A program made the translations under genes and the position numbers. 64,000 nt of DNA. Source: Robiginitalea sp. Lineage in GTDB: Bacteria; Bacteroidota; Bacteroidia; Flavobacteriales; Flavobacteriaceae. The notes under the pieces were generated by a model, which saw only the letters and a program-made list of their open reading frames with translations, did no database searches and was not told where the DNA came from. Positions within the stretch are counted from its first letter, which is position 1. Each line of letters begins with the position of its first letter. Where the stretch lies: NCBI GenBank assembly GCA_024642005.1, contig JAHECA010000003.1, forward strand, positions 1 to 64,000, read 5' to 3'. Shown here one piece after another: positions 1 through 64,000 of this stretch.

Positions 1-2
1 GC

Positions 3-809
3 TATTCGAGCTTAAGGGACTTCAAATGGATGCCCTCGGACCAAACCCTGCCACAAGCCCTCGAAGCTGCCGAGCGTTCCATTGCCCTGGATGCCGACAT
101 CGCCGAGAGCCAGCTGGCCATCGGAAGGATCCTGCTCCACTACAGATGGAACGTACGGGATGCCCTGGCAGCGTTCCGAAAGGCTGTTGCAATTAACCCC
201 AACAGTGCTGAGGCGCAGGTGCAGATCGGGTTTTGCCTTTCGCTGATGGGTAAGCATGAAGAAGCTGTGAGTCGCGCAAGGATAGCTGAGAACCTGGACC
301 CCCTCTCCCTCCTGAACCTGTTTTTCACAACCCTTATCCATAGCCAGGCAGGAGAATTTGAAACTGTTTCACGAAATGGACAGAAACTGATCGAACTGGA
401 GCCCAATTTTTACGGCGGGCATTTGTGGGCCGGGATGGGCTACTTAAAGGCAGGCCGAAATGAGGATGCGATCCGGGAAATAGAACTTGCCGCAAAACTG
501 AATCCGGGAAGCTTCACCTTGGGATATCTGGCTTCGATGCATGCCCTGGTAGGGGATAAGGAGCGGGCCCTGGAACTGATCACAGCATTTGAAAGCACAG
601 ATGTGAATAAGCATGGAGGCGCAACAGAACTCATGTATTGCAAAGCCTCCCTGAATGACCTTGATGCCGCCTTCCAGTATTACGACATGGCGATTGAAAA
701 CCGAGAAAATCACCTCCTGTGGGTTAACGGTTTTTCTTCAAACATGCCGGAATTTCAGAAAGACCCCCGATTTGCCCAGAGGCGATCCAAAATGAATATT
801 ATCTTTTAA
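3..809 (+). CDS. C-terminal part of a TPR protein (paralog of the cyclase/TolB/TPR protein at 3660-5603), truncated by window start
   Basis: Frame stays open upstream of the ATG at 30 (YSSLRDFKWMPSDQTLPQAL...); aligns collinearly with 3660-5603 C-terminus (AVGRILLHQDWKITEALKAYEKALALSPNSSDAHVQTGMCL vs AIGRILLHYRWNVRDALAAFRKAVAINPNSAEAQVQIGFCL). Confidence 0.85.
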   Translation, partial: YSSLRDFKWMPSDQTLPQALEAAERSIALDADIAESQLAIGRILLHYRWNVRDALAAFRKAVAINPNSAEAQVQIGFCLSLMGKHEEAVSRARIAENLDPLSLLNLFFTTLIHSQAGEFETVSRNGQKLIELEPNFYGGHLWAGMGYLKAGRNEDAIREIELAAKLNPGSFTLGYLASMHALVGDKERALELITAFESTDVNKHGGATELMYCKASLNDLDAAFQYYDMAIENRENHLLWVNGFSSNMPEFQKDPRFAQRRSKMNIIF

Positions 810-874
810 GTGTGGGGCATGAAATGCATCGGACCCGCAGCCTCAGTAATAGCAACCATAAAAATGCGTCGGCA

Positions 875-3622
875 ATGATGAAACTATCAGGTACTATTAA
901 ATGGCTTCTTTTTGCAGGCGCCACCTGGTCGTCTGTTCTGTCTGCTCAGACTACGGTTTCGGGGACCATTACGGATGCCGGTACCCGGCAGCCTCTGATG
1001 GGGGTAAATATTTTGGTTCAGGGCGGCACATCGGGCACCACCACCGAAGGCGATGGCACCTATACCCTGAACGTGAATCAGTCCCCGCCATTTACGGTTG
1101 TTTTTTCCTACCTGGGCTATCAAACGGAGCAAATCACGATAACCGAGGGAAACGCCACTCTTGATCTGGCCATGCAGGAAGCCGCCATGCTGGGGCAGGA
1201 AGTGGTTATGTCTGCCTCGCGTCTGAGGCAGCGAATCCTGAAATCACCCGTCAGCATCGAGAAAATGAACCTGCAATTCATCCAACAGGCGGCCTCTGCA
1301 GATTATTATGACGCCCTCGCCAATTTAAAAGGGGTACAGGTCACCAATTCGGGCCTGAACCTTACTTCGGTCAATACGCGCGGGTTTGCCGCACCCTTTA
1401 ACTCGCGTTTCGTACAGCTGGTCGACGGGATGGATACGGCAGACCCAACCATCAATGCCAACCTGGGCTCCATCCTGGGGCCAACGGAACTCGATATGGA
1501 AAGCATTGAACTGGTTCCAGGCGCCGCCTCAGCCCTGTACGGCCCCAATGCCTTTAACGGGATCATGCTCATGAACAGCAAGAGCCCCTTCGAGTATCCC
1601 GGACTGAGTGTTATGGTCAAGCAGGGATTTACCAGTTCGAATGCCGGGGGCGCCTTTGGCATGGGAGCTTATGGCCTCCGCTTTGCAAAGGCCTTAAACG
1701 ATAAATTTGCCTTCAAGGTGAACGTTTATTACCTGAAAGCCGAAGACTGGACGGCCAACGACTACACCACCGACCGGAACAACCCCGATTCGCCAACTGA
1801 CCTTTCCGGAACCCCCAATTTTGACGGGTTGAACCTTCATGGCGATGAAACGCCCATCCCCATAAATGCCTTTGGGATCGGGACTATACGAAGAACAGGG
1901 ATCAAGGAGGTTACCCTGCTGGACCACAACGACGCTGTTACCCGAAAGGCCGATGCCGCCCTCCATTACCGGTTCCACGATGATCTGGAATTGATCGGTA
2001 TGTACCGAATTGCCGGCGGGAGTGCCCTGGGGCAGGGTTACACCAAGTTTGCCTACCGGGATTTTACCAGTGAATTTTACAAGCTGGAGCTGAAGGCAAG
2101 CGACTTTTTCGTCAGAAGCTACATTACCTTCACCAATATTGATAAGACTTATGATGTGGGGGCCCTCGGGGCCCTGGTCAATGAACGGTTCAACCCAACG
2201 GTCCGTGCAGATGGGACGGGTTGGGCAACCGACTATGTGACGGCCTTTCTGGGGGGCATCCCGAATGTCGCCCCGAATGATCCCACAGCGGCCCGCACCT
2301 ATGCCGACCGCTTCATGATCGACCCTTCCACCGGGCAGTACGTGCCCTCCTTCCAGGATGTGGTCAGTGAAATCCGGAGCCTGGATTATCAGCGAGACCC
2401 TCCCGGCTCCTCCTTCTACAGCAAATCCAATATCTGGCACTCGGAGTTTTATTACCATTTCAGCCAACTGAAGTGGGCCGAGGTGATCGCAGGCGGTAAT
2501 TTCAGACGATACAGCCTTTTCAGCAAAGGCACCATCTTTGACGAAGCCCCTGAGGCGGGCAGCGAACCGGAAAGATTTTTTACCAACACTTTGGGCGGCT
2601 ATACCCAGATATCAAAAACCATCAACGAAAAGTTCAACTTGTCGGCTTCTATCCGCTACGACAAGATGGTAGACTTTGACGGGCAGTTCACCCCGCGGGT
2701 CTCCCTGGTGTATTCCCCGGATGCGAACAACAACCTGCGGATTAATTACCAGACAGGATTCCGGTTTCCGGATATGCTGCAGCAGTTCATATTCTTTCCG
2801 GCCCCCGGGGGTATCAATATCGGGGGGGTGCCATCGGTGGGTTCCCGATATGGAATTTACAACGGAGGGCTCTGGACCAAGGCATCCTACGAGGATTTTG
2901 CAGCCCAGGGAGGAACTCTGGACCCCACCACGGGCGCCATCCTTTCCAACCCGGGGAATGTAACCCTGGAAACGGAAAATGTCTCTTATCTGAAACCCGA
3001 ACAGCTGAAGTCCTTCGAAATTGGCTACAACATCCTTATTTCAGGGAAGCTTTTGATCGATGTGAACTATTACCATACCTGGTATACCAACTTTCTGGGT
3101 CAGATACGGGCCTATAGCAAAGCCGCAACAGACCACCGGGGCCAGCAAATCGATGCGGGGACCCTGTGGGCGCCCAATGCCAATTCTCCGTCTGAACTGA
3201 CTTCTAATGGTATTGGAATAGGCCTTACCTACAACCTGCCCAATAATTACGTGCTGACTGGCAATTACAATTATGCCACATTTTCAGGGGAACAGCCCGA
3301 AGGATTCCTCGCCCAGTTCAATACCCCCAAAAACCGGTTTACCCTGGGGCTGGGCAACCCAAGGCTTACCCGGAGGCTGGGCTTCCAGGTCAATTACCGG
3401 TATCAGGATTCCTTTTTCTGGGAGTCGGATTACGGTTCTGCCACGATGCCTTCCTATGGCCTTCTTGACGCCCAGGTCAATTACCGCATCCCTGACCTGA
3501 AGACAATGATCAAACTGGGGGGCACCAACATCGGAGGGAACGACTATCGCACCAATTTTGGCTCCACCTTCATCGGGCAAACCTTTTACGTTTCCCTGGT
3601 ATTCGACGAATTCATGAAATAG
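875..3622 (+). CDS. TonB-dependent outer membrane receptor with carboxypeptidase-like regulatory N-domain
   Basis: Signal peptide MMKLSGTIKWLLFAG; VSGTITDAGTRQPLMGVNILVQGGTSGTTTEGDGTYTL CarboxypepD_reg-like; plug/barrel motifs. ORF opens at GTG 812 but the signal peptide favours 875. Confidence 0.9.
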   Translation: MMKLSGTIKWLLFAGATWSSVLSAQTTVSGTITDAGTRQPLMGVNILVQGGTSGTTTEGDGTYTLNVNQSPPFTVVFSYLGYQTEQITITEGNATLDLAMQEAAMLGQEVVMSASRLRQRILKSPVSIEKMNLQFIQQAASADYYDALANLKGVQVTNSGLNLTSVNTRGFAAPFNSRFVQLVDGMDTADPTINANLGSILGPTELDMESIELVPGAASALYGPNAFNGIMLMNSKSPFEYPGLSVMVKQGFTSSNAGGAFGMGAYGLRFAKALNDKFAFKVNVYYLKAEDWTANDYTTDRNNPDSPTDLSGTPNFDGLNLHGDETPIPINAFGIGTIRRTGIKEVTLLDHNDAVTRKADAALHYRFHDDLELIGMYRIAGGSALGQGYTKFAYRDFTSEFYKLELKASDFFVRSYITFTNIDKTYDVGALGALVNERFNPTVRADGTGWATDYVTAFLGGIPNVAPNDPTAARTYADRFMIDPSTGQYVPSFQDVVSEIRSLDYQRDPPGSSFYSKSNIWHSEFYYHFSQLKWAEVIAGGNFRRYSLFSKGTIFDEAPEAGSEPERFFTNTLGGYTQISKTINEKFNLSASIRYDKMVDFDGQFTPRVSLVYSPDANNNLRINYQTGFRFPDMLQQFIFFPAPGGINIGGVPSVGSRYGIYNGGLWTKASYEDFAAQGGTLDPTTGAILSNPGNVTLETENVSYLKPEQLKSFEIGYNILISGKLLIDVNYYHTWYTNFLGQIRAYSKAATDHRGQQIDAGTLWAPNANSPSELTSNGIGIGLTYNLPNNYVLTGNYNYATFSGEQPEGFLAQFNTPKNRFTLGLGNPRLTRRLGFQVNYRYQDSFFWESDYGSATMPSYGLLDAQVNYRIPDLKTMIKLGGTNIGGNDYRTNFGSTFIGQTFYVSLVFDEFMK

Positions 3623-3659
3623 CGAGCGACAGGTCTGTTAGACATGCAATAAAGCCTCG

Positions 3660-5603
3660 ATGATAAGGTCCCGTCAACTTGCCGCCATCATGTTTACCGA
3701 CATCGTCGGATATACAGCCTTGATGGGCAGCGATGAGCAAAAGACATTTGAAATTCTGGACAAGAACAGGGCCATCCACAAACCCATTATCGCTGAATAT
3801 AACGGGAGGTGGATTAAGGAGCTGGGCGACGGGGTGATGGCGAGTTTCAACAATGTTTCTGATGCGGTTCATGCGGCCATTAAAATTCAGGAAACCTGCA
3901 ATCGAGCAAATGATTACCAATTGAGCATAGGCATACACGCGGCGGAGGTGGTTTTTGAAAATGATGATGTGTTTGGGAATGGGGTTAATATTGCCGCCCG
4001 AATTCAGGCTGCCGCCCCCGCTGGGGGCATTTTCATTTCAGAAGAAGTCTACCATAACATTGCCAATAACAAGAAAATAAAGGCTCTTTTTGTAAAAGAG
4101 CAAAATCTCAAAAATGTAAGCAAGGCGATCAGGTTGTACCAGGTCCTCTATGCCGGGGGTGAAATTGTGCAGGCCGAGGTTTTGGAAGCCCCCACCAAGG
4201 AAAAGAGCATTGCCGTGCTGCCCTTTGTGAACATGAGCAGCGACCCGGAACAGGAATACTTCAGCGACGGGATCAGTGAGGAGATTATCAACATGCTCGC
4301 CCAGGTTCAGGAACTGAAGGTAATCGGCAGGACCTCATCCTTTGCCTTCAAGGGGCAGAACATAAACCTGAAAGTCATTGGGGAGCAGCTGAATGTCACT
4401 CATATCCTGGAAGGCAGCGTGAGAAAGGCAGGCAACAAACTTCGCGTCACCGCCCAGCTCATTGAAGTTTCCCATGGATTTCACCTGTATTCCGAGAAAT
4501 TCGACCGGGAACTGGAAGACATTTTTGCCATACAGGATGAAATATCAGAAGCAATATTGAATGCCACCAAAATCAAACTGTTCGGGGAGCCAAAAGAAAC
4601 GATTGGAGAAGCGTATTCAGACAACGTTAAGGCGTATGAGCTGTATCTGAAAGGCCGTTACCATGTGCACAAGTTTACGCCGGATGGCTCTTTAAAGGCC
4701 ATTGAATTTTTTGATGCGGCTATTGCAATAGACGCCAATTATGCACTGGCTTATGCAGGGCTGACGTTTTGCTACACCACACTTAAGGATTTAAATTGGT
4801 TGGCTTCAGACCAAGCCATTCCCTTGGCCAGACAGGCAGCTCATAAAGCACTGCAACTGGATGACAAAATCGCGGAAGGCCATATGGCGGTAGGCCGGAT
4901 TTTACTGCATCAGGACTGGAAAATAACAGAAGCCCTCAAAGCATACGAAAAAGCATTGGCCCTAAGCCCTAACAGTTCAGATGCTCACGTTCAGACAGGC
5001 ATGTGCCTGGTGCTCCTGGGCCAGTATGACAAAGCTTTGGAACATGCCCGAAAAGCTGAAACCCTGGACCCCTTCTCTATCCTGAACCTGTGGTTTTTAA
5101 CGGTAGTCTTCTATATGTCTTCTGATTTTGCAAAAACACGTGCCAATGGCGAGCGAATATTGGAACTGGAGCCCGACATCTTTTCAGGCCATATGTGGGT
5201 GGGCCTGGCATTATTGTCAGAGAAGAAATTCAGGGAAGCGATTCCTGCCCTGCAAAGCATGGTAAAACAAAATCCCGGACCTCATTCATTGTGTTTTCTC
5301 GGAGTTGCCTACGGATTATCTGGAAATAGAGCTAAGGCCCGGGAAATCATAGAAGAAATGAGGGAATATGAATTTGTAGAGGAGACGGGGAATTATTTCC
5401 TGGGAATAGTTTATATGATCCTGGGAGATTCAGACACCGCCTTCCATTATTTAGAAAGAGCCGTCGAGCATCATGAAGGGCAGGTCTTATGGATACAATT
5501 TTTTATTCTCATGCACTTTCCTGAACTCGAGAAGGACCATCGAACCGAGGATTTGCTTCGTAAAATGGGAATACCCAAAATCAAATTACGGTCCACGGCA
5601 TAA
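3660..5603 (+). CDS. Adenylate/guanylate cyclase domain + TolB-like + TPR protein
   Basis: RQLAAIMFTDIVGYTALMGSDE class III cyclase start; SIAVLPFVNMSSDPEQEYFSDGISEEIINML; TPR repeats. Confidence 0.9.
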   Translation: MIRSRQLAAIMFTDIVGYTALMGSDEQKTFEILDKNRAIHKPIIAEYNGRWIKELGDGVMASFNNVSDAVHAAIKIQETCNRANDYQLSIGIHAAEVVFENDDVFGNGVNIAARIQAAAPAGGIFISEEVYHNIANNKKIKALFVKEQNLKNVSKAIRLYQVLYAGGEIVQAEVLEAPTKEKSIAVLPFVNMSSDPEQEYFSDGISEEIINMLAQVQELKVIGRTSSFAFKGQNINLKVIGEQLNVTHILEGSVRKAGNKLRVTAQLIEVSHGFHLYSEKFDRELEDIFAIQDEISEAILNATKIKLFGEPKETIGEAYSDNVKAYELYLKGRYHVHKFTPDGSLKAIEFFDAAIAIDANYALAYAGLTFCYTTLKDLNWLASDQAIPLARQAAHKALQLDDKIAEGHMAVGRILLHQDWKITEALKAYEKALALSPNSSDAHVQTGMCLVLLGQYDKALEHARKAETLDPFSILNLWFLTVVFYMSSDFAKTRANGERILELEPDIFSGHMWVGLALLSEKKFREAIPALQSMVKQNPGPHSLCFLGVAYGLSGNRAKAREIIEEMREYEFVEETGNYFLGIVYMILGDSDTAFHYLERAVEHHEGQVLWIQFFILMHFPELEKDHRTEDLLRKMGIPKIKLRSTA

Positions 5604-5820
5604 ACAAGCCCTTGGAGGCCCCTAAGGTCTCGCTTCCTTCGCCCGCGAACCCAGTAGACTGTCGCATCTTTTGACAACCAATTTCCCTTTGAGGTAATTC
5701 GGCAGGCCGGATTATTCCGAGGTCCCCAACCGAAACCTTATTAAGGTTGCCGAGCGCACCACGTTTCCGAGAACCCGCGTTAAAGGGTGCTATTTGCTGG
5801 GATAAAGCCGCCCCATTCCC

Positions 5821-5828
5821 TATCTTTG
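5821..5828 (+). promoter_or_regulatory. Bacteroidetes -7 element TATCTTTG
   Basis: Exact TAnnTTTG, 33 nt upstream of ATG 5862. Confidence 0.6.
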
Positions 5829-5861
5829 CTTAGATTCTCAACAACTTTGAAAAGTAAGAAC

Positions 5862-6497
5862 ATGAGACAGTGGAAATCTTTGAAAAGCAGGAAGGGGCTT
5901 CTGAAGGCAGCCCCGGCCGCCCTCTTTTTTCTGCTTCTGGGGTGTTACCCGGAACAGCCGCAATACGTGGAAGAATATGACACGGTGTACACGAACTACG
6001 CCCCGGACTTCAATTTTGAGAACACGTACACTTATTCACTGCCAGACAGCGTGCTGTTGGTAGATGACAAGCGGGCCCCTGACGATCCGCCCGAATTCAT
6101 AGATGCCAAATTCGGGGACGTAATCCTGGAAAATATCCGCCAGAATCTTGGCGCGAACGGTTGGACCGAAATCGATGAGGCGGCAGGTCCGGATATCGTG
6201 ATCCTGCCCTCTGCCTTTGACACCGATTTCTTGTATTTCTACAACCCTGGGTACTGGTGCTGGTATTACCCCTGCTGGGGATGGTGGTATCCGGGGTATT
6301 CCCCCGGGTATGTAACCGGATATTCCACCGGGACGGTACTCGTACAGATGACCGACCCGAACGGCGTACAGAACGAAGAAGTTCCGGTGGTGTGGACCGC
6401 CGCCATTAACGGGCTGCTTCAGGGGAGCGACGCGAATATCATCCGCCGTATTGACCGCAATCTGGATCAGGCGTTTACCCAGCCCCCCTTCAATTAA
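5862..6497 (+). CDS. DUF4136-like lipoprotein
   Basis: Lipobox FFLLLGCYPEQ; DFNFENTYTYSLPDSV; aromatic-rich FYNPGYWCWYYPCWGWWYPGY. Confidence 0.75.
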   Translation: MRQWKSLKSRKGLLKAAPAALFFLLLGCYPEQPQYVEEYDTVYTNYAPDFNFENTYTYSLPDSVLLVDDKRAPDDPPEFIDAKFGDVILENIRQNLGANGWTEIDEAAGPDIVILPSAFDTDFLYFYNPGYWCWYYPCWGWWYPGYSPGYVTGYSTGTVLVQMTDPNGVQNEEVPVVWTAAINGLLQGSDANIIRRIDRNLDQAFTQPPFN

Positions 6498-6514
6498 TCC
6501 TAATGGAGAACATC

Positions 6515-7102
6515 ATGAAAAGAGTATTGATAACTGCACCACTTCTGTTGTTTTTTGCTGTCTCTTCTTTTGCCCAGACAAAATTCGCCATGACATACAG
6601 CATCGGGTTTCCGACCGGGGAAACCTCGGATTATTTTAGCTCCACCAGCTGGAGGGGGGTCAACATTGACTATCACTATATGCTGGAGGATAATTTTGCC
6701 ATCGGCTTTAGTGCCGGATGGCAGGTATACAGTGAAAACCGGGGCCTTGTGACCGAAACCTCGGGGACCGAGACCGTCTCCGGTTACCGGTATAACTATC
6801 TGAACAGCACTCCCCTCCTGGCCACAGGAAGCTATTTCTTCGATACTTCGGGCGATCTGAGTCCATTTGCCTCCCTGGGTATCGGGCTTACTTATAATGA
6901 GCTGCAGGAAGATATCGGGCTGTTCCGGGCTACCAGCACCGGATGGCCTTTTACCGTACGCCCGGAAATTGGACTGGATTACGAGATCAACTACAACGTG
7001 GGTATCCGGACTTCTTTCAGGTACAACTATATTGCCTCTGGCAGCGACCTGCCCAGCCTGCCCAATTTTGCGATCACCGTGGGGTTGGTATGGAGCAGAT
7101 AA
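6515..7102 (+). CDS. Outer membrane beta-barrel protein
   Basis: Signal peptide MKRVLITAPLLLFFAVSSFAQ; alternating beta-barrel pattern ending in VGLVWSR. Confidence 0.7.
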   Translation: MKRVLITAPLLLFFAVSSFAQTKFAMTYSIGFPTGETSDYFSSTSWRGVNIDYHYMLEDNFAIGFSAGWQVYSENRGLVTETSGTETVSGYRYNYLNSTPLLATGSYFFDTSGDLSPFASLGIGLTYNELQEDIGLFRATSTGWPFTVRPEIGLDYEINYNVGIRTSFRYNYIASGSDLPSLPNFAITVGLVWSR

Positions 7103-7350
7103 ATAATGGGCTAACAGCTGATTAAGGCACAACTCGCCCATCGCGGAACAGGACAAGGTGCGAATCACGGATTTGCACCTTTTTCATGAACGTATTCCAG
7201 CAATACTAATCCGGCACCTTGCGGGCAGAGAGCCTTTTAAAGACGACGGCCATTGAGCCCGCCGTGGATGCCACCCATCCTGAAAAACCATAGCCGGACC
7301 CTTCATCAGGCAGCAATCCGGGGGATAGGGTTTCCGGGGAGCGTTCGAAG

Positions 7351-8343
7351 TCAGAACCGGTACATGAATTCAATTCTTGCGAAGATGTGCCGGGTATCTT
7401 TAACGACCCTGTTATAAGTGAAAATATGGTCGATGCCCAGCACATACCGCTTTCCCGACAGGTACAGCCCGTGGGTCATCTCCACATGAAATCGACTCAA
7501 TTCCTCCACGGCATATTCAAAATCTCCCCTGAAGATATTGCCCTGGGCGGTGCCATTGAAGGCGGTCAGGGTTGCCGACACCGTGCTTTTCAAATAAATC
7601 TCTTTCTGTGAAGGGGAGGCTATCAGCGTATTCCCAAAGGCGGAAGACTGACTAAAAGAGCCAAATTTGCCGATGCGCAACCCCAGGGAAGGAGTTGCGT
7701 CAATGTGTAAATTCCCGAACCGGGCACTTCCCATGGCATAGACATCAAAGCCCCGGCTGTCGGGGAGCAGGTCATAGGCCCCGGTTACTTTAAGGTTTAC
7801 AATAATCTGATCGGGTACCTGGTAGGCCCATCCGTCGAAAATACCATCACCGGTAATGTTTTCGTGAACCCAGTCCTGCATTTCGCGGGTCAGGGCCGAG
7901 GGGCCCATGATTCCCAGAAGCAATTCCATCTTGAAGAAAGATCGTTCAAGAGCATAGGTCCCTTCAAGGGTTCCGTACAACAGGCCCGCAAAAGGGCGAT
8001 CGAAAAAAATACTGTCCTGCTCGATCTCGCGTGCCGTTACCACCTTTTTGGTGGGAGTGTGCCCCTCTGATTGTAAGCCAAAACGAAAGAAATAGTTCTG
8101 TTTTTCCGGAAATGGTTTTTCCAGGCCTATAAATCGATCGGGCCGAATGGAGAAGTACAGACCCGCCCCAAACGTATAATACCGGTCGAAGTTTTCAAAG
8201 GCCACATAGGCATCATTATCTGAGGTAAAGCCCAGGGCATATTTATAAGTAGCCGTTTCCTGAGAGAACGCAGGCTTGCAGAGTGCCAGGCAAAAGAAAG
8301 TGCCAAAACAAAGGGGGACATATTTTAACAAGTGGAGATACAT
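7351..8343 (-). CDS. LpxR-like lipid A deacylase family (DUF2219) protein
   Basis: GFTSDNDAYVAFENFDRYYTFGAGLYF; DRPFAGLLYGTLEG; GPSALTREMQDWVHE motifs. Confidence 0.8.
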   Translation of the reverse strand: MYLHLLKYVPLCFGTFFCLALCKPAFSQETATYKYALGFTSDNDAYVAFENFDRYYTFGAGLYFSIRPDRFIGLEKPFPEKQNYFFRFGLQSEGHTPTKKVVTAREIEQDSIFFDRPFAGLLYGTLEGTYALERSFFKMELLLGIMGPSALTREMQDWVHENITGDGIFDGWAYQVPDQIIVNLKVTGAYDLLPDSRGFDVYAMGSARFGNLHIDATPSLGLRIGKFGSFSQSSAFGNTLIASPSQKEIYLKSTVSATLTAFNGTAQGNIFRGDFEYAVEELSRFHVEMTHGLYLSGKRYVLGIDHIFTYNRVVKDTRHIFARIEFMYRF

Positions 8344-8647
8344 CGCGGATTACCCAGTGCTTTCACCCCAGAAGGAAACCTGACAATGACGGTGCCCGAC
8401 CCTCACGTTCTTTCATTGTCAGGGCCCCTATCGCAAAGGGGTCTGCGGCTATCAAAGATACGGCCAAAACACCAGATTTGAGCCCATTGTTTGATTCATT
8501 TGGACCAAGCATCAGGAAGGCATGAAACCCATGAGACGGCATACCTTCAACCGCAAAAAATAAATGGGGGTCATCGAGCTAGTATTCTTGCCATTGAGCG
8601 TCCGGCACTCTTGCAAAAGGGTTCTGCCTTCCGTATCTTGAGAACAT

Positions 8648-10120
8648 ATGAAGCATGAAAAACAACTTGAACCGGATTACGATGTAATCATCGTCGGGGC
8701 AGGAATCTCGGGCATCGGCACCGCTTACTGGTTGCAGGAAAAATGCCCGGAAAAGCGATATGCCATCTTAGAGGCCCGCGAGCGGATCGGGGGCACCTGG
8801 GACCTGTTCCGCTACCCGGGGATCCGTTCCGATTCAGACATGTTCACTTTCGGGTATCGTTTCAAACCCTGGGAGAATCCGCAATCCCTTTCAGACGGGG
8901 CCCATATTCGGGAATACCTCCGAGAAACGGCCGAAGAGAACGGAATCGACCAAAAAATAAAACACGGCCACAAGGTGCTGTCGGCCGACTGGTCGCGCGA
9001 CGACCAGGCCTGGTTGCTGGAGGTGGCCCATGACGGTAAGACACTGAGTGTGAAATCCCGCTTCCTGTACATGTGCGCCGGCTACTACAACTATGAAGAG
9101 GGGTACAGGCCCTCCTTCAAAGGGGAAGAAACCTTTGCGGGGCCCATTATCCACCCCCAGTTCTGGCCCCGGGACCTGGATTATTCCGGGAAGCGCATTG
9201 CGGTAATCGGCAGCGGGGCCACGGCCGTAACCCTGGTGCCTACCCTGGCTGAAAAGGCAAGCCATGTAACCATGATTCAGCGGTCACCGACGTACATCAT
9301 GAAGCTGCCCAACCGGAGCGGCCTGTACCTTGGCCTTCGCAAATGGCTGCCGGGGCGCGTGGCCTACCGCCTGACGCGCTGGCGGAACCTGGCCCTTGCC
9401 ATGGGGTTGTTCGGGTATGCACGTGCCTTCCCGCAGCGGATGAAACGGCTGCTCATGAAAGGGGCTGCCAGTGAGCTGCCCGAAGGATACCCGGTCGAAA
9501 CCCATTTCAACCCCAGCTACAACCCCTGGGACCAGCGCCTCTGCGTGATTCCAGACGGGGACCTTTTCCAGGCCATCAAAAAGGGGCAGGCCGATGTGGT
9601 GACCGGGGACATCTCCCACTTTGAGAAAGAGGGGGTTGCCATGGCCGACGGCTCCCACCTCAAAGCCGATATCCTGGTTATTGCCACTGGCCTGAAGATG
9701 CAGCTCCTGGGGGGCGCCCGGGTCACCGTGGGCGGAAAAACGGTTAACACCCACGAAGTTTTGGTCTACAAAGGGATGATGATGAGCGGGGTGCCCAATT
9801 TTGCGCTGGCCTTTGGGTACACCAACAATTCCTGGACCCTGAAGACCGACCTTACGGCCAACCTGGTCTGCCGGATCCTGAATTACATGGATCGAAAGGG
9901 CTATAAGGTGGTGGTGCCTGAAGTGCCTGCAGATATTCACGGAGAGGAATTCCTGCCCCTGGATGCCGGCTATATGAAACGGGCCCAACACATCCTGCCG
10001 CAGAACGGCTCCAGGCGCCCCTGGCGGGTCTATCAGAATTACTTTCTGGATATGCTGCTTACCCGCTTTGGCCGGGTCAGGGACAGGCACCTCCGGTTCG
10101 CTGCAGCGGCTAAAGGGTGA
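8648..10120 (+). CDS. Flavin-containing monooxygenase (NAD(P)/FAD dependent, Baeyer-Villiger-like)
   Basis: DVIIVGAGISGIGTAYWL; RIGGTWDLFRYPGIRSDSDM; VIGSGATAVTLVP. Confidence 0.9.
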   Translation: MKHEKQLEPDYDVIIVGAGISGIGTAYWLQEKCPEKRYAILEARERIGGTWDLFRYPGIRSDSDMFTFGYRFKPWENPQSLSDGAHIREYLRETAEENGIDQKIKHGHKVLSADWSRDDQAWLLEVAHDGKTLSVKSRFLYMCAGYYNYEEGYRPSFKGEETFAGPIIHPQFWPRDLDYSGKRIAVIGSGATAVTLVPTLAEKASHVTMIQRSPTYIMKLPNRSGLYLGLRKWLPGRVAYRLTRWRNLALAMGLFGYARAFPQRMKRLLMKGAASELPEGYPVETHFNPSYNPWDQRLCVIPDGDLFQAIKKGQADVVTGDISHFEKEGVAMADGSHLKADILVIATGLKMQLLGGARVTVGGKTVNTHEVLVYKGMMMSGVPNFALAFGYTNNSWTLKTDLTANLVCRILNYMDRKGYKVVVPEVPADIHGEEFLPLDAGYMKRAQHILPQNGSRRPWRVYQNYFLDMLLTRFGRVRDRHLRFAAAAKG

Positions 10121-10177
10121 AGCATTTGCTGGCCAGTTCGGCGGCCGGCTCCCCAACCGCATAGCGCAGGTAAGTGC

Positions 10178-10185
10178 TATCTTTA
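10178..10185 (+). promoter_or_regulatory. -7 element TATCTTTA
   Basis: 7/8 match to TAnnTTTG, ~36 nt upstream of ATG 10221. Confidence 0.45.
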
Positions 10186-10220
10186 GGTATTGGCAGACGG
10201 CATCAATAAAAACGTAATAA

Positions 10221-11273
10221 ATGTCGCTTACTCCCACCGATATTCTGGGCATCCTGGTTAGCTACCAATCGGGGGTTTTCCTCTTTTCAATGCTTTTTAT
10301 CAAAAGGGCCAAGCCCCTCTTCTCCAAAATACTCATGATCATTTGCCTGGTCATGATCCTTCATTTTGGCTATATGCTCATGCAAAATCACGGCATAATG
10401 AGCGGGCTGCTGTTGGGGCCTTTCTTCGGCTTGCTTTACGGGCCCTTATACTACGCCTATACCAGGAGTCTGACCGCAGAATCTTTGAGCCTCAGGGGAT
10501 TTGTACCCCATTTTATCCCTGCCTTTGTGCTTCTGGCACTTCTGGCGGTTGCCGAGACCCCTTTAAAAGATGTCATAGGGATAAGCGGGCTATTGGTTTC
10601 CATCCATTTTATCGCCTACCTGCTCATGGCCCTGAAGCGCATTTATTCGTATCGGAAACGATTGCTCGACACCGCCTCATCCTTCTACCGGATTAGCCTG
10701 TATTGGCTGGAAGCGATTATCTATCTGCAATTGGCTATTCTGGCGGTGGCCCTGCTGGAAAGTTATTTTCAGGCCATTATGAATACCAACGCGTTCATTC
10801 TGGTGATCTATATTTTCGTGCTGGCACTGATTCATTGTTTCTATTATCTCGGATTAAAACAGGTCCGGCTTTTTAAGGGGCTCAAGGAGGAGAGACCTGA
10901 ACAGGAAGGCACGGCGGAATACACCTTAACCGACGAGGTTTTCGGCGCATATCTCGATACCCTTACCAGGTATATGGAAAGCGAGAAACCCTATCTCGAA
11001 TACGACATAACGCTTCCTGAGCTTTCCGACAAACTGGGGATCTCTACCCGAAACCTGTCGCACGTAATCAACAAACACTTCAAAAGGAACTACTACGGCT
11101 TTATAAACCACTACCGGCTGGAGCTGGCCAAAACATCCCTGGCAACATCTGAGCTGCCCATAAAGGAGATCATGTACGATTCCGGTTTTTCCAACAAGGC
11201 CACCTTCCACTCCCTGTTCAAAAAAAGCACGGGGTTAACCCCGCTTCAGTTCAGGAATACCCAAAAAAGCTAG
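10221..11273 (+). CDS. AraC-family regulator with N-terminal membrane domain
   Basis: Multiple TM segments then LPELSDKLGISTRNLSHVINKHFKRNYYGFINHYRLELAK...IMYDSGFSNKATFHSLFKKSTGLTPLQFR. Confidence 0.9.
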   Translation: MSLTPTDILGILVSYQSGVFLFSMLFIKRAKPLFSKILMIICLVMILHFGYMLMQNHGIMSGLLLGPFFGLLYGPLYYAYTRSLTAESLSLRGFVPHFIPAFVLLALLAVAETPLKDVIGISGLLVSIHFIAYLLMALKRIYSYRKRLLDTASSFYRISLYWLEAIIYLQLAILAVALLESYFQAIMNTNAFILVIYIFVLALIHCFYYLGLKQVRLFKGLKEERPEQEGTAEYTLTDEVFGAYLDTLTRYMESEKPYLEYDITLPELSDKLGISTRNLSHVINKHFKRNYYGFINHYRLELAKTSLATSELPIKEIMYDSGFSNKATFHSLFKKSTGLTPLQFRNTQKS

Positions 11274-11320
11274 TCCGACTACCCGCAGCCATACCGTTCC
11301 CGATTTTATTCGCGTCAATT

Positions 11321-12193
11321 TTGCAGGGTCTAACCCATAAAGTGAAAGGCATGAAAAGGTTATGGAAGCCGGTGTTAACAGGAATAATTGTCGCCTTGAT
11401 TTTGGTTTTGGTGATGTGGAAAATCACCATGGATTTCCAGGTGCTGCTATTTCTGGGCACCGCCGTCTTCTTCGTGGCCGGGCTGCTCAATGCCGAAGGA
11501 AGCACGCATTACCTGCTAACGGCCCTTGCCGTATCGGGTTTTTACCTCGCCCTTTTTATCGGCATAGTACTCGAAGAGCTGCCGCAGTTTTGGTATTTCG
11601 TCCCCATCTACCTGGCAGGTGCGCTCCTTGGTTTGCGCTATAAGAAACACAAAAAAGGGACCGGCATTGCCTTTGCGGCACTGACGGCAGTAATGCTGTT
11701 CGTGGCGATTCATTCGATCCCCCGCGATCTGGAAAGCATGCTTGCGAAGGAGCGTTTTGACAAGTTGCCCGAGTTCACCATTCAGCATATGAACGGGGAG
11801 GTTACAGAATCCGGCAGTTTGGCTGGGAAGGTGGTGGTGCTGGATTTTTTTGGGACCTGGTGCAAGCCCTGTATTCTGGAACTAAAGGAACTTGACAAGG
11901 TTAAAGCAGCTTTTGACGAAAGTGAAGTAGTGTTCTATATCATCAATGCGGATCAGGGGAGGGATACCCCCGAAAAGTTCGAAGCCTTTATTAACGAAAA
12001 CGACTACACCTTCCATTTTGCCTACGACCAGGACAGTGAAATTTTCAAAAAGCTGAAAATGGACCACCTGGGGTTGCCAACCCTTTTGATAATCGACAGG
12101 GACCAGCACATCAGATTGCAGCACGTGGGGTACAATCCGGCCGAGACGCGCTTTGGGGAACGTCTCGCCGAAACGATCAGGGGTTTGCAGTAG
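11321..12193 (+). CDS. TlpA/thioredoxin-like redoxin with membrane domain
   Basis: VVVLDFFGTWCKPCILELKELDKV (WCKPC) and TM helices. Confidence 0.85.
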   Translation: MQGLTHKVKGMKRLWKPVLTGIIVALILVLVMWKITMDFQVLLFLGTAVFFVAGLLNAEGSTHYLLTALAVSGFYLALFIGIVLEELPQFWYFVPIYLAGALLGLRYKKHKKGTGIAFAALTAVMLFVAIHSIPRDLESMLAKERFDKLPEFTIQHMNGEVTESGSLAGKVVVLDFFGTWCKPCILELKELDKVKAAFDESEVVFYIINADQGRDTPEKFEAFINENDYTFHFAYDQDSEIFKKLKMDHLGLPTLLIIDRDQHIRLQHVGYNPAETRFGERLAETIRGLQ

Positions 12194-12751
12194 CATTGCT
12201 GCTGGGGCCTGCCCCAAAAGGCCCTTTAGGGCGGCCGCTTTCTCACACCTCTTGAAATAAGCCGCCCCACTCTTGAGGCAGGGGCCAGCCAACCTGGTTT
12301 ACCGTGATCGGGCGCTGGCGGAGTTGCCGTAAAAAGCGGAACACGGGTTTGAGGTAAATGTTTGGGCATTCCAGTTTTTAAATTGCCCGCGAAAGCCCCG
12401 GATTATACGGTAATCGGGAACGCAGGAGGAAAGGGCTCACTCAAAACAGATCCTGCAGGGCTTCTGCCCACACCGGGACTTCTATTTGGGCAGATTTAAG
12501 AAGGAGGAACAGGCTTTCAAAGGCCAGGGTATAGGTTAGTGTGGCTGCATCGATCTCCAGAGACTGCAGCGCGCCATGGAGGGAATCTAACAGGATGGAG
12601 CTGACCCCGTATATTTTGATGGCTTTGAACAGGATTGGGCTTACTTGGCTGAACATGGCTTTTAGGTCGCTTAAGTTGCTTTCTACCCAAATGACGATTG
12701 TGCGCCAAACATGTCACAGGTCTTAAGAACAGTTTAACAAGACAGCGTGCG

Positions 12752-12772
12752 ATTTTAAATAAAATTTAAAAT
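12752..12772. repeat. Perfect AT-only inverted repeat ATTTTAAAT-AAA-ATTTAAAAT
   Basis: 9-bp arms, 3-nt spacer in a ~780-nt intergenic region. Confidence 0.7.
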
Positions 12773-12978
12773 TAGGACCATCGCGCTTAAGCCATATCAA
12801 ATAAACGGCAGGCCGGTTTTTTCATTTAGAGGCCCAGGCGGGGGATTTGCCCGTGGGGGCCGATTGACGCAAATCATTGCCAGGCAGCCCCACTTTATTT
12901 AAACTATGGCCCTCTACCGGGGCTCACTTCTTACAGTGCCGGAAAATCAAAAAACATGTATTAAACAAAGGGAGGATC

Positions 12979-14187
12979 ATGAAAAAAATATTTGTGTTGA
13001 GTCTATTCGGGATGTTCCTGGCGGCTCCGGTTCCGGCTGAAGGACAAATTCTGAAGAAGGTTTCCAAAAAAGTAGCCAAGAAAGTCGATCAGGAGATTGA
13101 CAAAGAACTTGACAAGGGCCTCGAAGGGCCCGAGGGTGAAGGGAACGACCAAAACAAAGACTCCATACCGGGCGAGACCCATGAAGGGATGGAGGCAGGT
13201 GACCAGGTGCTAAAACCCTGGTCAAAGTTTGATTTTGTTCCAGGTGAAACCGTACTTTTTGAGGATAACCTGGAGGGGGAAAAGAACGGGGAATTTCCTT
13301 CCCAGTGGGATCTCATAGACGGCTATGTTGAAAACGCCCTGTTTTCTGGCGAGAATGTGATCCGGTTTCCTGTTGAGAATTCAGGCGCCACCATTAAACC
13401 CCTGATGAAAAAGGAAGGCGACTACCTGCCGGATAAATTTACAATTGAGTTTGACATGTACCTGTCCAGCAGGACCAGCAAGTATACCGTATCGCTTTGG
13501 GACGTTGGAGAATCGAGCAGACGGCCAGAGGGGTTGTTTCCCATTGTTGTGGGTTATGAACAGGAAGCCTCCTATGAAGGAGGCAAGATGCAGCGCAAGC
13601 TGCCTGCCGAATCACAAAAAGAATATCCCCACTGGCGCCATGTGGCCATTTCGTTCAATGTGCGGGCGCTCAAGGTTTACATAGACCAGGATCGGCTGCT
13701 CATGATACCCAATGTGCAGGGCAACCCTACTGCGGTCAGCATTAAGGGCAGCACCTATGATTCCGGGCAAACGGGCGATTTCCCCACGATGATGAAAAAT
13801 ATACGGATAGCGGAAGGCGCCGTCGAACTATACGATCGTTTTATGACAGAGGGCAAGATCGTTACCAACGGGATTAAATTCGATTCGGGCGAGGCAACCC
13901 TTAAGCCCGAATCCATGGGAGTCATTAACGAGATCGTCAAGTTGATGCAGGAACACCCCGATATCCGTTTCAGCGTGGAAGGTCATACCGACAGCGACGG
14001 CGACGCTCAAATGAATAAAAAGTTGTCAGAAGCACGGGCACAGACCGTGATGAGCACCTTGATCGGCTCTGGAATTGCCCCCGGGCGGCTAGCGGCCCAG
14101 GGGCTCGGGGAAGATGTGCCGGTTGCCGACAACAATAGCCCGGAGGGCAAAGCCAACAACCGCAGGGTTGAATTTGTGAAACAGTGA
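12979..14187 (+). CDS. OmpA-family protein
   Basis: Signal peptide MKKIFVLSLFGMFLAAPVPAEGQ; C-terminal FSVEGHTDSDGDAQMNKKLSEARAQTV...NNRRVEF. Confidence 0.88.
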   Translation: MKKIFVLSLFGMFLAAPVPAEGQILKKVSKKVAKKVDQEIDKELDKGLEGPEGEGNDQNKDSIPGETHEGMEAGDQVLKPWSKFDFVPGETVLFEDNLEGEKNGEFPSQWDLIDGYVENALFSGENVIRFPVENSGATIKPLMKKEGDYLPDKFTIEFDMYLSSRTSKYTVSLWDVGESSRRPEGLFPIVVGYEQEASYEGGKMQRKLPAESQKEYPHWRHVAISFNVRALKVYIDQDRLLMIPNVQGNPTAVSIKGSTYDSGQTGDFPTMMKNIRIAEGAVELYDRFMTEGKIVTNGIKFDSGEATLKPESMGVINEIVKLMQEHPDIRFSVEGHTDSDGDAQMNKKLSEARAQTVMSTLIGSGIAPGRLAAQGLGEDVPVADNNSPEGKANNRRVEFVKQ

Positions 14188-14323
14188 GACCAGGCTGATC
14201 ACCTCCCTGAAGCGTCTGTATTTCAAGGTCAGATCACCCCTTTTCCGGGTAAGCGAAAAAACCCCAGGATCGCCGGATTCGCAACCCGCAACCCAGGTTT
14301 GCGCTTAAAATCCGACAGCGGGC

Positions 14324-16141
14324 CTACCCGTAAATAGCTTCGATCTCCCGGGCGTATTTCTGGCAAATTACCCGCCGCTTGAGCTTCAGGGTGGGGGTGA
14401 GCTCGCCTTCGGTGCCATCGGGGTATACGGGCAGCCACTGTGCCGGCAGCAGGGAAAATTTCTTGATCTGCTCGATGTGCGAGAATTCCGGGTTGTATTT
14501 ATCCACCAATTTCTGGTACCGGGCAATTACCTGCGGGTGGGTTATCATGTCGGCCAAACCACTGCAATCCAGGCCGTGGCGGCGGCACCAGCCTTTCAGG
14601 GCTTCTTCTGCCGGCACGATAAGGGCAGATACGAATTTTTGATTATCGCCCACCACCATTATCTGTTCCACCAGGAAATCTTCCCGGAAGCGGTTTTCAA
14701 TGGGCGCCGGGGCCACATACTTCCCGCCGGAGGTCTTGAGCAATTCCTTTTTGCGGTCGGTGATCTTCAGGTACTCGAGCCCGCCGGGCCCGGGCACCAT
14801 TTTGCCGATATCCCCCGTGCGGAACCACCTCTTGCCGTCTATTTCCACAAACACCTGCTGGTTTATTTCGGGTTTTTTGTAATAGCCCTGCATTACGTTG
14901 GGCCCGCAGGCCAGTATTTCACCTTCGCCCGGGCCATAGTCGCCCGCCGAAGTGTCAATATAAAGCGCCACGCCTTCAACGACAGGCCCCACCGTGCCCA
15001 GCAGCACCCCGTCGGCATCCAACCGGTTGGCGGTAAGGGTGGGGGCGGTCTCCGACAGGCCATAGGCCTCCCGCAACCTGAGGCCGGCTGCACAGAACAC
15101 CCGGAGGATCTTTACCGGGCAGGGGGCGGCTCCCGTTATGACCGCGCGCAGGTTCCCTCCCAGGGCTGCCCGCCATTTGCTGAAGATCAACCGGTCTGCG
15201 ACCTGCCATTTGAGCCGTTCCACAGGGCCCCGCTTTGCCCCCGGTTCGTAGGTGTCGGCCAGGGCCAGGGCCCAGAAAAAGAGCGATTTTTTAACGCCCG
15301 AAAGGGCAAGGCCTTTGTTGTAGATGGCCTCGTATACCTTTTCGAGAAGGCGGGGCACGCTGGTAAACATGACTGGCCGAACCGAGGCCAGGTCGCCGGT
15401 GGGGCCGCTCAGGTTGTCGGTGCCGCAGTAGTAAACGCTGGCATGGAGGTAAGCGTACACATACGACACGGCCCGTTCATAAATATGGCACATCGGCAAA
15501 AAGCTCAGCACCCGTTCCCCGGGCTTGAGGTCCAACAAACTGGAGGTGGTCAGCAACACATGCATAATGTTGCCGTGGGTGAGCATGACCCCTTTTGGGT
15601 TACCGGTAGTGCCGGAGGTATAAATGATGGTTGCCAGGTCGCCGGCACCGATGCTTTGCCTGGTTTTTAGCACCTCGTCAAGGCCCTCTGTGGTAAACAG
15701 CTCTTCCCAGTAAGGCCGGTCGGGGTGGCGGTCGAAGGTAAAGATATGGGCGAGGGACGGAACGCTTTCCCTGGCCGCCTGCATTTTGTCGAAGAGGTCT
15801 TTGCCCCCGCAAAAAGCCGCCTTCGCTTCGGCTTCCTGGAGGATGAATTTATATTCCCCAATACTGATGGTGGGATACAGCGGAATGCTGACCAGGCCGG
15901 CCATCTGCATCGCATAGTCCATGATGAGCCATTCCGGCCGGTTCACATACGACACAAGGGCCACCTTGTCGCCGGGTTTGAGGCCCAGCTTCAAAAGCCC
16001 GGCGGCGGCCTGTTCCGCCGCCGTAATAAGGTCTTGGGTGCTATACGATTTCCAGTTGCCTTCGGGGTCTCTTGCATTTATGGCCTGGGGTTGGGGGGCC
16101 TGCTCCAGCTGGCGGAACAGGAGGTCAAAAATTCGGGTCAT
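14324..16141 (-). CDS. Long-chain acyl-CoA synthetase (AMP-dependent)
   Basis: TIIYTSGTTGNPKGVMLTHGNI; GYYKKPE; WFRTGDIG; ITDRKKELLKTSGGKYVAP. Confidence 0.95.
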   Translation of the reverse strand: MTRIFDLLFRQLEQAPQPQAINARDPEGNWKSYSTQDLITAAEQAAAGLLKLGLKPGDKVALVSYVNRPEWLIMDYAMQMAGLVSIPLYPTISIGEYKFILQEAEAKAAFCGGKDLFDKMQAARESVPSLAHIFTFDRHPDRPYWEELFTTEGLDEVLKTRQSIGAGDLATIIYTSGTTGNPKGVMLTHGNIMHVLLTTSSLLDLKPGERVLSFLPMCHIYERAVSYVYAYLHASVYYCGTDNLSGPTGDLASVRPVMFTSVPRLLEKVYEAIYNKGLALSGVKKSLFFWALALADTYEPGAKRGPVERLKWQVADRLIFSKWRAALGGNLRAVITGAAPCPVKILRVFCAAGLRLREAYGLSETAPTLTANRLDADGVLLGTVGPVVEGVALYIDTSAGDYGPGEGEILACGPNVMQGYYKKPEINQQVFVEIDGKRWFRTGDIGKMVPGPGGLEYLKITDRKKELLKTSGGKYVAPAPIENRFREDFLVEQIMVVGDNQKFVSALIVPAEEALKGWCRRHGLDCSGLADMITHPQVIARYQKLVDKYNPEFSHIEQIKKFSLLPAQWLPVYPDGTEGELTPTLKLKRRVICQKYAREIEAIYG

Positions 16142-16189
16142 TGCGGGTTGGTTGACAGGTAACAGACAGAAGATACGAAATTTATCGAA

Positions 16190-16669
16190 TTACAGCAGGG
16201 GTCCCTGCTCGAACATCAGGCTGATGAATTCGGCTGCGCAGGCGGGTTTTTCTGCCCCTTCGATCTCGACGATGCAGTCCCAGGTCACTTTCAGCCCATG
16301 CTTCCCGTAGGCCTCAATCTGGCATACCCTTGCCTGCAAACGCACCCGGCTGTTCACGGCAACAGGGCTTGGGAACCGTACCTTGTTGAGCCCGTAATTC
16401 ACCCCCATTACCGCAGACCCGACTTTCACGCAGTCGCCCAGCATTCGTGAAATCAGGGAAAGCGACAGGAACCCGTGCGCGACGGGTTTGCCGAATGGCG
16501 ATTCCCGGGCTGCCCTTGCGGGGTCGGTGTGAATCCATTGGAAGTCGCCGGTTGCCCGGGCAAAATCGTTCACCTGTTCCTGGCTGATGGTTAACCAGTC
16601 CCCGGCCGGGAGTGATTTGCCTTCGCACTTTCGAAAAGCCTCAAAATCGGCTACTTCCAATTTTGCCAT
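16190..16669 (-). CDS. MaoC-family (R)-hydratase
   Basis: ISQEQVNDFARATGDFQWIHTDPARA...AHGFLSLSLIS. Confidence 0.92.
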   Translation of the reverse strand: MAKLEVADFEAFRKCEGKSLPAGDWLTISQEQVNDFARATGDFQWIHTDPARAARESPFGKPVAHGFLSLSLISRMLGDCVKVGSAVMGVNYGLNKVRFPSPVAVNSRVRLQARVCQIEAYGKHGLKVTWDCIVEIEGAEKPACAAEFISLMFEQGPLL

Positions 16670-16730
16670 TTGCGTGCTTTTATGCGGGGGTTACCCGCCC
16701 TAATGTTAGCATTCGGACCGAACCGCAGCC

Positions 16731-17735
16731 CTAATTTTCCAGTACCCTGAGCGCCAGTTTCCCCTGTTTCTCGCCGGTGAAGAGGCGATCGAAGGTTTGG
16801 GGGAAATTTTCTATCCCTTCAAACACCGATTCCCGCGACCTGATCTTCCCGGCAGCCAGCCAGCCGCCCAGCTCCTGCATGGCCTCTTTGTACCGGCCTG
16901 CCCAGTCAAAAACGATCATCCCGGTCATGCTGGCCCGGTTTACCAGGAGCGACAGGTAGTTAGCCGGCCCTGCCATCGGGGCGGTGGAGTTGTATTGCGA
17001 TATCGCCCCGCAAATGACCACCCTGGCGTGCAGGCGCAACCGGCTCAATGCGATCTCGAGCTGGTCGCCCCCCACATTGTCGAAAAACACGTCGATTCCC
17101 TCGGGGGCCAGTTCCTTCAAACGGCCCGCAATGTTTTCGTTTTTGTAATCGATGGCCCCGTCGAAACCCAGCTCGTCGGTAAGGTATCTGCATTTATCCG
17201 GCCCGCCGGCGATGCCGATTACCCGGCAGCCCTTGATTTTGGCGATTTGCCCCGCCACGCTCCCCACGGCCCCGGCAGCCCCGGAAATCAACACCACGTC
17301 GCCCGGGCGTATTTTCCCAACCTCCAGGATTCCGAAATAAGCAGTCATGCCCGTCATGCCCAGGGCCCCCAAATACGTCGGCAGGGGTGCCAGGGTGGGG
17401 TCGACGGCCAGATATCCCCGTCCGTCGGTGGCCACGTACTGCTGTACCCCGCATACGCCCACCAGGTAGTCGCCCACCTTGAATTTCGGGTGGTTTTTGG
17501 AAGCCACTACCTGCCCAACCCCATAGGCCCGCATCACGGAGCCCAGGGCCATGGGGTCGACATAGGATTTCCGGTCGTTCATCCAGCCGCGCATGGCCGG
17601 GTCTAACGACACATAATGGGTTTGGATGAGCACCTGCCCCTCCTGCAGTTCGGGCAGGGGCTCGCTCACCAGTTCCCAGGTATCTGCCCCGGCACGGCCG
17701 ACCGGGCGCTTGACGAATCTCAATTGTTTATTCAT
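16731..17735 (-). CDS. NADP-dependent medium-chain oxidoreductase (curcumin/prostaglandin reductase type)
   Basis: SLDPAMRGWMND; VLISGAAGAVGSVAGQIAKIKGCRVIGIAGG. Confidence 0.92.
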   Translation of the reverse strand: MNKQLRFVKRPVGRAGADTWELVSEPLPELQEGQVLIQTHYVSLDPAMRGWMNDRKSYVDPMALGSVMRAYGVGQVVASKNHPKFKVGDYLVGVCGVQQYVATDGRGYLAVDPTLAPLPTYLGALGMTGMTAYFGILEVGKIRPGDVVLISGAAGAVGSVAGQIAKIKGCRVIGIAGGPDKCRYLTDELGFDGAIDYKNENIAGRLKELAPEGIDVFFDNVGGDQLEIALSRLRLHARVVICGAISQYNSTAPMAGPANYLSLLVNRASMTGMIVFDWAGRYKEAMQELGGWLAAGKIRSRESVFEGIENFPQTFDRLFTGEKQGKLALRVLEN

Positions 17736-17761
17736 GTCTGTTGTTTGATTTCATTTGCAGG

Positions 17762-18550
17762 CTAGCCCGAAACCAGGTATCCGCCATCGGCCGGGAATAC
17801 GCCTCCGGTTATGTACGAACCGGCCTCTGAGGCCAGTAAAATTGCCATCCCCGCCATTTCGTCGGGTTCGGCAATGCGCCCCAGGGGCGTTAGCCGGGTG
17901 TAGCCGGTCACGATTTTTTCGTTGGACCAGAGGCCTTCGCTGAATTTGGTTTTGATGAGCCCGGGGCAAAGCGCGTTGGCCCTTATCCCGTATCGCCCCC
18001 ATTCCTTTGCCTGGTTTTGGGTAAGCATGATAAGTGCGGCTTTGGAAATGCTGTAGATCCCCAGGCCAAACCCCGGCCGTATCCCTTCCACCGAAGCGAT
18101 GTTGATGATGCTGCCCCCGCCCGAATGCTTCATGTGGGGGAGGGCCAGGTTGGAAAGCAGCCAGGGGGCTTTTACGTTAACCTCCATGGTTTTGTCGAAG
18201 GCAGAACCGTCTGATCCTTCCAGGGGGCCGTAATAGGGGTTAATGGCGGCATTGTTTACCAGAATGTCGAGGCGTCCATAGGTTTCAACGGTTTTAGCGA
18301 TGAGTTGTTCGCACTGGCCGGCATCCCCGACATGGCACGCAATGCCGACGGCCTCAAGCCCCAGTGAACGGAAGGCATCGGCCACTGCCTGCACCGCTTC
18401 TGCCTTCCGGCTGCTGACCACCACGCGGGCCCCGTGTTCGGCCAGGCCCCGGGCTATGGATTGGCCAATGCCTTTGCTGGCCCCTGTAACGACGGCTACT
18501 TTGCCCGACAGGCTGAATTTCGAAACGCTTTTTTCCATGGGACTGCTCAT
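17762..18550 (-). CDS. SDR-family oxidoreductase
   Basis: VAVVTGASKGIGQSIARGLAEHGARVVVSSR; NNAAINPYYG; YSISKAAL. Confidence 0.93.
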   Translation of the reverse strand: MSSPMEKSVSKFSLSGKVAVVTGASKGIGQSIARGLAEHGARVVVSSRKAEAVQAVADAFRSLGLEAVGIACHVGDAGQCEQLIAKTVETYGRLDILVNNAAINPYYGPLEGSDGSAFDKTMEVNVKAPWLLSNLALPHMKHSGGGSIINIASVEGIRPGFGLGIYSISKAALIMLTQNQAKEWGRYGIRANALCPGLIKTKFSEGLWSNEKIVTGYTRLTPLGRIAEPDEMAGMAILLASEAGSYITGGVFPADGGYLVSG

Positions 18551-18568
18551 TTTTATAGGAAAGAACCC

Positions 18569-20380
18569 TTAACCGAATAAATTTGAGGGGGGTTCCAGGG
18601 TGAGGCCTTCCTCCCCGAGCAACACCTCGGCCAGGGCGGTGGTTTTGGGGAGCTCGAAGTTGAAGTAGAATTGCATGGCATGCACTTTGGCGGCATAGAA
18701 GGCCGCGCCATATGGGGAATTGCCCCCCTTGCTTTGCGCATGGGCTATCCGACCCGTGTCGAGCCACAGCCAGGCCAGTACAACGGTGCCGAAAAACTCC
18801 ATGAAGACCGTGGCGTTCGAAAGGAAGCGCTCGTATTCCCCCTTCTTGGCGTAGGGAAGCAGGTGGCCCAGCACCTTTTGCACCAACCCCAGTTTTTCCC
18901 GGAGCTGGAGGGCGTAGGGCGACAGCTCGCCCACCGCGGAGGCTTGTTCTATGCTCCGGGAGATTTCTGCAACCAGCAACTCCAGGGCCCGGCCGTTCTC
19001 CAGGGTAACCTTGCGCCCGAGCAGGTCGAGCGACTGAATGCCGGTAGTGCCTTCGTAAATCGCAAAAATGCGAATGTCGCGGTGGTATTGCTGCAGCGGA
19101 AAATCGGTACAGTACCCATAGCCGCCCAAGACCTGCAGGCCATTGCTCACGGCTACTGCGCCCATCTCTGAGGGGTAGGTTTTGGCCAATGGGGTGACGA
19201 TTTCCAGCAAGAGCCGGTATTTGTTCCGCTCGTCTGGGTCGGGATGGGTTATGGACAAATCCTGGTATTTGGAGGCGAGCAGCACCAGGTTCAGGGCCCC
19301 TTCGGCCACGGCCTTCTGCAGCAGCAGCATGCGCTTCACATCGGGGTGGTTGATAATCAGCGTCTGTTCCTGCGACAGGTCTTTTTCGCCCGAGCGACTG
19401 AGCCTGCGCCCCTGCGGCCGTTCGCGGGCATAGGCCAGTGAGGCCTGGTAGGCGGCCATGGCAATGGCAGCTGCCCCCCGCCCCACGGCGATGCGGGCGC
19501 CGTTCATCATTTTGAACATATAGCTCAGGCCCCGGTTGGCTTCGCCCACCAGCCACCCCCGGCAGTGGTGGTGGTCGCCGAACGACAGATGGGTGGTACA
19601 ATACCCCCGCTGCCCCATTTTCTGGAAGTCTCCAACCGTGTTTACGTCGTTGGGCTCGAGGCTGCCGTCTGGCCCCGGCCGGTTTTTGGGCACCACAAAC
19701 AGGGAGATGCCCGCGGTGCCGGGAGGAGCCCCCGCAATGCGCGCCAACACCAGGTGCACGATATTTTCGGCGCCCTGGAAATCGCCCCCCGAGATAAAGA
19801 TCTTTTGACCGGTTATCTGATACCAGTCCCCGTCGGGCCTGGCAGCCGTGGTAATATCTGACAACGAACTGCCTGCCTGTGGCTCGGTCAGGCACATGGT
19901 GCCCCCCCACTGGCCCGACAGCATTTTTGGCAGGTAGGTTTGCTTCAGCTCCTCACTGCCAAAGTGATCGATCAGTTCTGCCGACCCCAGGGTAAGGCCA
20001 ATATAACCCGGCAAGTGGTTGTTCGCCGTTTCCTGGATATATGCGGAGGCCGTTACGGCCATATGGGGCAGCTGCAGGCCTCCGGTCTCATAGTCGAACA
20101 GGGCGGAAACCAACCCCAGATCGCCTCCTTGTTTCATGTACCTGGGAACCTGTGGGTGCACGATTATCTCCCCGTCGCGGTATGCTGCAGGGGAGCGGTC
20201 CATTTCCTGGAAGAACGGGAAGAGCTCCTTGTCTGAAAAGTCTTTGACCGCGTCGAGGAACATTTCGATGGAGGCCCCGTCGTGATCCTGATACCGCGGC
20301 TGCTGCAGTACCTGGTCAAGCTCGTGGACGGAATACAGGAAAAACTTCAGGGTATTGAGGTCTATGTACGGATAGGCCAT
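18569..20380 (-). CDS. Acyl-CoA dehydrogenase
   Basis: MCLTEPQAGSSLSDITT; ITGQKIFISGGDF; LGGYGYCTDFPLQQYHRDIRIFAIYEGTTGIQSLDLLGRK. Confidence 0.95.
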   Translation of the reverse strand: MAYPYIDLNTLKFFLYSVHELDQVLQQPRYQDHDGASIEMFLDAVKDFSDKELFPFFQEMDRSPAAYRDGEIIVHPQVPRYMKQGGDLGLVSALFDYETGGLQLPHMAVTASAYIQETANNHLPGYIGLTLGSAELIDHFGSEELKQTYLPKMLSGQWGGTMCLTEPQAGSSLSDITTAARPDGDWYQITGQKIFISGGDFQGAENIVHLVLARIAGAPPGTAGISLFVVPKNRPGPDGSLEPNDVNTVGDFQKMGQRGYCTTHLSFGDHHHCRGWLVGEANRGLSYMFKMMNGARIAVGRGAAAIAMAAYQASLAYARERPQGRRLSRSGEKDLSQEQTLIINHPDVKRMLLLQKAVAEGALNLVLLASKYQDLSITHPDPDERNKYRLLLEIVTPLAKTYPSEMGAVAVSNGLQVLGGYGYCTDFPLQQYHRDIRIFAIYEGTTGIQSLDLLGRKVTLENGRALELLVAEISRSIEQASAVGELSPYALQLREKLGLVQKVLGHLLPYAKKGEYERFLSNATVFMEFFGTVVLAWLWLDTGRIAHAQSKGGNSPYGAAFYAAKVHAMQFYFNFELPKTTALAEVLLGEEGLTLEPPSNLFG

Positions 20381-20405
20381 GCTGTGTTTTATTGGCGATT
20401 AGTTA

Positions 20406-20413
20406 CTAAGATA
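20406..20413 (-). promoter_or_regulatory. Putative -7 element (TATCTTAG on minus strand) for the acyl-CoA operon
   Basis: ctaagata on plus strand, ~26 nt upstream of the ATG at 20380; 7/8 match to TAnnTTTG. Confidence 0.4.
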
Positions 20414-20562
20414 AGGGTATTTAAACACCCATGCCACCAATCTGCGGAGAAATGGCCGGCCTCCCGCGGACCTTAACGGCCCGGGGTTCGCAGGAGCCGT
20501 TCCGGTTGCCAAAAGCAAGGCCCCGAAAACAGGGTTTACCGGGTCATTTTCCTCTTCTTTGT

Positions 20563-20841
20563 TCAGCAGAATATCCCCAGGGCAAGGCAGGTTAACACGA
20601 AGGTGAAACTCAGGTAAAAGACCGGCAGCCACTTCCCGGCCCGGCCATATTCCTGGGTGGTCAGCGATTTGTAGCGGCCCAGGTACCGGAAGATCCGGCC
20701 CTTGATGAAAAACCCTTTTTTGAAAAGGGAAGCCTCTTCTCCCCGGGACTTCAGATAGGCTATAATCCGAATGGAAGCCCAGAGGTTGATCCAAAGGAAA
20801 ACCAGGCAGAGGGAGCCGAAAAGCAGCCAGTACGATTCCAC
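20563..20841 (-). CDS. Small membrane protein
   Basis: 92 aa with two hydrophobic segments (WLLFGSLCLVFLWINLWASI; VFYLSFTFVLTCLALGIF). Confidence 0.55.
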   Translation of the reverse strand: MESYWLLFGSLCLVFLWINLWASIRIIAYLKSRGEEASLFKKGFFIKGRIFRYLGRYKSLTTQEYGRAGKWLPVFYLSFTFVLTCLALGIFC

Positions 20842-21032
20842 GCGGGGTTATTTTGGATTCGGATTGGGGCATCGACTTCATAGCGCTGGCAAGGCTGTTG
20901 CAGCCGCAGCAATCGACGCGCCGCAAACCGTCTTTTTAAAGGTAGTGAATTTTTGAAAAAGGACCCGCCCAAAGCAGCGGGCAACGGGCCTGCAGCAATG
21001 GCCGTTTGCCAAATATTCACTAATATTAGCCT

Positions 21033-22724
21033 ATGCCTGAAAATCACTTTGACGCCATAGTAATCGGTTCGGGGATCTCGGGGGGCTGGGCCGCCAAGGA
21101 ATTGTGCGAGCAGGGCCTCAAAACCCTGGTGCTGGAGCGCGGCCGCAACATCGAACACCTGAAAGACTATCCGACCTGGGACAAGCACCCCTGGGAATTC
21201 CCGCACGGGGGGCGTATGACGCGCGACTTTTACCAGGCCAACCCGCTCATCTCCAAAGCCGCGGGGTTCGGGGAAGATACGGCCCACTTTTTCATCGAAG
21301 ACGCCGACCACCCCTATGTACAGGAGCGGCCCTTCGACTGGATCAGGGGCTACCAGGTAGGGGGTAAATCCCTGACCTGGGGGCGGGCTTGCCAGCGCTG
21401 GAGCGACCACGAATTCAAGGCGCCTTCAAAATTCGGCTACGGCATTGCCTGGCCGATCGGGTATGCCGATATCGCCCCCTGGTATGCGCACGTGGAAAAA
21501 TTCATAGGCGTGTGCGGCAATGCCGACGGCATTGAGGCCATGCCCGACGGGGAATTCCTCCCGCCCTTTGAGCTCAACTGCGTGGAGCAGCACCTGAAGG
21601 GGGTGCTCAAAGAGCAGTTCGACCGCCACCTGGTGCAGGGCCGCTGGGCGCACCTGAGCCAGCCGGAACCCGTGCACCTGGAACAGGGCAGGGGCAAGTG
21701 CCAGTGCCGCAACCTCTGCATGCGGGGCTGCCCTTTTGGGGGGTATTTCAGCTCGGTTACCTCGACCCTGCCCTGGGCCGAAAAAACGGGCAACCTTACC
21801 GTGCGCCCCCATTCGGTGGTGCATTCGGTGGTTTATGACCCCACTACCGGAAAAGCCTCCGGGGTTAAAGTGATCGACGCCCAAACCAGGGAAGAAACGG
21901 TTTTCAATGCCCGCGTTATTTTCCTGAATGCCTCGGCCCTGAACACGAACCTGATCTTGCTGAATTCCAAATCGGACCGCTTCCCCAACGGCCTGGGCAA
22001 CGACAACGGCCTGCTCGGCACCCACATCGGCTTCCACCTGTACCGCGGGTGGGCCAACGGGAAAATCGCCGGGTACGAAAACAAATACGTGTACGGCCGC
22101 AACCCGGCCGAATGCATCATTGCCAACTACCGCAACCTGGGTCGGCAGGATACTGATTTCCACGGGGGGTATACCATCTTTTCGGGTGGGTACCGGGTAC
22201 GCAAAGAAGCCGGGCCGGAAGATACGCCCCGCCTGGGGGCCGCCTTCAAGGAGAAGCTCTCAGAAGCCGGCGACTGGCACATCTACATGTACATGCAGGG
22301 CGAGACCCTCCCCAAGGCGGGCAACCGCGTCTATTTGAGCCCATCGGAAACCGACCCCTATGGCATCCCCCAACTGGTGACAGACGTGGGCTACGACGAA
22401 AACGACGAGCAAATGGTGGCCGACTTCCTGCGCGAAAGCCGCCGCATGCTGGAAGCCGCCGGCTGCACCGATATTGAAACCGAAGACAACAAGCAGGCCC
22501 CGGGCCTCGACATCCACGAAATGGGCGGGGTGCGCATGGGCCGCGACCCGCAGACTTCCCTGCTGAACCAGCACAACCAATTGCACGGCTGCCAGAATGT
22601 CTTTGTAACCGACGGGGCCTGCATGACCAGCACCGGCAACCAGAGCCCCTCGATTTTGTACATGGCCCTTACGGCCCGGGCAGCAACATATGCCGCGGAA
22701 CAATTAAAACACGGACAAATCTGA
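21033..22724 (+). CDS. GMC-family FAD oxidoreductase (glucoside 3-dehydrogenase large-subunit-like)
   Basis: DAIVIGSGISGGWAAKELCEQGLKTLVLERG; C-terminal HEMGGVRMG...VFVTDGACMTSTGNQSPSILYMALTARAATYAA. Confidence 0.9.
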   Translation: MPENHFDAIVIGSGISGGWAAKELCEQGLKTLVLERGRNIEHLKDYPTWDKHPWEFPHGGRMTRDFYQANPLISKAAGFGEDTAHFFIEDADHPYVQERPFDWIRGYQVGGKSLTWGRACQRWSDHEFKAPSKFGYGIAWPIGYADIAPWYAHVEKFIGVCGNADGIEAMPDGEFLPPFELNCVEQHLKGVLKEQFDRHLVQGRWAHLSQPEPVHLEQGRGKCQCRNLCMRGCPFGGYFSSVTSTLPWAEKTGNLTVRPHSVVHSVVYDPTTGKASGVKVIDAQTREETVFNARVIFLNASALNTNLILLNSKSDRFPNGLGNDNGLLGTHIGFHLYRGWANGKIAGYENKYVYGRNPAECIIANYRNLGRQDTDFHGGYTIFSGGYRVRKEAGPEDTPRLGAAFKEKLSEAGDWHIYMYMQGETLPKAGNRVYLSPSETDPYGIPQLVTDVGYDENDEQMVADFLRESRRMLEAAGCTDIETEDNKQAPGLDIHEMGGVRMGRDPQTSLLNQHNQLHGCQNVFVTDGACMTSTGNQSPSILYMALTARAATYAAEQLKHGQI

Positions 22725-22735
22725 TACGAAAGCCT

Positions 22736-23815
22736 ATGAGCAAGAAAGTAGGAGTCGGCCTGATCGGGTCGCAATTTATAGCCACCATCCACGCAGAGGC
22801 CATTTCGCGGGTGGCCAACGCCCGCCTGGTAGCGGTGATGAGCCCCACCCCCGGCAACGCGCGCGATTTCGCCAAAAAACACAACATCCCGAACCATTTC
22901 ACAAACCTGGAAGACCTGCTGGCCCTCGACGAAGTCGACATGGTGGTGGTGGGGGCCCCCAACAACCTGCACTGCGAGATTACCTGCCGGGCAGCCGGGG
23001 CCGGCAAGCACGTGGTGGTGGAGAAGCCCTTTGCCATGAACCTGGAAGAGGCCGACCGCATGATTGCCGCCTGCAAGAAAGCCGGTGTAAAACTCATGTA
23101 TGCCGAGGAGCTCTGTTTTACCCCAAAATACGTGCGCCTGAAAGCCCTGCTCGACGAAGGGGCGCTGGGGCGCCCGGTGCTGCTCAAGCAGTCCGAAAAA
23201 CACGACGGCCCGCATGCCGACCACTTCTGGGACGTGGAGCGTTCCGGGGGCGGGGTTACCATGGACATGGGCTGCCACGCCATACAGTTCTTCCGCTGGC
23301 TCAACGGGAATAACCCCGTAAAATCGGTGTACGCCCAGATGAACACCAGCGTGCATACCGATAAAACCAAAGGCGACGACAACGCCCTGATTATCCTGGA
23401 ATTCGACAACGGGGTGGTGGGCCTGGCCGAAGAAAGCTGGACCAAGCTGGGCGGCATGGACGATCGGGCCGAGATCCACGGGTCGGAAGGGGTGGCCTAC
23501 GCCGATGTGCTGCAGGGCAACTCCATCCAGACCTACAGCAGCAAAGGGGTGGGCTATGCGGTGGAGAAAGCGGGCAATACCGTGGGCTGGAGCTTTACCA
23601 TGTACGAGGAAGTATGGAATTACGGCTTCCCGCAGGAATTCGAGCACTTTGTGGATTGCGTGCTGAACGACAAACAGCCCCTGGTAACCGGGGAAGACGG
23701 CCGGGCGGTGCTGGAGATCATTTACGCGGCCTACGAGTCGGCCGGCACCGGCCGCAAGGTGTACCTGCCCTTCACGCCCACGGCCGACAAACCCTATAAA
23801 CTCTGGAAAAAATAA
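22736..23815 (+). CDS. Gfo/Idh/MocA-family oxidoreductase
   Basis: GVGLIGSQFIATIHAEAI; VVVGAPNNLHCEI; HVVVEKPFAMNLEEADRMI. Confidence 0.93.
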   Translation: MSKKVGVGLIGSQFIATIHAEAISRVANARLVAVMSPTPGNARDFAKKHNIPNHFTNLEDLLALDEVDMVVVGAPNNLHCEITCRAAGAGKHVVVEKPFAMNLEEADRMIAACKKAGVKLMYAEELCFTPKYVRLKALLDEGALGRPVLLKQSEKHDGPHADHFWDVERSGGGVTMDMGCHAIQFFRWLNGNNPVKSVYAQMNTSVHTDKTKGDDNALIILEFDNGVVGLAEESWTKLGGMDDRAEIHGSEGVAYADVLQGNSIQTYSSKGVGYAVEKAGNTVGWSFTMYEEVWNYGFPQEFEHFVDCVLNDKQPLVTGEDGRAVLEIIYAAYESAGTGRKVYLPFTPTADKPYKLWKK

Positions 23816-23818
23816 CCT

Positions 23819-24370
23819 ATGGACAGACGTGAAGCCCTTGCCCTGACCTCTTCGTTCCTCGGCGCAACCCTGGTGGGTTCGCAGGTGTTCCTGGGCGCCT
23901 GCTCGGCCCCCGCAAAGCGGGCGCCCCTGCTTGGCGAGGCCGACATCCCCTTGCTCAACGCCCTGGCAGACGGCATCCTCCCCGACTCAGAGAGCTCCCC
24001 GGGGGCAGGCAAGGCCGGGGTGGGCCAATTTATCAAAATCATTGTTTCGGAGTGCTATACCGCTGCGGAAGAAACCCGTTTTGTGGCAGGGCTGCGGGGC
24101 CTGGAAGACGAATTGCAGGCTGAGTACGGCAAGGCGTTTACAGCGCTGGAAGCCGCCGACCGGCTCGCGGTCCTTACCCGGTACGATGCCGATGCCCGCC
24201 GGCAGGAGGCCGCCGGGGACACGCCCTTCTATTCCATGCTGCTGCAACTGACCCTGTGGGGGTTTTTCATATCGGAACCCGGGGCCACCCGGGCGCTGCG
24301 GTATAACCCCACCCCGGGAAGGTACGAAGGGTGCGTACCCTATACCGACGGTGAAAAAGCCTGGGCCTGA
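23819..24370 (+). CDS. Gluconate 2-dehydrogenase subunit 3-family protein
   Basis: RR-containing lipoprotein signal MDRREALALTSSFLGATLVGSQVFLGAC; LNALADGILPDSESSPGAGKAGVGQFI. Confidence 0.82.
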   Translation: MDRREALALTSSFLGATLVGSQVFLGACSAPAKRAPLLGEADIPLLNALADGILPDSESSPGAGKAGVGQFIKIIVSECYTAAEETRFVAGLRGLEDELQAEYGKAFTALEAADRLAVLTRYDADARRQEAAGDTPFYSMLLQLTLWGFFISEPGATRALRYNPTPGRYEGCVPYTDGEKAWA

Positions 24371-25065
24371 TGCACATCCGCCACTATCCCCATTATGAAG
24401 CCCTGAGCGAGGCGGCCTCGCGCCTGTTTTCAGAGGCGTTAGCCGGCCGCAAACGCGCCACGGCCTGCCTGGCCACAGGTCACTCTCCCCTGGGGCTGTA
24501 CCGCAGGCTGGCCCCTTCGGCCAAAGATTTCGGGGGGCTGCACGTGATCAAGCTCGACGAATGGCTGGGCCTGCCCATGGAGCACCCGGCCACCTGTGAA
24601 ACCTACCTGCAAAAAGAAGTTTTGGCACCCCTGGGCATCCCCGAAAGCCGCTATACCGCCTTCCGCTCTGACCCTGCCGACACGGAGGCCGAATGCCGGC
24701 GCATGCAGGGCGAGCTTGACCGACTGGGCAAGCTAGACGTATGCGTGCTGGGCCTGGGCAAAAACGGCCACCTGGCCATGAACGAGCCGGCGGCCACCCT
24801 GCAGCCCCGTTGCCACAGGGCCCGCCTGGCCGAAGGCACCCAACAGCACGGCATGCTCACCCGCAGCGGGGCCCAGGTAACCGAAGGCCTTACCCTGGGC
24901 ATGGCCGACATCCTGAACGCCAGCCTTATTTTGCTGCTGGTAAGCGGGCCGGGCAAACAGGAAGCCTTCCGGCAGCTCAGCCAGCCGGGGGTTTCCACGG
25001 CATTGCCTGCCAGCTTTTTGTGGCTGCACCCCAATGTGGAGGTGCTGGTGGAGGGGATGGACTAA
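24370..25065 (+). CDS. Glucosamine/galactosamine-6-phosphate isomerase (NagB/AgaI)-like protein
   Basis: CLATGHSPLGLYRRL; VIKLDEWLGL; CVLGLGKNGHLAMNEP. Confidence 0.88.
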   Translation: MHIRHYPHYEALSEAASRLFSEALAGRKRATACLATGHSPLGLYRRLAPSAKDFGGLHVIKLDEWLGLPMEHPATCETYLQKEVLAPLGIPESRYTAFRSDPADTEAECRRMQGELDRLGKLDVCVLGLGKNGHLAMNEPAATLQPRCHRARLAEGTQQHGMLTRSGAQVTEGLTLGMADILNASLILLLVSGPGKQEAFRQLSQPGVSTALPASFLWLHPNVEVLVEGMD

Positions 25066-25076
25066 GCCCTGACCGC

Positions 25077-27113
25077 TTATTCGGGGATTTCGATTGCTTC
25101 GCCCCAGAGGTATTTGCCGAACCACTGCCAGTTGTGCCACATGGCCGCCAGGCGTTCCCTGGGTTTGGTGATGCCGTGCCCGAAGCCCTTGTACACGATC
25201 AGTTTGGTTTCCACCCCGTTGTCGCGCAGGCCCTGGGCCAGCTCGTAGGCATTGGCGATGGGCACGCGGCGGTCGTTCTCGCCGTGCTGGATGAGGGTGG
25301 GGGTAGCGGCGTTGGTGATCTGCGTCATGGGAGAGGTGCGCGCGTAGATTTCCATATCCTGCCAGGGGGTGGCCTTCAGGTACTGGCGCGTGAAGGGATG
25401 GATGTCGGTATTGACGTAATAGGTTACCCAATTCGAGATGCCGGCCCCCACCGAAATGGCCTTGAACCGGTCGGAGTGGGTGGCCAGAAAGGCGGAAATA
25501 TACCCGCCCTGGCTCCAGCCCATGCACCCCACGCGGTCGCTGTCGACCAGGCCTTGTGAAACCAGGTAATCGACACCCGAAAGCACGTCCCAGGCGTCGC
25601 CCACCCCGAGGTTTTGCACGTTCAGGGAACGGAAGGCCTCCCCGTACCCGGCCGATCCCCGGTAATTGGGCTGCAACACCAGCGCCCCCTTGTTGAGCCA
25701 TTGCACCATGGGGTAGACGTAAGCCGGCACCGGGTCGGGATAGGAGATGCCGGTAGGCCCCCCGTGGATGACCACCAGCAGGGGGTATTTGCGCCCGGGG
25801 TCGTAGTCGGCAGGCTTGTGGAGCACCCCTTCGATGGTGGCCCCGTCCTGGCTTTTCCAGCGTATGACCTCCGGGTGGGAAACCGCCCAACCATCTAATT
25901 GGCCCGACACGGTGACTACCTGCGAAGCCTTTGCAAAGTCGGTGTCGCCCAGGTAGATTTCGCCCAGGGTAGCATCGTTGCGCCCCGCATAGGCCGCCCG
26001 GCTGCCGCTGCGGTCGAAAGAAAGGTCGTAAACGCGGTCGGCTTTGGCCCCCAGCACCCGGGTGCGCCCGGTTTCGGGGTCAATTTTCACAATGCGCCGC
26101 ACGGTGCCCTGCCAGGCCGTGCCGAAAATGCCCCCGCGGGTCCAGTGCAGCCCGTTGATGTTCTCGTCAAATCCTTCGGCCAGCCGGCGGTTGTTGGCCC
26201 CGTCGAGGTCGATGCGATAGAGCTGGTCGTTTTTGTAGTAATGGGAAGTGGTGTCGGCAAGGTTGGTCTGGTACACGATGGACCGGCTGTCGGGCGACCA
26301 GTCGAGGAAGGCATCGGAACTGGGGTTGGCCACCAGCACCCGGTGGGTGCCCGAAGCCACATCGAAAACCGAGATGTCTGCATGCAGGGAAGAGTTGATC
26401 AGCGGGTCGGGCTGGCGGGTAAAGGCGATTTTGGAGCCGTCGGGCGACCATTTAAAGGCACTGATGTGGAAGGCTACGCTGTCTATAAAGGCGCGGGGCT
26501 TGCGGGCCTCTTTCCAGGTCGAGTCTTTCGCCTGTTCGGGCAGGGGCGCCTCGGCAAACCGGGCCGGCACCACATCCTGCACCCAGAGCCTGGCGCGGCG
26601 GTATTCCTGGTCGTCAACCTCAAAGGCGCCGAATTTTTCGGCGCGGGCCTTGTCTTGCTTTTCGGTGTCTTCGCGCCTCAAAAAGGCGATCTGGGAGCCG
26701 TCGGGGCGCCATTCAAAGTCTTCCACGCCCCCTTTCACATCGGTAAAGGGGAAGGCTTCGCCCCCGGCGGCCCGTATCAGGTAGATCTGGTTGCCGCCTC
26801 CCCGGTCTGAGAGAAAGGCAATCCACTGCCCGTCGGGCGACCACTGGGCCCCCTGGCTGCTGTTTTTCTCGTTCCGGGTAAGCGGGAAGGGCTCGCCCCC
26901 GTTCTTGGAGATCCAGATTTCGCGGTCAAAGCGGTTTTCGGCCCAGTCTGTGGCCGTTTTCTCAAAGAGCAGGTGGGTGCCGTCGGGCGAAAGGGCGATG
27001 TTCGAAACAGTTTGCAGGGAGATGATCTCTTCAAAAGAAGGGTTTTTCTGGGCCTGGACCGGTGCAGCCAGGAATACGGAGACAAGCAGGGGAAAGAGCG
27101 CGCGGGTTTTCAT
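25077..27113 (-). CDS. S9-family peptidase (acylaminoacyl-peptidase/DPP-like) with WD40-like propeller
   Basis: Signal peptide; PLLVVIHGGPTG; GCMGWSQGGYISAFLATHSDRFKA; HGENDRRVPIANA. Confidence 0.93.
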   Translation of the reverse strand: MKTRALFPLLVSVFLAAPVQAQKNPSFEEIISLQTVSNIALSPDGTHLLFEKTATDWAENRFDREIWISKNGGEPFPLTRNEKNSSQGAQWSPDGQWIAFLSDRGGGNQIYLIRAAGGEAFPFTDVKGGVEDFEWRPDGSQIAFLRREDTEKQDKARAEKFGAFEVDDQEYRRARLWVQDVVPARFAEAPLPEQAKDSTWKEARKPRAFIDSVAFHISAFKWSPDGSKIAFTRQPDPLINSSLHADISVFDVASGTHRVLVANPSSDAFLDWSPDSRSIVYQTNLADTTSHYYKNDQLYRIDLDGANNRRLAEGFDENINGLHWTRGGIFGTAWQGTVRRIVKIDPETGRTRVLGAKADRVYDLSFDRSGSRAAYAGRNDATLGEIYLGDTDFAKASQVVTVSGQLDGWAVSHPEVIRWKSQDGATIEGVLHKPADYDPGRKYPLLVVIHGGPTGISYPDPVPAYVYPMVQWLNKGALVLQPNYRGSAGYGEAFRSLNVQNLGVGDAWDVLSGVDYLVSQGLVDSDRVGCMGWSQGGYISAFLATHSDRFKAISVGAGISNWVTYYVNTDIHPFTRQYLKATPWQDMEIYARTSPMTQITNAATPTLIQHGENDRRVPIANAYELAQGLRDNGVETKLIVYKGFGHGITKPRERLAAMWHNWQWFGKYLWGEAIEIPE

Positions 27114-27229
27114 GCGGGTTGGGTATTGGGTTCAGGTAGGGGGAAGATACGAAATGTGCTGGGGTTACTTAGCGAATTTGGCAATTAGCGGATTAGCGCA
27201 AGCCTTCCTGCAGATTAGCCAGCCGGGGG

Positions 27230-28810
27230 CTATTCCCGCACGTTCACGTTTATGACCTTGTCTGCCTTGAGCAGCAGTTTATGGCTGCTTCCGGAAAGGT
27301 TCGTCAGGTATATTTTCTTGTGGGCTTTGTGGTAGCGCTCGGTAAGCCTGTTCACCGCCTCAATGCCCGACATGTCGGCAATGCGGCTTTCCCTGAAGTC
27401 GATAATGACCTCGTCGGGGTCGCCCTGCACGTCGAACTTTTCATGGAAGGTCTTGATGGAACCGAAGAAAAGGGGGCCATAGATTTCGTAGTGCTTTACC
27501 CCATCTGCGTCGATGTGTTTGCGGGCCCTGATGCGCCTGGCACTGTCCCAGGCAAAGACGAGGGCCGAGATCACCACCCCGATGAGCACCGCAAGGGCCA
27601 GGTTGTGCAGCACAACGGTAACCCCCATCACCAACAGCATCACCAAAATATCGGAAACCGGGTATTTATTGAATATCCGGACGCTTACCCACTCGAAAGT
27701 GCCAATGGAAACCATGATCATAAGGCCGGTGAGGGCCGCCATGGGCAATTGCTCAATAAGGGACGACCCGAACATGATAAAAGCGAGCAGGGCCAGGGAT
27801 GCCACCAGGCCCGAGAGCCGTGCCCGCGCCCCGTTGGAGATGTTGATAAGGCTTTGCCCGATCATAGCACAGCCTCCCATGCCCGAAAACAGGCCCGAGG
27901 TGATGTTGGCCACTCCCTGGGCCACAGCCTCTTTGTTGGTTCGCCCACGGCTTTCGGTAATTTCATCGATGAGCTCGAGGGTGAGCAGGCTTTCGATAAG
28001 CCCCACCCCGGCCACAATGGCGGCGTAGGGAAAAATAATGCCCAGGGTCTCCAGGTTTAGCGGGAGCTCAGGAAGGTGGAAGGGAGGGAACCCACCGTTT
28101 ATAGAGGCAATATCGCCCACGGTTTTGGTTTCAATGCCCAGGGCGGTTACCAGTATAAAAATGACAATTATTGCCGCCAGGGAAGCCGGGAAGGCTTTCG
28201 TGAGTCGGGGCAGCCCCCAGATAATGAGCATTGTTAATGCCACCAGGCCCAGTACGAGGTAGAGGGCCGGGCCAACGAGCCATTCCCCCGAAGGGGTTTT
28301 AAACTGCTCCAGCTGGGAGAGGAAGATAATTATGGCCAGCCCGTTTACGAACCCGTAGACCACCGGCAAAGGCACGAGCCTCATCAATTTGCCCAGGCGT
28401 AACAGTCCCGCCAGAACCTGCAAAAGCCCCGCCAGGATTACGGCTCCGAATACGTACTCGACCCCATGCGACTGCGCCAGGGCAACTATTACCACGGCCA
28501 CCGCGCCGGTGGCACCGGAAATCATGCCCGGCCTGCCGCCCAGCAGCGAAGTGACCAGCCCCATGGCAAAGGCGGCATATAACCCCACCAATGGAGCTAG
28601 CCCTGCGATCAGGGCGAAGGCCACCGCTTCGGGCACCAGGGCGATGGCTACGGTAAGGCCCGAAAGAACTTCGGTTTTGTAATCGACGGCCTGCTTAAAA
28701 TCGAATAAACGAAAAATTTGCTTCAAAACTTGGGTTTTTCGGTAAGGCCAAAAAGCTCCCTGCATCACCAGGGGTTCCGGGGCACCTTCCCGTTGGTTTA
28801 AAGGGCGCAA
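27230..28810 (-). CDS. SulP-family anion transporter with STAS domain
   Basis: EVLSGLTVAIALVPEAVAFALIAGLAPLVGLYAAF; C-terminal STAS. True start may be an internal TTG/ATG near 28727-28765. Confidence 0.92.
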   Translation of the reverse strand: MRPLNQREGAPEPLVMQGAFWPYRKTQVLKQIFRLFDFKQAVDYKTEVLSGLTVAIALVPEAVAFALIAGLAPLVGLYAAFAMGLVTSLLGGRPGMISGATGAVAVVIVALAQSHGVEYVFGAVILAGLLQVLAGLLRLGKLMRLVPLPVVYGFVNGLAIIIFLSQLEQFKTPSGEWLVGPALYLVLGLVALTMLIIWGLPRLTKAFPASLAAIIVIFILVTALGIETKTVGDIASINGGFPPFHLPELPLNLETLGIIFPYAAIVAGVGLIESLLTLELIDEITESRGRTNKEAVAQGVANITSGLFSGMGGCAMIGQSLINISNGARARLSGLVASLALLAFIMFGSSLIEQLPMAALTGLMIMVSIGTFEWVSVRIFNKYPVSDILVMLLVMGVTVVLHNLALAVLIGVVISALVFAWDSARRIRARKHIDADGVKHYEIYGPLFFGSIKTFHEKFDVQGDPDEVIIDFRESRIADMSGIEAVNRLTERYHKAHKKIYLTNLSGSSHKLLLKADKVINVNVRE

Positions 28811-29206
28811 AAATACGCTTTATTATTAGAAAGGGGAGAGAGGCCCGGCCGCTGTGGCAGAGCGCCTGTTTTAGTCGGTTAGAACCCGTGGCATGCGGTA
28901 ATCAGATCTCGAAAAGCCCTGCCAGGCAGTTGTGCGCATTGGTCGGGCCGGCATATGCGGGTCAGGCCTGCATGAATACGGGCTGGGGCATCGGCTGGCT
29001 GGAGGTCCGCTTCCGCCCCAATCGGCTTGTTTTTGCTTTTTCCTGATCGGGGGTTGTGTAGGGAGGGGGTTCAACGGTTACTGGCTCGCAGCCTCCCAGG
29101 GCGATGCCTCCGAGGTGCGCTCCACCGGGGTGGGATGGGCAATCGGGATCGGGCGTTTCGGGGGCCGCCGTTTTCAACACCCCGTCCAAAAACCGGGACT
29201 AACCGG

Positions 29207-30844
29207 CTAATCCCGATGGTGTTTCCCCACCGGGCTCAGCGAATTGACCAGCCCGGACTGTATGCTTTTCCAGAGGTAATTGCCCAGGCCTTTGTACGGC
29301 ACCCGGTCAAATTCAATTACGCCCACAAGCGTTTTACCGCGCCGGTTGGGGTTTGAATTCTTGACCAGGGTGTTGGCCAGGAGCGATTTCGCCTTGTTGC
29401 GCTGCCCTTCTTCCTGGAGGAACTCCACAGCCAGGTCTTCATAAAGCATGGTGAGCGCCCCCTGCATGTGCCGCGAATTGCCATAGGCCGTAAAGTAGAG
29501 CCTGTTCAGGTTGCCTTCCGAAAAACGCATGCTGATGGCCGGGTAAACCGTGGAATTCAGGGTATGCAGGCGGGCACTGCCGCTGCTATGGCCCTTCAGG
29601 TAGAGCGCGTCGTGCCCGTAGGGCATTTGCAACTGTATTTCAATGGGGATAACACGCAACAGGCTGGCAGAAAGGTCTATATGCAGGGTGTCAGACAGGC
29701 CGCCGGCAGCGCCGGAGACCACCGGATACAGGGCCATTGAGAGGTCGTTGAGGTCAACTTCGACCAACCCGCCTGTTTCCGGCACATTTTCGGCATACTT
29801 CAGGTAGGAGTTGCGCACCTGCAGGGTATCGATGCGAAGGGGGAATTTCATAGCGGCAAGCGATTGGGCCGGCAGGGGAATTATTTTGCCCGTGTCGAAG
29901 GGCAGGGATTTGTCTCGAAAAATCTCGGCGTGGAGGCTGTCGATAGTCAGGGTTTTCATCCGCAGCTCGCCCCCCATAAATAGCGTGGCCAGGTCTAAGC
30001 CCTGAATATCGAGCCCTGCCAGGCTTAGCTTGTACGTTTCAAAGCTGTGGGTATGGCGGGCCTTCATCTCGCCGGGCTCAAGCTGGGGCTCCACCGTCAG
30101 GTTTTCAATGCGGAGCGATTGCCCGGCGTTGCGGTAGTTAAACCGTTCGTACCCCAGGGCATAAGTGCCGCCGCCCAACACGGAACGCTGCTGTTTCAAT
30201 TCCAGCTCCAGGGAATCGAAAACAGGGACAAAGGGGGCATTGTCTGAAGTGGTGGTCTGGGACAGGTGAATGCCCCTAAGGCTTAACTGGTCGCCGCTGA
30301 AGTGGGCCAGGGTATCCTGCTCAGGGCCTTCCAGCAACAGCTGAAAGTGGTCCATCTCGAAAACCCCGAGACGAATATCGCTCAGCCCGGGCAGGCGGAT
30401 GGAATCGAACAGGGCCCCGCCCTTTTTCGGCTTGTTTTCCCGGGCAGTGCCTGATTTGTGGAGCAAAACCCGTACCGTATCCAGGGTAAAGGATTTGATG
30501 TCGAGGTGCTTGTTCCAGAGAAAATGGCTCGGGTCGATACCGTGCAGGGTTATCCGGCCGATTTCCAACCCCCGGAACGCCTGGGCACCAGCTTCGGCAC
30601 CCGCCGAATCTGCCGCGGCAGCCGGCACGATGCGCAGCCCGTGCAGGTTCAGTTTGCGACCGAGCAGGTTCAGGTCGAGCGATTCAAATTCGAACGACAT
30701 GGGGGAGGCCTGATTCTGTAAAACCATTTTTTCGCGGAGGTAGTTCTCCAGGCTCGATTCCAAAACGGGTTTCAGAAAAAGGGAACCTATTCCCAACAGG
30801 CCGAGCAGCGCCACAAAAACCAGAATAACTTTTCTATAACGCAT
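29207..30844 (-). CDS. AsmA/DUF748-like membrane-anchored protein
   Basis: N-terminal TM KVILVFVALLGLLGIGSLFLKPVLESSLENYLREK then long beta-rich periplasmic region. Confidence 0.65.
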   Translation of the reverse strand: MRYRKVILVFVALLGLLGIGSLFLKPVLESSLENYLREKMVLQNQASPMSFEFESLDLNLLGRKLNLHGLRIVPAAAADSAGAEAGAQAFRGLEIGRITLHGIDPSHFLWNKHLDIKSFTLDTVRVLLHKSGTARENKPKKGGALFDSIRLPGLSDIRLGVFEMDHFQLLLEGPEQDTLAHFSGDQLSLRGIHLSQTTTSDNAPFVPVFDSLELELKQQRSVLGGGTYALGYERFNYRNAGQSLRIENLTVEPQLEPGEMKARHTHSFETYKLSLAGLDIQGLDLATLFMGGELRMKTLTIDSLHAEIFRDKSLPFDTGKIIPLPAQSLAAMKFPLRIDTLQVRNSYLKYAENVPETGGLVEVDLNDLSMALYPVVSGAAGGLSDTLHIDLSASLLRVIPIEIQLQMPYGHDALYLKGHSSGSARLHTLNSTVYPAISMRFSEGNLNRLYFTAYGNSRHMQGALTMLYEDLAVEFLQEEGQRNKAKSLLANTLVKNSNPNRRGKTLVGVIEFDRVPYKGLGNYLWKSIQSGLVNSLSPVGKHHRD

Positions 30845-30945
30845 AGAATCAGGGGTATTATATCGCTGTGAAGATACTCTTTTTCGTTTACCACAAACCG
30901 GGAGCGCCGTGAAAATTGCCGATGGAGAACAGCAATTTGCCCATT

Positions 30946-32301
30946 TTATTCCTTACGGTCGAGCACATAGTAACCGCCAACCTGGTCGATTACCCACTTC
31001 CCGTCCCGGAAGAAGACCCGGTCGTTCCCATCCATCCAAAGGGCGTCGCCCAAATAGGTCTTGAGCGTGTCGGCCGCTTCGTCTTCCGACGCCTTCATAA
31101 GTAAGCCCCCCGGGGAGGCCTCAATCTCCATGGTAAGCCAGCGGCCCCGTACCTGCCCCTCGAAAGTTCCCGACAGGGCAGTCGGCTCCTGGTCAAAGGG
31201 CCTGGTATCGGGGAGCGATTTCTGGAGGATATGCCAGGTGAGGGAATTGGCAAAACCAGATGCGCCCCGGGGCCCTGTAGTATTCACAAGGCAAACGACG
31301 TACAGGTCGTCGTCGGGGTAATACCGGGTTTCTGACAAAAAGCCGTTTATGCCTCCGCCGTGCCCGATTTGCCGATGGCCGTAATCTGAAAAGTGCACCA
31401 GGCCCATGGCATAGCGCAGCGGGCTGCCATCATTGAGGTTGGAGGGGGTCGAGATTTCCCGGTATTCCTCAGGGGTCAAAAGCTTGCCGGTGTGCAGGGC
31501 CTCGAGCCACTTCAGCAAATCTGCGGCCGAAGAGCAAAGCGAGCCTGCCGCATAGGGCCAGGTGTGGTCGAGATAGGGCTTTTGCTTCAGGCCGGTTTCG
31601 GTATAGTCGTAGCCGTATACCTTGCCGGCCACCACTTCTGACTGGCTGCAATAATAGGTGTCACTCATCCCCAGGGGCTCAAAAAAGGTGGCTTTTAAAT
31701 AGTCGGCATAGGGCTGGCCGCTGGCTTTTTCAATCACAAGGCCCAGGAGGTAATAGCCCGTATTGTTGTAGATAAGGCGTTCTCCGGGCTCGAAGAGGAA
31801 GGGCCTGGTTTCCACCAGGCGCAAGAGGGTGTCGCGCGGATGGGATTCTATGGAAAGCGGCCAAAACTCCGGGATTTCGGTATAGCTCGCAATACCCGAG
31901 GTGTGGTTCAGCAATTGGCGCAGGGTAATTTTCCGTCCGCCGGTATCCATGGCCACATATTCGGTAAAATCGTCGTCCAGCGACACTTTGCCGGCCGTGG
32001 CGAGTTTCAGGATGGCCGCGGCGGTAAATTGCTTGGTTACCGACCCGATTTCAAAGGTGGCTGGGTCGGGGATGGGGGCCGCCAATTCCAGGCTGGCATA
32101 GCCGTATGATTTCTGCAGCAGTAGTTGTCCGTCTTTTTTCACCAGCACGGCTGCCCCGGCAATCTGGGCGCTGTCGACGGCCTCCCCGAAAAGGGAATCG
32201 GCAAAGGCTTCGAACGCATTTGGGACAGGCTCACTGTCTTGTTGGTTGCAGGAAAGGCTGCCCGCGAGCAGCAGTGTGCAAAGGATGGTTGTTGCCTTCA
32301 T
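30946..32301 (-). CDS. Serine hydrolase (class C beta-lactamase/DD-peptidase family) lipoprotein
   Basis: Lipobox LLAGSLSC; FEIGSVTKQFTAAAILKL (SxxK); YNNTGYYLLG (YxN); HGGGINGF. Confidence 0.93.
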   Translation of the reverse strand: MKATTILCTLLLAGSLSCNQQDSEPVPNAFEAFADSLFGEAVDSAQIAGAAVLVKKDGQLLLQKSYGYASLELAAPIPDPATFEIGSVTKQFTAAAILKLATAGKVSLDDDFTEYVAMDTGGRKITLRQLLNHTSGIASYTEIPEFWPLSIESHPRDTLLRLVETRPFLFEPGERLIYNNTGYYLLGLVIEKASGQPYADYLKATFFEPLGMSDTYYCSQSEVVAGKVYGYDYTETGLKQKPYLDHTWPYAAGSLCSSAADLLKWLEALHTGKLLTPEEYREISTPSNLNDGSPLRYAMGLVHFSDYGHRQIGHGGGINGFLSETRYYPDDDLYVVCLVNTTGPRGASGFANSLTWHILQKSLPDTRPFDQEPTALSGTFEGQVRGRWLTMEIEASPGGLLMKASEDEAADTLKTYLGDALWMDGNDRVFFRDGKWVIDQVGGYYVLDRKE

Positions 32302-32507
32302 GTGGATGTATTATTTCGGTTTTGCTGGTAGGGGTGTAAAGAGGTCAAGGCTGCCGGGATTTTTCTGCGCTATCAGAGGTAACTCAGCCATACGGTTCAA
32401 GGGGGAGCGTCGCGTGGATGGCCCTTCCGAATATACATAATTATTCCATGTGACTATGGGCCGGGGCTCCGCAACCTGAATAGCCGTGTGAGCAGGCCGC
32501 ACAGGAT

Positions 32508-32552
32508 TGTAACAAAAGTCACAATGGCGCGCCCTCATAAATGTTACTTTTG
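32508..32552 (+). promoter_or_regulatory. Crp/Fnr-type promoter A: box TGTAACAAAAGTCACA (32508-32523), -7 TACTTTTG (32545-32552)
   Basis: Inverted repeat plus exact TAnnTTTG; 21-nt gap; 19 nt before ATG 32572. Confidence 0.8.
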
Positions 32553-32571
32553 TAAGACTAACGCATTGTGA

Positions 32572-32970
32572 ATGATCCGCAAAGGCAGCAAACTCTACAG
32601 CATCCTCTTCTTAAAATGCCCGCGTTGCCACGAGGGGGAGTTCCTGATCAACCACCCGTATAACCTGAGCAGTTTCAACCGGGTGCGGGAAACCTGTCCC
32701 CAATGCGGCCTCAAGTACAAGATCGAACCCAGTTTCTATTACGGCTCCATGTACGTCTCTTACGCAGTTGGCGTTGCCGTGGCCGTTGCCGTATATGTCC
32801 TCACCCTGATTTTCGGGCTCCACTTGGGGGTCGGGGCTATTTTTGCGACTATTGTGGGCGCGCTGGTCGTGCTGATGCCCTGGATCGGGGCGGTTTCCAA
32901 ATCGATCTGGGCGAATTTCTTTTTCAAATTCGATAAAGCCAAGGCCCGGGAAGTAAAACAATCAACATGA
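32572..32970 (+). CDS. DUF983 membrane protein with zinc-ribbon
   Basis: LKCPRCHEGEF...ETCPQCGLKYKIEPSFYYGSMYVSYA. Confidence 0.88.
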   Translation: MIRKGSKLYSILFLKCPRCHEGEFLINHPYNLSSFNRVRETCPQCGLKYKIEPSFYYGSMYVSYAVGVAVAVAVYVLTLIFGLHLGVGAIFATIVGALVVLMPWIGAVSKSIWANFFFKFDKAKAREVKQST

Positions 32971-33599
32971 TACAAGAACTTAAATCGAGTTACGGCAGGC
33001 AGTTCGAAGAAGCCCTGATCAATGAGATTGCCCAGGTGGGCACCTTCAAGGAGGTGCAGGCCGGTCAGAAGCTCATGGATATCGGGGAGTACATCAAAGG
33101 GATGCCCCTGCTGATCTCCGGGGTCATCAAGGTGATGCGCGAAGATTCCGAGGGCGACGAACTGCTGCTGTACTACCTGGAGCAGGGCGACACCTGTTCG
33201 ATGACCATGAGTTGCTGTATCGGGCAGACCCGCAGTGAGATCAGGGCGGTAGCCGAGACCGACGCCCGGCTCATCATGATCCCGGTGCGCAAAATGGAAG
33301 AGTGGATCGCCAATTACCGGAGCTGGAGGAATTTCGTATTCGAAAGCTACAACAACCGGCTGAATGAATTGCTGCAAACCATAGACAGCATCGCCTTTAT
33401 GAACATGGACGAGCGCCTGGTGAACTACCTGCGTGAAAAGCAGCGCGTAAACGAAGACCGGATTATTCGAAACACCCACCAGGAAATTGCCTACGACCTG
33501 CACAGCTCGCGGGTGGTCATTTCCCGCCTGCTCAAAAAACTGGAGCAGCTGGGCAAGATCGAACTCCACAGAAACTACATTAAGATCAAAGACCTCTGA
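32967..33599 (+). CDS. Crp/Fnr-family transcriptional regulator with Cys77/Cys83/Cys84 in sensor domain
   Basis: cNMP-like beta-roll; HTH IAYDLHSSRVVISRLLKKLEQLGKIELHRNYIKI; TCSMTMSCCIGQTRSE. Confidence 0.93.
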   Translation: MIQELKSSYGRQFEEALINEIAQVGTFKEVQAGQKLMDIGEYIKGMPLLISGVIKVMREDSEGDELLLYYLEQGDTCSMTMSCCIGQTRSEIRAVAETDARLIMIPVRKMEEWIANYRSWRNFVFESYNNRLNELLQTIDSIAFMNMDERLVNYLREKQRVNEDRIIRNTHQEIAYDLHSSRVVISRLLKKLEQLGKIELHRNYIKIKDL

Positions 33600-35326
33600 A
33601 ACGGTATTTCCCCATATTGGAGTGGCTGCCCGCCTATAAACGGGCCTACCTGGCAGGCGACCTGTCGGCGGGCATCACCGTTGGCATCATGCTCGTTCCC
33701 CAGGGCATGGCATACGCCATGATTGCAGGCCTTCCGCCGGTTTTCGGGCTGTATGCGGCCATGGTCCCGCAAATCATGTATGCCCTTACCGGAACCTCCC
33801 GTCAACTGGCCGTGGGCCCCGTTGCCATGGATTCCCTCCTGGTAGCTTCGGGCCTGGGCGCGCTGTCGCTCTCGGGCCTTGACCAGTACATTGCCATGGC
33901 CATTTTCCTGGCCCTGTTCATGGGCGTGTTGCAGCTCATCTTTGGCCTGTTGCGCATGGGCTTCCTGGTCAATTTCCTGTCGCGCCCGGTCATCAGCGGG
34001 TTTACCTCGGCGGCGGCCATCATCATCGGCCTGAGCCAGCTCAAGCACCTGCTGGGCACGCAGATAGCCGGCAGCAACCAGATTCACATCCTGCTGGCCA
34101 ATGCGGTAAAGACCCTGGGCGACACGCATTTGTTGACCCTCTTGATCGGCGTTTCAGGCATACTGCTGATCCGCCTGCTCAAGCGGGTGGCGCCGAAACT
34201 GCCGGCGGCCCTGATCGCCGTGGTGCTCGGGGTGGTGTCGGTGTATTTCCTCGGGCTGTACGACAGCGGGGTCAGCATTGTGGGCGATGTGCCCGGCGGG
34301 TTGCCTTCCCTGCAGGTCCCGGTTTTGGAGACCCAGCGGATTTCCGAATTGTTCCCCATTGCCCTGGCTCTTTCCCTGATTGCCTTTATGGAGGCCATTT
34401 CTGTTGCAAAAGCAGTGGAGGAAAAAAAGGGGGAAACCCGGGTAAATGCCAACCAGGAACTGGTGGCTCTGGGCCTCTCGAACATCCTGGGGTCTTTTTT
34501 CCAGTCGTACCCGACCACCGGGGGCTTTTCGCGAACTGCCGTGAACGACGAAGCCGGGGCCAACACCGGCCTGGCCTCCCTGATCAGCAGCGCGGTGGTG
34601 GGGCTCACCCTGCTATTCCTCACGCCCCTCTTTTACTACCTGCCCAATGCCATTTTGGCCTCCATTATCATGGTGGCCGTATATGGGCTTATCGACCTGA
34701 AATACCCCCTGGCGCTCTGGAAGAACCGCAAGGATGAGTTTGTGCTGCTCCTGGCGACCTTCCTGCTCACCCTGCTGCTGGGGATCAAAGAAGGTATTTT
34801 GCTGGGGGTGCTCTTCTCCCTCCTGCTTTTGGTCTATCGCATTTCCAAACCCCATATGGCCGTGCTCGGGCGTATTCGGGGCACCGATTATTTCATGAAC
34901 ATCTCCCGCTTTTCGGAAGAAGCCGAAGACTTCGAAGCCATCCTCATCCTGCGCTTCGACGGGCAATTGTTCTTTGGCAACAAAGATTATTTCAGCACCC
35001 AGATCCGGAAGCAGATCGCCAGAAAAGGCCCGGGCCTGAAAACCGTCATCCTGAATGCGGAAGCAATCAATTACATCGACAGTTCGGCTGTTTTTATGCT
35101 TAAAGCCCTGATCCATGAACTCAAACGCGACGGCATCCGGTTTATGCTGGCCGGGGCAATCGGCCCCACCCGCGACATCCTGTTTACCAGCGGCCTGATC
35201 GGGGAGATCGGGGAAGAGAACCTCTTTGTGCGCACCAAGGAGGCCTTTGAACACTGCCTGGAGGCTACGGCCAAATCGGATATGCAGCGAAAGATAGCGA
35301 CCCAGTCGGGCCGGAAGCTTATGTAA
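33596..35326 (+). CDS. SulP-family sulfate permease with STAS domain
   Basis: LAGDLSAGITVGIMLVPQGMAYAMIAGLPPVFGLYAAM; STAS NYIDSSAVFMLKAL. ORF track starts at TTG 33617; in-frame upstream codons (L)KRYFPI suggest a CTG start at 33596 overlapping the crp stop. Confidence 0.9.
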   Translation: MKRYFPILEWLPAYKRAYLAGDLSAGITVGIMLVPQGMAYAMIAGLPPVFGLYAAMVPQIMYALTGTSRQLAVGPVAMDSLLVASGLGALSLSGLDQYIAMAIFLALFMGVLQLIFGLLRMGFLVNFLSRPVISGFTSAAAIIIGLSQLKHLLGTQIAGSNQIHILLANAVKTLGDTHLLTLLIGVSGILLIRLLKRVAPKLPAALIAVVLGVVSVYFLGLYDSGVSIVGDVPGGLPSLQVPVLETQRISELFPIALALSLIAFMEAISVAKAVEEKKGETRVNANQELVALGLSNILGSFFQSYPTTGGFSRTAVNDEAGANTGLASLISSAVVGLTLLFLTPLFYYLPNAILASIIMVAVYGLIDLKYPLALWKNRKDEFVLLLATFLLTLLLGIKEGILLGVLFSLLLLVYRISKPHMAVLGRIRGTDYFMNISRFSEEAEDFEAILILRFDGQLFFGNKDYFSTQIRKQIARKGPGLKTVILNAEAINYIDSSAVFMLKALIHELKRDGIRFMLAGAIGPTRDILFTSGLIGEIGEENLFVRTKEAFEHCLEATAKSDMQRKIATQSGRKLM

Positions 35327-35366
35327 CCTAAGTAACTGATAATAGCAGAGGTATCCTGTACTTTTC
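35322..35366 (+). promoter_or_regulatory. Crp/Fnr-type promoter C: box TGTAACCTAAGTAACT (35322-35337), -7 TACTTTTC (35359-35366)
   Basis: Perfect distal half TGTAAC, degenerate proximal half; 21-nt gap to -7; box overlaps the sulP stop codon. Confidence 0.7.
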
Positions 35367-35394
35367 AGAAATTAATCCTAAAAACGGACAACCT

Positions 35395-36813
35395 ATGAAA
35401 GTTGAGCAAATCTATACGGGCTGCCTGGCACATGCAGCCTACTACATCGAAAGCAAAGGGGAAGCAGCCGTATTCGACCCGCTGCGCGAGGTACAGCCCT
35501 ACATCGACCGGGCACAGATAGACAATGCAGAGATCAAATACGTGTTCGAAACCCACTTCCACGCCGACTTTGTGAGCGGCCACCTCGACCTGCGCAAAAA
35601 GACAGGAGCCGAGATCGTCTTCGGGCCCAATGCAAAACCGGCCTACAAGGCCACCGTGGCCCAAGACGGACAGGTGTTTCAGGTAGGCGATTATAAAGTT
35701 AAGGTGATTCACACCCCGGGCCACACCATGGAGAGCACCACCTACCTGCTGATAGACGACAAAGGCAGGGAGCACGGCATCATTACCGGCGACACCCTGT
35801 TTATAGGCGATGTGGGCCGCCCCGACCTGGCCCAGCACGTGGTTTCTGACCTCACCGAAGAAAAACTGGCCGGCCACCTCTACGATTCGCTCCGCAACAA
35901 GATCATGCCGCTTGCCGACGACCTGATTGTGTACCCGAACCATGGGGCAGGTTCTGCCTGCGGCAAGATGATGAGCAAGGAAACCACAGATACCCTGGGC
36001 CACCAGAAAGAAGTGAACTACGCCCTGCGGGCCGATATGACCAGGGAAGAATTCATCAGCGAACTCCTCACCGGCCTTACCGCGCCCCCCGGGTATTTTC
36101 CCCAGAACGTCCTGATGAACATCAAAGGGTACGAATCCCTCGACGAGGTTATGCTGAGGGGCACCCAGCCGCTTTCTGCCGCCGCCTTCGAGGCGGCCGC
36201 CAACGAATCGGGCGCCCTGGTGCTCGACACCCGAAACGCCGGCGATTTCGCCACGGGTTTTATCCCGAACAGCATCAACATCGGCCTGGAAGGCAGTTTT
36301 GCCCAATGGGTGGGCGAGATGATCCCCGACGTGAAACAGCCCATTTTGCTGGTTACCGACGCCGACAAGGCAGAAGAAGCCGTAACGCGCCTTTCCAGGG
36401 TAGGGTACGACAACACCCTGGGGTACCTCAAGGGCGGGTTCTCCACCTGGAAGAAAGCCGGCAAAGAGGTGGAAACCTCGGGCAGGATAACAGTGGCAGA
36501 CCTCGAGAAAGCCTATAAAAAGGGCCAGACCCCATTGATCATAGACGTTCGCAAGAAAAGCGAATTCGACTCGGAGCACCTGCTCGATGCGGTAAACATC
36601 CCCCTGAACGAGATCAACCGCCACCTGGCCGAGTTCCCAAAAGAAAAGCCCTTTGTGCTCCACTGCCAGGGCGGGTACCGCAGCATGATTGCCGCTTCCA
36701 TCCTGAAGCAGCGCGGCTGGGACAATTTCACCGACCTGATCGGGGGCTTCGACGACATCAGGGAGAGCACCCTGCCCAAATCGGATTACATTTGCCCGAC
36801 CACCCTATTGTAG
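35395..36813 (+). CDS. CstB-like MBL persulfide dioxygenase + pseudo-rhodanese + rhodanese fusion (copy 1)
   Basis: ETHFHADFVSGHLDL; HTPGHTMEST; first rhodanese lacks catalytic Cys (ILLVTDAD), second has VLHCQGGYRS. Confidence 0.93.
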   Translation: MKVEQIYTGCLAHAAYYIESKGEAAVFDPLREVQPYIDRAQIDNAEIKYVFETHFHADFVSGHLDLRKKTGAEIVFGPNAKPAYKATVAQDGQVFQVGDYKVKVIHTPGHTMESTTYLLIDDKGREHGIITGDTLFIGDVGRPDLAQHVVSDLTEEKLAGHLYDSLRNKIMPLADDLIVYPNHGAGSACGKMMSKETTDTLGHQKEVNYALRADMTREEFISELLTGLTAPPGYFPQNVLMNIKGYESLDEVMLRGTQPLSAAAFEAAANESGALVLDTRNAGDFATGFIPNSINIGLEGSFAQWVGEMIPDVKQPILLVTDADKAEEAVTRLSRVGYDNTLGYLKGGFSTWKKAGKEVETSGRITVADLEKAYKKGQTPLIIDVRKKSEFDSEHLLDAVNIPLNEINRHLAEFPKEKPFVLHCQGGYRSMIAASILKQRGWDNFTDLIGGFDDIRESTLPKSDYICPTTLL

Positions 36814-36833
36814 GCGACAGTGCAGTTAAATAC

Positions 36834-36863
36834 AACCCGCCCTACCCGGCGGGTTTTTGTTTT
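36834..36863 (+). terminator. Intrinsic terminator AACCCGCC-ctaccc-GGCGGGTT-TTTGTTT
   Basis: 8-bp perfect stem followed by T-rich tract, directly after 35395-36813. Confidence 0.8.
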
Positions 36864-36908
36864 TGTAACTTGGGTTACCAACCGGTTCGCCCGTGTTGGG
36901 TACCTTTG
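36864..36908 (+). promoter_or_regulatory. Crp/Fnr-type promoter B: box TGTAACTTGGGTTACC (36864-36879), -7 TACCTTTG (36901-36908)
   Basis: Inverted repeat GTAAC-N4-GTTAC plus exact TAnnTTTG; 21-nt gap; supports start at 36930 rather than 36918. Confidence 0.85.
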
Positions 36909-36929
36909 TAACTGTTAATGATTCGACTT

Positions 36930-38339
36930 ATGACCATTGAGCAAATTTACACGGGATGTCTCGCCCAGGGGGCGTATTACATTGAAAGCAAGGGGGAAGC
37001 AGCCATTATTGACCCTTTGCGTGAAGTGGGGCCTTACATCAAGCGGGCCCGCCAGGACGGGGCGACCATCAAGTATATCTTCGAAACCCATTTCCACGCC
37101 GACTTTGTGAGCGGGCACCTGACCCTTTCCGAGAAAACCGGGGCCCCCATCATTTTTGGGCCCATGGCCGATCCGAAATTTGACGCGATCATCGCCACAG
37201 ACGGGCAGGAGTTCAAGGTGGGCGACCTGACGCTTATCGCCCTGCATACCCCGGGGCATACCATGGAGAGCACCACGTACCTGTTGCGCGATGCCTCCGG
37301 GAAAGACCATGCCATTTTCAGCGGAGACACCCTGTTTCTGGGAGACGTCGGCAGGCCCGACCTGGCCCAGAAAGCAGCCGACATGACCCAGGAACAACTG
37401 GCCTCGACCCTGTTTGACAGCCTGCGCAACAAGATCATGCCCCTGGCAGACGAAGTAATCGTTTACCCGGCGCACGGGGCAGGCTCGGCCTGTGGCAAGA
37501 ACATGATGAAGGAAACGGTAGACACCCTGGGCCACCAGAAACAGATGAATTACGCCCTGCGGGCCGACATGACGCGTGAGGAATTCGTCAGGGAAGTTAC
37601 CGACGGCCTGCTGCCCCCTCCCCAGTATTTCCCGCTTAATGTGAAAATGAACAAAGAGGGCTACGAAAACGTCGAAACGGTGCTGGAGCGGGGTACCCGC
37701 CCCTTGAGCCCGGAGGTTTTCGAGACCATTGCCAACGAAACCGGAGCACTGATCCTCGACGTGCGCCATCAGGATGATTTTGCCAAGGGTCACATTCCCC
37801 GCTCTATCTTTATCGGGCTTGACGGGAGCTTTGCCCCCTGGGCAGGAGCCCTGGTGGCCGACACCGAGCAAGCCATTCTGCTGGTCGCCCCCAAAGGGCG
37901 CGAAGAAGAGGCCGTTATCCGGTTGTCGCGCGTCGGCTTCGACCACACCCTGGGCTTCCTCGATGGCGGGTTTGAAGCCTGGAAACAGGCCTCGAAGGAA
38001 TACGACACGGTAAGCCCGATTCGCCCCTCTGAACTCAGGGAGGCTTTTGAAGCGGGAAAGGCGGCCGTGTTTGACGTGCGCAAGGAAAGCGAATACAAGT
38101 CGGAACACCTGGTAGGGGCCGAGAACACCCCCCTCGACTACCTGAACGAACACCTGCCCGAATTCCCGAAAGACGACATATTCTACCTGCACTGCGCAGG
38201 CGGATACCGCAGCATGATTGCGGCCTCCATCCTCAAGAGCCGGGGCATCCACAACCTGGTCGACATCAAAGGCGGCTTCGATGCCATCAAAGAAGCCAAT
38301 ATGCCGGTTACCGAATATGTTTGCCCCTCTACGCTATAA
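36930..38339 (+). CDS. CstB-like MBL persulfide dioxygenase + pseudo-rhodanese + rhodanese fusion (copy 2)
   Basis: Same architecture as 35395-36813 (ETHFHADFVSGHLTL; ILLVAPKG without Cys; YLHCAGGYRS). Confidence 0.93.
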   Translation: MTIEQIYTGCLAQGAYYIESKGEAAIIDPLREVGPYIKRARQDGATIKYIFETHFHADFVSGHLTLSEKTGAPIIFGPMADPKFDAIIATDGQEFKVGDLTLIALHTPGHTMESTTYLLRDASGKDHAIFSGDTLFLGDVGRPDLAQKAADMTQEQLASTLFDSLRNKIMPLADEVIVYPAHGAGSACGKNMMKETVDTLGHQKQMNYALRADMTREEFVREVTDGLLPPPQYFPLNVKMNKEGYENVETVLERGTRPLSPEVFETIANETGALILDVRHQDDFAKGHIPRSIFIGLDGSFAPWAGALVADTEQAILLVAPKGREEEAVIRLSRVGFDHTLGFLDGGFEAWKQASKEYDTVSPIRPSELREAFEAGKAAVFDVRKESEYKSEHLVGAENTPLDYLNEHLPEFPKDDIFYLHCAGGYRSMIAASILKSRGIHNLVDIKGGFDAIKEANMPVTEYVCPSTL

Positions 38340-38370
38340 GGGAGAAAAAAGTTCAAAAAAATGAGGCTTC

Positions 38371-38415
38371 TGTAACATAGGTTACTGCACAGGCCGATTA
38401 CCCTTAGTAGTTTAG
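38371..38415 (+). promoter_or_regulatory. Crp/Fnr-type promoter D: box TGTAACATAGGTTACT (38371-38386), -7 TAGTTTAG (38408-38415)
   Basis: Inverted repeat GTAAC-N4-GTTAC; 7/8 TAnnTTTG; 21-nt gap. Confidence 0.75.
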
Positions 38416-38418
38416 CTT

Positions 38419-38542
38419 CAAGAAGTCAGGGCAGACCCGTTAACCAGGGATGGCGACATTCTGGATCTGCCCGGAGGAAATGGTTGAGTTGATTGTTTTT
38501 AGTGAGGAAAGCGGCCTACATTTGTAAGGCCGCTTTTTTTTT
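38419..38542 (+). ncRNA. Candidate ~120-nt small RNA or attenuated 5' leader in the sulfur regulon
   Basis: Starts just after promoter D, contains 7-bp helix GGGCAGA(38429-38435)/TCTGCCC(38466-38472) and ends in a strong intrinsic terminator before the next gene. Confidence 0.5.
38508..38542 (+). terminator. Intrinsic terminator AAAGCGGCCT-acatttgta-AGGCCGCTTT + T run
   Basis: 10-bp perfect stem, nine consecutive T (38534-38542). Confidence 0.88.
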
Positions 38543-38584
38543 GGCCCTGCCACCCGGCATACCCGAACCGTAATTTCAGAAGCC

Positions 38585-39190
38585 ATGAAAAACTGGATAT
38601 TTGCATGTGTTTCCCTCTTGCTGCTGGCCCAGTGCCGGCAGGCAGAGAAGAAGGCCGATGCGGCCGCTGCCCCCGCCCCCGAAGCGGCCATGCACCCTGC
38701 CCCTGACCCGTACGAGGTGGCCCGGGGCTTCGCCCAGGAAACCCAGGCGGCCCTGGGCAAAACGCTGCAGGCTCAAATAGGCGCTCATGGCCCTGCCGAA
38801 GCCATTTCGTTTTGCAATGTGAAGGCACTGCCCATTGCCGACAGTATTGCCAGGGCGCATGGCGCAACCATTAACCGCATTACCGACCGGCCCAGGAACA
38901 GGGCCAACCGGGCTAATCCGGAAGAGGCCCGGGTCATGGGAATGGTGCGGTTTTCCCTTTCAAAGGAGATTCAGCCTGATTGGCTCCGGTTGTCTGAAAA
39001 CGGCACAACCTACTATTACTTTCCCATAATGACCAACGAGCTGTGCCTGCAGTGCCACGGGGCACCTGGGCAACAGGTAACCCCCGAAGTAGGGGCACGG
39101 CTCGCCGAATTGTACCCGGAAGACGAGGCATTGGGCTACGGCCCCAACCAGCTGCGGGGCCTCTGGAAGGTGAGCCTGAAACAACCGTAA
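38585..39190 (+). CDS. DUF3365 (Tll0287-like) heme-binding lipoprotein
   Basis: Lipobox LLLAQC; c-type heme motif CLQCHG; KALPIADSIARAHGATINRITDRPRNRANRANPEE. Confidence 0.85.
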   Translation: MKNWIFACVSLLLLAQCRQAEKKADAAAAPAPEAAMHPAPDPYEVARGFAQETQAALGKTLQAQIGAHGPAEAISFCNVKALPIADSIARAHGATINRITDRPRNRANRANPEEARVMGMVRFSLSKEIQPDWLRLSENGTTYYYFPIMTNELCLQCHGAPGQQVTPEVGARLAELYPEDEALGYGPNQLRGLWKVSLKQP

Positions 39191-39201
39191 AATAAGCCCT
39201 T

Positions 39202-39891
39202 ATGCGACTACTCGGATTAATCGGCGGCACTTCCTGGCATTCCACCATCGCCTATTACCGGCTTATCAACGAAGCCGTCGGCAAAGTTATCGGGGAAGAA
39301 TCCAACCCTGAACTGTTGATCCACAGCATCAACATTGCGCTGATGCGCGGTCAGGACCGGGATAAGATCAGGGCCAAATACCTTGAGGTGGCCCGCGGGC
39401 TGGAAAACGAGGGGGCAAAAGCCCTGGTGATCTGTGCGAACACCCCCCACATGGTGTACGAACACGTACAGCCCCAGATTGGCATCCCCATACTGCATAT
39501 CGCCGATGCCACAGGGCAGGAGGCGGCCCGGCTCGGGCTTAAAAAACTCGGCCTGCTGGGCAACCAGCCCACCATGACCGGCTCATTCATCCCGGGTCCG
39601 CTGCGGGAAAAATACGGTATCGAGACCCTGATTCCCGAAGCGCGCTGGCTGTCGCAGGCGCACGATTATGTTTCCAGGGAACTCACCCAGGGCAAATTCA
39701 CGGCAGAAGCCCGGGAGTTCTTTATCAGGCAGATCGGCATGTTGCAGGAGCGGGGCGCCGACGGGATTATTTTGGGGTGTACCGAACTGCCCCTGCTGAT
39801 CAGGCCCGAAGAGGTCGATATCCCGGCCCTGGCCACTACCGACCTGCATGCCCGGATGGCTGCCGATTTTATTTTGGGCGATGAGACCTGA
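39202..39891 (+). CDS. Aspartate/glutamate racemase family protein
   Basis: LGLIGGTSWHSTIAYYRLINEAV; ALVICANTPHMVYE; GIILGCTELPLLI. Confidence 0.92.
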   Translation: MRLLGLIGGTSWHSTIAYYRLINEAVGKVIGEESNPELLIHSINIALMRGQDRDKIRAKYLEVARGLENEGAKALVICANTPHMVYEHVQPQIGIPILHIADATGQEAARLGLKKLGLLGNQPTMTGSFIPGPLREKYGIETLIPEARWLSQAHDYVSRELTQGKFTAEAREFFIRQIGMLQERGADGIILGCTELPLLIRPEEVDIPALATTDLHARMAADFILGDET

Positions 39892-40399
39892 CCGGATCAG
39901 CCCACGGGCCCTGTTGCTGCTGCTGGGCTTATCTGCCCTGGTTTCGGCCGGCTTCGCCCAATCGCGCGTGCTCGACCCGGAATACGACAAACTACTCAGC
40001 GGGATGCTCTCCCACCACGTGCCGGAAAGCGCGGTGGAAGACCTGCGCAACAAGGAGGACCTGTTGTTTTTGGATGCGCGCGAAGCCCGCGAATACCAGG
40101 TGAGCCATATTCCCGATGCCCTCTGGGTCGGGTACGACGACTTTTCCCTGGCGCGCCTGCAGGGGGTCGACAAAGACCGGCCTGTTGTGGTGTACTGCTC
40201 TGTGGGCTACCGCAGCGAACGGATAACCGAAAAACTGCTCAATGCCGGCTTTACGCAGGTTTCGAACCTGTACGGGGGCATTTTTGAATGGGCCAACCGG
40301 GGCTGCGCCCTGGCCAACGAACAGGGCCCTACCCGGGCTGTTCACCCCTACAGTGAGGAATGGGGCAGGTGGCTTAAAGGCGGGGAGAAAAGGTACTGA
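39881..40399 (+). CDS. Secreted single-domain rhodanese-like sulfurtransferase
   Basis: Signal peptide; FLDAREAREYQVSHIPDALWVGYDDF; VVYCSVGYRSE; start overlaps preceding stop by 11 nt. Confidence 0.88.
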   Translation: MRPDRISPRALLLLLGLSALVSAGFAQSRVLDPEYDKLLSGMLSHHVPESAVEDLRNKEDLLFLDAREAREYQVSHIPDALWVGYDDFSLARLQGVDKDRPVVVYCSVGYRSERITEKLLNAGFTQVSNLYGGIFEWANRGCALANEQGPTRAVHPYSEEWGRWLKGGEKRY

Positions 40400-40414
40400 C
40401 CAAACCCTGGCCGG

Positions 40415-41290
40415 TTATTTTTTCGGCTTGCCGAACCCGTAGAGGTTCTGATGCACAAAATCTTGCGGGAATGACTCGTCGCCGGGGAAGCCCAGCGCTA
40501 TGGTGCCGCTGTCTTCCGGAATGTAGTTGGTCTTGAACAGGTAATCCCACAAACTCAGGCTAATCCCGAAGTTGATGCCATAACTGCCTTTGGGCAGGTG
40601 GTAGGCGTGGTGGTACAGGTGCATGACCGGGTTGTTGAGGACGTATTTGAGCGGGCCCCAGGTGAGTTTCAGGTTGGCGTGGTTCAGGTGCCCGATGGCT
40701 ATGGCTGCGAAATGGACCAGGTAGGCCTGTTCGGGCTCCAACCCGCCCAGGATCATTACCCCGAAGGTTTTCAGGGGCTTGTACAAGACGTTTTCCATCC
40801 AGTGGTAGCGCAGGTGGGCGGCGAACCCCATTTCCTTCACGCTGTGGTGTACCTGGTGGAACCTCCAGAGCACCGGGTATTTGTGCAGCAAGACATGGGT
40901 GAACCACTGCACGAAATCGAGAACGACAAAGAAAGTCAGCAATTGCAGCCACATGGGCCATGCACCGATATCGACAAGGGCCAGGCTCTTCGTGGTCAGG
41001 CCGAATGAGGCGAAGAAAAGCCCAAGGACCTTGTAGAACCCGCTTATCACGATGGCGAAGAGGAAAAAATTGAAGAACATGTAAAAGGCGTCCAGCCAGA
41101 AATCGCGTCGGAAGATCGACTGCTGTTTCCGCCAGGGGAACAGGATTTCCAGCCCCCACACCACAAGCGAAATAACGATTAGCCCCCAGAAATAGTTGGT
41201 GTACCAGGGCACCTCGAAGAGGATCGATTTCCACGTCCAGTTCAGGGTTCCCATAAAGGCATCGCCAAAGGCGTCCAGATATTTTTGCAT
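40415..41290 (-). CDS. Sterol desaturase/fatty acid hydroxylase family protein
   Basis: QWFTHVLLHKYPVLWRFHQVHHSVKEMGFAAHLRYHW His-box pattern. Confidence 0.9.
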   Translation of the reverse strand: MQKYLDAFGDAFMGTLNWTWKSILFEVPWYTNYFWGLIVISLVVWGLEILFPWRKQQSIFRRDFWLDAFYMFFNFFLFAIVISGFYKVLGLFFASFGLTTKSLALVDIGAWPMWLQLLTFFVVLDFVQWFTHVLLHKYPVLWRFHQVHHSVKEMGFAAHLRYHWMENVLYKPLKTFGVMILGGLEPEQAYLVHFAAIAIGHLNHANLKLTWGPLKYVLNNPVMHLYHHAYHLPKGSYGINFGISLSLWDYLFKTNYIPEDSGTIALGFPGDESFPQDFVHQNLYGFGKPKK

Positions 41291-41356
41291 CGCGTTTAAA
41301 GTTGTGCAGGCCTTTTCCGCCCCAGGGGGTATTCCAGCCCCCTTGCAGCGCGGTGG

Positions 41357-41809
41357 TCAGGGCTGCAGTTCATACCATTCAATGTCTGTCAGGTTCTGTC
41401 GTCTCCCCTTTTTCTCAGGGGCGTAATGTGCGGCCAGGTAATCGAGGATAATCGCCTCGTTCGCTCCCAGGTCCCACAGGTTCTGTGTTTGCTGCATCCA
41501 GCGGATGGTCTGTTCCCAGCCCTCCCGCGTCATCCGGTTCTGCGTTACCAGTTTGGCCGAATGGCAGGCCGTGCAGTTTGTGACCACGGCCATGAGCCCC
41601 TCCCCGTCTGCAAAGCCCGTGCGCAGGTGTATGCCGTTCTCGACCTGGTCGAAACCCGGTTCATCCCCCGGGGCCTCTGCAACAGCTGCCTCGCCTCCCG
41701 GCAAAAGGTAGAGCCACACCAGCAGCAGGCCCCCCAGCAACACGACCACGATACCCTGCCAGCCCCTGAAAAGGGATTGCCCGGCCCTGGATTTGGTACG
41801 GTTGCCCAT
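41357..41809 (-). CDS. sorB: Membrane-anchored monoheme cytochrome c, SorB-like
   Basis: TM anchor; VVTNCTACHSAKLVTQNRMTREGWEQTIRWMQ; ATG overlaps the sorA stop (TGATG). Confidence 0.8.
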   Translation of the reverse strand: MGNRTKSRAGQSLFRGWQGIVVVLLGGLLLVWLYLLPGGEAAVAEAPGDEPGFDQVENGIHLRTGFADGEGLMAVVTNCTACHSAKLVTQNRMTREGWEQTIRWMQQTQNLWDLGANEAIILDYLAAHYAPEKKGRRQNLTDIEWYELQP

Positions 41810-43029
41810 CAGACGACTTTTAAGGCGATTCGATGGCAGGCGTTGTTCAGGTACCCTTTCGGGTTCCAGCCAGGCAGTACCATGGGCTGGGCTGTACCAC
41901 TGCTGTCTGTGGCGCGGGCCCAAAGTTCGTAATACCCTTTTTTCGGGAAGCGCACGCTGCCCGAGAAGTGCTGCCAGGCCAGCCGGTTTGCAGGCGCCTG
42001 CAGGCTGCAGGAATGCCAGGTGCTGCCGAAATCGATGGAATAGGCTACCCGTGAAACGGCCAGTTCCCCGGCCCAGGCGTGTCCGCGAAAGGTAAGGGGC
42101 TGCCCAAGGGGGAGAACAGCCCCGGTGCGGGGGGCTGAAAGCAGCGATTTCACCGGCATCGACTCGATGATGCACATTTGCTCGTCGGCCACTTCGGCCC
42201 CTGGTGCCACGGGTTCGCAGGGCACCCGGTATGAACTGCCGGTCATTTTTTCCCCGTCGTGCACCTTGTTGCGAACGCTGAGGCGGGTAAGCCATTTTCC
42301 GGAAACCGAAGCCGGCCACCCACCGGCCACCAACCGCAGGGGGTACCCGTGTGCCAGGGGGATGTCTTCACCATTCATCTGGTAGGCCACCAGGGTTTCG
42401 TCCTGCAGGGCTTTGGCCAGGGGGATGCCCCTGGAGATCGGCTCCTTGCCCGGATCGCCACTCAGGTGGGTGTCGGCGGCGTGATAACCGATATAGACCG
42501 CCTCTGGGGTAATACCCACGTCGTCGAGCAAGTCGCGCAGCCGTACCCCGGTCCACCGGGCGCACGACACGGCCCCAACCGTCCACTGGTTGCCCGAAGC
42601 CGGCGGGTCAAATTCCGCGCGGCCGTTGCCCCCGCATTCCAGGGTTAGCTCATAGGAGTGCCTGGGGAAACGGGACTTGAGCTCTTGCAGCGTATACGAT
42701 TTCGGCCGGGTTACCGACTCTCCGTCAAAGGAAAGCGACCATGTTGCCGGATCTGCCTTTACCGGGATGTTCCCATTGTTCCTGACGAACATAAACCGGT
42801 TGGGGGTTACCGCATCGTCGAGCATATGGGCTTTTGCCTCGATATTCAGGGGCTTGTCGTTCAGCAGGGTCATATCCGGGTCTTTCCCGAACCTCCTGAA
42901 CAAATCCGGGTCTTGCAGCCCGAGCAGGGTCAGGCCTTCCGGCAAGTTATGGCCGAAAACCACCTCGGCCCCCAACAGGGTTCCCAGGCTTGCCAACCCG
43001 GCCCGGGAAACGAATTTTCTTCTTTGCAT
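41809..43029 (-). CDS. sorA: Molybdopterin sulfite dehydrogenase, SorA-like
   Basis: Tat signal MQRRKFVSRAGLASLG; LTLECGGNGRAEF; AVSCARWTGVRLRDLLDDVG; C-terminal Mo-co dimerisation domain. Confidence 0.88.
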   Translation of the reverse strand: MQRRKFVSRAGLASLGTLLGAEVVFGHNLPEGLTLLGLQDPDLFRRFGKDPDMTLLNDKPLNIEAKAHMLDDAVTPNRFMFVRNNGNIPVKADPATWSLSFDGESVTRPKSYTLQELKSRFPRHSYELTLECGGNGRAEFDPPASGNQWTVGAVSCARWTGVRLRDLLDDVGITPEAVYIGYHAADTHLSGDPGKEPISRGIPLAKALQDETLVAYQMNGEDIPLAHGYPLRLVAGGWPASVSGKWLTRLSVRNKVHDGEKMTGSSYRVPCEPVAPGAEVADEQMCIIESMPVKSLLSAPRTGAVLPLGQPLTFRGHAWAGELAVSRVAYSIDFGSTWHSCSLQAPANRLAWQHFSGSVRFPKKGYYELWARATDSSGTAQPMVLPGWNPKGYLNNACHRIALKVV

Positions 43030-43049
43030 AAAGGCTTTTGATAAGTCTT

Positions 43050-43094
43050 TAAACCTACGCCAATTTCGCAGGACGCTCTGTAATGCAAGTTACA
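43050..43094 (-). promoter_or_regulatory. Crp/Fnr-type promoter F (minus): box TGTAACTTGCATTACA (43079-43094), -7 TAGGTTTA (43050-43057)
   Basis: Inverted repeat, 7/8 TAnnTTTG, 21-nt gap, 20 nt before sorA ATG. Confidence 0.8.
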
Positions 43095-43154
43095 AAGTTA
43101 TCGGCTGGCAAAAAATGCATAAATTAGGTTGAATCGGGCATTTTCCGGCATGAT

Positions 43155-43199
43155 TGTAACCCATGTTACAGAGCCGACAGCCCCTCCTGCGTACCTTTA
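43155..43199 (+). promoter_or_regulatory. Crp/Fnr-type promoter E: box TGTAACCCATGTTACA (43155-43170), -7 TACCTTTA (43192-43199)
   Basis: Perfect 6-N4-6 inverted repeat, 7/8 TAnnTTTG, 21-nt gap, 22 nt before ATG 43222. Confidence 0.88.
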
Positions 43200-43221
43200 T
43201 GGCTCACTAATTTACCAAGCG

Positions 43222-44469
43222 ATGGACACACATTACGAGATTTTAATCATCGGTGGAGGAACCGGAGGAATCATGACCGCTGCCACTATCCTGAACCAGA
43301 ACAAGCAGGCCAAGGTGGGCATCATCGAACCTTCCGAATCGCATTACTACCAACCGGCCTGGACCCTGGTGGGGGCAGGCACCTTCAACTTCGACAAAAC
43401 CATACGGCCCATGAGTTCGGTTATGCCGAAAGGGGCACAATGGATCAAAGACGAGGCCACGGGCTTCGACCCTGAGAATAACGCGGTAACCACCAAAAGC
43501 AGCGGGAAGCTGACTTACGATTTCCTGGTGGTATCACCGGGCCTTGCCTACGACAACAGCCTGGTTCCCGGCCTGGGGGAGGCTATGGACAAGGGTGTGG
43601 TCTGCAGCAACTACACCGACCCGAAACACACCTGGGACGTGCTGCGGAACTTCAAGGGGGGAACAGCGCTTTTCACCCAACCCACCACTCCCATCAAATG
43701 CGGGGGCGCCCCTCAGAAAATCATGTACCTGGCCGAAAGCTATTTTCGCAGGTCGGGGGTGCGCGCCCAGACCAACGTGGTATTCGCCACAAACGGCACC
43801 GTTATTTTTGGGGTGCCCGAGATCAAGAAAACGCTTATGGAAGTCGTAGATCGCAAAGACATCAACCTGCGCTTTGGCTATAACCTGGTGAAGGTAGACG
43901 GTCCCAACCGCATCGCCTGGTACAAATTCGCCGACCATGTGGGGGAATACAACCACAAAGACGTCAAAACCGAGAAAGACGGCGATCTCACCGGCATCCA
44001 CTACGACATGATGCATACCGCACCGCCTTCTCTGGCGCCGGCCTTCATCAGGAACTCGCCCCTGGTAAACGAGGCCAAATGGCTCGACGTAAACATTCAC
44101 ACCCTGCAGCACAACCGCTACCCGAACATTTTCGGGATTGGCGATGTGGCGGCCCTGCCAACGGCCAAAACCGGGGCAGCCATCCGCAAGCAGGTGCCTG
44201 TGGTGCTCAACAATATTGACCGCCTCAAAAAGGAAAACAAACTGGGCAGCAAAACGTACAACGGCTATTCATCATGTCCCCTGGTAACCGATTACGGCAA
44301 AATGGTATTGGCCGAATTTGATTACGACAACCATTTTACGCCCGACCCCAAACTCAAGCAGATGCTTATTACAGACTCTTCCAAGGAGTCATGGAGGTTA
44401 TGGATGCTCAAAAAGTACGGCCTTCCTTATCTTTACTGGAACAAAATGCTCAAAGGCAAGGAGGTCTGA
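43222..44469 (+). CDS. sqr: Type-II sulfide:quinone oxidoreductase
   Basis: YEILIIGGGTGGIMTAATIL; YQPAWTLVGAG; TPIKCGGAPQKIMYLAE; YSSCPLVTDYGKMVLAEFDYD. Confidence 0.88.
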   Translation: MDTHYEILIIGGGTGGIMTAATILNQNKQAKVGIIEPSESHYYQPAWTLVGAGTFNFDKTIRPMSSVMPKGAQWIKDEATGFDPENNAVTTKSSGKLTYDFLVVSPGLAYDNSLVPGLGEAMDKGVVCSNYTDPKHTWDVLRNFKGGTALFTQPTTPIKCGGAPQKIMYLAESYFRRSGVRAQTNVVFATNGTVIFGVPEIKKTLMEVVDRKDINLRFGYNLVKVDGPNRIAWYKFADHVGEYNHKDVKTEKDGDLTGIHYDMMHTAPPSLAPAFIRNSPLVNEAKWLDVNIHTLQHNRYPNIFGIGDVAALPTAKTGAAIRKQVPVVLNNIDRLKKENKLGSKTYNGYSSCPLVTDYGKMVLAEFDYDNHFTPDPKLKQMLITDSSKESWRLWMLKKYGLPYLYWNKMLKGKEV

Positions 44470-44521
44470 CCCCTCCGGCTTTGTAGTGAAAACCGAATAT
44501 TGACATCTTATAACAGCTGAT

Positions 44522-45079
44522 ATGGATTGGATTATGGAACCCTGGCCCTGGTATGTTTCCGGGGCAGCAATCTCACTTACCATGCTTTTGCTTTTGCTGG
44601 TCGGCAGGAATTTCGGCATGTCTTCGAACCTCAGGACTTTCTGCACTATTTGCGGGGCCGGGAGGCATAACGAATTCTTCCGAATTGACTGGAAGGAGCA
44701 GCGCTGGAACCTCATGGTGGTGCTCGGCGCCATCCTTGGCGGTTATCTCGCGGCCAATTTCCTCACGGCAGACCCGGCCGTGGCCATAAACCCCAATACG
44801 GTCGCCGAATTGGAAACCCTGGGCTTCGCAAGCGCCGGAAGTGCCTATCTTCCGGATGAGTTGTATTCCTTAAAGGCCCTGTCAGACCCGAAGAGCGTGG
44901 CCTTGCTCGCCCTGGGCGGCTTTCTGGTGGGCTTTGGGGCCCGGTATGCAGGCGGGTGTACTTCCGGCCATGCCATCAGCGGCCTGAGCGAGCTTCAGTG
45001 GCCCTCCCTGCTCGCGGTTATCGGCTTTTTTGCCGGCGGATTGGTGATGATCTATTTTCTATTCCCTTTAATCTTTTAA
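44522..45079 (+). CDS. YeeE/YedE family sulfur transporter, first half
   Basis: GFGARYAGGCTSGHAISGLSELQWPSLLAVIGFFAGGL. Confidence 0.9.
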   Translation: MDWIMEPWPWYVSGAAISLTMLLLLLVGRNFGMSSNLRTFCTICGAGRHNEFFRIDWKEQRWNLMVVLGAILGGYLAANFLTADPAVAINPNTVAELETLGFASAGSAYLPDELYSLKALSDPKSVALLALGGFLVGFGARYAGGCTSGHAISGLSELQWPSLLAVIGFFAGGLVMIYFLFPLIF

Positions 45080-45082
45080 GTC

Positions 45083-45496
45083 ATGAGAACGCTTAGTTAT
45101 CTGTTAATCGGGATATTTTTCGGCATCACCCTGTTCAAATCCGAGGCAGCCAGTTGGTTCCGGATCTATGAAATGTTTGCCTTCGACGCCTTCCACATGT
45201 ATGGGATCATCGGCACGGCCGTGACCCTGGGCATTCTGATGGTACAGGCCATCAAACGATTCAAGCTTAAGTCCTTTTACGGCGAACCCATTGTATTCTG
45301 CCAAAAGGAAAAGAGCGTTTCCCGCTATCTTTTCGGCGGGTTCCTGTTTGGATTGGGCTGGGCCCTGGCCGGAGCCTGTCCGGGCCCCATGTTTACCCTG
45401 GTCGGAGCCGGGTATATTCCCGTTCTGGTTGTCCTTGCGGCAGCCATACTGGGCACCTATGCCTACGGACTGCTTCGGGAGAAGCTTCCGCACTGA
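45083..45496 (+). CDS. YeeE/YedE family sulfur transporter, second half (DUF6691-like)
   Basis: YLFGGFLFGLGWALAGACPGPMFTLVGAG. Confidence 0.9.
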   Translation: MRTLSYLLIGIFFGITLFKSEAASWFRIYEMFAFDAFHMYGIIGTAVTLGILMVQAIKRFKLKSFYGEPIVFCQKEKSVSRYLFGGFLFGLGWALAGACPGPMFTLVGAGYIPVLVVLAAAILGTYAYGLLREKLPH

Positions 45497-45578
45497 GTCT
45501 TTAGCCGGTTAGCCAGGGCGGCGGGTCGGATCACTTTTCCTATCTTAGGACTGGGAACATCCCTTAAGTCCAGCCGAT

Positions 45579-46379
45579 ATGAATAAGACCTTCGTCATTG
45601 CCCTCCTGTTGCTGTTTTGCCTGCCTGGAGGATTGAATGCACAGCAAAATTCCGAATACGAAAAACGCGTTTTTACCGCCGGCAGCGACACCCTGCCGTA
45701 CCGCCTGCTAATGCCCGACGGCTTTGACGCCTCGCGCAAGTACCCGCTTGTCCTTTTTTTGCACGGAGCCGGGGAGCGCGGTTCAGATAACGAAAAACAG
45801 CTCACCCACGGCAGCGCGCTTTTCACTGAGCCGCTCAACCGGGGGGCTTTCCCGGGGGTCATACTCATGCCGCAATGCCCTGCAGAATCGTATTGGGCCC
45901 AGGTGAAAATAGACCGCAGCAACTATCCGATTGGGTTGGAATTCCAGTATGATAATGGACCGACCAGGCCCCTGCAATTGGTTATGGAGTTGGTAAGCCA
46001 ATACCTGGATTTGTCCTATATAGATGCCGATCGGGTATACGTGATGGGGCTCTCCATGGGAGGGATGGGCACCTTTGAAATTCTATACCGCATGCCTGGC
46101 GTTTTTGCCGCAGCCATCCCGATCTGTGGGGCCGGAGTTCCCGAATCGGTCTCTGCCTATGCAGCTCAGACCCCGCTCTGGATCTTTCACGGGGCGCTGG
46201 ACCAGGTCGTGGCACCGGGCCAGTCGGTCGAAATGGTCGATGCCCTGCTCAGAAAAGGGGCCAGGCCTGCGTTTACGCTCTACGACAACTACAACCACAA
46301 CAGCTGGGACGGCGCCTTCACAGAACCACGGTTGTTGCGCTGGCTCTTTTCGCACCGGAAAACGACGCCCGGGCCATGA
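45579..46379 (+). CDS. Secreted prolyl-oligopeptidase/carboxylesterase-like alpha/beta hydrolase
   Basis: LVLFLHGAGERGSDNEKQL; VYVMGLSMGGMGTFEI; IFHGALDQVV. Confidence 0.9.
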   Translation: MNKTFVIALLLLFCLPGGLNAQQNSEYEKRVFTAGSDTLPYRLLMPDGFDASRKYPLVLFLHGAGERGSDNEKQLTHGSALFTEPLNRGAFPGVILMPQCPAESYWAQVKIDRSNYPIGLEFQYDNGPTRPLQLVMELVSQYLDLSYIDADRVYVMGLSMGGMGTFEILYRMPGVFAAAIPICGAGVPESVSAYAAQTPLWIFHGALDQVVAPGQSVEMVDALLRKGARPAFTLYDNYNHNSWDGAFTEPRLLRWLFSHRKTTPGP

Positions 46380-48151
46380 AGGGAGCAGGTGCCAGAGGCA
46401 GGGTTTTGATGGTCTGGGCAATGCTGTTCTGCGGTGCGCTTGCGCTTCAGGCGCAACCGCAAACCTACTGCAACCCCATAAATATCGATTACGGCTATAC
46501 GCCCATCCCCAATTTTGCCACCCAGGGCAGGCACCGGGCCACAGCCGACCCGGTAATCGTGAACTACCGCGGCAAATACTTCCTGTTTTCCACGAACCAA
46601 TGGGGCTACTGGTGGAGTGAAGACATGGCGCACTGGAACTTCGTCTCCAGGAAGTTCCTGCTGCCGCGCAACCAGGTGTACGACGAGCTCTGTGCCCCGG
46701 CAGCCTTCGTGATGAAAGACACCCTGTACCTGATTGGCTCCACACACGGGCCGGCCTTCTCGATGTGGAAGAGCGCCAACCCCACCACAGACGACTGGCA
46801 GGTTGCCGTCGATTCCCTGAAAGTAGGGGCCTGGGACCCTGGCTTCCTCTATGACGAAGACCTGGACAAACTCTTCCTGTACTGGGGCTCCAGCAATGTG
46901 TATCCCATTCTCGGCACGGAGATCAATACCCGAACGCTGCAGTCGGAGGGCTTTGTAAAGCCCCTGATCAGCCTGCAGCCCGAAGACCATGGATGGGAAC
47001 GGTTTGGCGAATACAACGACAACACTTTTTTGCAGCCTTTTATGGAAGGGGCCTGGGTCACCAAATACAACGGCAGGTATTACCTGCAGTACGGGGCCCC
47101 GGCCACGGAATTCAGCGGCTATGCAGACGGGGTGTACGTGAGCGACTCGCCCCTCGAAGGGTTTGCCTATCAGCGACACAACCCTTTTGCCTACAAACCC
47201 GGGGGCTTTGCCAGGGGAGCCGGCCACGGGGCTACCTACCAGGACAATTTCGGGAACTGGTGGCATGTGTCTACCGTGGTGCTGGGGGTAAAAAACAATT
47301 TCGAACGGCGGATCGGCATCTGGCCGGCCGGCTTTGACGCAGACGACGTGCTCTACTGCAATACGGCTTACGGAGACTACCCTACCTACCTCCCCCGGGC
47401 AGGGGCCGATCACCGCCAGGGCCTGTTTACGGGCTGGATGCTGCTGAATTACAACAAACCCGTGCAGGTTTCCTCCACCCTGGGGGGCTTTCAGCCCAAC
47501 GCTGCCGTAGATGAAGACCTCAAGACCTACTGGTCGGCCCAAACGGGGGAGGCCGGCGAATGGTTCCAGACCGACCTGGGGGAAGTTTCCGAGATTCGGG
47601 CGATACAGGTAAATTATGCCGATCAGGATGCCGAATTTCTGGGGAAAAGCCAGGGAGTGTACCATCAGTACCGGATTTATGCTTCCGACAACGGGAAAAG
47701 CTGGAGGCTGCTGGTCGACAAAAGCAAGAACCGCACCGACGTACCCCACGATTATGTGGAGCTGGAGCGCCCGGCCCGGGCCCGCTTCCTCAAAATGGAA
47801 AACAGGCAGATGCCCACCGGGAAATTTGCCCTCAGCGGCTTTCGTGTGTTCGGGACGGGCAGCGGGAAGGCTCCGGAGGCAGTAGAAGATTTTATCGTGC
47901 TGCGGGCACCGCGCAACACCCATGGGGAGCGGCGCAGCGCCTGGCTCAAATGGCAGCAGAACACACTGGCAGACGGCTACGTCGTTTATTTCGGCAAGTC
48001 GGAAGACAAGCTGTACGGCAGCATCATGGTCTACGGAAAAAACGATTATTTCTTTACGGGCATGGATCGGCCCGACACCTATTATTTCCGGATTGAGGCC
48101 TTTAACAACAACGGAATCTCGCCCATGTCTGCTGCGGTCGTTTCAGACTAG
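46376..48151 (+). CDS. GH43-like family protein with discoidin (F5/8 C) and Fn3-like domains
   Basis: TADPVIVNYRGKYFLFSTNQWGYWWSEDMAHWNF; WFQTDLGEVSEIRAIQVNYAD; ATGA overlap with previous gene. Confidence 0.82.
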   Translation: MKGAGARGRVLMVWAMLFCGALALQAQPQTYCNPINIDYGYTPIPNFATQGRHRATADPVIVNYRGKYFLFSTNQWGYWWSEDMAHWNFVSRKFLLPRNQVYDELCAPAAFVMKDTLYLIGSTHGPAFSMWKSANPTTDDWQVAVDSLKVGAWDPGFLYDEDLDKLFLYWGSSNVYPILGTEINTRTLQSEGFVKPLISLQPEDHGWERFGEYNDNTFLQPFMEGAWVTKYNGRYYLQYGAPATEFSGYADGVYVSDSPLEGFAYQRHNPFAYKPGGFARGAGHGATYQDNFGNWWHVSTVVLGVKNNFERRIGIWPAGFDADDVLYCNTAYGDYPTYLPRAGADHRQGLFTGWMLLNYNKPVQVSSTLGGFQPNAAVDEDLKTYWSAQTGEAGEWFQTDLGEVSEIRAIQVNYADQDAEFLGKSQGVYHQYRIYASDNGKSWRLLVDKSKNRTDVPHDYVELERPARARFLKMENRQMPTGKFALSGFRVFGTGSGKAPEAVEDFIVLRAPRNTHGERRSAWLKWQQNTLADGYVVYFGKSEDKLYGSIMVYGKNDYFFTGMDRPDTYYFRIEAFNNNGISPMSAAVVSD

Positions 48152-48192
48152 ACCCGGCGGCGGGCAGGCCCTACACAAAACCTTCAGCACCT

Positions 48193-49056
48193 ATGCACCA
48201 TTCAGCGCCATTCAAGAAACTCCCCATTCTTTTTTTCGCCCTTCTGGCGACACATGGGGCCCTTCCCGCCCAGGACCTTCGGGTAATGACCTATAATATC
48301 CGGTTTGACAACCCGGGTGACGGCCCCGACGCCTGGCCGAACCGGAAAGACCACCTCGTTGCCCAGGTGGCCCATTACCGCCCCGAGGTGCTGGGCACGC
48401 AGGAAGGGCTTGTTCACCAGTTGGAGGCCATGGAGGCTGGGCTGAAAGGGTATCGCTTTTTTGGGGTGGGGCGCGACCGGGGCGACCGTGAGGGTGAACA
48501 CACCGCTATTTTTTACAGGGAAGACCGGGTAGAGCTCGTAAAAAGCGAAACCTTCTGGTTGTCTGAAACCCCCGACCGGCCTTCCCGAGGCTGGGATGCC
48601 GCCCTGAACCGTATCTGCACCTACGGCCAGTTCCGCCAACGCGAAAGCGGCCGGGTTTTTTACGTCTTCAACACGCATTTCGACCATATGGGCGAACAGG
48701 CACGCCTGGAGAGCGCCAGGCTGCTCGTCCGGAAAATTGCCGAGCTCAATCGGGAGGGGTACCCGGTCATTTTGCTGGGCGACCTGAATCTGGAACCCGA
48801 TTCAGGCCCGATTCGCGAATTGGCCGAAAACCTTGAAGACGCCTATTCCCGGGCTGGGGAAGCCGCCTACGGCCCTCCCGGCACCTTCAACGGGTTTGAC
48901 TGCACCCAGCCCGTAACCCGACGCATCGATTATGTTTTTCTGAGCCCGGGCCATTTTGAAGTAACAGGCCACGCCATTCTCAGCGAAACCACCGGAAACG
49001 GTTTTCCTTCAGACCATTTTCCGGTAATGGCAGACCTCTCGTTTGCAAAAGAGTAG
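48193..49056 (+). CDS. Endonuclease/exonuclease/phosphatase family protein
   Basis: RVMTYNIRFDNPGDGPDAWPNRKDHL; NTHFDHMGEQARLESA; LGDLNLEPDS; SDHFPVMADL. Confidence 0.92.
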   Translation: MHHSAPFKKLPILFFALLATHGALPAQDLRVMTYNIRFDNPGDGPDAWPNRKDHLVAQVAHYRPEVLGTQEGLVHQLEAMEAGLKGYRFFGVGRDRGDREGEHTAIFYREDRVELVKSETFWLSETPDRPSRGWDAALNRICTYGQFRQRESGRVFYVFNTHFDHMGEQARLESARLLVRKIAELNREGYPVILLGDLNLEPDSGPIRELAENLEDAYSRAGEAAYGPPGTFNGFDCTQPVTRRIDYVFLSPGHFEVTGHAILSETTGNGFPSDHFPVMADLSFAKE

Positions 49057-49062
49057 GGAAGG

Positions 49063-49818
49063 TTATCGCACCAGCATCAGCACGGCGCCCACTGCCGTCA
49101 GGATCAGGATGAGTCGCCGGTAGAACCCCTCGCGTATGCGCCTGACCAGCCAAATGCCGGCTACCAGCCCCAATACCAGGGCCGGCAGGAGCGCCAGGTT
49201 TATTTTGAGCACCTCCAGGTCGATGGTCTTCCAAACCCAAATGTGGAAGGGCAGCTTAAAAACATTGATGATCAAAAACAGCCAGGCCGCCGTGCCAATG
49301 AATTCGTTCTTGGGGAGCCGCATGGCCAAAAAGTAGATGTTCGCAAAAGCGCCTGCCAGGTTCCCGACCATGGTGGTAACCCCGGCCAGCAGTCCCACGG
49401 AGCCCGCAAAGGCCCAATGTGACGGCACTTGTTCCGATTTGCGCAGGTCCCACCAGAGCATCACCCCCACACTGCCGAGAATTATGAGGGCCATGGCCCA
49501 TTTAAAAGTGCTTTCTGGCAAGTCTTTTCCCACCCAGACGCCCAGCAAAATGCCCGCCAGTATCCAGGGTAAAAACTTGCGGATATAGCTCCATTGGGCG
49601 TGGCGGTGGTAATAGATCACGGCAAATACATCTCCGCAGACCAGCAGGGGCACCAGCAGGCCGGTCGACTGTCTAGCTCCCAGGGCGAGTGCCATCAGGG
49701 TTACCGAGAGTACGGCGGTTCCTTTTACACCGGCCTTGGTAAAGCCCTGCACGAAAGTGGCTGCAAGGGCCAGCAACCAGCTGGCAGCCGTAAGGTCGGA
49801 AAAGGTCAATTCGGGCAT
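49063..49818 (-). CDS. TauE/SafE-family sulfite/anion exporter
   Basis: FVQGFTKAGVKGTAVLSVTLMAL; membrane topology and glycine-rich motifs. Confidence 0.82.
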   Translation of the reverse strand: MPELTFSDLTAASWLLALAATFVQGFTKAGVKGTAVLSVTLMALALGARQSTGLLVPLLVCGDVFAVIYYHRHAQWSYIRKFLPWILAGILLGVWVGKDLPESTFKWAMALIILGSVGVMLWWDLRKSEQVPSHWAFAGSVGLLAGVTTMVGNLAGAFANIYFLAMRLPKNEFIGTAAWLFLIINVFKLPFHIWVWKTIDLEVLKINLALLPALVLGLVAGIWLVRRIREGFYRRLILILTAVGAVLMLVR

Positions 49819-49861
49819 TTGCCGCTTGGATAGGAAGGAATAAAGGTATCCCAAAAAATGA

Positions 49862-49869
49862 TATCTTTA
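49862..49869 (+). promoter_or_regulatory. -7 element TATCTTTA
   Basis: 7/8 TAnnTTTG; lies inside the longest ORF, arguing for ATG 49891. Confidence 0.5.
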
Positions 49870-49890
49870 ATGCCTAACCGAAACCAAACT

Positions 49891-51723
49891 ATGCATCTCT
49901 CAACCCTTGACTACGTCCTGATTATCGGGTTTTTCAGCATTGTCCTCACTGTTGGGATCCTCGTCGCCAAAAGTTCCGGGAAGAATACCACGGAGTACTT
50001 CCTCTCGGGCCGCAGCATGCCCTGGTGGCTGCTTGGCTTTTCCATGGTGGCAACCACCTTTTCCACCGACACGCCCAACCTGGTTACCGATATCGTCAGG
50101 AATAACGGAGTATCGGGCAACTGGGTCTGGTGGGCCTTTCTGTTTACAGGGCTGCTCACCGTCTTTGTCTACGCCAAGCTCTGGCGCAAATCGGAAGTAC
50201 TCACCGACATGGAATTTTACGACTTGCGCTACGGGGGCAAGCCTGCCCGTTTCCTGCGCGGGTTCCGCTCGGTATACCTGGGGCTCTTTTTCAACATCAT
50301 CACCCTTTCGGCTGTGCACCTGGCAGCCATAAAGATCGGTGGGATCATGCTTGGGCTCACCTCTATTCAGACCCTGCTCATCGGGGGGCTTATCACGGTA
50401 ACTTTTAGCGCCATAGGCGGGTTTAAGGGGGTTGTATACACCGACTTCATCCTCTTTTTCGCAGCCATGATCGGGGCCATCTGGGCTGCTGTTTACCTGG
50501 TAAACCTGCCAGAGGTAGGCGGAATATCGAAATTGGTCCAACACGAAAACGTGGCGGGCAAGCTCTCTATCCTGCCCGATTTCTCCGATACCGGCTCCCT
50601 GATAACGCTTCTGATCATCCCGCTGGCCGTGCAGTGGTGGAGCTCCTGGTACCCTGGGGCAGAACCCGGTGGCGGGGGTTATATCGCCCAGCGGATGCTC
50701 GCCGCCAAAAACGAAAACCACGCGGTGGCTTCCACCTTCTTTTTCAACATCATGCACTACGCACTGAGGCCCTGGCCCTGGATAATCGTAGCCCTCGCCT
50801 CCCTGGTGGTTTTTCCCGATGTGGCCAGCATCCATGAGGCTTTCCCGCACATCGAAGAGAGCAAACTCGGGAACGACCTGGCCTATTCGGCCATGCTTAC
50901 CAAGTTGCCCAGCGGCCTGATGGGGCTGGTGCTCGCCTCCCTCGGGGCGGCTTATATGAGCACCATTTCTACCCAGCTCAACTGGGGGTCGTCTTACCTG
51001 GTAAATGATTTTTACAAGCAGATGGTGCGCAAAAATGCCTCCGAAAAAGAGCTTGTAAACATCGGCCGCCTCTCTACCGTCGTCCTTATGGTTGCGAGCG
51101 CCATTCTCGCCCTGTTCCTGAACAATGCCATACAGCTTTTTGACATCCTGCTCATGTTTGGGGCCGGCACCGGCCTGGTCTATATTTTGCGGTGGTTCTG
51201 GTGGCGCATCAATGCCTGGAGTGAAATATCGGTGATGTTTGTCGCGGCCTTCATGAGTTTTTACCTGACCTTTTCAGACTTTGGAGACACCCTGTTCGGC
51301 TATACCGATGCCGCCGGGGCCCTTGTCGAGGGGTGGCTGCCGGGCTGGTCCCGCTTTATAGTTATCGTTTTGGCGACCACGGCTATCTGGATCGCGGTAA
51401 CCCTGCTGACCCCGCCCGAAAAATCGGAGGTGCTGTACCGCTTTTACCGCAAAACCAAACCTGGCGGACCGGGTTGGAGCCGCGTCTTACGGCAGGCAGC
51501 CGAGGAAGGACAATCACTGGAAACCGGCAATCCGAAATGGACGGTGCCTTCGGGTCTGCTGGCCATGTTGCTGGGCTGCGTGCTGGTGTACAGCTGCATG
51601 TTTGCCACGGGGAACTATATTTACGGAAATACCGGCCTGGCGGTCGGGCTAACCGCTGTGGCGGCTGTGTCGGGCTACCTCCTTAAAAAGACCTGGGACC
51701 GCATTAAAGGCAACATTTTATGA
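49891..51723 (+). CDS. Sodium:solute symporter (SSS) family
   Basis: KNTTEYFLSGRSMPWWLLGFSMVATTFSTDTPNLV; 12+ TM. Confidence 0.93.
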   Translation: MHLSTLDYVLIIGFFSIVLTVGILVAKSSGKNTTEYFLSGRSMPWWLLGFSMVATTFSTDTPNLVTDIVRNNGVSGNWVWWAFLFTGLLTVFVYAKLWRKSEVLTDMEFYDLRYGGKPARFLRGFRSVYLGLFFNIITLSAVHLAAIKIGGIMLGLTSIQTLLIGGLITVTFSAIGGFKGVVYTDFILFFAAMIGAIWAAVYLVNLPEVGGISKLVQHENVAGKLSILPDFSDTGSLITLLIIPLAVQWWSSWYPGAEPGGGGYIAQRMLAAKNENHAVASTFFFNIMHYALRPWPWIIVALASLVVFPDVASIHEAFPHIEESKLGNDLAYSAMLTKLPSGLMGLVLASLGAAYMSTISTQLNWGSSYLVNDFYKQMVRKNASEKELVNIGRLSTVVLMVASAILALFLNNAIQLFDILLMFGAGTGLVYILRWFWWRINAWSEISVMFVAAFMSFYLTFSDFGDTLFGYTDAAGALVEGWLPGWSRFIVIVLATTAIWIAVTLLTPPEKSEVLYRFYRKTKPGGPGWSRVLRQAAEEGQSLETGNPKWTVPSGLLAMLLGCVLVYSCMFATGNYIYGNTGLAVGLTAVAAVSGYLLKKTWDRIKGNIL

Positions 51724-52808
51724 AACAGCGCATCGTATCCGTAGACATTTTCAGGGGACTGACCATTGCCCTGATGATATTGGTTAATACCCCGGGGACC
51801 TGGGAAGCCGTATACCCCCCGCTGCGCCATGCCGAGTGGAATGGGTATACCCCCACCGACCTGGTTTTTCCGTTTTTTCTGTTTATTGTGGGCACCTCCA
51901 TTGTGTTTGCCTACCGCGAACGCAAACACGATGCCGCCACACACCGGAAAATTCTCATCCGCAGCCTGAAGCTCATCGGCCTGGGCTTGTTCCTGGGGGC
52001 ATTCATCCTGGACTTTCCGTTCTTTAAGCCCTTTGAAAACATTCGGTTTCCCGGGGTGTTGCAGCGCATCGGCGTCGTCTTTTTCTGCGCCTCAATGCTC
52101 TACCTACATGTAAAACCCAGGGCTTTGGTGGGCCTTGCCGTGGCGCTGTTGCTGGGGTACTGGGTGTGGATGGCTTTTATCCCACTGGGCGGGGAGGCCC
52201 CTTCCCTGGAACGGGCACCCAACAACTGGGCCAACTATATTGACGTCCTGGTATTCGGGTCGCACAACTACCGCCCCGATTACGACCCGGAAGGCCTGCT
52301 GAGTACCATTCCGGCCATTGTTACCTCCCTGCTTGGGATTTTCACGGGCCGACTGCTGCTTTCAGACAGGGCCGACAAGCTCAGGGGCATGCTGCTCATG
52401 GGCCTGGGCCTGCTGGCAGCCGGTACGGCATGGGGCCTGGTTTTTCCAATCAACAAAGCGCTCTGGACCAGCTCCTTTGTGCTGGTTACCGCCGGCTGGG
52501 CAAACCTGGTACTGGCCCTGATCTATTATCTGACAGACGTAAAGGGACTGAAGTTCGGGAGCATCTTCCGGTATGCGGGGGCTAATGCAATTACCGTATA
52601 TTTCCTTTCGAGCTTTATCACCAAGCTTTTCTACATGATCAGGGTGGGGGAAGACCAGTCCGTTCACGGCTGGCTCTTCGGCACCATCTACGTACACGAC
52701 GGCCTGCCACTGGCTATGTCGTCCCTGTTGTACGGCCTGTCGGTAATGGGCTTTTACCTGCTGGTTGGCTGGTGGATGTACCGCCGGAACATATTCATCA
52801 AGGTTTAG
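51720..52808 (+). CDS. NagX-like acyltransferase/heparan-alpha-glucosaminide N-acetyltransferase family membrane protein
   Basis: RIVSVDIFRGLTIALMILVNTPGTWEAVYPPLRHAEWNGYTPTDLVFPFFLFIVG; ATGA overlap. Confidence 0.9.
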   Translation: MKQRIVSVDIFRGLTIALMILVNTPGTWEAVYPPLRHAEWNGYTPTDLVFPFFLFIVGTSIVFAYRERKHDAATHRKILIRSLKLIGLGLFLGAFILDFPFFKPFENIRFPGVLQRIGVVFFCASMLYLHVKPRALVGLAVALLLGYWVWMAFIPLGGEAPSLERAPNNWANYIDVLVFGSHNYRPDYDPEGLLSTIPAIVTSLLGIFTGRLLLSDRADKLRGMLLMGLGLLAAGTAWGLVFPINKALWTSSFVLVTAGWANLVLALIYYLTDVKGLKFGSIFRYAGANAITVYFLSSFITKLFYMIRVGEDQSVHGWLFGTIYVHDGLPLAMSSLLYGLSVMGFYLLVGWWMYRRNIFIKV

Positions 52809-53397
52809 GAAGGTGTGGTTCCATGAGCCGGGCCACGTATTTTCCGATAAGGTCGAATTCCAGGTTCACGAGCGACCCCACGCGATAATCGCCGAACCGG
52901 GTGTGTTCAAATGTGTAGGGGATAATGGCGACACTGAAAGTGCCCGACCCTGAATCTACAACGGTCAGGCTTACCCCGTCTACGGTGATGGATCCTTTTT
53001 CGATGGTGACCCGCCCGGCCCCGGGGTCGTATGCGAAATGGAAAACCCAGCTCCCGTTGTGCGAATCAATCCGGGTGCAGCGCCCGACCCCGTCTACATG
53101 CCCTTGCACGATATGGCCGTCGAGGCGGTTGCCCAGGGCCAGGGCGCGTTCCAAATTTATATGGTCTCCCACTTGCAGGTGGCCCAGGTTGCTGCGCATC
53201 AGCGTCTCGTCGATGGCCGTAACCGTATAGGTATCGCCCGAGAGCGCCACCACGGTCAGGCAAACCCCGTTGTGCGCCAGGCTTTGGTCTACTTTCAGTT
53301 CCTGAGCCAGGCTCGAACGCATGGTGATATGGAGGTTAGACTGGTCTTTTTGGAGTGCGGCGACTACGCCCCGGTTTTCGATTATGCCTGTAAACAT
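52798..53397 (-). CDS. ribE: Riboflavin synthase alpha subunit
   Basis: MFTGIIENRGVVAAL; NGVCLTV; GHVDGVGR; VDGVSLTV. Confidence 0.96.
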   Translation of the reverse strand: MFTGIIENRGVVAALQKDQSNLHITMRSSLAQELKVDQSLAHNGVCLTVVALSGDTYTVTAIDETLMRSNLGHLQVGDHINLERALALGNRLDGHIVQGHVDGVGRCTRIDSHNGSWVFHFAYDPGAGRVTIEKGSITVDGVSLTVVDSGSGTFSVAIIPYTFEHTRFGDYRVGSLVNLEFDLIGKYVARLMEPHLPKP

Positions 53398-53455
53398 GAT
53401 CCAGCTAAATTGAGTAAGTTTGTCTCGTTGTCAACAAGGCAAAGGTACGCTATTC

Positions 53456-54535
53456 ATGCAGGAAGACGGCCAATTAATCAGAGTGGGCATTTCGATCGGA
53501 GACCTGAACGGGATCGGATGCGAGGTGATCCTGAAAACTTTTGAAGACAGCCGGATGCTCGAATTGTGCACCCCGGTTATCTTCGCCTCGGCAAAGACCC
53601 TCTCGTTCCAGAAGAACCATTTCGGGCTGGAACTCAACTTTCAGGGAATTGCCGACGCCTCCCAGGTCATAGAAGGAAAGGTGAATGTGGTGAACGTCTG
53701 GAAGGATGCCCCTCCTGTGGAATTTGGCAAGCCAACCCAGGAAGGGGGCAATTACGCGATCCAATCGCTGAAGGCGGCAGTCGCGGCCCTGAAAGACGGC
53801 TCGGTAGATGTGCTGGTTACCGCGCCCATCAACAAGAAAACGATACAGAGCGACCAGTTCCGGTTTCCGGGTCATACCGACTATCTCGCCCAGGAACTCC
53901 AGGGCGAAAGCCTGATGTTCATGGTTACGGAGGGGCTCAAAGTGGGGCTGCTCACCGACCACGTTCCCGTAAAGGATGCGCCGGCGCTCATTACCCAAAA
54001 ACGGGTCTCATCCAAGGTTTTGGCCATGGAAGATTCCCTGATCCGTGACTTTGGCGTGCGCAGGCCCAAGATTGCCGTGCTGGGCATAAACCCGCACAGC
54101 GGCGATGAGGGCGTAATCGGGCGGGAAGATGAAGATGTGCTGAAACCGGCCCTGCAAAAACTGGCCGAGAGCCACCACCTGGTTTACGGGCCTTTTGCCG
54201 CAGACACTTTTTTCGCGTCTGCTGCCCAGATCGGTCGCTTCGACGCCGTACTGGCTTCTTACCACGATCAGGGGCTGATCCCCTTTAAAACCCTGGCCTT
54301 CGGGAAGGGCGTCAATTTTACGGCAGGCCTGTCGCGCGTTCGCACATCGCCCGATCACGGCACGGCATTCGACATTGCGGGGAAAGGGGAGGCCGACCCG
54401 TCTTCGTTCCGGGAGGCGGTGTACATGGCCCTCCAGATTTTCCGCAACAGGCAGCAGTACGAAGCACTCAGCAGCAACCCCCTTCAGAAGCATCGATTGA
54501 AGCGCAGTGGCAAAGGGGGAGGGAAGGAGAAATAG
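53456..54535 (+). CDS. pdxA: 4-hydroxythreonine-4-phosphate dehydrogenase
   Basis: RVGISIGDLNGIGCEVILK; VTAPINKKTI; GHTDYLA; SYHDQGLIPFKTLAF; TSPDHGTAFDIAGKG. Confidence 0.96.
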   Translation: MQEDGQLIRVGISIGDLNGIGCEVILKTFEDSRMLELCTPVIFASAKTLSFQKNHFGLELNFQGIADASQVIEGKVNVVNVWKDAPPVEFGKPTQEGGNYAIQSLKAAVAALKDGSVDVLVTAPINKKTIQSDQFRFPGHTDYLAQELQGESLMFMVTEGLKVGLLTDHVPVKDAPALITQKRVSSKVLAMEDSLIRDFGVRRPKIAVLGINPHSGDEGVIGREDEDVLKPALQKLAESHHLVYGPFAADTFFASAAQIGRFDAVLASYHDQGLIPFKTLAFGKGVNFTAGLSRVRTSPDHGTAFDIAGKGEADPSSFREAVYMALQIFRNRQQYEALSSNPLQKHRLKRSGKGGGKEK

Positions 54536-54547
54536 TTGCCTGATATA

Positions 54548-54577
54548 TTGGCAATTCTCAAAAAATAGGTATCTTTG
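54548..54577 (+). promoter_or_regulatory. Consensus Bacteroidetes promoter TTGG...TATCTTTG
   Basis: -33-like TTGG and exact TAnnTTTG 26 nt upstream of ATG 54604. Confidence 0.65.
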
Positions 54578-54603
54578 CAGGCCCTAATTGAACGGATACA
54601 ACG

Positions 54604-55137
54604 ATGAAGCTTAAGGAATTCGATATTCCTTTCTCGGGTTTGAAACTGGGGAAACATCTTTTTGAATATCAAATTGATGAATCGTTCTTTGACTCTTTTG
54701 ATTACGACGAATTCAACGCTGCAAGCGTTCAGGTCGACGTAATTCTTGAAAAAACGAGCACGGTTATGGAACTCGGAATGAGCGCCAGGGGCACGGTAAA
54801 CGTGGCCTGCGACATAACCAACGAGCCCTACGACCAGCCGGTGAAAGGCTCCCTTAAACTGGTGATCAAGTTTGGGGAGGAATTTAGCGACGAAGACGAC
54901 GAAATTCTGGTTTTGCCGCATGGGGAGCACCAGTTCAACATTGCGCAATACGTCTACGAGATGATCGTACTTTCGGTGCCTTCCAAACGGGTACACCCCG
55001 GGGTGCTCGACGGCAGCCTCGATTCGGAAATGCTCAAAAAGCTTCAGGAATTGCAACCAAAAGAAACAGGAAACAAAACAGAAAGCACGGATCCCAGATG
55101 GGATGCGTTACGAAATTTATTAACGGACAAAAAGTAA
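54604..55137 (+). CDS. DUF177/YceD-family protein
   Basis: Position directly upstream of rpmF; ACDITNEPYDQPVKGSLKLVIKFG. Confidence 0.88.
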   Translation: MKLKEFDIPFSGLKLGKHLFEYQIDESFFDSFDYDEFNAASVQVDVILEKTSTVMELGMSARGTVNVACDITNEPYDQPVKGSLKLVIKFGEEFSDEDDEILVLPHGEHQFNIAQYVYEMIVLSVPSKRVHPGVLDGSLDSEMLKKLQELQPKETGNKTESTDPRWDALRNLLTDKK

Positions 55138-55143
55138 CAGAGC

Positions 55144-55341
55144 ATGGCACATCCTAAAAGAAAGACCTCCAAGACCAGAAGGGATAAGCGGCGCACGCAC
55201 TACAAGGCTGCTGCCCCCACCCTTGCGAAAGACCCGACCACCGGAGAGGTACACCTGTACCACCGGGCCCACTGGCACGAGGGGAAACTGTATTACCGCG
55301 GCCAGGTATTGGTAGACAAGACCGAGGAGACTGCTGCCTGA
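55144..55341 (+). CDS. rpmF: 50S ribosomal protein L32
   Basis: [22 protein letters not shown]. Confidence 0.97.
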
Positions 55342-55361
55342 GCAGGCCATCTCAAAGACTG

Positions 55362-55393
55362 ACTCCCACTTGCACAGAGTGGGAGTTTTTTTA
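55362..55393 (+). terminator. Intrinsic terminator ACTCCCACT-tgcacag-AGTGGGAGT-TTTTTT
   Basis: 9-bp perfect stem plus T tract after rpmF. Confidence 0.9.
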
Positions 55394-55503
55394 TATGCCA
55401 GTTTTTCAAAATGGGCACATTTTGAACAAAGAATGGCAAATTATCCTTAATTTTCACGAATTTTGAGGCACTTTTAGCGTGTTCTTCACCAAAAGACGAC
55501 TGA

Positions 55504-56502
55504 ATGAGCAGCATTACGGCAGCGATAACGGCTGTAGGAGCTTACGTTCCTGAATACAGACTCACCAACGCGATTCTGGAAACCATTGTCGATACCAACG
55601 ACGAATGGATTACCACCCGTACCGGCATCAAGGAACGCCGGATATTGAAGGATCCCGACAAGGGCACCTCCTACATGGCCATCAAAGCAGCCGAAGACCT
55701 GCTGCGCAAACGAAAGCTCGACCCGGCAGAAATTGATCTGGTACTGGTAGGGACGGCTACCCCCGACATGCCTGTTGCCGCCACAGCCGTTTACGTGGCT
55801 TCCGAAATCGGGGCCGTGAACGCCTTTGCCTTCGATTTGCAGGCAGCCTGCTCCAACTTTCTGTACGGGATGTCTACCGCGGCGAGCTTTGTCGCTTCAG
55901 GCAAGTACAAAAAAGTATTGCTGATCGGGGCCGACAAGATGTCGTCGATTATCGATTACACAGACCGCACTACCTGTATCATTTTCGGCGACGGGGCCGG
56001 AGCCGTGCTCTTTGAACCGAACGCGGAAGGGTATGGCCTGCAAGACGAGTACCTTCGCTCAGACGGGAAAGGGCGCGAATTCCTCAAGATCGAGGCCGGG
56101 GGCTCCCTGATGCCCGCTTCTGTGGAAACTGTCGAAAACAAATTGCATTACGTTCGCCAGGACGGCAAGTCGGTCTTCAAATTTGCCGTATCTAACATGG
56201 CCGAAGTTTCTGCCCTGGTCATGGAGCGAAACGGCTTAACACATGAAGATGTCGACTGGCTGGTACCACACCAGGCCAACCGGCGCATCATCGATGCCAC
56301 CGCTAACCGGATGGATCTCGAAGCTTCCAAGGTGATGATGAATATTGAGAAGTATGGCAATACCACTTCGGCGACCCTGCCCCTGCTGCTGCACGATTAT
56401 GAAAAGCAACTGAAAAAGGGAGACAACCTGATTTTTGCCGCCTTTGGCGGAGGGTTTACCTGGGGAGCCATTTACCTAACCTGGGCCTACGATACTAACT
56501 GA
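55504..56502 (+). CDS. fabH: 3-oxoacyl-ACP synthase III
   Basis: [56 protein letters not shown]. Confidence 0.96.
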
Positions 56503-56527
56503 CAATCTACTAACTAAACCGATATCC

Positions 56528-57016
56528 ATGGATCTGAAAGAAATTCAAAACCTGATCAAGTTTGTTGCCAAATCAGGGGCCAGCGAGGTAAAGCTGGAAA
56601 CGGAGGATTTGAAGATTACCATCCGGACCGGCCCGCTTGGCAGGGAGCACGACACTACATATGTGCAGCAAATCCCTATGCCTGCAGCCATGCCCGCAGC
56701 CCCCATGCCTGCCGCCCCGACGTCTCAGGATGCCGCCGCCCCGGCAGAGAGCAAGAAGGAGGCCGACGACTCCAAATACATCACGATAAAGTCGCCGATT
56801 ATCGGCACCTTCTACCGCAAGCCGTCTCCGGACAAGCCGGCATTTGCTGAAGTGGGGCAGAACATTGCCAAAGGAGACGTGCTTTGTGTGATCGAGGCCA
56901 TGAAGCTGTTCAACGACATCGAGTCGGAAGTTGCCGGAAAGATAGTCAAGGTTTTGGTCGAAGATTCCTCCCCGGTGGAGTTTGACCAGCCCCTGTTCCT
57001 GATCGACCCGTCTTAG
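56528..57016 (+). CDS. accB: Acetyl-CoA carboxylase biotin carboxyl carrier protein
   Basis: C-terminal [13 protein letters not shown] biotinylation motif. Confidence 0.96.
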
Positions 57017-57079
57017 GCCGCTCGACAGCTAATCGCCCCCGGGGCGTGCCTCTAACGAATAATTGCCAACAGACGCACT

Positions 57080-58435
57080 ATGTTTAAAAAAATTCTGATC
57101 GCCAACCGCGGGGAGATTGCCCTGCGCATCATACGCACCTGCAAGGAAATGGGCATCAAAACGGTGGCCGTGTATTCCAAAGCCGATGAGGAGAGCCTGC
57201 ACGTGCGCTTCGCCGACGAGGCCGTCTGTATCGGCCCGCCCCCCAGCAGCCAGTCGTACCTGAAGATCCCGAACATCATCGCGGCTGCCGAAATCACGAA
57301 TGCCGACGCCATCCACCCCGGATACGGCTTCCTCTCCGAAAATTCCAAGTTCTCGCGAATCTGCGCAGAACACCATATCAAATTTATTGGCGCCACGGGC
57401 GACCAGATCGACAAGATGGGCGACAAGGCTTCGGCCAAGGCAACCATGAAGGAAGCGGGCGTTCCCTGCGTGCCCGGGTCTGACGGCCTGCTCAAAGACC
57501 TGGAACACGCCAGGAAGGTAGCCAAGAAGATGGGGTACCCTATAATGATCAAGGCCACTGCCGGAGGCGGGGGGAAAGGGATGCGCGCTATCTGGAAGGA
57601 AGAAGACCTGGCAAGGAACTTCGAGAGCGCCGTGAAGGAAGCCGAAGCGGCTTTCGGCAACGGGGGCATGTACATGGAAAAGCTGATCGAAGAGCCCAGG
57701 CACATCGAAATTCAGGTTATTGGCGACCAATACGGCAAGGCCTGCCACCTCTCTGAGCGGGATTGCTCCATCCAGCGCCGTCACCAGAAGCTCACCGAAG
57801 AAACGCCCTCGCCCTTTATGACCGACAGCCTGCGAGAGGCCATGGGGAAAGCGGCTATTCGCGCCGCCGAGTACATCAAATACGAAGGGGCGGGCACCGT
57901 GGAGTTCCTGGTCGACAAGCACCGGAACTTCTACTTTATGGAAATGAATACCCGTATTCAGGTAGAACACCCGATCACCGAGCAGGTGATCGATTACGAC
58001 CTGATTCGGGAGCAGATCCTGGTTGCCGGCGGTGTGCCGATTTCGGGCAAGAACTACACCCCGAACCTGCACTCCATCGAGTGCCGGATCAATGCCGAAG
58101 ACCCGTACAACGACTTCAGGCCTTCCCCTGGCAGGATTACCACCCTGCATACCCCTGGCGGCCATGGGGTTCGCCTCGACACACACGTATACAGCGGGTA
58201 CACCATTCCGCCGAACTACGACTCCATGATCGCCAAGCTCATCACCACGGCTCAAACCCGGGAAGAGGCGATCAACAAGATGAAACGGGCCCTCGACGAG
58301 TTTGTGATCGAAGGGGTGAAAACTACCATCCCCTTCCACCGACAGCTCATGGACCACCCCGATTACCTGGCCGGGAATTACACCACCAAGTTCATGGAGA
58401 CCTTTGTGATGAAGCCCGAGCCCGAGAACAGCTAG
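57080..58435 (+). CDS. accC: Acetyl-CoA carboxylase biotin carboxylase
   Basis: [60 protein letters not shown]. Confidence 0.97.
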
Positions 58436-58471
58436 CGTATCCAGCAGGGGTCCCTGCCCCTGATTGCCGTT

Positions 58472-59590
58472 ATGAATCTGAGCTATTGGGAAATCCGATC
58501 CTGGCTTGCTGACCTCGACTTCTGCATTATTGGAAGCGGGATCACCGGGTTGTCTTGCGCACTGGAATTGCAGCGCCAGCAGCCCGGGGCACGCATCCTG
58601 CTGCTCGAACGCGGCACCTTTCCGCAGGGAGCCAGTACCAAGAATGCCGGCTTCGCCTGCTTCGGAAGCCTCACCGAAATTCTGGAAGACCTTCAGACCC
58701 ATACCGAAGAAGAGGTGCAGCAGCTGGTCGCCCGCAGGGTAAAGGGCATAGCCCTGCTTCGTGAACGCCTCGGAGACGAAGCCCTCGATTTCAGGCAATA
58801 CGGTGGATTTGAGCTGTTTCAGCTGCGGGAGGCCGCTGTACAGGAGGCAGCCCTGGAGGAATTAGACCGGGTAAATCGCATGCTGGTGCCCGTTTTCGGC
58901 AGGCCCCCCTTCGAAGTGCGGGAAAACACCTTTGGCCTGGCCCAAACCCTCCCCCGCCTGGTCTGTAACCCCCAGGAAGGACAGATCGATACGGGCAGGG
59001 CCATGCAGGCCTTGCTTACGCGGGTGCGCGAAAACCCGATCCAGATACTCAACGGAGTGCAGTTTAGGGACTATGAAGACCAGGGCTCGGGAGTTTGGAT
59101 CCGCACCGACCAGTTTGAATGCAGGGCCCGGAAGCTGCTGCTGGCCACCAACGGGTTTGCCCGAAAACAAACCGGTCTGGAGGTACAGCCTGCGCGGGCA
59201 CAGGTTTTGGTGACCTCCCCGGTCGACGGCCTGAAGATCCGCGGCAGTTTCCATATGGAAAAGGGGTATTACTATTTCCGAAACGTGGGCAACCGGGTCT
59301 TGTTCGGCGGGGGCCGAAACCTCGACAAGGAAGGTGAAACCACAGAGGCATTCGGGCAAACCGACCTTATTCAGGCCCGTTTGGAGGAATTGCTCAGCGA
59401 GGTGATTCTCCCCGGAAAAAAGGTAAACATCGAATATCGCTGGAGCGGGATTATGGGGGTGGGCCCCCAGAAGAAGCCTTTGCTTCAGAACCTGTCGGCC
59501 AATGTGAGCTGCGGCGTACGGCTGGGCGGGATGGGGGTTGCAATCGGCAGCCATGTGGGGGCCGAACTGGCCCAATTAGCACTTAATTAA
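58472..59590 (+). CDS. FAD-dependent oxidoreductase (DAO family)
   Basis: DFCIIGSGITGLSCALELQRQQPGARILLLERGTFPQGASTKNAGFACFGS. Confidence 0.9.
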   Translation: MNLSYWEIRSWLADLDFCIIGSGITGLSCALELQRQQPGARILLLERGTFPQGASTKNAGFACFGSLTEILEDLQTHTEEEVQQLVARRVKGIALLRERLGDEALDFRQYGGFELFQLREAAVQEAALEELDRVNRMLVPVFGRPPFEVRENTFGLAQTLPRLVCNPQEGQIDTGRAMQALLTRVRENPIQILNGVQFRDYEDQGSGVWIRTDQFECRARKLLLATNGFARKQTGLEVQPARAQVLVTSPVDGLKIRGSFHMEKGYYYFRNVGNRVLFGGGRNLDKEGETTEAFGQTDLIQARLEELLSEVILPGKKVNIEYRWSGIMGVGPQKKPLLQNLSANVSCGVRLGGMGVAIGSHVGAELAQLALN

Positions 59591-59593
59591 GTC

Positions 59594-60049
59594 ATGAGTA
59601 GGGAAAAGGAGGCATTATTCGAACATTGCCGCGCTTATGCAGACAAGCGCGTCCAGTCCCTGAAATCGCAAATACGCGAGTTGCAGGAAGACCTGAATTC
59701 GGAATCCAAAAGCACTGCGGGCGACCAGTATGAAACCGGCCGCGCCATGATGCAACTCGAACTGGAGCGGTTCAGCAAGGCATTGGACGAAGCCGAACGG
59801 CTCGAAGGCGTGCTGAAGCGCCTGCCCAGCCCAAAGACCCAAAGTGACCGGGTCATATCGGGCAGCCTGGTAGCATGCGGTGACCTGCAGTATTACCTGG
59901 CCATCTCGGCCGGCAGCTGCACCCTCGATGGAAAAACCTACTATTGTGTTTCAGCCGAAAGCCCGGTAGGCCAGCAGCTGCTCGGGAAAACCGTAGGCGA
60001 TACCCTGATCCTCCCGGCCGGAAAGTTCCAAATCACACTCATTCATTAG
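59594..60049 (+). CDS. GreA/GreB C-terminal-fold-like protein
   Basis: Coiled-coil N-terminus; C-terminal SAESPVGQQLLGKTVGDTLILPAGKFQI resembles the GreA PVGQALLGKxxGD motif. Confidence 0.7.
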   Translation: MSREKEALFEHCRAYADKRVQSLKSQIRELQEDLNSESKSTAGDQYETGRAMMQLELERFSKALDEAERLEGVLKRLPSPKTQSDRVISGSLVACGDLQYYLAISAGSCTLDGKTYYCVSAESPVGQQLLGKTVGDTLILPAGKFQITLIH

Positions 60050-60098
60050 GGTTTCGGCCCATATCTGGCGCAGCGATTGACCCGCCATCCCCTGGGCA

Positions 60099-61076
60099 TT
60101 AAATGGGCAGCCTTTTGTTGATGGTTTCCAGGGCGACGTTCAGGAACACCTTCTTACCGGGTTCCAGGGCAGCAGGGGCATTAAAAAAGATTTCCTTTTT
60201 TCCCTCCAGCATCCCCTTTACGCGGTAGTAACTCCCCATGTAAAATGATTCCACGACCACCACTTCCATACCCGACTTTCCCGATGCCTGCAGTTCGTGG
60301 GCATACACGATGATGCGGCGCGTTGTGGAGGCGTAGGACTTCAGAATGTCGATAGGGATCAGGTTGGCTTCCCCAAGCAGGGAGGCCGTGTAAAACCGGG
60401 CCGGATGCTCGTAAATGTCCCGGGTGGGCCGCAGGTCTATGATCTCGCGGTCTTTGAGCACCATTACACGCTGTGCAAAAGGCAGGACATCGTGGTAATC
60501 GTGGGTGGCACAGAGGCAACTGATCCCTTCCTGTTTCAGGTATTCGAAAAGGTTCCGCCTCAGGTAATTCCTCCTGAAATGATCGATGTGGCTGAAGGGT
60601 TCGTCCAGGAGCAGCAATTCGGGCTTCTGCGCGAGCACTTTGGCCAGGGCAACCCGCTGCTGCTGGCCCCCGCTCAGGTACCTGGCCTGCTTGTTGCGGT
60701 GTTCCACCAGTTCCATGGTCTGCAGCAGCTCTTCGGCCCGCCGGTCCGATTCTTCCGGGTAGTGCACAGAGAGGTACTTCCTGATGTTTTCCTCCACGCT
60801 TAAAAAAGGCATGAGGTCAAAATCCTGCGCCAGGTACTTCATAAAAGGCGCCCCCGGCAGGAGCTGATAGGCCGGGCCCTTTATCTCGAAATCCTTCCAG
60901 TGGATGCTCCCCTGCACAAAAGGCAGTTCGCCGTACAGGAGGCGCAGCAGCGTGCTTTTGCCGCAGCCGCTTTCGCCCATAACGGCGATGACTTCCCCGG
61001 CCCCGAGTTCGAAGCCGATCTCTTCGAGCACCGATTCGGTGTCGTAGGCGAAACTAAGCCCTTCTACGCGCAGCAT
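60099..61076 (-). CDS. ABC transporter ATP-binding protein
   Basis: AVMGESGCGKSTLLRLLYG; YLSGGQQQRVALAKVLAQKPELLLLDEPFSHID. Confidence 0.94.
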   Translation of the reverse strand: MLRVEGLSFAYDTESVLEEIGFELGAGEVIAVMGESGCGKSTLLRLLYGELPFVQGSIHWKDFEIKGPAYQLLPGAPFMKYLAQDFDLMPFLSVEENIRKYLSVHYPEESDRRAEELLQTMELVEHRNKQARYLSGGQQQRVALAKVLAQKPELLLLDEPFSHIDHFRRNYLRRNLFEYLKQEGISCLCATHDYHDVLPFAQRVMVLKDREIIDLRPTRDIYEHPARFYTASLLGEANLIPIDILKSYASTTRRIIVYAHELQASGKSGMEVVVVESFYMGSYYRVKGMLEGKKEIFFNAPAALEPGKKVFLNVALETINKRLPI

Positions 61077-61127
61077 GGCGACAAGACCCGTTTGTAGAAT
61101 GTGGAACCTGGCAGGCGGTCATGCATC

Positions 61128-63284
61128 TTATTCCTTAAAGTCTTTGAGCACGGCCCTGTCGGGCAGGTCGGCAAACCCCATATTGTAGAAGGTAAAGGCA
61201 AAAAGGTCGGCATTCTGCTCGATGATTTTGCTGATGGGGGTGCCTGCCCCGTGGCCCGCATTGGTCTCGATTCGGATGAGCACCGGGTTCGCCCCGGTCT
61301 GATGCTCCTGCAGGGTAGCCGCAAATTTAAAGCTGTGGGCCGGCACCACCCGGTCGTCGTGGTCGGCCGTGGTAACCAGGGTAGCCGGATAGGCTGCCCC
61401 CGGCCGTATGTTGTGCAGGGGGGAATACCCCTTAAGATAGTTGAACATTTCGGGGCTGTCTTCGGCCGTGCCGTAATCGTACGACCATCCGGCCCCGGCG
61501 GTGAAGGTGTGGTAGCGCAGCATGTCGAGCACGCCCACGGCCGGGAGGGCCACCTTCATCAGGTCGGGCCGCTGGGTCATCACAGCCCCTACCAGGAGCC
61601 CGCCGTTGGAACCGCCCTGAATGGCGAGGTAGTCTGAAGAGGTATAGCCGGCTTCGATCAGGTATTCGGCGGCGGCAATAAAATCGTCGAACACGTTCTG
61701 TTTGTTCATTTTCGTGCCCGCATCGTGCCAGCTTTTCCCGTATTCGCCCCCGCCCCGAATGTTGGGCACCGCGTAGACGCCACCCTGCTCCAGCCACACG
61801 GCATTCGAGGTGCTGAAGCCGGGAGTCAGGCTAATGTTGAACCCCCCGTACCCGTAAAGCAGGGTTGGGTTTTTGCCATTCAGTTCCAGCCCTTTTTTGT
61901 GGGTGATGATCATGGGCACCCGGGTGCCGTCCTTGGAATTGTAAAAGACCTGGGTAGAAATATAATCGTCGGGGTTGAAGTCGATCGCCGGCTTCCAGTA
62001 GAGGGAATATTCCCCGCTGTCGGCGTTGTATTTATAGGAAGAGCCGGGGGTGCTGTAATTGGTGAAACTGAAATAGAATTCCTTTTCCTCTTTTTTGCCG
62101 CCAAAGCCGCCAACGCTGCCCACCCCGGGAAGGGCAACCTCCCGCACCAGCTTTCCGTCGTAGTCGTATTGCAGCACCTTGGAAATGGCATCTACCATGT
62201 ATTCGGCAAAGAAATAGCCGCCTCCCGTATTGGGGCTGAGCACGTGTTCGGTCTCCGGGAGGAAATCGACCCAGTTGTCGGGAACCGGGTTAGCGGCATC
62301 CACCCATACGATCTTTTTGTTGGGGGCCCCCAGGTTGGTAACCAGGTATAACTTGCTCCCCACATTATCGATTACATAAGTGTCGGAATCTTCGTGGTCG
62401 AGAAGGGTAATCAGCGGGCTGTTTTCCACCGTGAGGTCTTTTATGAAAAGCTTGTTGCCTGAGGTGGTGTTGCGAGCCGAAATAAGGAGGTACCGCTCGT
62501 CTTCCGTCACCTGGGTGCTGATATACCGGTGTTTTTCTTCCGGGGTGCCGCCGAAGATCAGCTTGTCATCGGACTGCGGTTCCCCCAGGGTGTGGAAATA
62601 GACCTTGTGCTGGTCGGTTTTGGCCGAAAGCTCACTCCCATCGGGTTTGTCGTAGCTCGAATAGTAGAAGCCCTCATTGCCTTTCCAGGAAATGCCGCTG
62701 AATTTGACGTCTGTCAGGGTGTCTTCCACTATGGCCTTGCTCACGGCATCCATCACGATTACCTTGCGCCAGTCGCTGCCCCCTTCCGAAATGGAATAGG
62801 CAGCCAGGCTGCCGTCTTTGGTAAAGCTCAGGCCTGCCAGGGAGGTGGTGCCGTCTTTCGAGAACGTATTGGGGTCGAGAAATACTTCCTCTGGGGCGTC
62901 GTCGCCCGCCCTGCGGTAGACCACATACTGGTCCTGGAGACCGTTGTTCTTGTAGAAATACGTGTAGTCGCCCTCCTTGAAGGGGGTGCCCAGTTTTTCG
63001 TAATTCCACAGCTTTTCCAGACGCTGTGCCAGGGCCTGCCGGAAGGGGATCTTTTCCAGGTATCCGAACGTTACGGCATTCTGCCGCTTGACCCAGTCGC
63101 CCGTCTCAGCGCTGCGGTCGTCTTCCAGCCAGCGGTACGGATCTGGCACGGTTGTTCCGAAGAAGGCATCCACGGTGTCTGCCTTGGCGGTTTCTGGGTA
63201 GGTTATGGTCATCAGGGCTGGGGTTTGTTCTTGGCAGGCGGTGAGCCCGAGGCTCAGCCACACGGCGGTCAGTAAGCGTTTCAT
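61128..63284 (-). CDS. Prolyl oligopeptidase (S9A)
   Basis: [57 protein letters not shown]. Confidence 0.96.
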
Positions 63285-63371
63285 GCTGTGGAGTTGAAGT
63301 GCCCTAAAAATACCATAAAAAACGGCCGGAGTGAGGAAGCTACGGCCGTTTTAACAGTAATTTGGCCGGTT

Positions 63372-64000
63372 TCAGACCAGGGCTTCGGCCAGCAGGTATT
63401 CAGCAATCTGAATGGCATTGGTCGCGGCTCCTTTGCGCAGGTTGTCGGCCACAATCCAAAGGTTGAGCGTATTTGCCTGACTCTCGTCCCGCCTGATCCG
63501 CCCCACGAAGACTTCGTCCTTGTCGTGGGCCAGAATGGGCATGGGATAGGTGTTGCTGGCCGGCTCGTCCTGTACCACCACACCGGGTGTTTTGCTCAAA
63601 ATCTGCCGAACCTCACTCAGGTCGAAATCGGTGTGGAACTCAACGTTAACCGACTCGGAATGCCCGCCCGAGGTGGGCACGCGCACGGCGGTGGCACTCA
63701 CCGAAAAGGTGCGGTCGTCCAATATTTTCTGGGGTTCGCGCGCCAGTTTCATCTCTTCTTTGGTATACCCGTTTTCCAGAAAGACATCGCAGTGCGGCAA
63801 CACATTGCGGTGGATCGGGTACGGATAGGCCCGTTCTCCCTCGCGGCCGGCAACCTCGTTCTCGAGCTGTTGCACGGCTTTGATCCCGGTGCCCGAAACA
63901 GACTGGTAGGTCGAGACCACCACCCGCTTCATGCGATACCGCTTATGAAGGGGGGCCAGCACCATTACCAGCTGTATGGTGGAGCAATTCGGATTGGCGA
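63372..64000 (-). CDS. asd: Aspartate-semialdehyde dehydrogenase, N-terminus beyond window end
   Basis: ANPNCSTIQLVMVLAPLHKRYRMKRVVVSTYQSVSGTGIKAVQQLENE; active-site NC-T context; open past 64000. Confidence 0.94.
   Translation of the reverse strand, partial: ANPNCSTIQLVMVLAPLHKRYRMKRVVVSTYQSVSGTGIKAVQQLENEVAGREGERAYPYPIHRNVLPHCDVFLENGYTKEEMKLAREPQKILDDRTFSVSATAVRVPTSGGHSESVNVEFHTDFDLSEVRQILSKTPGVVVQDEPASNTYPMPILAHDKDEVFVGRIRRDESQANTLNLWIVADNLRKGAATNAIQIAEYLLAEALV

Follow-up and report, generated by a model that had tools for sequence, protein, structure and literature searches.

Small RNAs described in Flavobacteriia are few, to our knowledge. Among the described systems closest to the locus considered here, Rli51 of Listeria monocytogenes is a 121-nt small RNA generated by premature termination within the 5' leader of an mRNA and also acts in trans (PMC11394854). 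UpsM of Rhodobacter sphaeroides is a small RNA that results from termination within a long 5' leader ahead of an operon (PMC5089854). Within the Flavobacteriaceae, Rfp18 of Flavobacterium psychrophilum is conserved in the genus Flavobacterium (PMC9723704). Searches of the literature found no small RNA tied to sulfide or persulfide metabolism in Flavobacteriia, no paper joining Robiginitalea with a small RNA, and no paper joining persulfide dioxygenase, Flavobacteri- and Crp.

The DNA analysed here is a 64,000-nucleotide stretch from the marine bacterium Robiginitalea sp. (hereafter the window), which carries a sulfide-oxidation gene cluster. Pfam searches of the surroundings of the segment under study identified a Crp/Fnr regulator, SulP, two MBL-rhodanese proteins, a Tll0287-like (DUF3365) protein, a racemase and a rhodanese, together with a pyridine nucleotide-disulphide oxidoreductase (SQR-like) and a YeeE-type sulphur transporter. 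Sequence comparison makes it highly probable that the intergenic segment between the second MBL-rhodanese gene, cstB2, and the DUF3365 gene is a functional RNA element. The features needed to follow the argument are as follows.

32967-33599, plus strand: Crp/Fnr-family regulator (Pfam PF00027 and PF13545)
36918-38339, plus strand: cstB2 (metallo-beta-lactamase fold plus rhodanese; PF00753 and PF00581), the 5' neighbour of the RNA
38372-38385, plus strand: Crp/Fnr-type palindromic box of promoter D, GTAACATAGGTTAC, an exact match to GTAACNNNNGTTAC
38408-38415, plus strand: -7 element of the Bacteroidota type (TAnnTTTG), TAGTTTAG
38421-38542, plus strand: predicted small RNA of about 122 nt, the promoter-to-terminator segment
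38429-38472, plus strand: variable 5' hairpin GGGCAGA/TCTGCCC, arms 38429-38435 with 38466-38472
38482-38504, plus strand: invariant core GGTTGAGTTGATTGTTTTTAGTG, identical in seven of seven species
38508-38542, plus strand: intrinsic terminator, 10-bp stem plus T tract
38585-39190, plus strand: DUF3365/Tll0287-like protein with a CxxCH haem motif (PF11845, E = 4.3e-17), first gene 3' of the terminator
39202-39891, plus strand: Asp/Glu-type racemase (PF01177, E = 2.3e-40), second gene 3' of the terminator

Direct reading of the sequence confirmed that a regulon-type promoter followed by a terminator occupies the gap between cstB2 and DUF3365, as the original prediction had stated. Placed from the -7 element, the 5' end of the predicted RNA would fall at about 38419-38423. 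The perfect 10-bp terminator stem followed by nine T that had been described is present: the arms AAAGCGGCCT (38508-38517) and AGGCCGCTTT (38527-38536) enclose a 9-nt loop, the nine T lie at 38534-38542, and the hairpin has a folding energy of -21.1 kcal/mol. A simple terminator scan omits this terminator, probably since its loop limit is 8 nt. From the end of the terminator to the DUF3365 ATG (38585), the distance in the window is 42 nt.

Promoter D had also been said to share its geometry with the other boxes of the window. This is the case for five further boxes, at 32509, 35323, 36865, 43050 (minus strand) and 43156; box and -7 element lie 22 nt apart, not the 21 nt originally given. These boxes are presumably bound by the Crp/Fnr-family protein encoded at 32967. 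Elsewhere in the genus, promoters of the form box-22 nt-TAnnTTTG are found before thioredoxin-like, peroxiredoxin-like and TolC-like outer-membrane genes (L165, L167-L173), names that were read from the sequences and not from a profile search, and the regulon seems to reach past the sulfide cluster.

With a BLAST search of the segment against 60 relatives, its 3' half was found in six other Robiginitalea genomes, every time between cstB2 and DUF3365, and 7 of 10 Robiginitalea genomes have the complete layout of promoter, RNA, terminator, DUF3365 and racemase. Across these seven homologues, the box of promoter D lies at the same place and is separated from the -7 element by exactly 22 nt, and the promoter-to-terminator segment measures 90-133 nt. 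A motif-matched promoter and an intrinsic terminator of its own, surrounding a short non-coding segment as is characteristic of bacterial intergenic small RNAs, are therefore found in all seven. The terminator has folding energies of -20 to -25 kcal/mol among the homologues, and all 10 stem pairs are kept in every sequence, eight of them invariant and one showing a GC to AU change in which both sides are altered; the loop differs in length and sequence while the stem is preserved. As to the conservation that had been named as a check on the prediction, the terminator is conserved in seven of seven sequences, and covariation gives weak support, saying little here because the terminator hardly varies. 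The proposal of a small RNA of about 120 nt made from a regulon-type promoter is thus supported by promoter, invariant 3' end and terminator, all conserved in seven species.

The main feature of the segment, which the original account missed while recognizing the promoter and terminator, is the 23-nt GU-rich core that adjoins the terminator on its 5' side. It is the sole exact word of at least 15 bases common to all seven species across the cluster of about 14 kb, the next longest shared word being one 14-mer in the SQR gene, so that the most conserved stretch of DNA in the entire sulfide-oxidation cluster is non-coding. Chance does not explain this identity because the background is saturated: only 4 of 123 four-fold degenerate sites of cstB2 (about 3%) are invariant in the same seven species, with 97% varying, and DUF3365 shows only 41-47% identity to the window copy. 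These figures also bear on the reading that the segment is an ordinary cstB2 terminator beside a decayed promoter, its conservation being incidental. Terminators are indeed common between transcription units, but 23 bases invariant in seven species against such divergence, with no second shared word of this length in the cluster, in practice exclude that reading, to which we assign a negligible probability.

A coding explanation was weighed in the same manner. An in-frame ATG present in six of the seven sequences would allow a leader peptide, MVELIVFSEESG..., to be encoded across the core. This candidate was rejected and is considered very improbable: coding constraint fails for the core because the start codon is missing from G008 and the core shows no synonymous change, despite a clade saturated at four-fold sites, and the ends of the reading frame differ among species. 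On the sequence evidence, the conservation of the core is explained neither by chance nor by coding constraint, and it has the form expected of an intergenic small RNA, namely conservation at the nucleotide level without coding constraint. Most simply, the core is proposed to be the seed or a protein-binding segment of a released small RNA.

The 5' part of the segment behaves differently. Between promoter and core, the homologues carry 27 to 70 nt that are free to vary in length and sequence. None of 200 shuffles of the full 123-nt segment folds as well as the segment itself (z = -3.76); when the terminator is removed, z falls to -0.75 and 38 of 200 shuffles fold as well, so the folding excess of the whole segment comes from the terminator. 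The GGGCAGA/TCTGCCC helix had been put forward as a functional structure. This could not be upheld: because z is -0.75 without the terminator, the helix is no evidence of function, and it is not conserved, a GC-rich hairpin at its position being found only in G000, G006 and G007 and being absent in G001. The core itself is partly paired in several predicted folds and is not clearly open.

On the question of what lies downstream, none of the seven genomes has a box between the core and DUF3365, and the only TAnnTTTG -7 element between the core and the DUF3365 ATG is the one in the window's own terminator loop; in these genomes, 19-56 nt separate the terminator from the ATG. DUF3365 and the racemase therefore seem to depend on read-through, which the terminator should attenuate. 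The original alternative of conditional termination before DUF3365 accordingly holds in so far as no other promoter motif is seen and read-through should be limited, whereas a switch between alternative structures is unsupported. An attenuator of this type, resembling that of Rli51, was tried and rejected, because the terminator has no upstream competitor: there is no conserved antiterminator, and the best upstream partner of a terminator arm reaches -6 to -13 kcal/mol against the -20 to -25 kcal/mol of the terminator.

In the reading that we favour and consider reasonably probable as a whole, promoter D would be switched on as part of the sulfide-oxidation regulon, the presumed activator being the Crp/Fnr-family protein from 32967. 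RNA polymerase would initiate near 38421 and mostly stop at 38542, freeing a small RNA of about 122 nt that would consist of a variable 5' part, the invariant GU-rich segment and the terminator hairpin. A minority of polymerases would pass the terminator and transcribe DUF3365 and the racemase, and the freed RNA would most likely act in trans through the core, which would either base-pair with an mRNA or several, or be bound by a protein. Within this reading, we infer that the segment is transcribed, that the named regulator controls it, that polymerases read through and that the RNA works in trans.

A doubtful alternative is a purely cis-acting leader, in which the core would bind a protein or small molecule that sets how much polymerase reads into DUF3365-racemase, the RNA being a by-product. 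That these genes have no other visible promoter in any of the seven genomes would fit such a leader, as would the position of the RNA, which always precedes DUF3365-racemase or, in the case of R. biformata, the racemase. Unlike riboswitches, however, the 5' part varies freely, no conserved alternative structure is seen, and no cis-regulatory Rfam family matches at threshold; indeed, at the gathering threshold the window matched no Rfam family at all, including riboswitches, RcsR1 and the L20 leader.

Support for trans action through base pairing was sought in several target scans. When the core was paired computationally with the predicted starts of the 670 genes called across 800 kb of G006, the mean pairing energy was -12.8 kcal/mol, identical to that of shuffled sequences, and the best site in this sample (-27.9 kcal/mol, at a CotH-like gene) is not conserved. 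The translation starts of the cluster offered no consistent strong pairing site, and near-exact complements of the core and seed patterns searched genus-wide fall beside unrelated genes. These limited scans (800-kb sample, cluster and genus-wide seeds) gave no conserved target; trans action is what we infer for the segment, and its being a trans-acting RNA is rated only a little better than even.

In the remaining 3 of 10 genus members, the cluster is present without DUF3365, the racemase and the RNA at that place. In a four-protein tree with weak support at its deep nodes, the positions of these genomes suggest that the module was lost more than once. Paralogue loss alternates among them as well: G002 and G004 retain only the cstB1-type gene and G003 only the cstB2-type (L154-L156), the latter showing 78.7% identity to the window cstB2 and 63% to cstB1. 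One of the three, G002, which we take to be R. biformata, has at another locus (L305:1744-2718, G002:C1) a box promoter, the stretch GGTTGGTTGTTTGTTTTGGGAGG, a terminator and a racemase, followed by a third MBL-rhodanese gene. This stretch, with boundaries chosen after it was seen, outscored 1999 of 2000 shuffles in alignment to the core, and it is likely to be a diverged, relocated relative of the window RNA.

Outside the genus, a search of 400 family genomes for the core with up to three mismatches returned only scattered matches with 2-3 mismatches, and none of 30 inspected was followed by a matching terminator. A covariance model run on the same 400 genomes gave, beyond Robiginitalea, only weak and mostly terminator-like matches and no convincing copy. 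In Aequorivita, a box promoter of the same kind directly drives a DUF3365 fusion gene with no RNA between, and in one other genus the box lies 71 nt before the racemase, again with no RNA between. In the Aequorivita fusion, DUF3365 follows a cytochrome-c-like segment, and its box promoter lies just after the Crp/Fnr gene (L049:3434-4459). Taken together, these results indicate that the RNA would have been added, or kept, in Robiginitalea only among the family genomes sampled. The segment would represent a small-RNA family that is conserved, apparently undescribed and part of a sulfide regulon.

Within the genus, 9 of 10 Robiginitalea genomes gave one more match to the covariance model, at the orthologous 3' end of an Hsp20 gene (named by Pfam on the G005 copy), where AATGGTTGGTTTGTTTAGTTGGTTAGTTAGG is followed by a terminator and is nearly invariant. 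The GU-rich stretch trailing this gene, TAATGGTTGGTTTGTTTAGTTGGTTAGTTAGG plus terminator, was recorded in L278, L283, L285-L290 and L297 (at about 1501 in each), and possibly represents a small RNA derived from the 3' UTR. A further GU-rich stretch, TTTGGTTGTTGATTTGTG, with a terminator stands after a fasciclin-like gene at about 554162 (minus strand) of G006:C1. In three genomes (L284, L293, L294), a short ORF starting MAN(Q/Y)N precedes a TTTAGTGTGTATTG-like stretch, which is conserved, and an AAAAAGCGGCC terminator.

The stretches after the Hsp20 and fasciclin-like genes may be sibling RNAs or may share one binding protein, and they are the points in favour of regarding the core as a general site for an RNA-binding protein common to several transcripts, serving stability or 3'-end processing and not target pairing. 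This alternative is quite improbable. Among the 53 terminators of an 800-kb sample, 52 have no such stretch and one does, for which reason a general GU-rich signal preceding terminators was rejected, and the stretches are near-invariant within each RNA but differ between RNAs, more like separate seeds. A wider possibility, which we hold to be distinctly unlikely, is a genus-wide small-RNA family whose GU-rich pre-terminator segment occurs, in diverged form, in the sulfide-regulon RNA, the R. biformata racemase leader and the 3' end of the Hsp20 mRNA, forming a post-transcriptional network that would link sulfide with heat or proteotoxic stress via one RNA-binding protein or overlapping targets.

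Returning to the favoured reading of a released small RNA, the core provides a concrete, testable 23-nt element in a sulfide-oxidation cluster, with a ready comparison in seven species with the RNA and three without the module, one of these having the relocated relative.

With respect to families already catalogued, the best sub-threshold Rfam score belongs to RcsR1 (RF02552), at 38456-38539 with 29.7 bits against a gathering threshold of 60, and the window RNA is not a member. Like the window RNA, GibS and FopS of Bacteroides thetaiotaomicron are small RNAs of Bacteroidota (PMC7366714, PMC11697453). FopS is a multicopy family with a seed at the 5' end (PMC11697453), whereas the window RNA has one copy and its core directly before the terminator. 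The structure of FopS was reportedly deposited in Rfam (PMC7366714, PMC11697453), and the window RNA has no Rfam match at threshold. Rfp18, likened here by description, is a conserved intergenic small RNA of Flavobacteriaceae with experimental support; it is described as strongly structured, as pairing through its third stem-loop and as affecting protease mRNAs (PMC9723704).

UpsM is confined to one bacterial family, as the Robiginitalea RNA is to one genus; its 268-nt leader and its Hfq- and RNase E-dependent processing differ from an RNA of about 90-133 nt (PMC5089854). Rli51, from an unrelated organism and likewise compared by description, has a predicted terminator/antiterminator pair, whereas no competing structure is seen for the window RNA; Rli51 arises from termination in a 5' leader, with read-through serving the downstream gene, as is proposed for the window RNA (PMC11394854). 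Rli51 and UpsM are known dual arrangements similar to the one proposed for the window RNA.
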